This document shows positions 1 through 64,000 of a DNA stretch of 64,000 nt, in pieces. The stretch comes from Tachypleus tridentatus. Lineage: Eukaryota; Arthropoda; Merostomata; Xiphosura; Limulidae. The stretch is from the NCBI RefSeq assembly GCF_004210375.1, contig NC_134825.1, positions 70,733,558-70,797,557 on the forward strand. Direction: 5' to 3'. Position 1 is the first letter of the stretch. Every line of letters starts with the position of its first letter. The notes under the pieces are model-generated. The model did not search any database, was not told where the DNA came from, and was given only the letters and a program-made list of their open reading frames with translations. The translations under genes and the position numbers were made by a program.

Positions 1-940
1 GCACACATTGTGGATGTCATCTGAAACAAATGGGAGATATTTCAAAAATGGAGGAAATCAGAAACATGCACACACAGTACTATTGATAGCAATTTGACAG
101 TTTTATTTTCCCTTTAGTATACAACATCTTTATTTCATCAGCATCAAAGAATGAATGATGTTCCAGCAACATAACTTTAATATGAACTTCATAAATATTT
201 CACGCACAAGATTTTGGTAAAAAAAATTCAGTTCCATGAAAATAAGTGCCTAAATCTCAAATGATAACAATATTAATATAGACTGTATTAAGTAAGATGT
301 GATTTCATTGGCTGATTTCTAGGGCATCTGTCATTTGCCAAACTCACCAAGCAATTCAAATCCTTTCATAAAGCAGTAGCATACACCTGATGGATAGAAA
401 TACAAAACTAACAGATTTTACTAATTATGTTAATATCATTAATATAAATAAGAACAATCATAGACTCGAGTACTGAATTATGCAGCACTCCATTAGTAAC
501 AATGATCAAGTTAGACTGGACTCCATTCTTTTTTCTTTTATTTAACCTTCTACTATACAGTTAACTACATGTAGTCTTTCCCTACCATCTAATCCCCAAT
601 ATATTGTTTGGCACCTTATAGAAAGCTTTTTCACAAACTAATAACAATACATCCACACCCATTTGTCATCGAGATAACAGGTAAGAACATGGGGTCTGTA
701 GACCGTATTATTAAAAAATTTACCAATCCTTAAACTTTAACTTTGCTGCTTTCAACACATCTGAAGGAAACCATTCCAAAAATCAAATACCTTGTTAGAA
801 AAATAAAATTAATTTATAACCATCAACCACAGGAAAGAAACTGGTCAGCAGCAATCTCTTCTACACCAAGTTCCTCGGTCTTAAAAAATGAAATCAAAGG
901 GTATATATATACATGTGCCCCTTGATTTTTTTTTCAGACC
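1..940. other. No gene seen; possible - strand 3' end at the left edge
   Basis: AT-rich sequence. An AATAAA on the - strand near 103-108 could end a transcript coming from the right, but no coding exon was found to support it. No mobile element is clear here. Confidence 0.3.
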
Positions 941-1021
941 AATAGAAACTGGGCAGGTGATAGAGCCTTGGAGAGTTATGCTATTTGTATTTCTAAAGAG
1001 GATAAATTTAAGTGTTTCCAG
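938..1021 (+). other. Exon-like open segment between strong splice sites
   Basis: TTTTTTTTCAG at 927-937 and CAG-GTAAGC after 1021 bracket 84 bases that are open in one frame (TNRNWAGDRALESYAICISK and 8 more codons). I do not recognise it. It lies just before a CR1-like remnant, so it may be LINE sequence. Confidence 0.2.
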
Positions 1022-1149
1022 GTAAGCATAAAGCTACCCCAAAGGCAATATGTGCTCTGCCCAATATGAGTACTGAAACCTTGTTTCTAGCCTTTTAAGT
1101 CTGTTTACGTCCTGTTGGAACATTGGGGGGAAATGGGGTAATAAGAACT

Positions 1150-1600
1150 GCCCTATACAAGTCAGTTAATTTTAGTTCTATGGTGGAAAAAATCTTGAGT
1201 CTGATAAATGAAACTCTATAAAATCATTTAATAAAATGAGGTGTGGGAAAGTTCTGGAAAATCTGATAAAAGATACGATGTATGGCCATTTAACAATTTT
1301 ATTGGATAATCAACATGGTTTCACTGTGAGAAAATTGTATTTTATAAATCTTTGAGATTCTTTGAAAAGAATAGATTACTGCTTATATAGCTAAGAATGT
1401 AGATGTGATGCATCTGGATTTTAATAAAGCATTTAACAAAGTACCACATAAAAGGCTTGTGAAAAAATGATTTCTATAGGTGTGAAGAATAAGTTAACTA
1501 GCTTGGATAGAAGAGTGGCTAGATGAAAGAAAGCAGAGCATGTTGTTGTAGAGTTCAGGGAAAACTAATTAACTGGATTTTGTGATGGTTGAATAGAAGA
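1150..1600 (+). mobile_element. CR1-like LINE remnant, reverse transcriptase fingers/palm
   Basis: A decayed non-LTR reverse transcriptase segment. The readable motif LDFNKAFNKVPHKRL is near 1411-1465, corresponding to the LDFSKAFDKVPHKRL box of CR1/L2-type elements. Stops and frameshifts surround it. Confidence 0.7.
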
Positions 1601-1989
1601 CAGCAAAATGTTATTATTGCTTTTTTTATTTACATTAACAATATTTAAAAGGGCATAATGAATAAAACTGGCATACAACATTAAACTTTGTGCCTTTTTA
1701 ACTGTTTTAACCTATCTTCCAATATTAGCTGTAACAGATTAAGTTTTCTCTTGAACTCTCCCAGTATGATTCATCTATCATATATTAAAGAAATCTATTC
1801 CAAAAGTTGACTACCCTGTCTGAAAAACAAAGTTGCTTAAGATGCTAATTTCTAAACAGCATTTACCCCATCAAATTTTAAATGTACATCTACTAGTCTT
1901 ACCATTCTTTCCAATAAATAAAATAAAAAATATATAAATTCTATCTATCCTGTTTATAATGTTGAACACTTCAATTTTACATTTTTTCT

Positions 1990-2330
1990 CAAGAAAAAAA
2001 ATCATTTTAAGGATTTTAACCTGGCTTCATACAACATCTCTCTATCCAAGGGATAATCCTAGTTGTAGTAATCCTCTTTTGAACTCTTCAATAACTCAAC
2101 AACCCTCTTTAAGTGAGGAGCCTAGGACTGAACACAATACTCTAAATGAGCCATAACACAGAATGTCTATACAGAGAAAGTTTTCTTTGGCTTGTGGTCA
2201 ATATTCCTGTAGATATATCCCAAAATCCAATATGCTCTTCTAACAGCAACATTACATTATCTAAAAGGCTTAAGAGACTGACTGATCAACACACTAATAT
2301 TTTTTTTCTTTCACAACACTTCTGAGCTGA
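1990..2330 (-). mobile_element. CR1-like LINE remnant, reverse transcriptase thumb
   Basis: Read on the - strand, fragments AVRRAYWILGYI and MAHLEYCVQS appear in order. They correspond to the ANRILGxI...RPHLEYCVQ segment of CR1-type ORF2. Frameshifts and a stop follow directly. Confidence 0.65.
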
Positions 2331-2639
2331 TTTCTATCACTATGGTAATTATAGCTTAAAATACTGCTCACATACATTACCTTGCACTTCACAGGAGTTC
2401 AAGAGGGGGAAACTGATGATTTCCCAAAAAAAAAAGGTGGCTTTAAATTATTTACTTTTCTTAAGGATGGGTGTGCAATATATAATTCATAACATTATAA
2501 GAACACCAATAACATTCAAGATCATTGTTAGGGATAAAGCATACATGAAACAAAAACTAAACATCTTTAATGAAAATGTAAGGAGCAATACCAAGTGTTT
2601 GATATTTCTCACATTAGGCCCATAATAAGCCTTACAATT

Positions 2640-4470
2640 TTTGGACTGTTATAAAGTGGTGTTGGAAGTGAATAATTAATGGAACAGCTCAACCATGAAG
2701 GAGTTACTTCAAAAACTTTATTAAAAGTTGGTGAATTCAAATTACAAGAAAGCAAGGGCATTTCACCTTTTTATCTTATCAAATTTTCATACATTTAGCA
2801 GTGTTGGAATGCTAAAAGCATAAACTTTTTACAATAAATGTTTATAGTCATTAAAAAATTGTATATTGTATCACAATGCTTCTACAATATGATTTAAAAT
2901 GTTAAATTCATTCTGCAGAGACAATAGCTGCAGAAGTAAAATATAATAATACTAACGTTACCATCGGAAGCATCCAGCTCACAAAATACTCAGATTTTAA
3001 TACAGTATCCACCACAGAATCAACTTATTTTTTCCTTGAATGTTCTCAAGGCAACACAGCTTATTTTCTTACCTACAGTTACTTTACTGGAAAAACTCAG
3101 GTCTGCCCATTTCCAACACTACATTATTAACTAATGCAAAAACCTAAGTGTTACAAAGCAAGTCAATCTTTTCTTTCTTACAGAACTGGATATATCACCC
3201 ATAATAATGGTTAATAATGCTTTATGCACGAGTCACTAATTTCTAGCACAATTCTATTGATATCATTGGTTATGAGTATACTTGACATCACTTTTTCCAT
3301 GAAATTTTACGAGGTAAGTATAACTGTGAGACAAAGCAAAATGCATGAGCTTCACAACTCAGATGTGAGGCTGGGCTTGTTTCTACCAATAATGGAGGTT
3401 GACACCTTACAACAATTTGATGTTTTAAATTGTCCATTTGTTTGTTTGTTTTAGGGGGTTGGAACACAGGGACAGTTTTAAAAGTTGTAGATCTAGAGAG
3501 TCCCTTTACATCCTTAAGTTAAAACAGTAAGACTAAAATAGTGCTAAAACTCAACAAAAGTATATTATAAGGTAAGAAAGGCTACAGACTACAGCGTAGT
3601 AAGAGTAAACACTTGAAAAGTAAATCACAGATGTCTTAAATTTCTAATCACATGGATTTTCCACAAGTATAAACAAGGCTAACTGCATACAACTTATTTA
3701 TGAAACTTTATCATGTTTATAATAAACTTGTTTCAAATTCTAATAAAGTACTTCTTGTAAGTTGCAATACATGACACAAGCTTTTCAATGTTGGGCTAGA
3801 AAACATAAATGTAAAGCCTAAATGTTAAAACACGCTAAAGAAAAATTAAACCCAACTACTGATTAAATATATGTATATACACTGTTAGTTTAAAAAAAAA
3901 AAATTAATATGGTAAGAGTAAGCCTACCTCTCTATTTCACAGAAAAAAATTCCGGTTATAAGTAATGTTATCAGTTTAATACGACCTTTGAAGTTTAATA
4001 GCTTAAATTTTAATTTTTAATGTTCAACAGCCAACTCTAAACAATAAATTATAATACTAATAGTTATTTTGCAATATAACTAATTATGTTTATTAAGTTG
4101 TAAAACACCGATCAGAAAAATAGAGGTACTTGTAACTCTCAAAAATCGTCAAGAAATTACTCTCGCTCTACACAACTGCCGAAAAGACTGTCAAAAACTA
4201 TACTAGAGAGGTCGCTAGTTCTTCTAAAGTGGAGTAAAGTTAATTCGTGAATAAAATTCATAATAATAAATAATTGGGATAACAATAAATATGTAAACAA
4301 TATTGCATCATTAATCCTTACCATAATTTTGATTTCTAAATGACTTAAATAAAAATTTGTGAAAGTTATATTTCAACTTCTTAGTCTAACTCACACTATG
4401 ACAGTTATTGTGAACCCCTAATTACTGTCCATGTGTTTATCAGTATTAAGTTTACAAACTTATATGTTAA
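2640..4470. other. Intergenic, little recognised
   Basis: Apart from a CR1-like scrap at 3300-3440, nothing coding is visible. 4100-4260 has more CpG than its surroundings (CTCGCTCTAC, GGTCGCTAG) and could be a promoter or first non-coding exon, but no linked exon was found. Confidence 0.3.
3300..3440 (+). mobile_element. CR1-like LINE 3' end fragment
   Basis: The fragment RLGLFLPIMEVDTLQQF resembles the extreme C-terminus of CR1-like ORF2 (a WNxLPxxVVEAxTLxxFK pattern). It is short and eroded. Confidence 0.45.
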
Positions 4471-4496
4471 CATTCGGAGTTTGATTCCACACAACT

Positions 4497-4535
4497 CATT
4501 GTGTAGCTTTGCGTTAAGAATAACAAAAACACTTG
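4497..4535 (+). mobile_element. SINE tail scrap
   Basis: The string TTGTGTAGCTTTGCGTTAAGAA equals the 3' tail of the window's main SINE family. The rest of the copy is not recognisable. Confidence 0.45.
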
Positions 4536-4667
4536 CATCTACTTTTTTAATAAGTTCTCGAATAGTGGGCAAGTGTCAGAAGAATTAGAAGTTGACTAAT
4601 GTTACTCTTGTTTTCACAAAAAACAATAAAAATATACGTAATTATTTATTAGTTTTACATCAGTAGT

Positions 4668-4952
4668 TTGTTTTGTTTTTGTTTTTGTTTTGGAATTTCG
4701 CACAAAGCTACACAAGGACTATCTGTGCTAGCCGTCCATAATTTAGCAGTGTAAGACTAGAGGGAAGGCAGCTAGTCATCACCACCCACCGCCAACTCTT
4801 GGGCTACTCTTTTACCAACGAATAGTGGGATTGACCGTAACATTATACACCTCCACGGCTGGGAGGGCGAGCATGTTTAGCGCGACGCGGGCGCGAACCC
4901 GCGACCCTCAGATTACGAGTCGCACGCCTTACGCGCTTGGGTATGCCAGGCC
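4668..4952 (-). mobile_element. Full-length tRNA-derived SINE with 12-bp target duplication
   Basis: The tRNA-like head is at the right end and the tail (T-rich on +, AAACAAAA on -) at the left, so the element points to the - strand. The head keeps the B-box GGGTTCGCGCC-like region and the anticodon-loop sequence CTCGTAA. The same TACATCAGTAGT occurs at 4656-4667 and 4953-4964, a perfect 12-base target-site duplication. Confidence 0.9.
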
Positions 4953-5084
4953 TACATCAGTAGTAGGAAAAGTTTTGAAGATTAAATTAAAGATGTTTTG
5001 CAAAGTCAGTTAACAAAGCTTAAAATTTCGTTGGATGGCATTATGGTTTCACCAGGAAGGTATCTTGTTTTACTAATATTTTTA

Positions 5085-6370
5085 AAATCTTTCAAGAAAT
5101 TACTGGTGATGTGGATTTGCCGCATCTGGATTTTAGAAAGCATTTGACAAGGTGCTACACATAGTGTCAGTTTAAAGCATAGGCCATCCAAGTAAAAAGA
5201 AAATCGTTCGTCAAAATACTAGAATAGAGGCAAGTGTGAATTACTATTATTATTCCCAAATATTACCTTGGCTTAGGACCGTATTAAACCTTAATACAGC
5301 CACAGCTACACAACGGATTTATTCAAAAAATAGATACCTATAGGTGTGGTCAATAAACTTTCTTATCGGATGGCAAACTAGATGAATGGAAGAAAGCAGA
5401 GGATTCTTTACAAATTCACTTAATCTAGATGGTTGTCATAAATGTTTGCTGTTTTTGATTTAGATCATAACTTAGATGAAGGAATGTTTAATAAATTACT
5501 TAAATTTTCTGATGGTATTAAAGCTGTGAGGAGAATGCTGATTCTTTACAAAAGGATTTAGATTGTTTGATAAGATGAGTGAATAAATGACAGATGGTTT
5601 TCAGTTGTAATAAATACAAAATCGTGTATTTCATGTATTATAATTTGAATGATAAGTATAATATTGATGAGTTTTTTTTTTTATATAGAGCAAAGCCACA
5701 TTGGGCTATCTACTGTGTCCACCTTGTGGAATCTTTTCTTAGATTTTAGCATTGTAAGCCCGTAAACGTGTCATTGACCCACCTGGGAACATTTTTTATG
5801 GCAAGGATCATGATAGTGTTATAAAAAGTTCTTGGTGTTGTGTTTGATAGTGTCTTAAGCCGTCCAAGTAGTGTACTTGTCCGAGTTGCAAGACAAATAA
5901 AGTTTTTGTTTGTATCTAAACAAATACTAAATACAAGGCTAAATAGCTATTTATCATTTTATAGGTAGCTGGTTAGATCATATTTTAGGTATTGTGTTTA
6001 GTCTTGGGCTCATTACCTAAGGAAGGACATTGGGTTGTTTGAAAATGTTCTAAAGAATGATACTATAATAACACCTGGGATGTTATACAAGGATAGGATA
6101 AGACTTAAGACCTCTTAGTTTGTTTTATTTTGAAATTGAAGATGAGTTAGAGGGAGACCTGATGAAGATGTTTAATATTATCATATTATTTTGTATTTAA
6201 TGGTCAGTAAGGTGGAGCTATGGGAACAAATATAAATTTTGGCAGGACAGAAGCCATTTTTAGTTCAAAATGTTTTATTTTATTTTGCCTACAGGTAAGT
6301 AGCCTTTGGAATGGATTGCCTTTAGTTGTGATAAATACAGCAAGAGAAGGCTTGATAAGTATTTGAATGA
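5085..6370 (+). mobile_element. CR1-like LINE remnant, RT to 3' end
   Basis: Collinear pieces of a non-LTR ORF2 follow one another: a palm box starting HLDF near 5130, a thumb-like FRYCV near 5985, then a segment near 6125-6170 that fits the RRxRGDLIEVFKI box, and a WNGLPLVV-like end near 6310. Many stops are present. A tRNA-like SINE scrap at 5672-5800 interrupts it. Confidence 0.6.
5672..5800 (-). mobile_element. Second tRNA-derived SINE family, decayed copy
   Basis: AGAGCAAAGCCACATTGGGC and the following TATCTACTGTGTCCACC belong to a tRNA-like repeat that differs from the main SINE. The B-box side is mutated. A further scrap of the same family is at 56940-56992. Family identity is from memory of similar repeats. 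Confidence 0.4.
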
Positions 6371-6450
6371 TAAACGCTTACTCTGAGTTTGTTTGTTTGT
6401 TTTAAAAATTAAAACACAGCTAAAGTGAGATAGAAACAATTGGAAACAAA

Positions 6451-6480
6451 GTTTCGTCACTGTTAACGTTGCATCATCAG
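6451..6480 (-). ncRNA. Hammerhead ribozyme-like motif, probably from a Penelope-like element
   Basis: The - strand reads CTGATGA (6480-6474), an 18-base intervening segment, then GAAAC (6455-6451), then TTT and GTT. This is the order of the hammerhead core with a minimal stem III. The expected stem II pairing is only partial (GCAAC with GTGAC), and no convincing stem I is seen, so it is likely decayed. Penelope-like elements are known to carry such motifs in their terminal repeats. Confidence 0.35.
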
Positions 6481-6618
6481 GTATACAGCAAAATTCACAC
6501 GACACTTGATCCGATTGATGACGTCAGCCATACAATCTTGAGCTAGTATAAGTATAAACCGACTCCTTTTGTTTTATTTGTTAAAGGTTTACATTCCTTT
6601 ATTAAAATGACTTCTTTT

Positions 6619-6857
6619 TGGGCCCAAATGGTCGTGGGTTAAAATCCCCCGTCACACCAAATATGCTTGCCCTTTCAGCCGCGGGGGCGTTATAATGTGA
6701 TGGTCAATCCCACTATTCGTTGATAAAAGGGTAGTCCAAGAGTTGTCGGTGGGTAGTTATGACTAGCTGCCTTCCCTCTAGTCTTACACTATTAAATTAG
6801 GGCCGGCTAGCGCAGATAGCCCTTGTGTAGCTTTGCGCGAAATTCAAAAACAAACAA
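6619..6857 (+). mobile_element. SINE copy, truncated head, 10-bp target duplication
   Basis: The body (CCCACTATTCGTTGATAAAA) and tail (GCGCAGATAGCCCTTGTGTA) of the main SINE are intact, but most of the tRNA head is lost. GACTTCTTTT flanks it at 6609-6618 and 6858-6867. It is inserted between the Penelope-like RT remnant and the hammerhead-like motif. Confidence 0.88.
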
Positions 6858-7089
6858 GACTTCTTTTATTTCCAAAAAACAAAAAAACATTTTGTTGAAT
6901 ATAAAAAAAAGGTTTGGAAGATTTCGCTGACAAAATAGTTATTCAGAAAAAAAAAACGACAACAAGTTGTTCAAGAAGTCAACAGTACGTTTGTTTGTTT
7001 TGTTTTTTGGAAAGGGAATTGTCGTATTGGATATTTCCCAAGTAAAGCCTAAAGAAAGGTACAAAAAAGAAACAAAGTGTGGAATGTTT

Positions 7090-7560
7090 CTAAATCTGTT
7101 TTAGACATGGATGCAGTTCTCAGTATGCTGTCAATGTAGCGAAGATACATAATAGGTACTGTTCCATAGTGTTGATTAAATATAACACTTTAGATGTATC
7201 CAAGAAAGAAGTTGGCAAAGGTGGGGGCCATTTTAATCCTCATCGCGACACCACACATTGTTTGTAGTAGTGATGGAATATTTCTTTATACAATAGGATG
7301 CAAACCACCAAGTATTGGATTTATAATCTATACATGCTAACAGTATTTCAGGCAGTTAATTGCTTGTAATGACTAGACTCAATAGCTGGTAGTCTACTCT
7401 TATTTCAAGAATGGATAATTCAACTTTGGATCTTTTTTGAGCATTTGGACAAGACCCAACAAAAAGACTGAGAGACAGTCGTGGCCAAGTTGTTGTGAGC
7501 ATTTGATACAGAGGAGAATCAATCAATGTATTAGACCAGGTTAAAGACTCGAGAGAGAAG
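7090..7560 (-). mobile_element. Penelope-like element reverse transcriptase remnant
   Basis: On the - strand, GVAMRIKMAPTFANFFLGY (near 7195-7255) and then MYLRYIDSI (near 7125-7150) appear in order. They resemble the GxxMGxxxAPxxANLFMG and YIRYIDDIF boxes of Penelope-like retroelements. One stop lies between them, and the second Asp of the catalytic pair is replaced by Ser. A hammerhead-like motif lies downstream on the same strand at 6451-6480. Confidence 0.6.
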
Positions 7561-9150
7561 CACCACTGAGAGTCTGTACATTTATGTGGGCAATCTATAC
7601 CATCTGCAAAGTAAAGCTGACGAGTTATTTAATTCATCAATGAACTTCCCAATGTGATTATTAGAATGGTCTGAGTGTGAGAAATATCCTCACTCACACT
7701 GTTAATGTCAAGACAGTCACCGTAGAGCAATAAGCCTACTATGACAAATTCTGTAATTACACATTTGATGGATTTTTGTAATACATACCTTCATTTACCA
7801 ATTTCAAGCCATGCCGATAATGAACAGGCTATCCACTCATTCTAGCACATAATGCAATCACACTGGTTACCATGAAAGGAAAGGATTCTCACGTACCTAC
7901 CATGGTCTGGATGCTGTTGTTTATGCCAATTATATATTTGTCTGAACACTGGAACAGGAAAAGTGAAGCATTTGCTTCACTTGTGGCACGTCGAGTTACA
8001 TGCAAATGAACTGCCTATACTTTGTTGAAAAACAAATATAGCAAGACTATCAATTCCAACCAGTGGTTCAGCAGGTGCTAAAGAACAGCAGTGCTCATAC
8101 TTTGCCCAACAGCAAGATGGCTGAGGCTATTGATTTAAACCACTGGCTCAGTATGTGCTGGAGAACCAATAGCAAATAGTAAGTAGTTGAGTATAGTATA
8201 CAAACCGTATTAAAAAATCGTTGCTAGTCTAGCTTTCTTAGCTTTGCACATACTTGTGTGAAATAAGAACGAGAGATTGAGTTCCTGATTTACACAGAAA
8301 CAGCCCACACACTAGTATAGCTTGGAATATTTCAAACCCTCCAAGTGAGACCACTGTTATGGTTAGTGGGCATCAACTTTGTTTTGATAAATGGCAATAG
8401 ACTAGACACAAATGGGGAGACAGATTTATGCTGGTGTCTAAAAATGTCATTCACAGAATAAAAATAGTCATTTTCAACATTAGATATAGCATTCATATCT
8501 TCAAGAAAGACATACCTCAAAATGATTCAGTCAGTTTGATGTTATTACACATAACAATTATTTGATGTTAGTCAGATTAAGCTCAGGAACAATGAATTAC
8601 ACGAGTGTTTATAGTAGAGGAAATAATAGTACCTCTGTATACACAAGTGGTGTTCTGTACTTACTGCAGATGAAGTAAAGTACCTTAGCACTGTGTAATA
8701 TGGTTATCGAATGAGCTGTTTCTTCTCAAGAAATCAGGCAGAATTAGCTCACATGGTTATATATCCGAGAAAGGATGAAGTCATGGAGTTGTTTTTGTAA
8801 TTATGGGCCATTAGCTATCCAGGTTTAAGCAGGAATGATTATAGGTGAGATAAATAGAGTAAAATTAACTGAGGTAAGCAGTAATGCTAGTGTTGCATCT
8901 GTTACATTGCTTCTGTTAGCAAACACAGGGGAATACCTGTAAACAAAACAGTTTATGGACCAAAAAAAAAGTTGGTTTCAAAATATTTTAAAACTAAATG
9001 AGAGTTCTACTGTAATGAAATGCTTGGTGAAAAAAATCTGTAACTATCCCTGAAATACTTGAATGTTGTTGAAAATCAATTTTTTATTTATTTATAATGA
9101 TAACCCCTTTTTGATTGTGATAAGTTTCAAGAATTTACGGATTACGACAC
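7560..9150. other. Intergenic, possible upstream Penelope-like sequence
   Basis: It continues from the Penelope-like RT remnant on the - strand, but no further motif is readable. No host exon seen. Confidence 0.3.
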
Positions 9151-9162
9151 ACTTAGTTTAGA

Positions 9163-9399
9163 GTTTGTTTTTAATTTCTCGTAAAGCTACTCGAGGGCTA
9201 TCTGCACTAGCCGTCCCTAATTTAATAGTGTAAGACTTGAGGAAGGCAGCTAGTCATCACCACCGAATAGTGGGATTGACTGTCACATTATAATGCCCCC
9301 ACAGCTGAAATGGCGAGAATATTTGGTGCAACCATGATTCGAACCCGCGACTCTCAGATTACGAGTCGAACGCCTTAACACGCTTGTCCATGCCGGGCC
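9163..9399 (-). mobile_element. SINE copy with 11-bp target duplication
   Basis: The head is at the right end (CGAACCCGCGACTCTCAG on +). The body has a deletion of about 35 bases between CATCACCACC and GAATAGTGGG. CTTAGTTTAGA occurs at 9152-9162 and again at 9400-9410. Confidence 0.88.
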
Positions 9400-10273
9400 C
9401 TTAGTTTAGAATAAAGCAAATAAACTTTTAACATACATTGTTCCTATAATTGGGAAAAATAATCCCAAATCTATCATTTAATATACATTATATTTATATA
9501 ATAATTATTAGAAAATAACGATATTTTTTCCCATTATTCTTTGTAGATTCCTTTTCCTTCAAAATGTCAGACACTTTCGATTTTTCAATGCCATACTTCT
9601 CTTCAAGGACCAGAAAAACAGAATTTGAATGTGTTAAAAATAAAATTACTTTCAATTACAGAGAAAATACACTCAGTTGAAGTTTTCTTTGTTTTTGTAT
9701 TTGATGGTTTTTTGTATTTTATGGTTTTTGTAACAGATTCAAATTCATGAATTAATTTATACATTTTCTCAAGGAACAGTTCTACCCGATGGCTATTGAC
9801 AGCAGACTTAAACACAATTCATATTTGGTAGCACAAAATGAATTTCGTAGTTAATAAAAATTAAGTTAAATATCATACAAAGAAATTAGCCAAACAAAAA
9901 CATAACAAACTCAATATTTTATTTTACAAAATATTCTACTTTCGTAAGCCATTGGAACTATAAATATTGAATATGTAACCTAATGGATGTGGGTATAAAA
10001 GTGCACACGTCACGACCTTTCTAAATAACTTTGAAAATTTGATTAATTTACTTTATTATCAATTTATTTCAATAAACTTGGCATCAAAACATAGTTAATA
10101 AATAAAATGCTAATATTATTTAAATTTGAATATCTTAATTTTAAAATGATATATTTAAATTAATTTTCCAATCAACTAAGTTTGAACAGTGTTACCACCC
10201 TGCAGTATTGTAAAAAATTAGGTCAAATAAAGGCTGTAAAATTTTCAGAAATAATTTCTATTGTAATAACAAA

Positions 10274-10500
10274 GGGGCCTGGCATGGTCAAGCGTGTTAA
10301 GGCGTTCGACTCGTAATCTGAGGGTCGCGGGTTCGAATCAAGGTCGCACCAAATATTCTTGCCATTTCAGTTGTGGGGGCGTTATAAGTGACGGTCAATC
10401 CCACTATTCATTGGTAAAAGAGTAGTCCAAGAGTTGGCGGTGGGTGGTGATGACTAGCTGCCTTTCCTCTAGTCTTACACTGCTAAATTAGGGACGGCTC
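10274..10500 (+). mobile_element. SINE copy, 3' tail missing
   Basis: It has a well-preserved head (GGCCTGGCATGGTCAAGCGT, GGGTTCGAATC) and body. The similarity stops at GGGACGGCT and continues into an unrelated stretch. No target duplication is visible, so it looks like a recombined or deleted copy. Confidence 0.8.
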
Positions 10501-10779
10501 GGTGCAGTGGGCTAACAACCTACTCACTTAAATACTTGTTGAAGAATTTGCAAGCGATTGCGGCCCTATGTTCCTAGATGGAATCTAATGGTGATAAATA
10601 CCAAAGAATTTTGGAAAACATTTTGATTTCAAGAAAAAGGAGGTTCTAGTTTCAGTTTTTCATACATTGATTGCTGAAGAGAAAAACTGGGAATTAGAAA
10701 ACATTCTGGTTTTAATGAAATTCCAGTGATCTGATTTTGAGGGATTCCACTGTGGTAATCAGCATATCTGAAATCAATC

Positions 10780-11320
10780 ATTGAAGACTGTGCAAACAAT
10801 AAAGTTCCAGTGCACCAAAAGAGACTCAGTGACTTATTGGTTGAGTATGCTTATGTATTTGTGGGTCAAATAATAGTCACTCGCCACATCAAAGACAAAG
10901 GTAACACACATCCAATAAAACAAATTTGTGCTAGATTTATGTATCACTTGGAACGTGGTCAGCACCAAGATGAAGCAAATATTAAAGCACAAGGCGATAC
11001 AACCTTCTACGAATGCTTGATCCTCTGAAGGGAGGAAAGTATGCCAAGATTTTGTGTTGATTTTAAATAAATGAATTCGATAACTGGCATTGATACCTTT
11101 CTCTTGTTTGTAAGCAAATGAATATTTGACCAAGTTCCCAGGCGATCATTCATTCAAAGCTTCAGATATGGCTTCATGATATTGGTAAACCTAACTGGAT
11201 GACGATAACGGATTTAAGACTGCTTGTAGCAAGAGAGGTGACTTGTATGAGTTCTATTTCATACTATTCAGTTTGTCTGATATGTCTGCCACTTTTAAGT
11301 GGCTAATGTAGCTTATATCG
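10780..11320 (+). mobile_element. Ty3/gypsy RT remnant
   Basis: The translation contains LLVEYAYVFVG, then THPIKQ, then FCVDFK and an LYEFYF-like and MSATFKWLM-like series. These follow the order of the N-terminal half of a Ty3/gypsy reverse transcriptase. Frameshifts separate the blocks, and no LTRs were found. Confidence 0.55.
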
Positions 11321-11969
11321 AAGGGTCTGTAATAAAAGAGATGCCTGATCTTAATCATATTAGATTAAATTCTGTTTCACTTCATATTGGTTATTTTATT
11401 ATAATGTACTTCTCTCTTTTTACATATTTAGTATAGTACATCACAATTTTCATGATTTGCTTTAGAGTTATGTAAAATGTTGTACTCCTGAAATTTATGG
11501 AGTCATTTTTGTTCAGCCTTATGGATTGAAAAAAAACTTAGCCACTTCAATATTCCAATATTTGTCTGAAGTGTACGTTTTTGCTCATATAGGTAATGAT
11601 ATAAATGACCTACAGCTAGAATAACACTTGGAAACCCTATTTGAATGGTATAATACTTTTCTGCAGCATTCATTGCTTTGCTGTAGTAGGCAATTACATT
11701 TACTTTTCTTTCTTATACTTGTGATAAGACCGCTCCCACTGCAGATCATTGGTTTCTGTATGTAATAAAAATGAATCTTCAAGAGCTGGGTATGCTAATA
11801 CAGTAGTTAATTTTTTAAATATTTTAAATTATTGAATGCCTAATCATTATCAACAGTGCAATAAAAGTTATTTGGTTTTTCAAGTAATTTGTGTAGAATC
11901 CAAACTATGTTAAAGAATGATTTTGCAAAACAAGTATAGTAAAAGTCCAAAAACATTCTCTTACCCCTT

Positions 11970-12950
11970 GCAAGTCCCTTTGTGTTGGACAATTTTAAAC
12001 AGACTCAATCTTACATAAGTCAGAAGACATTATTTCTTCACTGATTACGTGTCCCAGGAAACTTACCTATTTGAGGAATAATTCACACATCTCCTTCCTC
12101 AACTGATTCACAATATTGTTAGCCCATTTTAAGTATTTTCAAAAGCTTTCTCATGTACAATTACGTGATCCAAGTAGATGAATATAACATTTCATAGTTC
12201 AAAGAGATGACACATTCCATTATGTAGTCGGCATGGCTTGGTGGTTAGAGTGCTCGACTTGCGATCTTAAGGTCACGGGTTCGAATCCCCGCCAGATCAA
12301 ACATGCTTGCCGTTTTAGCCGTGGAGACGATATAATGTGATGATCAAAGTTGGCGGTGGATGGTGATGACCAGATATCTTCCCTCTAGTCTTACAATGCT
12401 AAATTAGGGTTGGCTGGCGCAGACAACCCTCGAGTGGATTTGCATGAAAATTCAGAAATAAATAAACAAAATCATTAAAATGTAGCAGGCATCTTACATG
12501 CTTCATTTCCTTCATTAAAGGTTGCCTTCTATCCACTTCCTTTATTGACTTGCACATCCAAATATCCGATTTTCAGATTCAAAGTTCAAATATATTTTAA
12601 TTCAGATAGAACATCCAAAGTAGAATTAGTCCTTGACAATGAGTAAGCATCCTTTTTTCTGACTTCATTCACGTTCTGATATTCCATATAAAAACTTATT
12701 GATCCATCCTTCTTCTCTGTTTAGTTCTATTGCTCCTTCGTGACTCCTATTTCATTGTAATTCTCTATCTGTTTGGCAAGTTGTAGTTATCTGGTTATTT
12801 GACATACTGTAGTCACATCTCCAGTACCACCATAATATTACCTATACATCATGAGGTGTAGGGAATCTTCTTCCGATAAAGGAAGCTTCCAACTTTCTTC
12901 TTGCTGGAACTTTACGCTCACTTGCAATTTGCATCAGCATACCTACTTTC
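11970..12950 (-). mobile_element. Ty3/gypsy RT remnant, opposite strand, split by a SINE
   Basis: On the - strand, KKDGSIRF-like and KKDAYSLSRTNSTLD (near 12650-12700) precede NLKIGYLDVQV. After the SINE at 12228-12478, YIHLDHVIVHEKAFE and VSFLGHVISEE follow. This is the order of gypsy RT boxes; the first Asp of the YLDD box is kept but the second is His. Confidence 0.65.
12228..12478 (+). mobile_element. SINE copy with variant tRNA head, inside gypsy remnant
   Basis: The head reads GGCATGGCTTGGTGGTTAGA...GGGTTCGAATCCCC, with a stronger tRNA A-box and a different anticodon loop than the other copies. The body lacks the CCCACTATTC block. The tail ends AAATAAATAAACAAAA. It splits a - strand Ty3/gypsy RT remnant. 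Confidence 0.8.
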
Positions 12951-12959
12951 CTCTTTTAT

Positions 12960-13940
12960 CATTATCAAATTTGATTTAACTATGAAAGTTGAAGGACCAG
13001 TGTTGATACATATTTTGAGGCTTCCTATCAGTGTACCTGTTGACTCATGGTCTGTTTTCTTTAACTAACGAACTTGGAGCCTTGTAGAAAATTGTTTTAT
13101 TCAATGAAGCAAAATGGTGAATTTTGTGAATCAGTATGATATTATGTTTGATCTTATCTAAGTCGTCAACCAATCACAACACTATGTAGAAAGCTGTTAG
13201 TTTGAAAATATGATTTTATTTTTAAAATATGTCTGAGAGTGTACATAAAACTTGATATGTAAGTCTTATGTTTAATGTTTGAGTGTTCGTAACACTGCTA
13301 GCCACATACTCGTACTTATAAATAATGAACACTTGCCTCTACATACTAAACGATCCTTCTCCTTTTAGCAGGCGACTAAATTATAACATTGACAATTTAG
13401 CTTACAATAATGATATCACAGGTTTATAACTTTCATTCATTTTGAAAGATGTGTTTTCTTCTGACAATGTACATTATTTTTTAGCACAATGCCACTTAAT
13501 TCTGGTTATCTCCTACTTCTTCAAATACATTTCTCTTTCTGACTACCTTTAATTTTTCTGGTATCTATTTCCTCACGAGAAATGAATTTTATTATCGTTT
13601 TAATATTTTCCACAATACATTTCCCTTAAAGTACGATTTTCTGTTCCATTCCATTTTAAGACTAATTCTGTGCTTAGGATAGCCTGTTATTGTAATATTT
13701 AATGTGGACTCTTATTTCATGGTATGGACCAATAGGTTCAGTATTTAAAAAGTTTGATTATTTGTTTACGAATTTTTGCGCCAAACCCAAAAAGGATTAG
13801 ATTTGCATAGTTTTTTCTAATTTTCAACAGATAAGATAGAGAGTCTTATCAGGATATATAGTCAACAGTAGTCAACAGGATATATGAAACTTGTCTTTGA
13901 ACATGTATAATAGGGTTTTATCATCACTCTTTTCAGCACC
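12960..13940. other. Intergenic, upstream of OTUB1
   Basis: No exon, repeat or clear element recognised. Confidence 0.35.
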
Positions 13941-13949
13941 TTTATGTTC

Positions 13950-14173
13950 CAAAGTGCGAAAATCATTTTGTGGCAACGAGACGAGAACATTGAATCCCAC
14001 AGTTCACAGCACAAGCAAGCTAGCTACTATTATTAGGACCTAGGACATGCGTAGTCTTACCCAAGGAATAATAAATTTTGTTTTTTCATTCACGGACTGA
14101 AATTGGACTAGCATATATATGTATATAAGAATAATGTTGTCAATGGTAGAGGGCATCATAAAAGTACTTAAAA
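13950..14173 (+). promoter_or_regulatory. OTUB1: OTUB1 upstream and 5' UTR region, TATA-like motif at 14122
   Basis: The 220 bases before the ATG should hold the promoter and 5' leader. A TATATAAG octamer lies at 14122-14129, 45 bases before the ATG, which would give a very short leader. It sits in an AT-rich repeat-like stretch and may be chance. No CpG island is visible. Confidence 0.25.
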
Positions 14174-14258
14174 ATGGCAGACGATAGTGTTTTTAATGGG
14201 GAAGAACAGAATGACAAGAAAAACATAATTAACGAGAAAAGTTCTTGGAATGAAAAGA
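14174..14258 (+). CDS. OTUB1: OTUB1 exon 1
   Basis: The exon encodes residues 1-28 (starting MADDSVFNGEEQ) plus the first base of Ser29, and ends at a GTAAGT donor. This acidic, Lys- and Asn-rich arm is poorly conserved. The assignment depends on phase agreement with exon 2 and on no other ATG joining in frame. Confidence 0.85.
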
Positions 14259-17200
14259 GTAAGTAAACATCGACAAACTTTCACGTTTAACGTATTATAA
14301 ATAACTCTTTTATTCAATGTTGTCAAAATACACAGTGAAGTTGTATGAAATGAACCTCTAGTTCTAAATGTTTAAATTAGTATTAACAAGTCCTTTAAAA
14401 ACTTAAAAGCAGCATCACTTAAAACTGCAATGTATAAAGTATAAAATAAAATTGTTTATTGGCACTAATATCACGGCCATAAATCCGTAATTTTTTTATT
14501 TTTAAAAATCAAGTAACAAGGTTTATACTATATATTTTACTAGCTCAAAAATAATGATGATTATTGAATGATATTGATAATTGCAGTGGCTTTTGATTTA
14601 TATTGGTTGTGTACGTTGACACTTTTATCCTTTGTTATTACTTGCACTATAGTAATAGTAGTGGTATGCCTGAGGACTAAGTGCTTTGTGTCTTTTTCTT
14701 ACTTTATTAAATTATGACATTTATACATAATTAATAAAGTATGTTAATAATATTAAACTTTGGGGTATATTTAACTGTACTGAAGATGTTAACATATTGC
14801 AGTACAGAGTGCTTTTCATCCAGTGATAAGTTTGACAGATAATTGGCAAATGACCTTTATTTATAAAAAAAGTGCAAGATAAACCATTTTCATTGCTGTG
14901 AGGTGGGTAATTTGTTTCACATAGTAACTGGTGTAATTGAAGAATTTTGGGATAGTGGTAGATTAATTATTAAAGTTATTGAGTCAGTGTTTTGTTTCTA
15001 ATTATAAAACTAATGTGGTAAAGTAACCATATTTTGTAAATCAAGTTTGGGGAAACACATAATACATTGGACTTATAATTCCAAGAATTTCAGACGCAGG
15101 TAGTACTGAAGATGTTTGTGCTGTGTTAGAATCATTTGAATTTCTATAATGAAATTTATCTGTTTTAGGATTTTATTGTTCTTAAAAAGAAGGGAAAATG
15201 TTTTGGGATGTGTTCAAAGCCATAACTGTGGCTACTGCACTAGTGTCTTTACATTATTAAGCTAATAATGATAATACTAAAATTGGTTTAATATATTCTT
15301 ACTGCAGATTTCATGCAAAATGAAATTTAAGAGTATTTTGGCACAAATTTTTCTCCTCAGGGTTAAAATTTCACATTGAAGGATGCACTTTTACCCTAAT
15401 TTGTAGACACGTTGGTTTTAAGTGAAAAGAATAATTATCTCTGTTTTATACGAATTGTTTGTTAGCTCTCACATTGAATATTGTATATGTTTGGTCTCCT
15501 TATCTAAGAAAGGTATTAACTCACTGAAGATGTTCAGAGGATGGACAGAGGGATGACTACTAAAATAATGCCATGAATGGGTTATTATGTGGAGAGAGGT
15601 TGAAATCTCTAAATTGACTTTCTTTTAAACAAAAAAGGGTTAAAATGATCTTATTACTGAAAAAGACTGGCTATACTGCAGGTTTATTTTTGTAAGGTTG
15701 ATTAAGTTATAGAATGAAATGCCATAAGCATTAGTAGAGGCCAACACCTTACAAGAGTTCAAGGAGAATCAACGGTTTACTTTAAGCTAAAGGGTTAGAA
15801 TAATTTTTCCTTCTTAAGGAGGAATATGCAGGGACAGCATTGTATATTGTAAGACCAAGTAGTGATAACAAATGTACCATGCTTGTTTTTATGGAAACTA
15901 TCATAATTTTTCTTCTTTTCCACTCAACATAGCACAAACAAAGTTTACTTATAAACCACTTTAATCTTATACTTTGTAAGTACGAAGATCTCTTCTAATT
16001 TCTTTTAAAACATAACTTGAAATAGATTCATATAATTTTTTAAATTTAAATAACATTTTACTTTTAGGCCAGTAATATCTAATCATCAAAGTGTCAGTAT
16101 GGCCTGAGAACTTTTTACTGTTCTTGTGAAGTGTGTGATTGTTTGTTTATACTTAAAATAACCACTGATTAGTTTGAGTCGCTCAACAGTTTATCATTTG
16201 TTATATATACATGCATTGAATAATAAATTCATGCCACTCCTGATTCTTGTGAACACCTTTACTATGTTTTGGTATATAAGATAAATATGTTTCTAATACT
16301 GAGGATTAGTGTGTTCTTTGTTCAGGTTTGTATTAGTGACCTTTACAGAAGTATTCCTTTAGGTTATGTACAGAATGAATTGCTTCAAAAGGTTCAATTA
16401 AACAAAAGATTATTGGGGACATGATTAGATAGTCAGTTGCTGTGGATAGTCCTGTGTGACATATTCAGATTAAAGTGAATTATATGCTATAGATGGACTC
16501 TATTTAAATATGCTAGGTAGTATGGTTTTTAGGAAAGCTTTAAAAATCATATTAAAGCTAGCACACATTAAATGTGATGAGGGAGTTTGGGAAATTGTGA
16601 GGGCAAAAATAGATAAGATTGCTAGGGTTAAGTGGTAATTGGAAAAAAATTAGGACACAGATTAAATAATAATTTTGAAGAAAAATATAGGTTAACAATA
16701 AGCTTAGCTGTTGTTAATTTGGTGTTATGAATATTAGTTAGAAAATTGATGAGTTCAGGGCTCAAATTGGAAAGGAAGGCTGTCAGAGAATGAGAATTAC
16801 TACATTACTGAAACTTGTTTAGATTTTAAAAAACATTAACAATGGGAATTAGTTTTAAATTCCAGGTTTAAACTATATAATTGTAATAACTTTTTGTAAG
16901 GAGGGAGTAGAATGGCCCTCAATACAAGTTTTAAGCTGTAACTTGTGGGGACTGAAGACAAAGCTAGTAATCAAAGAGGATGAATAGTTCTAGGAATAGA
17001 AGGCTTTTAATTGGCAGCTGTTACAGGTCACCTAGTGATATAGGTGCTGTCAGTGAGAAATTATTTCATGAAATAAAGGTTATTATTAATACAGTTACTG
17101 ATACAATAATATTGAGGCGAGATCTGTTTTTATACACAGATTTAGGTTGTACAAAGTTAACTAGTGAAGAAGGAAGGTTATTGAGGTGAGTCAGTATGAT

Positions 17201-20200
17201 TTGAAGAAGAGTGCTAGCTGAAAATATCATCCTCTCAAAATAAAAATATAAAAAATTTGGTAATTTTTAAAACGTATTCTTTAAGTTAATATATAATGTG
17301 GTCATGAAGCCAACCAGAGGAGTGGTAATTTTAGATTCATTGTTAATAACTGATGAGGATGAAGTTACAAGAGCTGAAAAATTTAAGGTAATCTCTCCTT
17401 TAAAAATAAGAGTAATATTAATAGCTCTACAACTTTAGGCACCTGCTCATTGTCTATTGGCTGCCAAAAAAGAAAGAGAATCTGATTTTTGACCTTTTTT
17501 AAAATCCTGGAAAAAACTTAGCTCAACTTTATCTAGTTTAGTGTTTTAATATTTCTGTTTATAGCAAGATATGCAATAATGTTTGCTAATTGATTAATTT
17601 ATGACTGTAATAATCATAGTGAATACAAGTGAAAAAAAAAGTAGGCAGTAAAGCTGCATATCATTTGTTTTTCCTATAGTTAGCAGTTGAAGAAGATAAA
17701 GTAAAGAAAAAAATGAAAGAAAAAGAAAATGTGGCAAATAGTAGCCATCTCTGTAATAAGCAGTTCAAGAGGGGAAAAACAACAAGAGTTCATGGCAAGT
17801 GTTGATTGCCAATCAGTTGCCCTCCCTGTGTTCAGCAGTTTAAAATTAGATATTTGCATATAGCAGTAGTAGTTTTGCAATAACAGACAAAAGTAAAGGA
17901 ACTTTAGTGATAGTGGGAATCAACTATGAGTTCACTGTGTGGTATCACCAAGTTTGAAGAAACTTAAAAAAAAAAAAAAAAAAATTCAGCCACCTCCAGC
18001 TCTATTTTTTAGGTGGTTACTCAGGTGTGTGAGGTTTTGGGGTTTTCTCAGTTTTGCTGCTTATATACGGAGGTATACTATTCAGTCATGCGAAGGGATA
18101 ACTATGCTTTGTCCACCATATTTGTCAGAACAACATACTTTAGCTTACTACTGCCAGAACGATGCATATATCCACTTTTGTAAATGTGGATTTCCAGAAG
18201 GGAGCCTGTGATAACAGGTCACCATATTCTGGGATTCATCTGACCTTCACTACAGTTTAGAAATATTTAACATTCCTACAAATTTTGTCAGAAGTCTCTG
18301 GGATTACCACATGAATATGATGATGATTTTGTTACTTTGGCTGACATTTACCTTAATACGATTATCATCTTCTGCTCTTTCTTTGGTTTCTTGGCTGGTA
18401 TGCTGTTGAAACTTATCGGGTAAAAGATGCCTTGTTGGAGATCATTTGTCTCTACCGGTTGCCACTTTCTGTGAGTTACCCGAAGCTCTTTTTTCATTCT
18501 TTGATGTTTGTGGATATTCCAGAAGTGTTGGAATCATAAATTGATATTGTCCATTTACATTCGTCATTGTCATCATAGGCCTTTCAACTTTCTTCTACTT
18601 CTGCAGGGAGTCAAGGCTCTACTGTTCATAATGTTTCCTGACCCTGACTTCTTCAACCTCTCAATCTTTTGGTATCCAGATTTATTAAAGAGGCTTCTCC
18701 ACTTAGGCAGACCATTACTAGTGTGGTAAGTGACTACCCTGTGCCAATGGGGTTTTGGGAGCACAGATACAACATTTTCTGGACATAGAATCCCTTTACT
18801 ACAGATTTATAGATACTTCAGGTTCTTGCATTGGGGTTGGTCATTCAGTTCATATTTCACCACCATTATCCCCTGATGTGTAGTGTTTTCTCCTCTAACA
18901 GATCCTTAGATTATGGAATGTTATTCTAGGGTTCTCAGAGAGTTGAGTCAGTTCTTCTGGAATTTTATCCCCATCTATTTGTTATGGCCAAGAAAATGGA
19001 AGATTGGCATCCAATCATCAATCTTTCTTATTTCAACCAATTTTTAGATCCTCCCAGATTCAAAATGGAATCATTCCTCACCCTATGTTAGCATTTTTCA
19101 CCAGGACTATGGATGACAAAGTTTGATGTTGCCAATGCCTATCTGTAGATTCCCATAGTGGAGTTATCCTGTTGCTCTCTATGCTTCATGCACAATAGTC
19201 AGGTACTACAGCCCAGGGCTCTTCTCTTTGGACTGGCATTTGCACCATATGTGTTCTGCAGAATAATATGAGCTTTTTTTCATTTCTCATCACATTCATT
19301 CTCCAGGCCTGTACATACACCATTATATGGATGACTGGTTATTCCTGTTGGTGGAACGTTTCACCCAGAATCAGAAGCCACCAACGTAGGCTTTATTATC
19401 AGAACTGAGAGAGCTGTTCTCATACTAACTCAATACATTGTCTATCTGGGCAACTTTTTTCAACATTTGTATCAGTTGGGCTCAGCTAATTTCAATCTGG
19501 CTCTTTGCTATGGAATGGGCAGTCAGACTCTTATTCATTTCTCCTTCTACTGTATGAATGGTTCTTTCTCTTTTGAGGATGTGGGCACCCCTTGAGTCTT
19601 TAATTTCACATGAGATCCTTTAAGTGGTCACTGAGTGACCAATGGATCATGAACAGTGATCCAGTAATACCAAAACAATACTACAGTAGCTGTTCCTTTT
19701 CCATCCCCTCATCCAGTAATCCATCTCCTCACAGATACCTCCCTTCATTGATAGGGTGTGTATATCAATGGTCAATAGTTTCTGGACTTGGGGATGAGCG
19801 AAAATTTTTGCTTCACATCAGTATTTTGAAGCATCTTGCTGTCTAAAGGGTAGTGTTTCAGGGTCTAGAATTATTGAAGTGAAAAATCACCATGCTTCAT
19901 TCTGACAATTTCAAGGTGCTATCTTACATTTCCCACCAGGGTGATCCAGTCATATCAGCCTGCTGTCTTGTCATGCTATGCAGGTGATGAACTTAATGGC
20001 AGATCATTTATCTTAACCCAACAATATTACCCTGATTGAATGGATGCAGCACTAGGAGGTTTATTTGGAATTTGCTTTTGGTTCAGGATACTAATAATCG
20101 ATGTATCACTCTCAATGGAACTCTCAACTATGAAAATTTTGGTTACCAGTACTTCATCCTTGGGCATTGGCAACAGATGGATTTAGTCAGAACTGGACAG

Positions 20201-23200
20201 GATTGCACTTGTGTGCCTTCCCACCAATTTGTCTGTAACAGAGATTTTTTGTTGTGTTTAAATCCCCTTTGGTGTGGATTCCTGTACATGGTGAGGGAAC
20301 CTTCTTGGGAAGGTTCTGTTCTTTCAGTTTACCTCCTCTGGGATTTAAACATCCACCCACATGTTTGCCGTGCATGGCAACCCATGAAGTGGAGGAGATG
20401 ATCCTGGTGGTTGAGAGGTCCAACCCTAACACACCACTTTGGTCTTGAATTCCTGTAGACGGGTGGTCTTGGGGTGGCCCCCCTTGAGTCTGTTGGATGG
20501 CCCACTTGGGCTAGGGTCAACAAAGTACCAGTGTTGGATGTTCTCAACAGGTGTTGTGGACATTGTATCTGATACTGGTGTTTGGGTATAGTGCTCACAA
20601 AACCCTGGAGTTGCTGCAGTATCCTTGTTTGGCATTGTAGTGCCTCCCCTCATGGGGCTCCATGGTGAATGGGGTCAGTGGGCACCAAAATTCCCCTTTC
20701 CTTATTATGGATACTCCAATTGAAAATCTTAATAAAATAGTGAAAAAACAGTCTATATGTAAATGACCACATCTTGAAGTTGGATCCTAAGACTGGCAGC
20801 AAGAGAAGGTGATAGTTTTCTCACTTCTATAACTGCTTCGACCCTGCTAGAGTTGTTTTGTAATCACCAAAAGGCATTTCATTTTACTTTGTTTTTGTTT
20901 ATTGAGAATCATATTTTGACTTTTTACAGGAAATACATTCAGTAGTTAACATTATATTACATAAATAAAGCAGAACCATTAAGTCAAAATTCCAAATAAT
21001 GAGATTTAATATCAGTAAAGAAACTCTGATTTCTCTCATTAATCTTATCGTGACATGCATAGATTCTCTTTAAGGTTTAAAAGGCTGGTATACTGTACTA
21101 CAAGTTACTTGTGGACAAACAAAATATTACATATGACTCATTAAAGTTATTAAAGCAAGCTCAGTAACAGATAATTTATTTGAGTACTGACACATGACAC
21201 CAAAAATGAATTCATGATATTGTGTATCAAATTATTATTTCACATACAGTAGAAAATGGCTAAATTTGAGCATTGACATTTATAATGTTTATAAAAAGTA
21301 GTTTGTCTAACTATAAGCAGTCCTGTTTACCACATAATAATTTTTCAAAACAGTAATAAAATTAGGATATTATTTTTCATGGAGAGTTTCTGTTTTATAG
21401 GTTCAGAAGTTAACCCAGATGAAGCTATTCTTGCACAAGTAAAAGAAATTGAGAGAGAGGTAAGGTGGTGTGTAGACTTAAAACTGTGCACATATTTAAA
21501 TATTTATTTGGTAAAACCTTAATTAATGGGCACCTTGACACAACAGGCATTCTACCATTTAGGGCAGACTTTTTTAGTCTCTTTCTTTTTCTACTATTTG
21601 TAACCAAAATAAATATCACAATAATAGTCACCTTGATATTCTGGTTATGGAAAGTGTCTTTAGTTTCATTTTTAATATTTTTAAGATTTTATCAAATAAA
21701 TTTATTCATAACAGTGTAAGTACTCAGAATCTTTGTTTTTCAAAGGTGTTTTTATTTATTTTCTATGTTTTAATAGAAATAACAAAAATTTAAGCATTTG
21801 TGAATAATGGTTGATGAATAAATTTGCTGAAAGAGAAAGAGGATTTTATAACTGTGGCACATTTTTTATATTGAGAGCATCTTGCTTTTGAGGGCATTTG
21901 GATGCAGTCAGAAAAGTGCTCTTAATGTCAAGGTTATACTGTACGTAAGCATATGTTTCAATCTATATATGCAAATGTACATTGTATGCTATCTACAAAT
22001 TCTTAAGTTTTGATATTTTTAAGATTTTAGAAATGGAATAATGATCTTTATATACATATAACTTATCCCATTTTTATGTATATAATAAAATAGGAAAAGC
22101 TGTATGTTTATAAATGTATTTATTGTTATATTTAGATTGCAGATGTGGTTCCTCTGATTGGGCCTCTAATTGATTTGTCCTGCCTTCAGAATGAGTATGC
22201 AGATGATGATAAGATATACATACAAAAAATAAAGGTAATGCACCAGTTTCATATGTCTGTCAGAACATCTTTTATTAAATTCTGAAACAACATGTGAATA
22301 GATGATAATTTAGTGATTAGATGAAAAACTCCACTAATTAATAAATCTTCAGTGGTGTAATGGGTTAGGTTTTGTATACACAAATTCCAAACAACACATT
22401 TAGATTTGTGAGCTTTAAGGTTAACTTCTCTTGGTGAAATTCAACTTTAGCTTTAAAAATGTTTTAAACTAAATAATCCAGTACAAAATGTCCCAACTTT
22501 TAGTTCTTTTGGTAGCAAAGTTATATAACTACCCTTTCAAAGGAATGTTATACTTTGTTAATTTTGTTTTCATTTCTGTATATGTACAGTGTTAAGCTTT
22601 CTTGTTTCTATGCTAATAGTTTTTTGTGTAAATAGTTATCAAAATATCAAGAATAAGAAATCAAGATATACTGAGAAATTAAAAGAGCTTAAAAGCTAAT
22701 TATTTTACTTAAAAAATATGAAGTTAATCTGATAACTGTAAAAAAAAATTTTTGTACTTACACCAGTTGTTTATCACTAATTTTGAATTTTGTCAAGTTT
22801 AAAATTTATGAAAATCTCTCCAGTTTACATTTGAATTTTGAGAAAAAAAAATGACAGTGGAAGTTTTTAATTTTCTAATATAAAGGTTCAGAATGATTTT
22901 TTATATAGATGAACCACAAAACTATTACTTTACTTTAAAACATGTATTGTTTTATTCAGTAACCCTCTCTTCATGTCACGAGGTTTTAGTGTACTACCTT
23001 CAAAATTTAATTGAACTACTTTCTTTTCAGAGTATGCACAATAAATATGGCATAAAAGTGTAATTAATAATTCATATTTTAGTAGTACTTAAGTTTTAAA
23101 TTGTTACTTTTATAAGGCAATATTTAAAAAAAAAAATCTGGAATTTCCTCTAGTGGGAGAATTGTGAGATTTGCTCTCTGGGCATCCCTTTTTCTATAAT

Positions 23201-26200
23201 TTATTTACCACTCCTCCAAAAAAGTACAAAATTTAATATAAGTTAATTATTATAATTTCATCATTCATCAAGTAAATTATAGCTTTCATAGCCTTCAATC
23301 TTATTTGGTTATAGAGCGATGAAATAGTCAACCAGAACCCTCTTGCCATGCCCATCTGTCACATCCTCTTTTTCACAAATTGCCAATAGTTTCTATGACA
23401 TTCAACAATGTAGTATTTATCCAATAGAAAGCAACCATTTTCATCTGTCAAATGATGTGTCATATTACGTTGTTCTCTGTAAAGAGAATTATCAAATTTG
23501 CTTTCAGTTCAAGCTTGATTCTCATGGGAGACACATTAATGAGTTCATATGAAGTTTTAATGGTTTTTGTCACATAGTTAGAAAACCACAAAAACTGTGA
23601 TAGTTATTGGGAATTGTTTGCTTTTGGCATTTTGCTATTCTGTGTTCTTTGGTGCATTATTCAATTAAATAAAAAATGTAGTGCAATAGTACCATTAGTT
23701 TAAAAAGTAGGTTAAATATCATTAGCAGATGACAGCAAAAAAATAAAAAAGTGAGAACTTTTTTTTTGTTTTTCATGTGTATATTTTATTCATTATTACA
23801 AAAGTAATGAAAACATAAAGTAGGGGAAATAAATAATAATAATATTTTTGTTCATGAGGTATGCTCACAAGCAACTGGTGATAATATAAGTTGAAAGTGT
23901 AATGCAAGCTGTACATTTGTTAAGTGATTTACAACTTATAATGGCACAAATAATAGTTAGAACCTGGTTTAAAGGGCAATAAAACAATAAAATTTAAGTG
24001 TAAATAGATGTGTATTGTTATGAGCTTAAAGCTGTTTAGGGTAAACAAATGAATTTTCATATTACAATTTGAAGTCATTCTACAAAGAGAAAAAGGTTAA
24101 TTTAGATTTATTCAGATTTATTTTATGATTGAAGTCAGTCATATTGACCAAGCTTGTATAAAGCTAGGGTAGAGAAAATAATATAAAACAATTTGAAGTT
24201 TTACATGAAGGAACATTTGAAATTTATTTAGAAGGTTTAGAGATTACACAAATAGAATCTGAGGCAAGGAAAAATGTGAAAAAAACAGTTCTTCTGACTA
24301 GTATATAGAAAGCTGTATATATTCACAGACAAATCTTTAGTAAAAATACTTCATTAAAACATTTGCTTTTTTGTTTAAAAAAGATTTATAATGTTTACTA
24401 AACATCTGCCACATTTTGTGAAGATACACAAAATGTATTATAAGTTATAGTAGGGGATCCTTAAAAATGCAAAATTGGTTACAAGATTGGTCAATTTGAC
24501 CAACCTTGTTTGAAATTTAATAACTGTGGATGTCCATGCCTTTCAGATGAGTTTGGAAGCCAGTATTTCCCCCATCATTGTTGAGCAGTTATCACTTCTA
24601 AATCCAGTTATATTATTGATATAAATTGATTCCTCATCAAACATATTATTTATTTTCCTACTGTGGTAAAATCTCAAAATAACAGCAAGAACTTAGGATA
24701 TAGAAAGTCAGTGTATTCATCAATAGACAAAACTTATTTTACTTGCAAAATGACAACAACAACTGACTCTTTTCCAAAGTGATTTTTTCTTTTGTCAAAT
24801 GCAATGACTTGTTTCTTTCCATTTTGATCTTTTGGGAAATTTTACTGTCTGGAAGCTTTGTTTTCATTACCTCATTCAGATGGTCGACATAAAGGAAAAA
24901 ATTTCTGCTCAGCTGTGAATTCAAATAGCAAAACTTCAGCTCTTACAGTCATTTTATTGATATATTGTTCTGTTTGTTTGTTGTAAAAAGTACTGATCTT
25001 ACTGTTCTTTGTTTAGCTTGGAATGCAGTATGTGTATTTGTGGTTTTATGCTTCATTAAAACCAGACTGTTTTCTTCCTTCATCTTATAGTCGCACTATG
25101 AGAAAATAAAAGTATATTTCATTTGAATTGCTCGTGTTCCAATGCATCAAGTTTGAATCCTTCAGCTAATCAGTGTTCAATGTCTGTGTATACTATTTAA
25201 CAAACTGTGGTATCATTATGGACACTTATCTCTGGAGTGAATGAAACTTATTCAAAAATTTTTTTAAATATTCAGTGAAGGGAATTTCAGCTTTAATGTT
25301 CATTTTTAGTTGCCCAAGGTTGGAAGAAGAAACAATTTGAGGGTTGTGAGAAAAATATTTTATTGTCATTAATCATTTAACAAGTTACTTTATTTGCATG
25401 GGAGAATATAAAGTTTAAGTATCATGTAGAGAATACAGTATGTTTAATATGTTGTATATCAATGTGAAGTGAATTAATATTGGATTGCTGCACCCCAAGA
25501 ATATATCTTTAAATATTTTCAGCCTTCAGTTATTGTCATTAAGGTGGATAGTTTATAATGTAAAGATAAGAAATAATGATGCTAAATTTATTTTAAATTT
25601 AGCTTCTTCTAAAGACAGGCAATTTAAAAAGAACAGTGAACACAAGATAGCAGAACCCTCTTAACTGGAAACAACAGAAATACAAGTTTGCCATATTAAA
25701 TACATATTTTCTACCAACAGAACTGAAATCACATTAACAGGTACAGCTTAAATAAGGAGAAAAGTTGTATGTCTTACCACTAAACTTTACAAGATGAATA
25801 CTATTCTATTAAACAAGACAGATTATTATTGAAAAATGCAATGTTCTGAGATGGTGAATACTACTATTGCAACTCACCATTGTGCATTGTACAATTACAA
25901 GATGCCAAATATGGACTCTGCAGAAGAAGAGACAGTTTTTTCATGTCTTATGCAATGTCGTGACGTGACAACACCTGTTGAACAACTTGGCTTAAATGCC
26001 CTATTGCTTTATCAATCCAGACAGGCCTTGCTTCACATCCAGAAAATATCAGACATTTGATTCTTGGAACAGGATGTTACCAAGATAATGTTTCATATCT
26101 TAATTTTTTCTTACTACTCAAGATTCTTGGAAAGGAAACCTGAAAAACTTTATAATCCTTATATCTTGAAAAATACAAAATCTGATGGAATTTTATAGTA

Positions 26201-29200
26201 AATTTTTAAGATCCCAAGGTCAACCTCTAAATCTCAAGATCTTGAGAAAAGCCCAAAGAGTAGGAATGCTGCACGTAAAACTTTCTGAATTATTATTTTT
26301 ACTTTTTACATTATAAATTGTGAATTTTCAATTAGGCTGTTAGGATTTTTTGTTATTGGAATGTTGTAATAATTTGTTGGCATACTTACAACTTGGCTTG
26401 GCCCACTTTGAGACTTTCATTGGGTTGTGGTTAATGTTAATATTTTACTCAGTTGCATAAAATTAACTGTGATTGATAGTTAACTCAGTCATTGTTAACT
26501 AAAGTGTGTTTTAGTTTGTGTGTTATTGCTAAGTTGTTTGCTTTTAGTGTTAGTATTTTTTATACAACATACAACTATGTATTTGTTTGGCACTCTATTT
26601 AAGAGAACATGAATTAGATATAAGAGTACTAAATCTTGAACCATAACCCTAAAACTTTCATCTGGCTAGTAGTAAAGTATTGTTTACTATTGGCATGTGG
26701 AAGTTTTAAAATTTAAATAAAGATTTTGTCATTAAAACTTGGAGAACTACTGAGGTTGCCTAGAAATGATCTAAGCTTCATGTGATCATACATGAAGCAG
26801 TAATCTAGGGTTATAAATGCATGTTTTGTATTTGTATGAGTGTGGTCAATTCCAAGTTATTATAGTTCATTTATCTAGGATTTGAAAAACAAATACCAGT
26901 TCATGCGAAGGACAAGACCAGATGGTAACTGCTTTTTCAGAGCCTTTAGCTTTGCTTATCTTGAAAGTTTACTACATGACAAACAAGAATATCTCAGGTA
27001 GGTTTTGCAAAAAAGTATGTAAGTTCTCTTTGGAAAGAGTTTGTGAACTGTTTGGTCTTTATTGTTCAGTGTGTTATAGTTAACTAAAGCTTTCAAAGCA
27101 AGGGTATATATCTTTCAAAAATCAATAGCCAAAATTCCAATACAGTACATTACCTGTGCTCACATAAATAGCTATTCTTGTTTAGTGCTGCCCTCCGTAT
27201 GCAAAAATGTTTTATGGATGCCACGAGCCTTGAAACTCCCATGTTCTTTACATTCAGTTTATTCAAATGCATCTCGCATGCAAGTCATCATGTGACAACC
27301 CTCCACCACTAAGAGTGCAACACTATCCTGACATGTGACTTCTTCTATTAGATCCTACTTAACTGTTACTTCTTGTTTGGTGTACTAATTCTGTAACATT
27401 AGTTTGTGCTTTCTTCAAGTTTTTTGTTTTCCATACTTTTATCAGCTTTTATCACCATGTTTATTATTTATTATACAGAAGTGACTTTTGTATCTTGTTG
27501 AGTTATTCTGAAGTGGAATTCTTTTATATTTCTTCTGAGTTACAGAACTTGTTACTTCAATACAAAAATTTTTTATTTCACTGTTGTGTTTGGTTATTAA
27601 TTTTGAATTACAAATTACAAATTCTCACTTAAGAGATTATGTGCTCTATCAACACATTTACATAGATTTTAGCTGATGTACTGCACAGGAAATTATTGGC
27701 TTTATTTTTGTGGGAGACGGATTATTCAATGAACTGACCCTTGTTGGGCCTCTCCTTACTTTTGAGGACTCACACTTTTTGAAATACAGTCTGCAAATTT
27801 GGAAAGACATGATGTTATACTGTTATGATTTTTAATAATTTTATTGTTAATGTAATACAATTTCCTATAGTTATTTGGATTCCATAACAAGTTTCATTTG
27901 ATTGGTTTGTACTCATCAAGTTCATGTTTGAAATTAGGCTTACTTGTATCCTTTGTCATATATCATTTGCTTAGGCTTGCTATGAGTCTTAGTCATTATA
28001 GGATTACCTATAATTGATCTTACTGGTACACCAATCATTAGTTTAAATATATTTTGTTCCCTCCATACACCACATCTTGTATGTATGTTATTAATACACA
28101 CTTACTTCATTTTATAAAATAACATGTTTCATTTTCTTTATTGTTTATCTTTTATATTTCTTCATATTAACTAGGTTTGTGTAGAACTTTTGAATTGAGT
28201 TTGATATAAATTTCTTTTCCCAATATTGTACATACTTGTTAGATTAAGATTTTTATTTTAGAGCTTAGTGATATCCTTTGTCTAGCACTATTCAGTTAGG
28301 CTTAACAAGTGTATGTTATTTTTGATTTACTTGTATTTCTACTTATGGGTTAATTAGTAATTAGGTTACGCATCTTGTTTTCTTCAATTTGTAACATCCA
28401 CTACATATGCTTTTTCATAATAAAATTTTTAACATTTACCAAATATTGACTGTTTCATTTTTTTGTTTATTTTATTTAATTTATGATTTATATTTCTTAC
28501 CATTACCTTCATTTGTGAGGAACCTTGGAGGCCAGGATCCACACTATTTGCTCTCAGAAGTGCTTCTCTTCCTCCTACAAAGGCTGAACTCATTTCATAT
28601 GACTGAGATGTTTTCACTTTTCCTCCACCTGGTCATGGATTACCTTCCAGATCTCTACTGCAGAATTTTCTAGGCCTATCTCAGTTTGGTTTGTTTTAGA
28701 TGCATTTCACAGAATATTCCTCTTCATCTCTTGACATTGCTTCATGATGATCTTTTTATCTTTCTTTCAACAGTGGTACTTGCAAGCTTTTCCCTACAAG
28801 GTGTTAATTCTTTTTGCCATGGCTCACCATCAGGCAGTTGTTCTTTTTAATTTATTTTATTTGGATCTCTGTTAATCCTATGTATTTTATTTCCTACCTA
28901 GTTCTTCAGCTTCATATTACTCCATGGCCTGGCATGGCCAAGCTTGTTGAGGCGTGCGACTCGTAATCTGAGGATTGCAGGTTCACATCCCGATCGCGCC
29001 AAACATGCTCGCCCTTTCAGCCTTGGGGGCATTATAATGTGACTGTAAATCCCACTATTCATTGGTAAAAGAGTAGCCCAAGAGTTGGCAGTGGATGGTG
29101 ATGACTAGCTACCTTCCCTCTAGTCTTACACTGCTAAATTAGGGATGGCTAACACAGATAGCCCTTGAGTAGCTTTGTGTGAAATTCAAAAAAACAAACA

Positions 29201-32200
29201 AACATATTACTCTTATTATTATCTCTTAAAGGTAATGTTTACTTTACACTTCCTTTCCTAGGTATTTCTATTATACTTGGGGATATTTGTGGGATTCCTG
29301 TTCCTTCTTCCCTCCATGCCGAGGCATTTACCATCTTCAGTTCTTTCCCTCTCAACATGGCTTCTTTGCTATATGGATTTTTTAGGGTGAGATGCTACCA
29401 TTTACTTACCATTCACTGCTCATAGGAACTTAGTCTTGCATGGAGTATCTGCAATGCTAGATTCATTTTTTTTTTTTTTTTGTAGCTCTTTTGTTTCATT
29501 CTTAACCATTGTTATCTTTATTCACTTTACATGTCTGGTGTCTTTCCATCCTTTGCCTGTCCTTCATGTTTTATTTATTAATTGTGTATGCATAATGCTG
29601 ATAGGTGTTCTGGATCGATTGATTCTGCCACACTGACTTTTATATTAATATTTAGTCTTTGATCACATTTGGGTAGGCTAGTTTTGCATGACTGAGAATG
29701 CCCTTGATACAAGTTCTTATTTTTTAGCACGCTGTTTTACCACACGATTTGGTACTAGTTTTGTGTCTTGCCCTTTGGACTTGTTTCAGTTCAATATATG
29801 TCTTTTTATGGAGCAATGTGCATTTCACCCAACTTACACATTTTGGGCAAGTTTACCTATGCTTTTATTTGGATATATATCTAGCTTCAGTTAGCTCCTT
29901 CCAAATGGAGGTAGATTTAACATACTCATTTACTTATTGCACAATCAGTTTGGGTAGTTGAATAAGTTCTTCCTGTTCCATATCTCACATCATAATCTCT
30001 TTGGGGAGTGTATTTTTAAACAACCTCTTCACCAGAACCATCCATTTTCCTCCATGAATGCATTTGATGGTGTTTTCTTTTATCTGAGCCACTACTGTGG
30101 ATTTCTTTTTTAACTTCCTTTCTTCCCTCTTCAGCAACATTCATTGATAGTTGAACATATTTCCCCACATTGTCAGGTTTACAGCTCCCTCCCTCTCTTC
30201 TGGTAGGAGGCTTCAGGACAGTGGTCTACAGTCAAAAAAAAGTTTTATCTTCTTCACATTTTGGCTCTTCTGCCAGTTCAATGTGCTTTTGTCTGAATTA
30301 GATTATTCAGGTTTCATTTTGACTATTTGATGATGATGATAGCTTATATCACATGGACAATATTTCCCTTTATGAACCCACCCACTTGATATACATTTTT
30401 TAGGAAGTTATGTTCCAAGTTATGTTTGTCTTCATTACTGATTGACTTTCCAATTCAACACACTTTCTCTCAAAGAGTGATCTTTTGATCCTGTAAATGT
30501 TTGGTGGCTCTGCTTCCTGTGGGTACTCCTCCACCTGAAATTCTTGAATCTTTTATTGATTCCAAGTAACCTCATTTGTTTTTGTTCTTTGGTTCCTCAT
30601 CTGTTTGTCCTAGCTGTCAATGTAATCAGATGGGATTACATCCAGCTTATAACATTAGTTTTTTCTTCTTTTTTCCCCAAAAGTTTGTTTAACCATGTCA
30701 TTTAAGTTGAGCTATTTCTGATTGATCTTTCCTGGCTGGCACAGATCTGGTTTTACCTGCTTGTTAAGCTCAATATGTTTATTTTGTTCTGGATCAATTT
30801 TATTAGCTTACTTTTTGTAGGTTCATGTGGTATATTCTTTTTTTATTTTTTTGTTTCTTGCCATCTTCTACCTTTACTATAGGTTGGATCTAGATAACTT
30901 TTATTTAGTACATGCTGTGGGCTGCTTCATTAGTTTCAATGCTTCTTTCCATTGAATATTTTTCTTGCAATTTTCTTCCCTTTCTCTACTTCTTAATCTG
31001 TGATTTTTTTCCCTCTTCATCTATTATCTGTTGGGTTTGGATTGCGATTTGATTGGCCTTTTTATACCTTGTCTCCTTCTTGCCACCATCATTTCCTGGA
31101 GTCTTCACTTCGATTATGTACTTTCCCTTTCCCATGTATATCAACTATTAGAGGTACTTTGTCTATCTAGCACTGGGACTACACCTCATACCTTCATCTC
31201 CAGTTCTCTGCTTTGGGTAGCAGTTTCTTTCTTGTTGGGGTACCGTCATCCACCTGATGTCATTCTTCAAATTTCAATGAGATTGTGAGTGGGTCAGATA
31301 CCTTTTTAGTATATATACTAAAAATATTTATATATTTATATGTGTATATATTTTAAAAATAGGGTTTTCATGTCCTCCCATTGCACTGATTGAGGTGTTG
31401 TCATTTTTCTGAACTATCCACTGCACTTTCTCTCCATTTTTCTTCTAGTGGAGTATGGGAGTCCTTATCACTTTCTAGTTCCAAGCTGCTGGGGTAGTGT
31501 ACTATGGAAGCATCTTTCTGAATGTGGTGATGAAATATATCATATACATAAAATTATAAAAACATTCAGCTGAGAGTAGGGCAGTGGGATCTGCTGGTGT
31601 AGATGATGAGATGTCCTCCATTATGTATTCACCCCTTTGATTGGAATCCCTCATCCTACTTCCACACGGATATCAGTTCAATAGCTGAGTTTTGGATAAA
31701 AAGCTGAACCAATCAACATAAGTCCTCACACACATATATATAACAGGTTTCTGCATTTCTTCACTCAATAACACCCATATTCCTGCATTCATGTTGTGGG
31801 TCATGGCAGAGGTTCTTGCACGTTAATGTGGTTCTTCCTCTTATGCTATTCCTCAATGATTTTATTATTCCAAGACTGTTATTGCACTAAAGGCATTTCT
31901 TGTCAGTTTGAACGAGATGGTTAGCGTTCAAAAGACATCTTTACGATGCCAGATGTTAGGTTCCTGGATCAGTCAGTAAATTTCTAATAGTGTTATCATG
32001 TGTCCCGTTAATAGATTGGGGAGGTAAGAGATTCCTTCTGGCCTCTTGCAGTTAAGGTGAAGGCATTATGATCCTCTTTCTTACCCCCACCAGACAGTTG
32101 GGTTGTGGATTGTAGTTGACTAGCTGACAGTACGATCCTCTTTCCTATCTCAACTTGGATATCTGTTCCTGGCTGCTTGATTTTGGGTGTAGTTGACTTG

Positions 32201-35200
32201 CCATGTGCAGTAGATCATTCCCTAGCCACTCTACATTTGTAGGAACATCCTTTTATTTACATCTACCTTGATGCACAAAGAGATTGAGATTCATATATTA
32301 TGTGGTTTGGATCCCTGTTGAATTATAGTACTCTTTTGGATGAACTCCTCCCAATTTCTACCCATATCTGTGACATCTTTTTTTTTTTTTTTTTTTTTAC
32401 ACTGAGCAAAGAGTATACCTGGTACAGAAGTGGTGTATAATTCTTTGTGTCAGGATTTACTCTTTTATTGAGTCTTTCAGATCTGTCTTTCACTTGTGGT
32501 GGTCCCTCCACCTATTCAGTGTGGTATTTTATAATGTATATAAATTTATAATTTCTCTATACTGAACATGTAATTCTGATAGGTACTTACTTCCTTTTGC
32601 CCTTTCCACCCATTCTCTTCAATGAAAACTGATGCTTCCGTTTATGCCAAAACTCGAAGTAATAGTTCATTAGAATTGAACAGAAAGAATTGCATGCATC
32701 AGTAGAGTGTATCACGCTCTTATCCCCTCAGTGTGGATTCCTGTACGTGGTGAGGGGACCTCTCAAGGAAGATTCTGTTCTTTCTGTTTACCTCCTCTGG
32801 TGACCTGTGAAGGGGAGGAGAGGATCCTGATGGTTGAGGGGTCCAACCCTAACACACCACATTGGTCTTGAATTCCCGTAGGTGGGTCGCCTTTGGGTGG
32901 CCACCTCTAGGGTCAACTAAGTACCAGTGTTGGATGTTCTCAACAGGTGTTGTGGTCATTGTAACTGATGCTGGTGTTTGGGTATAGTGCTTATGAAACC
33001 CTGGTGTTGCTGCAGTGTCCTTGTTTGGCATTGTAGTACATCCCCTCATAGAACTTCATGGTAGGTGAAGTCAATTGGTACTGAAATACTACTTTTTTAT
33101 TATGAATCTTCCAAATAAAAACTTAAATAGTGAAAAAACATTCCATAGGTAAATTTCCACATCTAGGAGATTCTGAGCAACAATCTTCAACATCTATACT
33201 TCATTTTCTTATACTACATTCTCTTTCAGACAAACCTTTAGGGCAAATGCCTCTCTCTTTTTCATTCAGAAGAGACTAGAGGGACTTGCTGGCTCTTCAA
33301 ACTTAGTCAAAAAGTTTCATCTGGCAGCATATTGGTGGAAACATCCACATCTCAACACAGTGAACTTCTGTTGCATTTAAAGGCAATTGGGGATATACCT
33401 GTTGAGTATAAGCCTCATGTTACTTTGAATTCATCACAAGGAGTTATTGTGGAGAGGGATTTGAAGAACATCCCCGAGTCAGGGTTTCTCGCTGGTTTCT
33501 CCACCCAAGGAGTTTCTGCAGTGAGGCATATCTCCACTCATAAAGATGGAATTATGATGCCAACCAATGTTTTCATTTTAACATTTACATCACCTTGTTC
33601 ACCTGCCACCATCAAGGCAGGTTATCTTAATTGCAAGGTATGGCCATACATTCCCAACCCTCTCAGATGTTTCCAGTGTCAGCAGTTTGGTCACTCGAAG
33701 ACATCATGTTGAGGTTCCTTGACATGTGCACATTGCATTGGCAAGGACCAAGATGCCTGTGAGTGTGAAATGGACCCTCATTGTGTTAGACCTGCCCTAT
33801 TGACCCAGGGCAATATCTGTGGAGGTTGACAGACCTCCCTTGAATAAAGACAATAAAGAAAAAAGACATGGTCGTAAACAGAAGATTTCCCCACCTAACT
33901 TGCCTACACATAAATAAAAATAGCCACCTTGATACAATGGCACTGTCGAAGTTTACATTCTAATGTGGATTACATCAAAGCACTGATTGCTTCCTACCAT
34001 CCTGATTGTCTTACAGGAAAAATTTATGAAACCTACTGATACAGTCACCTTTTGGCAGTTTTATTCAACACATCCTTGGAGGCTGTAGACATCACTGTTT
34101 GTTCTCTCTACCTGTCGCCTGGAGAAACTGATGAGCAATCAGCCTTTGATGCTCTCACTGAAAAGTTGCTGTCTCCATTTTTAATCCTGGGGGACTTTAA
34201 TGGGCATCATCCCCTTTGGGGAAATGCTGATATTGATGGGAGGGGTTGCTCCATAGATCATATGCTCTCTGATTCTAACCTCTCTCTTTTCAATACTGGT
34301 TTTTATACTAGTTTTCATGCACCTAGTTAGTCCTATACTGCTATTGATCTCTCAAGTTGCTCCCCTTCACTATTCTCCTACTTTTCATGGAGGGTTGACA
34401 GTAACTCACAAGGCAGTGATCATTTTCCTATAATTTTGAGAGAGACTGGCTGTGGTCAATGCCACCCAACCTGCATGCACCGGTGGAAGCTGGATCAAGC
34501 AAACTGGCCCTCTTTCACTACTCTCGCAGAACTTGATCCTGCCATTGTCTGTAAGACATCAGTAGACAACTGTCTGGCAACAGTAACTGACTGTATTATA
34601 CAGCGTTTTTCTAAAACCTCAACACATTTTCCACAATATCCTTGTCCATGGTGCAATCCTGCCTACCACATGGCATGGAAGGCTCAAAAACGGGCCTGGG
34701 ATACTTTACGTAGGTATCTCACACTCTTGATCTCCATCGCTTTTCAGCAGGCCCATGCACATGCTTGGCAGGTAAGATGTCAAAGCCAGAAGGACTCTTG
34801 GATTAAGTTCACAACCAGCATATCTTCTATCACCAGTTCCAAAGTCATATGGGATAAGATTCGAAAGGTTAGTCAGCAATATAATTCTGTGCCCCTCTCA
34901 ATCTTGCTCTCTGATGGCCAGGAAGTAGCTGATACTCGGGGCATCACCAATACTATAGGTGAAAGCTTTTGCCAGGTATCTAGCACTTCTGCTTCATCCT
35001 CAACCTTCTTGACCATTGAGACTAGGGCAAAGTGATCACTTTTTTCCTTTTGAGCTGATTGTCTTTGTGATTATAATCATCCTTTTATACTGGTGGAATT
35101 CAAACTGGCCTTTCATCAGTATGGTAGTGCATTGGTCAGATCTTATGATATACTCTATGAAATACTGCACCATCTGTCTCCTGCTTTTCTTACTATTTTT

Positions 35201-38200
35201 CTGATTGTTTTTAACTTGATCTGATAGGAGAATGTTTTTCCTGATGCTTGGCACCAGGCCATTGTCCTACCTTTCTCTAAGTCTGGGAAGTGTCCCAAGA
35301 ATCCTTCAAACTACCGTCCAATTACTTTGACAGCTGTCTTTGTAATACCTTAGAGAGGATGGTTAATGCTCGTCTTGTTTGGTTCCTTGAATCAAACAAC
35401 CTACTATCGCTCATCCAGTGTTGGTTCAGGTGATAGTATTCCACTATGGACCACCTGATTCGACTTAACATCAATCAGAGAAGCCTTTCTCAAATGACAA
35501 CATCTTGTATCAATATTCTTTGACATTGAGAAGGCTTATGATACAACATGGAGGTATGACATTTTGCGAGACCTTCATATATATGGATTAGGTAGCCATT
35601 TGCTCATTCTTATTAAACATATTTTCTGGACAGGCAATTCCAAGTTCATGTGGGTTTGACACTTTCCTTTTTTTTTTCTACAGGAACTTGGAGTCCTTTA
35701 GGGTTGTGTTTTGAGTGCCACACTTTTCAGTATAAAGATTAATGCCACCACTGAACAACTCGCTCTTACTATTCAAATGGGCTATTTGTTGACGACTTCC
35801 GCATCTCGTGTCAGTTGTCGAGCATGAGGTATATTGAGCAGCAGCTACAGACTACCCTGAGTCATTTACTGAAGTGGACAACAGTAAACAGTTCTAACTT
35901 CTCTCTCTCTAAAACCATTTGCGTGTGCTTTTGACACCACCAGGGTATTCAGTCTGATCCTGAACTTCGTATTGGTGAGGTTGTGCTACGTGTGGTCCCT
36001 GAGACAAAGTTCTTGGGGCTTGTCCTTGACTGTAAACTTATCTTTATACCACACATCAAACAGCTATGGGTCAAATGTACAAGAGCACTGAATATCCTCC
36101 ATGTCCTCTCTTCCAACATTTGGGGAGCAGATCAATGTTCTGTGCTAAAGATATATCGTGCTCTTATTTGATTAAAACTAGACTATGGATCACTGGTCTA
36201 AGGCTCTGCCAGGACCTTGGCCTTTAAGATGTTGAACCCTGTTCATCATCAAGGACCTCTGCTCTGCACCAGGGCTTTCCACACTTCCCCAGTTCAGAGC
36301 TTATACACAGAGGCTCGTGAACCTCCTCTACATCTCTGCCGTTTGCAGCTGCCTTTATTGTATGCTTCTAAACTTCGTTCTTTACCAAAGCATCCCACCT
36401 GGGGTTGTGTTTCCTCCCTCAGTGAGCCATGTTTTTTCAGAACAGACGATCTACCATTGCTCTTTGTGTCTTTTGTATCCAGGTGAAGTTGTATGAACAT
36501 TGCTGTATCCACTGGTTAGCCCTTCCCATCATTATTACAGCCCCCAAGTATGACCTTTCTTTAAGTCATCTGAGAAAAGCAGATACTCCTGATTGGAAAT
36601 ACTGTCTGTTATTTGCTGAACATCTTTTGAATGATCCTTCCTTTCCTATTTATATGGATGGTTGAAAATTAGGTGACTCTGTGGGCTCTGTCATGGTTTG
36701 TTGTGTGCAAAATCCTCTCTTCAGTTTCTGTGTTCACTGCTGAACTGTATGCCATTTCTCTTGCCCTAGATCACATGGAATCTAAGCAGTACTCAAATTG
36801 TACTCTTTATTCTGACTCGCTTAGTTCTCTACTGGTCCTGGAATCATTTCACATTAGTTCTCACCCTGTTATCACCGATATTTGAAACCAACTGGCCCAT
36901 TTCTCTTTCACATTTACTTCTATCCAGTTTTTCTTGATACCAGGCCTCATTGGTATTGGTGGGAATGGGCTCGCCGACATCGCAGCTAAATCTGTCTGCT
37001 CTGGCATTATCACTACTGTGCCTGATCCATATGTGGACTATGGTCCTGTATTCAAGGTTTGGCTCTGTGCCAGTTGTCAGTCAATTTAGAGAGAGCAATG
37101 TGAAAATGAGCTTTTTGAAATTAAACCCTCTATTGAACTTTGGCCATCCATAAGGATCAGAAAGAGGAAGTTGGCCTAACTAGACTACACATAGGTCAGA
37201 GTTTTTTTAACTCATTGTTTACTTTTATCTCGGACTGATGCACCAATGTGTTGTCTGTGTGATACTTGGGTCACAATAAGCCACATTTTACTGTCTTGCC
37301 GTTGTTACAATTCTCAACGATGGCACCAGTTTAAACATGCTTTGTACGAAGGTTTTTCTGTGACGTTAGACAGTGTTATTGGTGATTGTGACACTGTCCA
37401 TCTAGAAATATTTTTAGTTTTTTAAAAGTTATTAATCTTTTTAATGCTATTTAAGTTTTTTAATTTATACATCATACCTTTTTTTTAATGTGATTCCCAT
37501 TTTAAGACTCAAAGTACATCTAGTTTGACCTGAAATTAGAAAATGGTCGTAATGTTAAATAATTCAAAACCAGGACTGGAAAGGCTGACTTCAGGTGACT
37601 AATGCTGCTGTTTGAACTACCTGTTACTCATTGTGGTGAGTTATGATAATTACAATTATGCTACAGAAAGTCTTTTACAACTTGTATTACTGTAGTTTTT
37701 CTCTTACCACTATAGACTAGATGTAAAAATTGGATTTAATGTTATTTATGTTTTTAATTCAGATATTAAACTTTGTTTTGTTTTACCTTGATTTCCTTTT
37801 ATGAAATTATTTTGATAATTTTACTTTAATTTTAACTTTTTACCATATATTTGGTACAGATAGCCTAGTTGCTTTGTGCCATAAAACACCAAACCAACCA
37901 ACCACACTCTTATTGGTGGAGGGTTGGCATGTGATGATTTTGCATACAAGACACATTTGAATCATTTGAACCTTCCTTGAACCTTAGAGTCAAGGCTTAT
38001 AGCATGAGAAAAATATTTTTACATATAAAGGGCAGCACTGAATTGAAATAAGTTTTTATGTGAGTGGAATGAAATGCCTATTGGAAATAAATTTTTAATA
38101 TAGGAAAATTATAACATTCTAAAGATTATGCAGCCATTTAGAATTTAATGTTTAAGATAAACAACTATCTAGTTGTAATCAAATGTTAAAAGAAAGACCT

Positions 38201-41200
38201 TTTTTTAAATTTTTTTCTCTATTATTATTATTATTATTATTATCCCTGTGGGCCAAGGTCTATCTACTTGATAGTATTTCTATGTACAACAACTATTGTT
38301 TTTTGTATCTTAATTTTATGATAGTTTCCTGTTTACTGTAACAAAATTAAAGTTGTGTTGATAACCATTTAAAATTATGCATTGTAGAATTGCTAATAAT
38401 GCAAAAAGTGAAAATTATACATTGGTTGTGCCAAATTTTTATGCAAATCTTATCTAAAGTAAAAACATAATATTGAAGAGCTTGTTTGGTATAATTAATG
38501 TATTTCCATCATTGTCAACAGTTTAATGCTTATTTTTTTAACGAAATAAAAACAATGAACTCAGTTTTTGACCTTAGATGTCTTTTGACAGGCCATTAAT
38601 CAGATTTTCTAAGTAGTTCTTGTAATGCTGGTTTATGTTTGACTTTACTAATTTTAGAAATTCAGAATTTGATCATGCAGTGACTGTGCTGCTAACCTAT
38701 GATTGTGTAGCAATAGGTAAATTATGTAAAAAAACAATATGGCTTTATAAGCACATTCATCCTGTTACAACTGGTGAGCAGCTGTCACTTGTTGAATGCA
38801 TATTTGCATATAAAATTTCCAAATTAAGATTAAAATACATAATATTTCTAACTATAAAGTTTTAACTCCACAATATTTTAGAATTGGTATGTTGTCACTT
38901 TTTAGTATTTATTCATTGTAATTTCTAAAGAAAAAAGAACATTTACAATCACATTTCTACACTACTTGGAGATGCCTTCCCTGTAAACAACATGGTGCCA
39001 TTTAAATTGTCAAACTGTGAACACAGGCAGACATGTGTAACATATATAAAAGTGAGTTTGTTGCCTTTTTGACATGTTTACCATAAGTAGAAAACTTGAA
39101 ATAGTATATTATAAAATTACATTAAGAACTTGCTTTTTTTTTTCTGTTTCATTTTAATTTATTTATATAAAGTTATGTTTTTCTGATTTATTTCTTATCA
39201 AAGAATTTTGGAAAATTGGTGAATGACATTTTTATGCCTGCAGATTTAAAACTGTTGTTGCCAGAAGTAAACAAGATTTAATTGCCTTAGGATTTCCTCA
39301 ATTTACTATAGAAGATTTTCATGATACAGTAAGTATTTAATTACATCTTTTTTGACACAAGTCTTTCTGTTATGCATTAAATATTATTACTAAATGTACA
39401 AAGCTTATTTAAAAACTAGACATTGAGATTTTTGAACAGTTTCTAACTTTTATCTGATTTGACAGTTTTTATAAAAGTTTTGTTTGTCTAAACACAAAAC
39501 TTTAATTTGGTTTTTTCTTTTCTGTGTTAATTGATATTTTTTCATTGTATTATAACATAAGAGGTTTAAAAATGTGGACTTTTTCTGTTTATTTTAAATA
39601 TAATGACTTAGTTGTTTTAGTTAAATAATTATTTACTTTCCCTCAGTTCTTGGAAGTACTAAATAAAATTGAGTCACAGATATCAGAAGAAGAACTCCTT
39701 AATATACTGAATGACCAGGGATACTCAGACTACATTGTGGTATATATGAGGTAAGAGAAATACAGATATTTTAGTATTTGTATCAACTTATTTTACTTTA
39801 TTTTTTTCATTTAATCATGCATTGTATTTGCTTTGCTTTATTTTGTCTTTGAACACCCTAAGTAAATTATTATCATTTGCATATTTGACAATAAGAACTT
39901 TGGTGTGAAGTTTACAAATCGTAAGTACTTGATTTCTCTTCTCCTATAGATTGTGTACTATTATAGTACTTTTGTAAATTCAGTTTCATATATTGAACAG
40001 TTAACTATTGTATAGCTTGTTACTGATATTTATAGGAAATTTCCAAATGATAAATTCAGTTTCTATCTGTAGCATTATCAACCTTTAGGCAATCAGTGCA
40101 TTTCCAATATTCTTCTTTGAGTTATTTTAATGAAAGTAGAATATGTAAGTTGTGGAAGTGGGTGATGTATGAGGAGAAATATTATAAACTAAAAGTAACT
40201 TGTAACTATTCTGAACATGACTGATTCTGTTTATAAAACATTGTAACTTGTCTTAAGTGTTTAAGTTAAGTATGGGCTGTGCTTATTAGCAAGAAATCTC
40301 ATAGTAAATAATAATAAAAATTCAATTTTCGTTTTATTTTGTTTCTGGTATTGCAGGGCATCTAAATAAATTCATATTCTGAAAATAATCTTGGACTTAA
40401 ACCCAATTTGGATGTTATCTTTTATGTTTTATAAAAATTAAGCAGCTACAAAACATACTAATGAAATTGATGGTGACATGACAGCATTTATGTTGAAAAC
40501 TAAAAACGTGATTAAATGCATAAAAGATAGGCCCAACATGGCTGGGTGGTTAGGGTGCTTGACTCATAATCTGTGAGTTCTGAGTTAAAATTCACCTTGC
40601 ACCAAACATGCTTGCCATTTTAGCTGTGGGGGCATTATAATGTAACAGGCAATTTCACTATTCATTGTTAAAAGAGTAGCCCAAGTGTTAGCAGTGGGTT
40701 GTGATGACTAGCTGTCTTCCCTCTATTCTGACACATTTCAATTAGGGATGGCTAGCACAGATAGCTGTTGTGTAGCTTTGTGCAAAATTCAAACCAAACA
40801 AACAAAAGACTGGTAAAATTTATTTTGTAGAGTAGTAAAGAAACTACATTAAGTGAAGTTTAAAAATATTTCTCAGACTGTATTTACTGTGAATTGCTTT
40901 AAGTCAAGGATGTTATTGAACAGCTATAAACTCAAGTAAAATAAAAAGTTAAATACATACACAGTAACAAGTATAAGAAAGCAAAAATAAAACAGATTTT
41001 AGTTAATAATTTTGGGCTTCTATCAGAGAAAAGTGACACAGAAAAAGAAATTAACAAATGCCCGTGGAAGAAAAAAGATAAAACAATAAATTACATAACT
41101 ACTGTGAGAATACCTAACATTTATTTGTGTGTTAAACTATTCTTTCAAAAAGTCATGACCAATAGATAAGTTTTGTTTTTCCCATTTCCTCATTTTTTGT

Positions 41201-42567
41201 GTGTCATTCATTTGATGAGTTTGTTTTGATTAATTTTATGTAGGCTTTGTTACACATTTCACTTGATTTGTATCCTTTGTGTAGGTGTTATTGCATGCTT
41301 TATTTGTATCCTTTATGTAGGCTTTAGTGCATGTTTTGCTTTATTTATACTCTATTGTTGAATTTCCTCATGTATGTATGTTTTACCTCTACTATGTCAT
41401 ATATTAAGGCTATTATATTTGCTAATTTTCATTTAAAGGCTTTTAATAGTACAAATGTATACCGTGTTGTTGTTGTGATTAGGATTCATATATAGTAGGT
41501 GTATGTAACTTGTTCATGATAAATTAAAAAAAGTAAATGAACAGCACTCACTTCACTTGCCAAAATAATATATATATTTTCAGAACTACTTAAAAATATG
41601 TACCACAAATCCTTTACACTATAGATGTGTATTTGGTCATGACATTTAAACTGTGAATTGAAAAATTGTATAGAGAAGTTAATAAACTTTTGTTGGTTAT
41701 ATTTGAAGTAAAAACGAAAACTTGATAGATTTAATAACAGACTTGTAAAAACTTTGTCTTTCAAAATTTGTAGTGCATACTGGAGGAACTTGCACATTTT
41801 GATAAAGTTTAGAAGACGTTGGTTAAAGTAAAAATAAAATTATGTATATCTCAAGTATAAAGTTCATTTTCTCTAAACTTTTTATCATAAAGTTGTAACA
41901 ATGTTGGTAGAACAAACAAATTCTTTATTTCAGAAGCTGTGTAGATATTTTATTTCATGTAATAGATATTTTACTAATGATATTATTCTTATAATGTCAT
42001 GAGCACACATTATTGCTTAAAACTCCTGATATCTGGTAACTTAAAATGCATGTACTGCAACTTTACAGTATTTATCTCATTCCATTCTTGAAATAGACTC
42101 CTGACTTCTGGATATTTACGCAAAGAAGAAGCCTTTTTTTCTAACTTTATTGAAGGAGACAGGACAGTATTGGAATTCTGCCACCAGGTAGGATGATGCA
42201 TTTTTAGTTATAAAAATGTTATTTTAAGGATGCTAACCATGAAAACTATTGTGATGATTTTGTATGGTTTAGTATTATGAGTAATTTACATCTTGATTAG
42301 GTGAAAATAGGACTTCTAGCTTGTGTGTGGTGTGCTCCCAGTAAAGAATGAGTTACATTATATTTTCAGGAAGTGGAACCTATGTACAAGGAAAGTGACC
42401 ATATTCATGTGATAGCCCTTACTCTTACCCTTGGAGTAGGAGTCAAGATTCAGTACATGGACAGAGGAGAAAGTGATAAGGTTAATGCTCACAACTTCCC
42501 TGAAGACAAAGCTCCTAGAATTCATCTCCTTTATAGACCAGGCCACTATGATATACTTTATGAATGA
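14174..42567 (+). CDS. OTUB1: Otubain-1, ubiquitin thioesterase, complete in 8 exons
   Basis: This gene encodes a cysteine protease of the OTU family (peptidase C65). Known relatives cleave Lys48-linked ubiquitin chains and also block ubiquitin transfer by binding E2 enzymes. The exons are 14174-14258, 21401-21459, 22136-22234, 26879-26997, 39244-39328, 39647-39750, 42097-42187 and 42370-42567. They total 840 bases, or 279 residues plus TGA; human OTUB1 has 271. Every junction has AG and GT and the phases agree throughout. The catalytic motif RPDGNCFFRAF is in exon 4 and places Asp96 and Cys99. The C-terminal motif YRPGHYDILYE in exon 8 gives His273 and Asp275. A constant offset of 8 from human Cys91, His265 and Asp267 means the core is colinear. 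The first 30 residues are acidic, polar and not conserved, as in other otubains. Introns range from 182 bases to over 12 kb because of mobile elements. The start is the first ATG of the only frame that joins exon 2. The vertebrate paralogue OTUB2 lacks this N-terminal arm, so OTUB1 fits better. Confidence 0.96.
15430..15850 (+). mobile_element. CR1-like LINE 3' fragment in OTUB1 intron 1
   Basis: The readable pieces are RSHIEYC near 15460 and an NAISISRGQHLTRVQ-like end near 15715-15765. These match the thumb and C-terminal boxes of CR1-type ORF2. Heavily mutated. Confidence 0.55.
16740..17420 (+). mobile_element. CR1-like LINE endonuclease remnant in OTUB1 intron 1
   Basis: Around 17005-17035 the translation reads LLIGSCYRSPSD, the apurinic endonuclease box seen as VGVxYRSP in CR1/L2 elements. 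It is followed 30-40 codons later by a degraded GDFN-like site. Together with the 15.4-15.85 kb piece this suggests repeated insertion of one LINE type. Confidence 0.55.
18000..20263 (+). mobile_element. DIRS-like retrotransposon remnant (RT, RNase H, methylase-like end) in OTUB1 intron 1
   Basis: An RT box near 19130-19160 reads DVANAYL-stop-IPIVE. It is followed by LLFGLAFAPYVF and by YMDDWLFLL at 19324-19350; the Trp after the DD pair is typical of DIRS elements. An RNase H-like LHSDNF...SYISHQG is near 19890-19945, then IEWMQH and LATDGFSQNWTGL near 20160-20200. Multiple stops show it is dead. The upstream acidic segment may be gag. It is cut at 20264 by the 5' end of an I-type LINE. Confidence 0.65.
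20264..20772 (+). mobile_element. 5' end fragment of I-clade LINE
   Basis: It starts CCCCTTTGGTGTGGATTCC and matches the 5' UTR of the LINE at 32724 for about 500 bases (for example TTGGATGTTCTCAACAGGTG), then diverges after CCACATCT. The normal rule for LINEs is loss of the 5' end; here the 5' end is kept and the coding part is missing. Confidence 0.8.
21401..21459 (+). CDS. OTUB1: OTUB1 exon 2
   Basis: Acceptor TTTTATAG, donor GTAAGG, starting in phase 1. It encodes SEVNPDEAILAQVKEIERE, matching the DEAIMAQQDRIQQE helix of vertebrate OTUB1. Confidence 0.93.
22136..22234 (+). CDS. OTUB1: OTUB1 exon 3
   Basis: A 99-base, phase 0 exon of 33 codons. It includes LIDLSCLQNEYADDDKIY, which corresponds to the vertebrate LSVLYKEYAEDDNIY segment. 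The donor is GTAATG. Confidence 0.95.
22235..26878 (+). other. OTUB1: OTUB1 intron 3
   Basis: It contains the dispersed repeat at 23140-23880. The remainder is AT-rich with no exon or known element recognised. Confidence 0.6.
23140..23880 (+). repeat. Unclassified dispersed repeat, copy 1 (OTUB1 intron 3)
   Basis: This 740-base AT-rich stretch matches 59440-60200 in order and orientation, with shared blocks such as CTTGCCATGCCCATCTGTCAC, TCACATAGTTAG and TTTGGTGCATTATT. No coding potential or terminal repeats are seen. Confidence 0.75.
26879..26997 (+). CDS. OTUB1: OTUB1 exon 4 with catalytic cysteine
   Basis: A 119-base exon. It carries the OTU signature RTRPDGNCFFRAF with Asp96 and the nucleophile Cys99, followed by the helix SFAYLESLLHD. 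It ends in phase 2, splitting an Arg codon, at a GTAGGT donor. Confidence 0.97.
28923..29202 (+). mobile_element. Full-length SINE with 10-bp target duplication
   Basis: Head, body and AAACAAACAAA-type tail are all present. CATATTACTC flanks it at 28913-28922 and 29203-29212. It lies inside the DIRS-like element of OTUB1 intron 4. Confidence 0.9.
33332..33850 (+). pseudogene. LINE ORF1, gag-like with CCHC knuckle
   Basis: About 127 codons are open up to a TGA at 33713. The translation has LNSSQGVIVERDL and WPYIPNPLRCFQCQQFG, then a CX2CX4HX4C knuckle whose Cys and His residues are all present. A second Cys-rich segment (CAHCIGKD) follows after the stop in the same frame. The true start lies upstream in a disrupted stretch. 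Confidence 0.75.
33930..34440 (+). pseudogene. LINE ORF2, endonuclease domain
   Basis: The segment shows VCSLYLSPGE, then FLILGDFNGHHPLWG and SDHFPI in order, the catalytic boxes of an AP-like endonuclease. Stops at several places break the frame. Confidence 0.8.
34436..36500 (+). pseudogene. LINE ORF2, linker and reverse transcriptase
   Basis: A 199-codon open linker (34436-35035) precedes the RT. RT boxes are NYRPITLTAVF near 35310, FFDIEKAYDTTWRYDILRDL near 35520-35570, a GCVLSATLFSIKIN segment near 35705-35745, and FVDDF near 35788. The thumb has ETKFLGLVLDCKL near 36000-36035. Frame changes occur between boxes. Confidence 0.8.
36640..37080 (+). pseudogene. LINE ORF2, RNase H domain
   Basis: PIYMDG with a stop just after it, then VFTAELYAISLALDH, LYSDSLSSL and PGLIGIGGNGLADIAAK follow the D-E-D-D order of RNase H type I, with the final Asp present in LADIAAK. 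At least one stop interrupts it. Confidence 0.8.
38221..38243 (+). repeat. ATT microsatellite
   Basis: About eight perfect ATT units, in OTUB1 intron 4. Confidence 0.95.
39244..39328 (+). CDS. OTUB1: OTUB1 exon 5
   Basis: An 85-base exon that completes the split Arg codon. It encodes FKTVVARSKQDLIALGF and FTIEDFHDT, matching vertebrate SKEDLVSQGFTEFTIEDFHNT. The donor is GTAAGT. Confidence 0.96.
39647..39750 (+). CDS. OTUB1: OTUB1 exon 6
   Basis: A 104-base exon encoding FLEVLNKIESQISEEELL and SDYIVVYMR, aligned with the vertebrate MDLIEQVE and SDYLVVYLR segments. It ends inside an Arg codon at GTAAGA. Confidence 0.96.
39751..42096 (+). other. OTUB1: OTUB1 intron 6
   Basis: It holds one SINE (40530-40805). 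A T-rich block with repeated TTTATTTGTATCCTTTATGTAGG-like phrases near 41240-41340 forms a degenerate tandem of about 50 bases. Nothing else is recognised. Confidence 0.5.
40530..40805 (+). mobile_element. SINE copy in OTUB1 intron 6
   Basis: A complete but mutated copy, with head GGCCCAACATGGCTGGGTGG and tail AAACCAAACAAACAAA. The flanking AAAAGA on both sides may be a short target duplication. Confidence 0.82.
42097..42187 (+). CDS. OTUB1: OTUB1 exon 7
   Basis: A 91-base exon encoding LLTSGYLRKEEAFFSNFI followed by EGDRTVLEFCHQ. It matches vertebrate LLTSGYLQRESKFFEHFIEG and the segment after it. The donor is GTAGGA. Confidence 0.97.
42370..42567 (+). CDS. OTUB1: OTUB1 exon 8, terminal coding exon with catalytic histidine
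   Basis: Acceptor ATTTTCAG. The exon starts EVEPMYKESDHIHVIAL and ends with the active-site strand RPGHYDILYE and a TGA at 42565-42567. His273 and Asp275 are the predicted catalytic partners of Cys99. Confidence 0.97.
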   Translation, partial: EVEPMYKESDHIHVIALTLTLGVGVKIQYMDRGESDKVNAHNFPEDKAPRIHLLYRPGHYDILYE

Positions 42568-42573
42568 TTGGAA

Positions 42574-42584
42574 AATAAAATAAA
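42574..42584 (+). terminator. Two overlapping AATAAA signals just after OTUB1 stop
   Basis: AATAAA occurs at 42574 and 42579, only 7 and 12 bases after the stop codon. If used, the 3' UTR would be about 40 bases. Another AATAAA at 43193-43198 would give a more usual 3' UTR of about 0.65 kb. The sequence alone does not decide between them. Confidence 0.35.
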
Positions 42585-43192
42585 AGTTTAGCTGTAAAAA
42601 CCATTCCAGGTTATTCCACAGAAAACAAAACACCTTCTGGATGAAATGGCTGGTAACACTAGAGTTTTTGTGATTAGTGTTATAAACAGCTTTCAGACTT
42701 TCAGGTTGTGTTTGATTGATATAACGAATCTTGACCAGTAGTTCTTCTTCCTTTTGCCCAGTGTGTGTCTTTCTTCTCAAGTATGCTCACTGCATATCTG
42801 TTAACCTTTCAGTATGATAAAGACTCTTGATATTTTAATATATATTTTTTTCAATTGAGGTCAGTAGAACATTTTGTAAGCAGTAAAAATAACATTACTT
42901 AGTATCATGTTACTTCAGTAAATATTGTAAAAAATATATACTGTTCTATTAACTAGAAGCCACTTTGGTCTTCTACAAACTGGTAACTTTCGGACAACAG
43001 TTATGTAATTTGAATAATTGTTTTGTTGCCATTGTTTCTTGGAACCTCTTTCATTTCAGTGTCATAAGTTTTAATAATATTACATACAGGAAGAGAATCA
43101 AGGTATTTTTGCACTACTTAATTATAAATTGTTGTTAACTGTGTAAAAGCCAAATAGAAACTTTGAGAAGAAACTATTATTTTCATTTACTG

Positions 43193-43198
43193 AATAAA
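43193..43198 (+). terminator. Alternative AATAAA for OTUB1
   Basis: AATAAA lies about 630 bases after the stop codon, followed within 20 bases by a T-rich run, as expected of a cleavage site. It is a candidate only. Confidence 0.3.
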
Positions 43199-45332
43199 AC
43201 AGTAGTTTTTTTTCTTTATTTATAAACATATGTAGAGACCTTGTCTTTGTTTTTTATTAGAGAATTTATTCTAAGCTGCAAGTTTTAAGGAGTATCCTAA
43301 ATACTCATCAAAACACTATTTTGAGAACAATATCCTTTGGTTTTGGCAATTCTTTTATGTCGTAGAGGTTTCTATTTCATTCTATCTTGACTCTTATCCA
43401 CTGGGGTTTATTTTTACCTGCTTAGAAATACAAGACAAAAAAGGGGGGGAGAGAATCAGTTTGTTTGAATTACATTGTACCATTGAATTATTACATTGTA
43501 ATAATAATAATTACATTGTACCACTGATTTATTTTATTCTTGTATTTATATTAAATCTAAAATGTTAAAAAAAATAAACAGTAGTACTAGTAATTATTCA
43601 TAACATTTGGGATATTAATGAGCTTTACTAAACATTTAAGAAGATGTTCCTAATTGTTTCATCCAGAATTTAGCAGTATGGACAATAATTTATAAAATGA
43701 AATGGCGAGAAAAAAAACAGTTGTTTTTTTCTTAATACACGGAACAATAATCCTATGTATGTTTCTCAATCATAAGCAGTTTTACTTGCAGTTAAAGGTA
43801 ATCATGGAATTTTATCTGTACATTTCATAGGTACTTTACTATGAGTAGACAAAGCTCAACTGAAGTTGTGAGTTCAATCTAAGTTTATAATTTACTATGA
43901 ATGGTAAAAAACATGACCAACCAAATGTGCTTAACTATATGATACATAGTTACTTACCATTGTTGGTTATGGTGTCACTGTAAAGAAATTGTGCCTGTGA
44001 GTGGCCTAATTGGAAATTTGTTATGAATTAAAATCCATTACTAAATCTGTTAGCTGATCTTTTTCTATTGTAACATATTGAGGAATATATACAAAAGAAG
44101 TATGTTTAGAATTATGAGTATGTACTTAATGTAGTATTATTAGTGTCTAGCATCACTGTATTTTGATGTAGATGCACAGTTTTACCAAATACAACTTGGT
44201 AATTAGCTTTGGAGTACTCCTGGTAAGGTTATGGCTGTTGGATAACAATCATTTGTAATGATTAGTAACCTTCTATATCATCCAAGTCTAATTATTAATT
44301 ACTTTTTTATTACTAAATAATAATTGCTAACTAGTCTTTATCCAATATTTTGGATGCTAATCTGTAGCCATCTTTAGGACAGTCCCAAGGAAGACTGTTT
44401 CTGTAGTGGTAGAGACCAGGATTCTGTCATGGATCTTTCTAGAGATGGTGATGTCCTGTTCATCCTATGGAGGAGTTCTCAGATGATTGTATTAGCTACT
44501 AACCATGATAGTGACTAAATATATTTATGTAAAGCAACAAGATAAATGATCATCTTAAAGGTTGAATGTTTTGATGCCAAATGGAAGTTCATGGCTCATG
44601 TTTGATTATGCCTCACAAGATAGAATTACAACCATAACAATTCCAGTGATGATTGTAACCAACAAATTACATGGAAAGTTCCAGACAAGAAAGAATAAGT
44701 CTTGTAAATCCATTAATTTCAAGTTATAATGCACCCAACCAATAAGAAAATTTTTATTTTAGTACATTTAGTTAGGGGGAAGTTACTACTTGAAAGTTAG
44801 AAATCACATTGTAAAATATAGTATCTGTAGAAAAATATTGTAAATATTAACTATTTGAAAAAACATTTTTGATTATTTTATTTTAGCTTTTGTTAAAGGG
44901 AAATTTATAGTCAAATATCTGAGATATATAGGATATTATACAATTATTTTAATATAGATTGGCTTATTGTTTAGAGGAAGTAGTTTGAATGTAAAGCTTA
45001 AATTAATTTGTACAATTAAAACATTTATGATGTTTATAGGTTTGCTAAAATACATTTTAAGTTATTAATATTTAATAAAAAAAATGATACTAAAATCTAC
45101 CATGAATATTGATATTTATTTAAACGATGTTTGTTTAAAAATTATAAATTACATTTTTTAATTATTACAATATAATTTTACCATATAAACCAATTTTTAA
45201 TTAATAGTTTATACTACATTATAATTTTTAATACTATTTTTTTATTCGATGAATATGAAATTTCATCCCAATAACTTCCAAATTTTATTTTTATTATCTA
45301 TCAAGAAATTTCTTACAATACCAACAATATAA

Positions 45333-45400
45333 AATTGAACCCACAACCTGTCACACCCCCAGATGAGTGTTCTAACAAGTGAACTAAATGGTTAAGCCCT
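45333..45400 (-). repeat. tRNA-like repeat remnant
   Basis: Read on the - strand, an A-box-like TAGTTCACTTGTTAGAACA and a B-box-like GTTGTGGGTTCAATTTT are about 30 bases apart, as in tRNA-derived heads. It differs from the main SINE head. A functional tRNA is unlikely because the acceptor stem does not close. Confidence 0.4.
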
Positions 45401-45556
45401 AGCAAATTGTGAGAAGAGCACTTTGCTACTTTTTAATGTGACCTACCACATTTTACCCATTTGCAAACAAGGTCTGTTCTTGGACCTTGTTTCAGGATGA
45501 CCAGTAACTTGGTGGGAAATTTACTTATGGTAATCCAACATTTTTCTGTCTCCCTC

Positions 45557-45773
45557 TCCCCATCACACTAAACATGCTCACCCTTTCAGCTGTGGGGGTA
45601 TTATAATTTGACAGTCAATCCCACTATTCATTAGTAAAAGGGTAGCCCAAGAGGTTGCAGTGGAGGATGATGACTAGCTGCCTTCCCTCCAGTCTTACAC
45701 TACTAAATTAGGGACAGCTAATGCAGATAGTCCTCATGTGGCTTTGCACAAAATTCAAAACAAATCAAACCAA
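45557..45773 (+). mobile_element. 5'-truncated SINE with 12-bp target duplication
   Basis: The body and tail are present without a tRNA head. TCTGTCTCCCTC flanks it at 45545-45556 and 45774-45785, so the truncation happened at insertion. It lies inside a stretch with other tRNA-like remains. Confidence 0.88.
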
Positions 45774-45785
45774 TCTGTCTCCCTC

Positions 45786-45845
45786 AAATAGGATTTGAAC
45801 CTGGGACCCTTGCTTTACCAACTCATCTCAAAGGTTAACCTACTG
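45786..45845 (-). repeat. tRNA-like repeat remnant, second
   Basis: On the - strand, GAGTTGGTAAAGCAAGGG and CAGGTTCAAATCC form partial A- and B-box-like blocks. Directly to the left lies the target duplication of the 45557-45773 SINE. Confidence 0.35.
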
Positions 45846-46284
45846 GAAATCATTAATATGCATTTTTTTAAGAATTCAAGCTGCCATACACTGAATTAGA
45901 GAACCAAAATAAAGTTAAGGTGTACATTTAGGTTATTATTTATGAATTTTATTAATGTCCTGAGTCATGAAAGTTATTATATCATGTGTGATATGTATTA
46001 TAAACACTAGATTGTTTTAACTTTGACATAAATTCTGAAATAGTTGGTTGTCCTTAATAACATCATCAGTTTATGTGAAAACAGAATAAGAGTTATATTA
46101 AGTTACAAACTTCAACATACCATGAATTAAAAAGTTTTTATTAACTAGATGTCTGCCTGATGTATAATAATTGAAAGTTATTTATTTAGTAGATACATCT
46201 CTCATAAAAAAAAAAAAAACCTAAACAAATTTTAGGAACTTGCAAATGAAAGTAAAAAAGATTGTTATGTTAATCTCATTATAT

Positions 46285-46990
46285 CTACTAGCAGGGCTTA
46301 TGAGCCAACTGGGATATGAAAGATATAGTTGTAGTTAAGATATTTATATCATTGGCTTTCAAAAATAATGCTTGTTATGATGTAAGTTACATTAAGTGAA
46401 ATGTAATAATTATCTATTTAAATCATATAGAAAAGTATTTTAGGGTAAGGGTTAATCACACAATATTTTTAACACTAATTATTTATTTATTATTATTTCA
46501 TCTGAAATAGCTTTGTTATCATTCAGAAGAACTGGAAAACAAGCAACCATAGTGTCAGAAGAATAAAACTATGGTAGTAATTCTAAGAATTTATGAATGA
46601 AAATAAAGAAGAACATGTTATAATACATCAATCACATTTTTGCTCAATGCTATGACTCATCAGGTCAGCTGGAATACAATAGATGTAGAGGTGTAGGTGC
46701 TGTTTATATCATCAGATTTCATAATATAAAATTGTGAATTAATTATAATTTAAGTCTACACAAACAGATTTTATGGTAAAGATATGAAGTCTAAGTGGAT
46801 GCAAGTTTCATAGAAATTAGTAGGAACAACAAGACTGAAAAGTACCTCATTAGCACTATGTTAGTGGTCAAAGGTTTTCTGTAAATTAAAACAAACTAAG
46901 AGGAAAAGGGCAAAGAAAAATTTCATTTGAATTAACTGCAACAATGTACAAAACCTTAGGATTTGTACAGCAGTAGGGTTGCATTTCTCA
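46285..46990 (-). repeat. Unclassified repeat with CTGATGA core, two adjacent diverged units
   Basis: One unit at 46285-46545 and a second at about 46550-46990 share the run (T)ATGA..CA.CTGG.ATA and ATTCAGAAGAACTGG. The second unit carries CTGATGAG on the - strand (46663-46657). A third relative is at 54700-55060. Confidence 0.5.
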
Positions 46991-47487
46991 AGAGTATAAA
47001 TAGTTTCTAGTGTGGGGATTTAGAGATTGGTTGCTATATTTTATTTGAGAATACACCATTATTACTATTTAGATATGATTGGAATGGTTCCTCTTTAATG
47101 GAAAAGTGGGAGGGACATGTTTCTTTATATACATTATATTTTGATTCTTAAAAGCAAATTATAGATGTGTAAACTCTTAACATTCAGTTGATTGGGATTC
47201 CTTATGCTTTATTTTGCTGTGCCTTCTTAACTTTTTCTTAAATCAGTAATAAGCTTCATGTTTCTAAGAAATTATTTTGTTTCATGTGTCTTATTTCCTT
47301 CAAAGTGTGAAATAAACCTTGGAACTTTACTTCTGCATGGGTCCAGGCATATAGAAACAACCAGATATTTTTGTTTTATGAAATTTGGCAATAAGACAAA
47401 AGTGTAGGTCAGTTGTTTTTTTTAATAGGATTGTCTAGTACTTGTGAAACATGTTATTAATTTTGAGGTTCAGTCAGCAGTAGCAAA

Positions 47488-47525
47488 TTTCCAAATACTT
47501 CTACTGTCACTCTTATTATTGACAC

Positions 47526-47559
<34 letters not shown>

Positions 47560-47599
47560 AAGTGTCAATAATAAGAGTGACAGTAGAAGTATTTGGAAA
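47488..47599. repeat. Perfect 39-bp fold-back around a TA/CA microsatellite
   Basis: Bases 47488-47526 are the exact reverse complement of 47561-47599 (for example TACTTCTACTGTCACTC and GAGTGACAGTAGAAGTA). The 34-base loop is TATATATATA then CACACA repeats. The arms have no mismatch. Confidence 0.95.
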
Positions 47600-48156
47600 C
47601 TTTATATATAAAGATAAAACACTTGTTAATCAACACAGTTGGAAATTTGTAATGTAGCTATATAATTATTTCACCAATTATGTTTTTGAAGCACAAGGTC
47701 AGTTTCAAGGTAATTTCTATTTTTAAACATTAAATATTTGTAGGTGGTATTTAACAAGTAACAGTTATTTTTGTATTAATAAATATTCTAATTTCTTCTT
47801 TTAAGAAATAAATCTTTAATACGGACTACAGATTTAAGTTTTAGAAGCTGAAATTACTTTCCATCCACTTTGCTGCTTGTATTATGAAATTTTAAATTTG
47901 TTTCCTGGAACTAATTTCCAAGGTATGTTTTGAATACAAGGCTAAACAATAGGTTCTCTAACTTAATTTTTAAAAAAATTTAAAATCCAAGTTTTTCAGT
48001 ACTTGATGAAGTTAAAAGTGTGAATATTTCAGTGAGTGATACTTGTGGAATCAAGAACATGGTTAATATGATGCTATAATTAAAATATTTTCTTGTAAAC
48101 ATTTCTTCACACTTGCTCTGATGAAAGATACAGAAACAAGTTCAAAGGTTGGAGAT

Positions 48157-48162
48157 TTTATT
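48157..48162 (-). terminator. Candidate poly(A) signal on - strand
   Basis: AATAAA on the - strand follows an A/T-rich stretch with TGTAAA and TATATAAAATAAAATC, typical of a 3' UTR end. It is about 830 bases downstream of the TGA of the unidentified exon at 48994-49245. Confidence 0.35.
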
Positions 48163-48993
48163 TTATATACATTTTACAAAACTGTACAATAAATAATGTG
48201 AAAACTTCAGTGATGTGAAATCACCTCTTGGCACTAACATGTAGCTGTCTATTAGAGTACTGTTGAAATATTCAAATGTATTATCTTACAAATAATTAAA
48301 GTTACTCCATTACACATAAGAGTATACCTTCCTATTATTTTTCATTATACTCAATAATTGATCTCGAATAATAATAATAATACAAAAACCATAACATTTA
48401 ACTAATTATTTTAATTACTACTTCAAGTAGTAAACACTTACGTTTTTTAGTATGAAGTTTGGGTAAGACAGATACTTTTGAAAGTAATAAGTTGATCATA
48501 TATTTTCTGCTCAGACAGATTCAATTTTGAGAAGTACAGATTAAATATTAATGCATGGCCAATCCTGGAAGAAACTTAAACACCTTTGGTTTGGTTTGTT
48601 TTCCTCATTTTAGTGCAGCAAAACCTTCATCTGAATACTTTGAAAGCTTCCTTGGTTTTTAAGTATAATTTAAACACAGAACTGGCACAAAATATGTTGA
48701 GTATAAATGTGTATGTGGCAGGGTAACTGTTCAATCTCATTTTGTCACATGCACAAAAACACAATGAATACACCCCAAAAAAATTAACACAGGTGGCACT
48801 GAAATGTGACCTTGAAACTGTATTTCCTTGTCAATATTTTGTTACGTATTACAGTTAAGTACGAGATCAATGTCAGAACTCATTCATTCACTTGTTGATT
48901 AAGAGTTATTACACTACTAATTATTGATACTTGGTACAAAAAAAAATATTACGTTATGCATACTATTAAATATATACACTGTGCTGCTTTTTA

Positions 48994-49245
48994 TCACGTC
49001 TCACCTGGTCTGCAGTTTTTGTTGGAAATGGATAGAGGGCATACTGAACATTCAATATAACTTACACTAATATGCAATTGCTTTCTGCAGATACACTGTG
49101 ACCAAAAATTATTTTGTACTTCCATGTAGGAGCTTTTCCTTTGACCATTTAGGTTTCGCATGTCTACGATATCTGGTAAAACTATAGACTGTATAATTCT
49201 TCCACCACCTGTAAGTTTAAACTCAAAACTTACTTTGTGCCAGTC
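48994..49245 (-). CDS. Unidentified open exon, 83 residues to stop
   Basis: After a good acceptor (TTTATATACAG) the - strand is open for 83 codons, from DWHKVSFEFKLTGGGRIIQS to a TGA at 48994-48996. The translation looks protein-like: a beta-strand-like start, several Cys residues near the end in a CxC...CxxC spacing, and few homopolymers. A strong donor-like GTGAGA lies inside the last codons, so the exon could also continue. I do not recognise the family. It could be the last exon of a gene nested with TADA2B, an alternative phase 0 3' exon of TADA2B, or a chance reading frame in a long 3' UTR. Confidence 0.3.
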   Translation of the reverse strand, partial: DWHKVSFEFKLTGGGRIIQSIVLPDIVDMRNLNGQRKSSYMEVQNNFWSQCICRKQLHISVSYIECSVCPLSISNKNCRPGET

Positions 49246-49787
49246 CTGTATATAAATAAAGACTTAATTTAAACTACCATATAATTTTATTAACTTACAA
49301 ATTAAAAAAAAAAGGCAAATAAGATTAAATTTATCAGGAATGTATAATGGTTAAAATTACATAAATAACTGACCTGAAGTTGTTCCCACGACCATGTAGC
49401 AAACTATAATAATAATTAAGTAATAGTGACTTTAATTAACTAAGCATTAGATGTTTAACATGGGGCTGATTTGGTAATTAATTACATGTATGTAGGTGAT
49501 CTAATTATGTCATAATTATTAACATGAGGTATAAAAATTACTAGAGTACACAACAACAGCTTAAAGACACTAATGCAAGTGCCTATTGTGCTGTAGGAAT
49601 CTAATTCTAGAATATCTTGGGGAATTTCTCATTTAGCCAGTTGATTTCTTTGTGACAGTAGGAAATTACATAAAAGTTCAAAATTCATTGATACTCATAG
49701 AAAGAAATGTAGAGACAGACTATGAAATCAGTAATAAACAGGCAAGTGGATTATAGGATTGTAGACACAACAGAACATTATATTAAT

Positions 49788-50337
49788 AACACTATGTAAC
49801 AAAATTTTTACTTTTTCTTGTTCCTGGGCAGAAAGTGTTATTTCCCAATTGCTTATGCTTAAGGTAAATGAAAAAGACCTATTTTTCTCTTCAAACTTTG
49901 CTTTTGTGACCTGGGAGCATATAATGAAAACATGATGGGAAACTTTATTTGGGAGTGATACTTGAAAGTGATTTACAGTCGCAAATCTCGAAAAACTACT
50001 CACTTCTAAACATTTTTGTATAACTTTAGTATAAATACACGTAAATCTTGATTCATATGTTCTTTTATTCAGACCTTATATAAATGCAAATTTGCGTGTT
50101 TTTGCATGGAAAATAGGTTAATCACTAAATTTAATTGTCCAGGTCACAAAAGCAAAGTTTGAAGGGAATAATGGCTATTTTCTGTACTTTTACAACATAA
50201 GCAATTAAGAAATAACACATACTATCCAGTAACAAAATTTGTTACATAGTGTAACTGTTGTCTAGCAATTAACATGCAATTAAGAAATAACACATACTAT
50301 CCAGTAACAAAATTTGTTACATAGTGTAACTGTTGTA
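49788..50337. mobile_element. Fold-back (MITE-like) element with a duplicated arm
   Basis: The left arm ACACTATGTAACAAAATTT (near 49790) and later CAAACTTTGCTTTTGTGACC are matched by the reverse complement on the right (GGTCACAAAAGCAAAGTTTG near 50151, AAATTTGTTACATAGTGT near 50236 and 50311). The arms are about 150 bases with a loop of about 200. The right end is duplicated as two 61-base copies, at 50201 and 50276. Confidence 0.75.
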
Positions 50338-50339
50338 CT

Positions 50340-52680
50340 AACATGTCTCGTATAAAATTGATACAAATATTATTTAAACTAAGTAACAATTCACTTGGTT
50401 CTGATGGTGTAAGAAAAGTTTCTTTTGCAGCATATGAAATATAAGTGTTCTCAGTGTAATTTTCTGACTAAAAAGCTATTCCCTTAACAATAAAAAAAAA
50501 AAAAAGAGCAGAAAAAATATGCATTCTTATTTGTGATTACAGACAAGAATCTGTAATCTTATGTAAAACTTTGCATAAGAATTGTCCTTTTAGATGTAGG
50601 ATATCATAAAGACCACGCATTTATTACAAAAAATAGCATAATACCTCAACTAATTTGTCACTTTTTCTGATCAAACTTTCACTGGAATGTTCTAGAATTT
50701 CAACTGTTATACTTTTCCAGTGTAGCTACATGACTACCCTGCTTTCATAGAAACCATATTTATCTAGCCTACCTTCTCTTTGTGTTGTACACACATGTTC
50801 TTTTCCAGTAATGTTTTTAAAAATTAGAAGCCATTTGAATCATGCATCTAGAATATTTATGATACAGCCAAACACCTTAGCTTACTGTTAAGCTAAACAC
50901 ATTCAATAGGGTTTATATTTCCTAAAGTTATTCTGAATATCTATGTGTACACCTTGCAAGTACGAAAACTTGGAAAACTTTGTATTATGATGCATGATCC
51001 TTGGCAAAATGCAGTAAAGTTTAGGATCTCATACTTATAACTTCCCAAGCTGATACAACTCAGTATTACATTGATATTAGCATGTCTATAATTTCACTTT
51101 TACTTTAGTTTTTAATGAAACAAACATTGTTATGTACACTGAATACCAATGTCTCCTCTATAGAAAGAACTAATTCCCCTATTCTATGTGTGTGGATAAT
51201 AATGGAATATCTCATGAATATCTTTCAAACTTAGCATATTTTCACCAGTATCAGTGGAAAAATGTCACCAAAGAGTTAAAATAATATCTATATTCATCTT
51301 CCATAAAAGAAAGTCAAATAACTGTAACTTATTTCCTTTTGATGAATCCTTTCAATAAATAAAATTGTTTATGATAAAATCCCCAAAAGATCCATTCTGC
51401 AGTGACATGTCTTTGTCATTCACCCAGGTATTACAAATGTTTACACTGCAGTTTTAATATGACAGAGGATGCATTATTTAACCCTTAGGTAAATTTTTAA
51501 TTTCTTCCAATTATGCATATGTTTCTAATTTGAACTTTTTAATGAAATATTGTTTTATAAATGTTAGAAAATTTAAAATTGTATAGTAAATGATTCCTAA
51601 TACAAATGTTAAAAACCTCTATAAACCTTATAGACTAGTTGAAACTGGAAAACCAAGTATTCTTTATGGTAAATATTATTGAATACCTTGTTATACGAGA
51701 TCTTACATAAGAAATAAGCTAGTGACATAATATTTCTTAAAATTAACTATTTCAGCCAAACTGATTGTCTCAACAATTTTACGTATTTACAGTTTAAAAT
51801 CTTCTAAGTAACACAATGTATGAACATCTTTCAAAAAATTCTCACTTTGTAACAAAAAACTGACATGAAATTATAGGAATAAATTTACTCTGTAAAGTTA
51901 TACTTATAAGTCAAATACTGTAAGATTCAGAAAATTCTGATTTCTAAGTTCACTTAAAACCATTGTTCTTTTGAAGAAGCTGAACTGGTACACTAAAATA
52001 TAAAAAAGAAAACATCTTTTAAAACAACTAGTAATCCTCTGGTGGTGAGTATTTGGCATTATGTAACTCAAAAAGCCCACAGTTTACATATTCATACTGC
52101 AAGTTAATTTATGTGGAAAATAATTTTTTAAATATTTATGAATATTTAATGTAAAAAATGTTTTTAATTCAAATATTTTCTAAAATTAAAGTTTAAAGGT
52201 TATCTGCATCTCTTATTATCTAAATTTTGTTTCAAAATCATTAGAAAATGCAACAAGCATCCTTAATAAAAAATACTGCTGTAAAAAGAAACAATAACTT
52301 AGTGTGTTTAATTTCAACAAAAATGAAACCTATAGCAGACTTTGTTTATGATTATGTCCTGCTGCACCTTTTTTTTTTGACTAAGTACTCCTAAGCTGAT
52401 CCTTATTTACATGAGTATTTCACTCATGTAGTACTAACCATTAGCATTTTTACACATTACACTTTCACATGTCCTTATTCTATGCCAATACATCACAAAC
52501 ATTTATTTTTATACAATAAACATCACAGTCGAAATATATTGTACTTAATGCAAGAAGGCTGCAACTGTAAAAGCAATACAAAACACAAGCACCTCAAACC
52601 ATGACTGGAAAAGCAAACTTAACTGAATCAAACACAAATGTTTATAGTGTTGAAAGTTTAACTAGTGTCAAAGTACCATT
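50340..52680. other. Intergenic or long 3' UTR of TADA2B, nothing recognised
   Basis: AT-rich sequence with no exon, SINE or LINE motif seen. If the poly(A) pair at 52688 is not used, this could be transcribed as 3' UTR. Confidence 0.35.
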
Positions 52681-52687
52681 ATGGTAC

Positions 52688-52699
52688 TTTATTTTTATT
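52688..52699 (-). terminator. Paired poly(A) signals downstream of TADA2B
   Basis: Two AATAAA hexamers on the - strand (TTTATT at 52688-52693 and 52694-52699) lie about 490 bases after the TADA2B stop. They are the nearest good candidate end of the transcript. A small palindrome containing AAAGTACCAT lies just beside them. Confidence 0.4.
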
Positions 52700-53184
52700 A
52701 ATTTGCTGAATTTAATTCTATCGTTTTTTAGATTATTTTAAGAGGTAGCTTGCATACTCCTTCCAAGACCTACACATATCCCTGAAGGTTATTGTACCAC
52801 CTGGTGGGATCCAATGGCCCAGAATATTTCACAAGCTATTTTGTCCTGTACCAAGGATCAAAATTCATATATCACCTCAATTCATACTTTTCTACATGGT
52901 TTGTTACATCATGATCAACCTTGCAGCATAAAACAAACAAATATGTACATACCAGTCAAAAGTGACTCCCGAAAAATACTATTCAATGACTGATACTCTA
53001 CCCTATACATTTAATGAATTTATACAATACAAACTAGGAAGTTGGATGATCTACCAGTTACCACACCAAAAATATGGCTCTTCATGAAGTCACTTAGCCT
53101 AGTGTTATCTACTGACACAACAGTTCTGACATTTAGTTTATAAATATGTTCCCTCTTATATTTAGGTTCCTGAGGTAATGGAAG

Positions 53185-53307
53185 TTAACGTGCAGTAATC
53201 CATCCACTGTGGACTAAGTAGTTGATAATCTTTTTCCTCATAGTTTTATCCAGACCTGCTGGATATTTAGGTTTGACAGTGTTTCCTTGCTTCTTTTTTA
53301 AGTGGTC
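53185..53307 (-). CDS. TADA2B: TADA2B terminal coding exon
   Basis: Acceptor ATTTCAG. It encodes 40 residues starting DHLKKKQGNTVKPKYPAGLD and ending NYLVHSGWITAR, then TAA at 53185-53187. It matches the last SWIRM helices of TADA2B. Confidence 0.93.
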   Translation of the reverse strand, partial: DHLKKKQGNTVKPKYPAGLDKTMRKKIINYLVHSGWITAR

Positions 53308-56300
53308 CTGAAATATATAAAAGTTTACTGATTGAAACAATCAATATTTTGAGTCCTCCATTTAACAAATAATAATAAAAAAAACTTCTTGCTGGTTTAA
53401 TGACATCCTGTTTACCAACAAGAAATTAATTTCTACAAATGTAACACTTATTTAAATTACACTGCTAAATGTTTAACTATAACATTTGTGCTACCTAACT
53501 TTCAAAACAAACTTTTGTCCAACAATCCTTCTATTGGATTTCCACTTAGTGTTTTTACAATGGAATATCACATGGTATGAAGGATATAAGTGGTATACTA
53601 GTATAAAGAAAAAGTAATTAAAAAAATTGTTCATGTTCATAAGTATTCAGAAAATCAACTGGATTATAATTTTTCATTTAAACATTAAGAAGTGTGCTAA
53701 ATGTGAATTAATAACCATGAGTGTTTACCAAAATTATTTTTTTTCACAGGGTAAAATATTGATATTAGTTAAGCTATAAGGTTTTAAAATTTTCTTAAAA
53801 ATTCTTTATCACAGGTAGAAGAAAATTTTTATGATTATTGGTCATGTGAACCCCTCTGAACTCTACCGTTTCATCAATGTAAAGTCACATTGATTTTAAA
53901 TTTGACATGTCTTAACTTGCAGTAGTTTTTACTTAATAAGACGTTTAAACCAATTTGCCATGAAAAAGGTATAAGCTAAATTCTTGGTTAGGTACTTTTG
54001 TTTTCATGAATCTGAACTCATTTCTACTTGTGAGGATTTTTAACTTTGTTATATTTTGCTTGAAAAACAAGATCACTGTGGACTTTTACTAGTTGGATGT
54101 TGTCAATATTAACTGCCTGTGTTGTTTACTTAAAGTACTGGTAATGCTGAGAAAAGAACTTATTCACTGTAGTAATTAAAGTGATAAATGTACTAGTTTA
54201 CTGCAGCTTTATTCACTGTAGTAATTAAAGTGATAAATGTACTAGTTTACTGCAGCTTTATTCACTGTAGTAATTAAAGTGATAAATGTACTAGTTTACT
54301 GCAGCTTTATTCACTGTAGTAATTAAAGTGATAAATGTACTAGTTTACTGCAGCTTTATTCACTGTAGTAATTAAAGTGATAAATGTACTAGTTTACTGC
54401 AGCTTTATTCACTGTAGTAATTAAAGTGATAAATGTACTAGTTTACTGCAGCTTTATTCACTGTAGTAATTAAAGTGATAAATGTACTAGTTTACTGCAG
54501 CTATTATGAACTGATTTTGACAAAACTTGATGAAGAAAAAAACGTGTCCTAATTTTGTGTTGAAACATCAAGTTTTCTGCATTGTAAATTACTGCTTTTC
54601 ACTGAACCAACAGAACTGTAAGTGAGTGATTATTAAATACATTTTTTTAAACAAATTATAATTTTCTAAAGTACAGCTTGAACATTTTTATAGCTAGATG
54701 TTAAAGGATTCTCCAACAGTGTTAATGAAAGCTAGACTTTTGCAAGAATTTATGAGTGAAAGAAAAAACAATATGCTATATAAACCCCAATACACCTGCT
54801 GTATCCTGTATGGATGAAGAGTTCATCAGACCAGATGAAATACAACAGACATAGTAGTGGTCCAGATGCTATTTTTATTGTTTATACTGCCACCAACTTT
54901 CATGAACAACTACAAACAAGATTCTTAGGGTGAGGATTAATAACATATTATTTATTTTTTGTTGTTGTTATTTTATTTGAATTAACTTTAATGTCATTCA
55001 GAAGAACTGGTATGTTAGCATTTAGAGATTAGTTAAACCTTCCGAATTAAAAGTTTTCCAGTACTGTCATTTCAAAATGATCCAACTTACAAGCTGAAAC
55101 CACAAATATATCAGCATTAAACTCTTTTCCTCAATACTTTGCAAACATTTTAGTTTAAATGCTGAAAACTGTACAACTTGTAATCAATAAATAGCTGTAC
55201 ATTTCTGAACAGTGGTAGGTCAATTTATTTTTTTACTTAATTTAAGCAAATAATACATAAGATAAATAAGCTGATATTCTTGCTTAACATAAAACATACT
55301 AACACGTTTTATAAAAACTTCAACTAAAATATTTATCAGTAAAATTTTGTGCCTATTAACGTTTTGTTACTCTGATCAAAATTGTTAGGTTTTATAAAAA
55401 CAAACTTTGTTAGGTTTTATTTTTTTTTATACTGGCTCACAATGTTTTATTAGAAAGTCTATTCTAACTTTAGATCACTATAAATGCAGAAATCCCACTA
55501 GATGCAGACAGTTAAGTTTTGTTCTATATGTAGTAGTTGCTCCTCTAATACCTACCTTTAGTAAAACAGCCTTAAAGCTAATATACTGTGCTGGTTTTAG
55601 TCCTACTGTGGAGCACAACTGAAATGAAATTCAAGTTTGAAACTATATTTCTGTTTTCATGTTACTTTTCAAACTTAACTATACAAACAAAACCTTTCTA
55701 GACCTAAAAAGAAATGAGTCATACATAATGTAATCTACATACTTCATTACAAGTGAAATTAGAACAAGATGTTCTTCACTTACTATCCATGTAGTTTCTA
55801 TATAAATGAAGTAAACTATTAATATTTGTTTTCTTACATTTACCCTCTACAAAATTTTTGAATAGCAGCTTTAATGGTCAGAATAAAGACTATTGCAGTT
55901 TCTAATCCATAAGAAACTACATACTTTGCCTTTGGACATCAAAAACATCTAATTTGAAATAATGTTTCATTCAATATAACATGTGAAACATAAAAATTGA
56001 TATTTCAATGTGTTATTTTAATATTTACTTTAAATTAAAAAGTTAACTAATATGTGTTACTAAAACATAATTATCAACTGCAGTTTGATACCAAACATAT
56101 AGATATTCATTCATGAAATAGCAGTTCAATAAAATACTGAATGTAAGTCTACAAATTGGCCTTTGACCTGTGACAACAGGAAGACCCATATCAGTAGGAT
56201 TAAATAGCCTGACTATGAAAAACATCCAAAGAACCATTTATGAAGTAAATAAAACTGTCAAGAGGACATACAGTACTACTTTACAGTTTGTGTGAGAAAT

Positions 56301-59300
56301 AACAGTTACCCTATTTTTAGTTTAAAGTAATTCTATTAAATAACAATGAAAAAACAGGACATGTCACCTGATATTAAATAAATTATTACTTGATTATGAC
56401 AATTAAAACATATGCTGTTATCATACAAAAGTAATAGCTAAAATTTACTTACTAATTTTTCTCTGGCAGAAAGAAGCTGATAGTTTGGTAATGTTGAAAT
56501 GTCAACCTCTTTAATTTCTTCTTTTAAAACTGTTTTTTCTAAAAAAATAAAAAATATTAATTCTATACAATCCATTATTACAACATACATTCACAAGTTA
56601 AAACTTCAGATCAATAATAATGCACTTTTACTTTTTTAAATAAACATTTTCACTTTCTGTTTGAATAACATACACTGAATTGCTAGAAGGTAATTAATTT
56701 AATTTACAATTCTGTTCACACATGTACAACAATTCTAAAAGACTGATAAACTTTTAAGCTCAGTATGTAACATCAGGAAAATCTAAAACTTCTATCTGAT
56801 CTCTCCTTTCAACTCATCTACAAAATAAAACAGACAGTGGAAAGCTTACACGCCATTCACTTGTGGTGAATATTGCATTAAAGCAGTTAAAAAAAAAAAA
56901 CAAATTGATTCATTACTGGAATTTAATTTGGGAAATACTTCGTTTTTTTATTAGAACAAATCCACATTAAACTATCTGCTGTGTCCTTAGACATACTGCT
57001 GCTAATTCATACTGCTGCTAATTCATACTGAAAATCTTTTTTTTTTGTTGTTGTTTTTTCATATTCCCAGCCTTAAATAGTTTTAAAACAGTAACTTTTA
57101 ATGTTGGTGGTGTCAAAAAGGTGACTGGCTGTTTTAATACACTTGGTTCATGATTAAAGTATTGTTTTGTTTTGAAAAGTATTATTTTAAAATAATTTTA
57201 TTATTGTACCAAGAATGAAAACAGACTGCAAAAAATCAGGTGTTCAGTAGCATAAATTACTAAAGTATGTTTCCAAAAAAATGTTCAACTTTTAATTATA
57301 CTTTTTGCATGTATGTAATATTGATATATTTTCAATATTAATATCGTAAGTATAAAAAAAATGATATTGGTTCACTTTTCTATTTACGTCAGTCTTACTA
57401 TAAATATATATATTGCTTGCTTCAGCTATATTTATATTTCTAATATGCTTGGACTTATTTATAACTGTATCCCTTCTTTTAGCTGCAATTTATTAATTGC
57501 TTTAATATCTAGACTAAAGCTCCTCTCTTCCTATCAGAACATACACAAAAACAGTGATGAAAGAATTAAACAAACTATATGTTTATTAACATAACACCCC
57601 CAACAGACACAACATACCCAACCAGTAAAAACATTATCTACTGAAACCAGTGATGTCGAGACAACCCACTTGTGGAGAAAAATATATGTAAAAACGGCTC
57701 GTTTGGGTCAGTTACCTCTTCCTTTCTTTGTGAACCTGACGATGACCGAAGAAGGTCAAAACGTTGTTCGCTCCTCTACATATATATTTTTATCTATTGA
57801 AACAACAAGTATTGCATACAATGACCTGGTAGAGTTCTAATCCAACTATTCCACACATTCTCTCTAAACTACCACATGTGAAGTATCACAAAAATAAAAG
57901 TAATTATATCACCAACTCATGTCTATGGTGACTACTTTATCTGATGATACAAGCTGCAATGAACAAATAGTTACCTTGTTTATCTTGCCCACTTTCTCCA
58001 TCTTTTTCTCTATCAAGACAGAAAAAATGAAATACAATAGTTAAAACTGAAAAAAATAGTCAACAATATAAATGAAAAGACATGAAAACGAAACCCTGCA
58101 TTATGACACTTGATAACTGTCACACCTGTTAACTTTTTAAATAGGAAAAGTTTCATCAATAAACATAAAAGGAAAGTTAGTAAAACTGAAAAGCATTGGG
58201 TGCATTTTAATTAGCAATCATATATTTATAAACATGAAATACTAGAACTACAATGTCACCAAATCTTATGTACTGTGTGAACTCCTGATGAATGCTGGTG
58301 TTTATATTTAATCTGAGAAAATATCAACAGCCATATTTTATTTTATTTTGATGCATTTTGAAAATTCAGTTTATAATTTAAACAGTACAATTATTGTAAA
58401 ATTTTCAAACTCAGAAAATATTGTTGCCCAAATTTTATATTAAACAAATTATTACAAATAAGAACTTAAACAAAATCAACTTTATTAATCTTTGTGAAAC
58501 TCTTTCAACCTCTTAATTTTTTGAACAATAATACTAGAGCATAATTTGGTATGCAATCATTTAATTAATGTCACTTCAATAACATCTAAGTATTCATAGT
58601 ATGCTACCTTTACTATCAATATCAATTCCTATAAAATCGTTGCATACTAAATTCTGCCAAGCTTGTTCCATGTTACAATATGAGAACTGTCCAAGGAATA
58701 TCACAATACCCAAATATCACAAGATGAAAGAAGCATTATTGAAATTATCTACAAACACCATTACTTACTCTGGTTTCTTTGATACAAGAGTTGACCTTCT
58801 GTGTACTGACCCACTACTACCCTATAAAAAAAAGGTAACAAATTTAACTTCATTTTTTATTGTGTAGCAAGCAGAAAGACTAATTAACTCTCTCAACTTG
58901 GGCTCAGTTAATTTGGCCTCTCTATATTCATTTAAAGTTTTTATAGATTTAATACTTCCAACTTTCAATATAGTGTGTACATCGTCACAAAATCTGACAG
59001 TTTTTCACTTAATTTGATACATCTTTCACATACAAAAAAAATCACATTTTTAGTGAAGTATTTGTTCTGAATAGTCTGCATGCAAATTGATTTTCATGTT
59101 AATATTAAAAATATTTTTCATGTCAAATTTCCTTCCGTAATCCCTAAAAAAACAATAAATAATTCCAAATGACTTTTTTTAGATTCTAGAATGACTTTAA
59201 ATTGTAACATAAAACTACCTCCATTTATGTTAAAAAGTTTTATGCTTGTAACAGTATACATCTATTTATAATTTAATTTTTTTTGCCCTTTGAACCATGA

Positions 59301-60980
59301 CTAACTACTGTATGCACCATTATAACTTGTAGATCACTTGTAGGCACATGAAGCTCATGTTATGCTAATGATTTACATTACCTACATGCTTGCATTGCAT
59401 TGTACGTTCTGAGTACCTAATTTCACAAGACAATATTTAAAATAAATCCTGAATTTCTTTGGCATGAGAATTGTGACATTTTTTCTCTTGCTATCTCTTT
59501 CTCTAATTTATTTATCATCTCTCTGAGAAATATGAAATTTAATGGAAATTACTCATGATCATGTTTTCATTACTCAGGCATAGCATTATTTTTATAACTT
59601 TCAATCTTATCTAATTACAGAGCCATAAAAGAAAAACATAAGACCATCTTGCTATGCCCACCTGTAACATTTTCTCTTTCAGGAATTGCTGGTAGTTCTC
59701 TCTGATGTTAAATACTACATTATTTAAAATTACTAGAAAGCCAAGTTTTGATCTGTCAAGTGATGTATTATACTGCTTTCTGTATAGACAACTGCATGTT
59801 TCATTTCCAGTTTAAACTATTCCCATGGGAAACACACTTATGAGCTTAGCTGAATTTTAATGTCTCTTGTCACATAGTTAGGAAACCAGAAAAATTGTAA
59901 TAATTATGAGACATTGTCTACCTTTTGCTTGTTATTATACTATGTTATTTGGTGCATTATTTAATTAAATACAAATTATTTAGTGCAACAGTACCATGAG
60001 AATAAAAAGTAGGGTTAAGTTTAAACAACAGTCAACAGCAAAAAAAAAGACTCATGTAACTATTGTATTTCTTGTTTTTCATGCGTGTTCTTTATTTATC
60101 ATTATAAAAGTAATTAAAATGTAAAAATTAAGAACTTTTTAGATTACGTAAAATACAGTTAAATAATAATTTTCATTTGCTATGCTAACGAGCAACTCGC
60201 AAACAGACTGTGCATTATGTAATTTGATTGGGTAATATGAACTGCACTTTCATCATATGAGACCAGACTCACCTCTCAATAGTGCTTAGCTACAAAAATG
60301 CACAGACTTGGTTACTGATAACATTAGAAGTGTTTTTGCTGGCATACCATGATTGGTCTACAACATAAAATAACTGGTTGGTCTATGTTCTCTAATGTGC
60401 CATGCTGATGATGCTACCCTAGTATTACTGCTACTATTGCCACTGCCAACCTCTGATACTGCTGTTACTATTCATGCAACTCTGGTACAGCTGCTGCCAT
60501 CTCATCTTTCACACAATGGACTAGCTCCTGTAACCAACTTGGCAGGTAACTGTCTGTGATTCCAAAGAGAAACCATCATCACAAAGACAACGATGACTGG
60601 AAATGCCATCACTATAAAAAAACTTGAAGAAATGGGCTTCAAAGGTATGAGTATTCAGATCATGTACTGTACTACTACTGTGTTTTGCATGGAATTCTGC
60701 AAGAGGGTACGGGTTTTACTTCCTCATAGCCTGGAAACCTGTACGAGTTAAAACATAATGGTGGGTAGTACAGGTTCCAGATATTGTAAAAAGTTCATAT
60801 TTCTGTTTGAATTATTTTTGAAAAGAGAGTACTAGAAAGTTTTATTTGGGAATCAGTCCACGAAAATGTTTCCATGACTTACAGACTGGGTGCTAAAAAT
60901 AGTTCACAAACTTACCGATTTTTTCTTGTTTTCTTTTTTTCTCTCCCTCTTGTACCTGGCAGTCTCAAATGCTGCACATT
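53185..60980 (-). CDS. TADA2B: Transcriptional adaptor ADA2B, C-terminal part (linker and SWIRM domain)
   Basis: ADA2B is the adaptor that holds GCN5/PCAF and ADA3 in the histone acetyltransferase module of SAGA. Six - strand exons, read from right to left, are 60980-60916, 58821-58769, 58009-57975, 56538-56453, 55618-55556 and 53307-53185. All junctions have AG/GT and the phases are consistent. They give 141 C-terminal residues and a TAA stop. The first two and a half exons encode a basic and polar linker (ARYKRERKKENKKKS and following). The SWIRM domain starts near LPNYQLLSAREKL, continues through LKPAQYISFKAVLLK and ends in NYLVHSGWITAR. The DHLKKKQG segment matches the DHLQKRQG segment I recall for TADA2B and not the TADA2A sequence, which supports the B paralogue. 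The ZZ finger and SANT domain are not seen and must be encoded beyond the right edge. The gene converges on OTUB1. Confidence 0.9.
54162..54502 (+). repeat. 49-bp minisatellite, about 7 copies
   Basis: Units starting ATTCACTGTAGTAATTAAAG begin at 54162, 54211, 54260, 54309, 54358, 54407 and 54456. By eye they are identical; the last lacks 2-3 bases. The array lies in the last TADA2B intron. Confidence 0.97.
54700..55060 (-). repeat. Unclassified repeat with CTGATGA core, third relative
   Basis: It shares AAGAATTTATGA, CATCAG..CAG.TG.AATACA and GTCATTCAGAAGAACTGG with 46285-46990. CTGATGA lies on the - strand at 54829-54823. A stem II and GAAA block are not clear. It lies in the last TADA2B intron, just beyond the minisatellite. 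Confidence 0.5.
55556..55618 (-). CDS. TADA2B: TADA2B exon, SWIRM core
   Basis: A 63-base, phase 0 exon between TTTCAG and GTAGGT. It encodes LCSTVGLKPAQYISFKAVLL plus Lys, the LC...PxxYL..K helix pair of ADA2 SWIRM domains. Confidence 0.93.
56453..56538 (-). CDS. TADA2B: TADA2B exon, start of SWIRM
   Basis: An 86-base exon with a GTAAGT donor. It encodes KTVLKEEIKEVDISTLPNY and then QLLSAREKL, the N-terminal edge of the SWIRM domain shared by ADA2 proteins. Confidence 0.88.
56940..56992 (-). mobile_element. Second SINE family, fragment
   Basis: AACAAATCCACATTAAACTA then TCTGCTGTGTCC resembles the start of the 5672-5800 repeat. It is followed by a short 16-base direct duplication (CATACTGCTGCTAATT). 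Confidence 0.35.
57660..57790 (+). mobile_element. Penelope-like terminal repeat with hammerhead-like core
   Basis: CTGACGA at 57736-57742 is followed by a 5-bp stem, TGACC (57743-57747) with GGTCA (57754-57758), then AAAC, GTT and GTT. The core G expected before AAA is replaced by A. The block is flanked by an inverted pair, GAGAAAAATATATGTA on the left and TACATATATATTTTTAT on the right. Confidence 0.45.
57975..58009 (-). CDS. TADA2B: TADA2B micro-exon of 35 bases
   Basis: The sequence between TTGATAG and GTAACT gives 35 bases encoding EKDGESGQDKQ with split codons at both ends. It joins its neighbours in frame without a stop. The charged linker itself cannot be checked by homology, and exons this small are sometimes skipped. 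Confidence 0.6.
58769..58821 (-). CDS. TADA2B: TADA2B exon, linker
   Basis: A 53-base exon between TTTATAG and GTAAGT, starting in phase 0 and encoding GSSGSVHRRSTLVSKKP plus a split Glu. It is low in conservation. Support comes from strong splice sites and an exact phase match to both neighbours. Confidence 0.65.
59440..60200 (+). repeat. Unclassified dispersed repeat, copy 2 (TADA2B intron)
   Basis: This is the partner of 23140-23880, with blocks such as CTTGCTATGCCCACCTGTAAC, CACATAGTTAGGAAACCAG and TATTTGGTGCATTATTTAAT. Similarity by eye is about 70 percent or more. Confidence 0.75.
60201..60915. other. TADA2B intron segment, nothing recognised
   Basis: A somewhat more GC-rich part with CTGCTACTATTGCC-like trinucleotide bias. 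Neither strand has a convincing exon. Confidence 0.35.
60916..60980 (-). CDS. TADA2B: TADA2B exon, linker (most 5' exon seen)
   Basis: A 65-base exon between CTTATAG and GTAAGT. It completes a split Glu codon and encodes CAAFETARYKRERKKENKKK plus Ser. The leading acidic/aromatic helix fits the end of the conserved ADA2 central region. The preceding exon must end in phase 1; I did not find it before the right edge. Confidence 0.75.
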
Positions 60981-61084
60981 CTATAAGATAATAATAACCA
61001 ATGTTATTTCATTTAGAACACAACAAAGAAGTTTTATTAATAGACTTATGTTTTCATTCAAAATTTTGTTCAAATGCAATACAT

Positions 61085-61348
61085 TGTTTTGTTTTGAATT
61101 TCGTGCAAAGCTAAACAAGGGCTATCTGTACTAACCATCCCTAATTTATAGTGTAAGACTAGAGAGAAGACGGCTATTTGTCATCACCCACTGCCAACTC
61201 TTGGGCTACTCTTTTACCAACGAATAGTGGGATTGACCGTCACATTATAACACAGCTGAAAGGGCAAGCACATTTGGTGCAACAGGGATTCAAACCCAGG
61301 ACCCTTGGATTACTAGTGCTTTAACCACCTGGCCATGATGGGCCTAAA
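61085..61348 (-). mobile_element. SINE copy with 9-bp target duplication
   Basis: A reverse copy between TADA2B exons and the Tc1-like element. GCAATACAT occurs at 61076-61084 and 61349-61357. The head at the right end is mutated. Confidence 0.85.
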
Positions 61349-61357
61349 GCAATACAT

Positions 61358-61515
61358 AATCCAATTCTTGAGTTACTCTTTTCTAATGAGTGGCAAGATT
61401 GGTCATCGTGTTATAATGCATGAATTGCTGCAAAAACAAGTACTTTCAGCAACAGTTTTATCCTGAGACCTGCAGGTTACGAGTCAAGTGCCCTAACTAG
61501 CAGACCACACCAAGA
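61358..61515 (-). mobile_element. Older SINE fragment next to the 61.1-kb copy
   Basis: CTCTTTTCTAATGAGTGGCA and TTATAATGCA match the SINE body in reverse, followed by a mutated head (GCAGGTTACGAGTCAAGTGC). The newer copy sits at its edge. Confidence 0.6.
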
Positions 61516-62380
61516 CATTTAGTTGCTAAAATAAGACTAAACCTAGCTTCTTGGTTGTTAAAATATTTTAAAACAATTGCCAGGAGTTTAATGAAATAAA
61601 CAACACCTAGGCTTGTATTTTTTTAGTTTCAATACAAAAACTTACAAACTAGACTTTGGGTTTGCTGCAGCAAAACAGGGGTTAAATTTACTCTTATAAA
61701 TCAGTCTTTAAAAAAATGTAGTTTTTAAATACTTAGTACAAATAACTATAATTATAAAATTAATTAATTATCAAAATTTACTGACAATTTTTTGTGATTT
61801 GTTTTTCTGGTAAATATCTCATAAATTTCAGATAGGTTTCCTGAACCAGCCTACTAGAAGAAAAGTAAGCACCAAAAACAGATAAATGATGTATACAAAA
61901 ATGATTTAAATAAATTGCTAGTTCATCAGTTAAGTACATAAATATCTTTCCAATATATCTTATTGATAATGTGGAACAAATAAACCTTAAACAGGTGAAA
62001 AAGGCCTTTAATCCATACCACTGCTTTAAAATCATGTACAAAAACAAGTTTTTAATGTATCTGAAATGTAAATAATATTTGCTATTCAGAAAATAAATAA
62101 TGATTTGTACAAGCTACCACTAAAATCTTATCTTACTAAACAAAGCTCACTGAGGTTTCACAATCCATTATGTGATTAGAGACAAAAAATTCTTATCACT
62201 ATACCATATGCGAGTTAATCTAAGAAATGGCAAGAACAGCTAGATAATGAAATAAATAAATTGCTACTAATACTCCTAACAAAATGAGATAGGAGAAAAA
62301 ACTAAATTTCCTACGGTACGGTTTAGCAGAATGACAGAGCAGAAGATTCAAAATTTTCTTGTTTCTAGGATATATATATA
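61516..62380. other. Probable TADA2B intron, nothing recognised
   Basis: AT-rich sequence between the SINE pieces and the Tc1-like element. No exon with the required phase 1 end was found. Confidence 0.35.
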
Positions 62381-63749
62381 CACTGCTGGCCAAAATCTTA
62401 AGGCCAATGAACATGAAGAAAAAATATGCATTTTGCATTGTTAGACTCAACCACTTATTTGAGTAGAGCTTCAAAAGATGATAATAAGAAAAGGGAAAAT
62501 AAAAATAAATGTTTTAGCATTTAATAGGGAAAATGTGAACACTATGAAATTAGCCTAAATACTAGCTGGTTAAAAGTTTAAGACCATACAAAAATGAAGC
62601 ATTAATCGGTAAACACATTACGAAATTTAGTCATTTGTGTTCAAGCATTAGCATTGTCAACATCTCCCACTGAAATCTCCACTGTTACACTGGGTAAAAA
62701 CATGGCAAAGGCTAAAAAGTTCACAGAGTTTGAATGTGGCAGAATTGTTGGGCTGCAAAAGCAAGGTCTCTTTCAGTTTGCCATCGCTGGTGAGATTGGG
62801 CATAGTAAAACTGCTGTTGTAAATTTCTTAAAAGACTCTGAGGGATATGGAATGAGAATTTCAAGTGGTAGGCCCATGAAAATTTCGCCAGCGTTAAGCA
62901 CGAGGATTCAACGGGTTGTCCAGCAAAACACCAGCCGATCATTGAACCAGATTAAGGCCCTTACAGACACAGAATGCAGCTCAAGAACAATAAAATGGCA
63001 TTTACGAGAAAAAGGCTTTAAAAACTGTGGAGGAGGTTCCATCATGATCTGGGGTGCTTTCTCCTTCTATGGAACAATGGAGCTTCAGATTATACAGGGA
63101 CGTCAAACAGCAGTTGGCTACATTGGCATGTTGAAGAAAGCATCATTATTGATTGAAGGCCCTTGCTTGTGTGGAAATGACTGGATCTTTCAGTGAGACA
63201 AACATGCAATCCACAATGCCCACAGGAGAAAGGACTTTTTCATAGCGAATAACGTGATTCTTTTGGACCATCCAGCATGTTTGCCCGAACTGAACCCCAT
63301 TGAAAATGTTTGGGGGTGGATGGCAAGGGATGTTTATAGAAATGTACGTCAATTCCAAGCAGTGCATGATCTTTGTGAAGCTATCTTCACCACTTGGAAT
63401 AACATTGAAGCCAGCCTTCTGCAAACACTTATATCGACCATGCCAAAGTGAATGCATGAAGTTATTTGCAATGACGGCCGTGCAACTCACTACTGAGACC
63501 TCTTGCTGGGCGTTTCATATCCTGTTTTGGACTTCTTTTTCGTATGGTCTTAAAGTTTTAACCAGCTAGTATTTAGGCTAATTTCATAGTGTTCACATTT
63601 TCCCTATTAAATAAAACATTTATTTTTATTTTCCCTTTTCTTATTATCATCTTTTGAAGCTCTACTCAAATAAGTGGTTGAGTCTAACAATGCAAAATGC
63701 ATATTTTTTTCTTTATGTTCATTGGCCTTAAGATTTTGGCCATCAGTGT
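62381..63749 (+). mobile_element. Tc1-like (IS630/Tc1/mariner) transposon, internally deleted
   Basis: Inverted repeats of about 208 bases (62381-62589 and 63542-63749) share CTTAAGGCCAATGAACAT at their outer parts and CCAGCTAGTATTTAGGCT at their inner parts. Alternating TA runs flank both ends, consistent with TA target use. The element encloses a broken transposase. Its long repeats and deleted gene suggest a non-autonomous copy. Confidence 0.92.
62702..63451 (+). pseudogene. Tc1-like transposase, deleted and interrupted
   Basis: The start is MAKAKKFTEFECGRIVGL, a helix-turn-helix DNA-binding start of Tc1 type. The frame is open to KGFKN, then jumps to CGGGSIMIWGAFSFYG. The segment expected between them, holding the first catalytic Asp, is missing (about 90 residues). 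The frame is kept across the deletion. A TGA at 63194-63196 interrupts the region before the second Asp (codon 63197-63199). The catalytic Glu in NPIENVW is codon 63302-63304, so the spacing is 34 residues (DD34E). The frame ends at 63451. Confidence 0.88.
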
Positions 63750-64000
63750 GAATATATATATATATATATACATATATAATCACCTTAATATTCTTGTAGA
63801 CACATTAAAACAAGCAGCTCAAATGCAAAAGAATGTCATCAGAAACTGGATAATTATGCCTAAGAAAATTAATTCAACAATTAAACTTTTGTTTTCCTGA
63901 CAACCTTGCTTACATGTTGAATTTCTTAATCCAGACATAACTTTTATCAGTTGAAAACTATAATTCTCCTTTCTTTGTTGTTAATCTAGGTTTTAGTTGT
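63750..64000. other. Right edge, nothing recognised
   Basis: A TA dinucleotide run follows the Tc1-like element, then plain AT-rich sequence. Confidence 0.35.

Follow-up and report, generated by a model that had tools for sequence, protein, structure and literature searches.

A 3' tail hairpin shared by a probable I-type LINE lineage and at least three tRNA-like SINE families in Tachypleus tridentatus

The window, the 64,000-nucleotide stretch of Tachypleus tridentatus DNA analyzed here (assembly GCF_004210375.1, contig NC_134825.1, positions 70,733,558 to 70,797,557 of the forward strand), contains the remains of a LINE, nine copies of a tRNA-like SINE (SINE-A), and tails assigned to two further tRNA-like SINEs, SINE-B and SINE-C, which carry the same kind of hairpin with different stem letters. 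The features are as follows.

33242..37422 (+), broken LINE coding remains with many stops and frame breaks (open-frame reading)
34040..34327 (+), LINE endonuclease piece (PF14529, E 2.8e-11)
36673..36882 (+), weak LINE RNase H remnant (PF13456, E 0.03; genomic copy L018 above the cut-off, PF00075, E 2.1e-7)
37430..37852 (+), 3' UTR of the LINE (40 scored out of 5238 first-look genome candidates)
37853..37880 (+), hairpin in the 3' tail of the window LINE, GGTACA - GATAGCCTAGTTGCTT - TGTGCC (letters; covariance model; MFE -9.3 kcal/mol, z -2.30)
37881..37903 (+), end repeat of the window LINE, ATAAAACACCAAACCAACCAACC (letters)
6620..6850 (+), SINE-A copy used as the query, with the 10-nt repeat GACTTCTTTT on each flank (self-match, direct-repeat script)
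6809..6839 (+), SINE-A tail hairpin GCGCA/TGCGC (letters, covariance model)
4699..4729 (-), SINE-A tail GCACA/TGTGC (covariance model)
9178..9208 (-), decayed SINE-A tail (covariance model)
29151..29181 (+), SINE-A tail ACACA/TGTGT (covariance model)
40754..40784 (+), SINE-A tail GCACA/TGTGC (covariance model)
45720..45750 (+), SINE-A tail ATGCA/TGCAC, one pair broken (covariance model)
61102..61132 (-), SINE-A tail GTACA/TGCAC, one pair broken (covariance model)
12271..12458 (+), SINE-A copy, its tail decayed and missed by the covariance model (self-match)
10323..10499 (+), SINE-A body with unrelated sequence in place of the tail (self-match)
5687..5716 (-), SINE-C tail hairpin ACAGTA/TGCTCT (genome copies, covariance model)
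56953..56982 (-), C-type tail, assigned by eye (covariance model)
1025..1056 (-), decayed B-type tail, assigned by eye (covariance model, E 0.0072)

An endonuclease and an RNase H in ORF2 are the mark of the I group of LINEs. The window LINE has the endonuclease and a weak RNase H remnant, and the RNase H is above the cut-off in the genomic copy L018; the reverse transcriptase was recognized by eye only, a Pfam reverse transcriptase match being absent from the pieces given. In the 1.5 kb or so upstream of the UTR in 30 genomic copies, the longest open stretch had 222 codons and by eye was foreign to the LINE, so none of these copies looks intact. The divergence of the family from its UTR consensus had a median of 8.4% (39 copies), and the direct-repeat script found no convincing target duplication for the window LINE. 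As part of the wider explanation developed below, the window LINE is probably a dead copy from an older family of an endonuclease- and RNase-H-bearing I-type lineage. A stretch at 20604-20774 is a 78% match to 33000-33165, which precedes the LINE coding remains, and is perhaps the 5' part of a second LINE; a 196-codon open frame at 62606-63196 resembles, by eye, a fragment of a Tc1/mariner transposase.

Copies of each family were collected from the genome (2,167 Mb in 205 contigs). First-look candidates numbered 4854 for SINE-A, 5238 for the LINE 3' UTR, 1089 for SINE-C, 3939 for SINE-B, and 1367 for the 3' end of a second LINE, LINE-Y; 40 were scored for each query, so that the scored sets are the best hits to one copy. 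The SINE-A consensus (60 copies) has a B-box-like GGGTTCGAATCC, identified by eye, followed by a long body and then the tail, which is marked by AGCCCTCGTGTAGCTTTGCGCGAAATTC and an AAAC end. The central domain may be of the MetaSINE type (Nishihara et al. 2016). ARAGORN, run on the window, reported no tRNA. The 3' ends of the other two families are GGGCAGAGCACAGATAGCCCATTGTGTAGCTTTGTGCTTAATTC for SINE-B (21 copies) and GTGGACACAGTAGATAGCCCAATGTGGCTTTGCTCT or GCTAT for SINE-C (30 copies).

The nine window SINE-A copies differ from the consensus by 8-20%, and all have the tail except the one at 10323. Six of the eight tailed copies carry direct repeats of 9-12 nt where the A-rich tail ends, a count made with no shuffle control; they are as expected for target-primed insertion. 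The same script returned no convincing repeats for the other two tailed SINE-A copies, the two C-type copies, or the B-type copy in the window. The body of the tailless SINE-A (10323-10556) stops just before the stem, at GGCT, and runs into unrelated sequence that has no hairpin, which points to an exchanged tail or to a break; this foreign end did not recur in 0.33 Mb of examined sequence. At 4499-4513, 15 exact SINE-tail letters (TTGTGTAGCTTTGCG) stand without a 5' arm and are perhaps the remnant of a B-type tail. At one genomic locus, L035, two SINE-B-type tails lie tail to tail (2370-2401 on the plus strand and 2427-2459 on the minus strand) with 25 bases between them.

The window LINE ends in GGTACAGATAGCCTAGTTGCTTTGTGCC followed by ATAAAACACCAAACCAACCAACC, and the SINE-A copy at 6620 ends in AGCGCAGATAGCCCTTGTGTAGCTTTGCGCG followed by AAATTCAAAAACAAAC. 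Common to both, inside the hairpin, is the core GCAGATAGCC...GCTTTG, a short stretch of about 21 letters in two blocks that is found in eight of the nine SINE-A copies. The original prediction had described a tail hairpin common to the LINE and the SINEs of the window, with stems GGTAC/GTGCC at 37853-37857/37876-37880 and GCGCA/TGCGC at 6810-6814/6834-6838, and the letters and positions of these stems were read correctly. The register was not, as the two five-pair stems are offset by one pair; in register, the LINE stem has six pairs (GGTACA/TGTGCC) and the SINE-A stem five. The order of the elements is likewise the same in the two tails, but their spacing, also given as the same, differs: the arms are separated by 16 bases in the LINE and by 19 in SINE-A, whose hairpin and loop are thus three bases longer. 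The SINEs, treated as one group, belong to at least three families, the shared tail being present in the eight SINE-A copies and in tails that by eye are of the B or C type.

Each pair of consensus tails (67-71 nt long) was compared by local alignment and set against 1000 dinucleotide shuffles. Tails that aligned no better than shuffled controls had been named beforehand as evidence against a relationship; the window LINE family (L) and SINE-A scored 15.5, whereas the best of 1000 shuffles reached 12.5. The scores for L with SINE-B (18) and SINE-C (15), and for LINE-Y with SINE-A (17) and SINE-B (13), were also reached by none of 1000 shuffles, whereas that for LINE-Y with SINE-C was weak (11, equaled by 28 of 1000). 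That short tails rich in A+T and decayed at CpG sites are alike by chance, as the small size of the shared core might suggest, is very improbable given these scores and the covariation across families described below. The 35-place LINE tail pattern GGNNCAGATAGCCTAGTTGCTTTGNNCCATAAAAC matched the genome exactly 320 times and its reversal never, which also speaks against chance but shows a family rather than its tie to the SINEs. The likeness of the LINE and SINE tails is real.

A covariance model of the tail, trained on rows that included the window LINE, one window SINE-C, and five window SINE-A copies, recovered 11 window tails with E <=0.0072: the LINE, seven SINE-A, two C-type, and one B-type. 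Rfam gave no matches, and three tail patterns had no matches in viral contigs. Eight matches of tail patterns in bacterial genome contigs were taken as chance; on the eight bacterial loci picked by these sites, the covariance model returned only the same eight sites.

The fold itself was examined in 157 aligned tails (39 L, 60 A, 21 B, 30 C, and 7 Y), of which 150 had both arms complete. The structure tested, an outer stem of six pairs and an inner stem of three, was scored for covariation in 62 distinct tails (14 each of L, A, B, and C, 4 of Y, and two window tails). Cells that pair made up 88.2% in these tails versus 79.8% in shuffled ones, two-sided changes occurred in 61 cells versus 19.3 across the five families, and the covariation score was 0.320 versus 0.178, with none of 500 shuffles as high; when the partners were slid by 1-3 columns as a control, the score fell to 0.020-0.141. 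Measures that count pairs or pair types were not above shuffles (4 versus 3.5 and 13 versus 12.5). By majority, both LINEs have G-C at pair 1, where SINE-B and SINE-C have A-T and SINE-A an unpaired A-G; pair 2 is unpaired in SINE-C; pair 3 is C-G, T-A, or A-T; and pair 4 is G-C, A-T, or G-T. These changes between families are few independent events that were inherited by many copies. RNAalifold predicted outer pairs 3-6, extended inward by G-U and A-U pairs, and did not predict pairs 1-2 or the inner three-pair stem. Folded singly, the two LINE tails were more stable than their shuffles (z -2.30 and -3.01), whereas the SINE tails stood out only weakly (z -1.15 to -1.43). The stem is maintained through two-sided changes across five families, and a tail hairpin common to the LINE and the SINEs, shared and folded as originally described, is borne out.

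The same does not hold for the specific stems of the window LINE and SINE-A, whose differing but paired letters had been read as compensatory. In the first 100 of the 320 exact pattern matches (contigs C1-C4), which were unselected by stem letters, the commonest LINE stem was GGCGCA/TGCGCC (24 of 100), or CG/CG when written as the dinucleotides of the 5' and 3' arms, and the state of the window LINE, TA/TG, occurred twice. Compensation between these two stems is rejected because the commonest LINE stem carries the letters of SINE-A. The difference is best read as CpG decay of a LINE stem that would have started with the same letters as SINE-A, and the 5' arm of LINE-Y, GGCGCA, agrees with these common starting letters.

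Covariation of the stem within the LINE family, which had been proposed as a check, appeared among the best hits and was lost in the wider list. Among the 39 best hits to the window LINE, CA/TG was commonest (13) and CG/CG was found in only 2; in the 33 that remained without near-duplicates, the counts were CA/TG 10, TG/CA 8, TG/TG 2, and CA/CA 2 (Fisher p 0.008), the coupling of the two arm dinucleotides ranked first of 55 CpG site pairs, and both pairs were Watson-Crick in 20 of 26 versus 10.6. In the first 100 of the 320 tails, the counts were instead CA/TG 9, TG/CA 2, TG/TG 14, and CA/CA 9, with a dinucleotide association in the opposite direction (p 0.03); both pairs were Watson-Crick in 35 of 82 versus 28.4 expected (p 0.08), or 62 versus 59.7 when wobble pairs were counted (p 0.22). 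A coupled stem change inside the LINE family is therefore not claimed, and the lesson is that coupling seen among best hits can vanish in a list not picked by stem letters. The inner branches of a tree of the 39 LINE UTRs were short and mostly unsupported, such that the tree cannot decide the coupling. The excess of TG/TG (14) and CA/CA (9) over TG/CA (2) in the list of 100 may reflect subfamilies or strand-biased decay per copy. In SINE-A, both pairs were Watson-Crick in 32 of 40 copies versus 19.1, in a set consisting largely of the top matches to a single query; the coupled type GCACA/TGTGC accounted for 10 copies, and this apparent coupling may come from one subfamily.

A search of the genome for RNase H domains gave 1019 candidates, of which 150 were scored and all 150 were over the cut-off; 20 of these had an internal stop, and open frames extended up to 1040 aa. 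Nine of ten matches traced downstream belonged to one family, LINE-Y, which is a relative of the window LINE and whose members were 88-97% alike. A tail of the LINE-Y type, GGCGCA or GGCACA - GATAGCCTCGCTGCTT - TGTGCC - ATAAAACACTAAATC(AATC)n or a near variant, was present in seven of the ten and absent from the stretch read in two LINE-Y copies and the one unrelated match. The best 40 of the 1367 candidate LINE-Y 3' ends, with the query among them, were 96-100% identical to the query, which indicates that the family moved recently. LINE-Y is thus a young sister of the window LINE family that retains long open frames and has the same hairpin. Its 3' UTR contains repeated stretches of about 200 bp in L117, L120, and other copies, spaced by about 205-335 bp and mostly 72-93% alike.

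A shared 3' tail is the usual sign of a SINE mobilized by the enzyme of a LINE, and LINEs of the stringent type bind a stem-loop near the 3' end of their RNA. In the explanation that we consider likely from the sequence evidence, several SINEs were served by an I-type, RNase-H-bearing LINE lineage whose enzyme recognizes the tail stringently. The arrangement GGCGCA-GATAGCC-loop-GCTT-TGCGCC before a short end repeat would be the 3' recognition element of this lineage; the LINE reverse transcriptase would bind the tail hairpin on the RNA, and copying would begin in the end repeat at the nicked target. SINEs A, B, and C carry a related hairpin, so they could be copied by the same LINE enzyme. What was observed is the shared tail, the conserved fold, the flanking repeats of SINE-A, and the young sister with long open frames; the binding of the hairpin, the use of the enzyme, and the pairing of LINE to SINE families are inferred. 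In stringent LINE/SINE pairs, the two partners have a common 3'-terminal sequence, a conserved stem-loop, and the same end repeat. Here the terminal sequence is shared and the outer stem is conserved, with weak folds in single SINEs, but the end repeats differ, being AACC in L, AATC in LINE-Y, AAAC in SINE-A, AAC/AAAC-like in SINE-B, and AAAC or AC in SINE-C.

The original prediction had named the family of the window LINE as the engine of the SINE. The shared and folded tail agrees with this role, but LINE-Y has the same hairpin and scores similarly against SINE-A (17 versus 15.5), and neither family has the SINE end repeat. The divergence of the window SINE-A copies, which is at least that of the sampled L copies and greater than that of LINE-Y (all samples being best hits), is a hint that L or a cousin of it spread them. 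The tail scores were 45 between L and LINE-Y and 32, 28.5, and 23 for A-B, B-C, and A-C, respectively. The SINE tails are thus closer to each other (23-32) than to any LINE (11-18); they form a group of their own, and neither LINE stands out.

The covariance model found 120 matches in 72 loci (0.21 Mb), chosen around known copies. Fifty-five were classified by their upstream body after exclusion of query copies (some of which stayed among the 55), LINE-Y ends fetched for their tails, the two SINE-B tails of L035, and a duplicate in L026. The classes were 28 A, 9 C, 3 L, 3 B, 2 Y, and 10 without a body. It is possible, if appreciably less probable than service by the L and Y lineage, that another, unseen LINE with a tail nearer to those of the SINEs was the true partner and that L and LINE-Y are its cousins. 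The gap between the SINE-SINE scores and those of any SINE-LINE pair (<=18) and the difference in end repeats are what such a partner would explain; the 55 classified tails, all from sequence around known copies, contained no third LINE, such as one with the clearly closer tail that the original prediction had named as its refutation. Falling only a little short of even is the proposal that the SINEs owe their tail to a single acquisition from an old LINE and to later spread among themselves by head exchange, with the match to L and LINE-Y recording the donor lineage. Related tails on heads of unlike sequence and the clustering of the SINE tails point this way, whereas the stem letters differ among A, B, and C, and the tails are therefore not recent exchanges. 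This proposal concerns the origin of the tail; it does not conflict with LINE-dependent movement and is compatible with service of the SINEs by the I-type lineage.

Among the ten body-less tails, two were by eye LINE tails that began exactly at the first stem base, and the rest were SINE-like. At L011 (286-313, plus strand), a hairpin with its end repeat, 46 nt in all, is inserted between 11-nt repeats (CTTTTACTGAA), a result equaled by 4 of 200 random stretches of that locus. A weaker case at L101 (2623-2650, minus strand) has the 7-nt repeat GATTGTA, equaled by 23 of 200; at most of the other tail-only sites examined, the repeat was no better than chance. The one clear case suggests that the hairpin and end repeat suffice to be copied. 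A bolder and somewhat doubtful extension is that at least three tRNA-like SINEs acquired one hairpin module of the RNase-H LINE lineage, its stems rewritten but paired, that it is enough with its end repeat for reverse transcription and insertion, and that the enzyme may read the stem shape and the constant GATAGCC...GCTT while largely ignoring the stem sequence.

Tail pairs have already been named for CR1, RTE, L2, Tad1, and plant L1 LINEs in the portions of the literature consulted. The available excerpt of the horseshoe crab genome paper treats SINEs as a small part of the repeats and does not describe SINE families (PMC7815833), and titles and abstract openings held no description of this pair, its clade, or horseshoe-crab SINEs; the MetaSINE work, cited in the excerpt of a bivalve transposon paper (PMC10294476), may hold one.

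As excerpted, accounts of the stringent pairs of UnaL2 (eel) and ZfL2-1/ZfL2-2 (zebrafish) describe the same common 3' tail of a stem-loop followed by a short repeat. Deletion of the stem-loop abolishes movement of the ZfL2 elements, and ZfL2-1 given the stem of ZfL2-2 keeps about half of its activity, whereas a change in the loop is far costlier (PMC4176376, excerpted text). This tolerance is consistent with the present tails, in which the stem varies and the inner letters stay constant. In contrast, the ZfL2 elements are of the L2 clade and have been tested for retrotransposition, whereas the present LINE bears an RNase H, is known from sequence alone, and differs from the SINEs in its end repeat. 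A comparable compensated hairpin is found in plant L1-clade LINE/SINE pairs, in which the stem of a related tail of about 50 nt changes in a compensatory manner and letters of the loop and flanks are conserved (Ohshima 2013, PMC3747384); those pairs differ in clade and in being from plants. The Drosophila I element and other I-clade LINEs have the ORF2 endonuclease and RNase H that were both found here. TAA repeats form the end of the I element (PMC3747384), whereas the present LINEs, which are probably of the I type, have AACC or AATC after the hairpin. A young open-framed RNase-H LINE together with three SINE heads on one hairpin offers material to test what a LINE enzyme reads, whether stem shape, loop letters, or end repeat, and the LINE/SINE pair described here adds a good new case to an arrangement already known.
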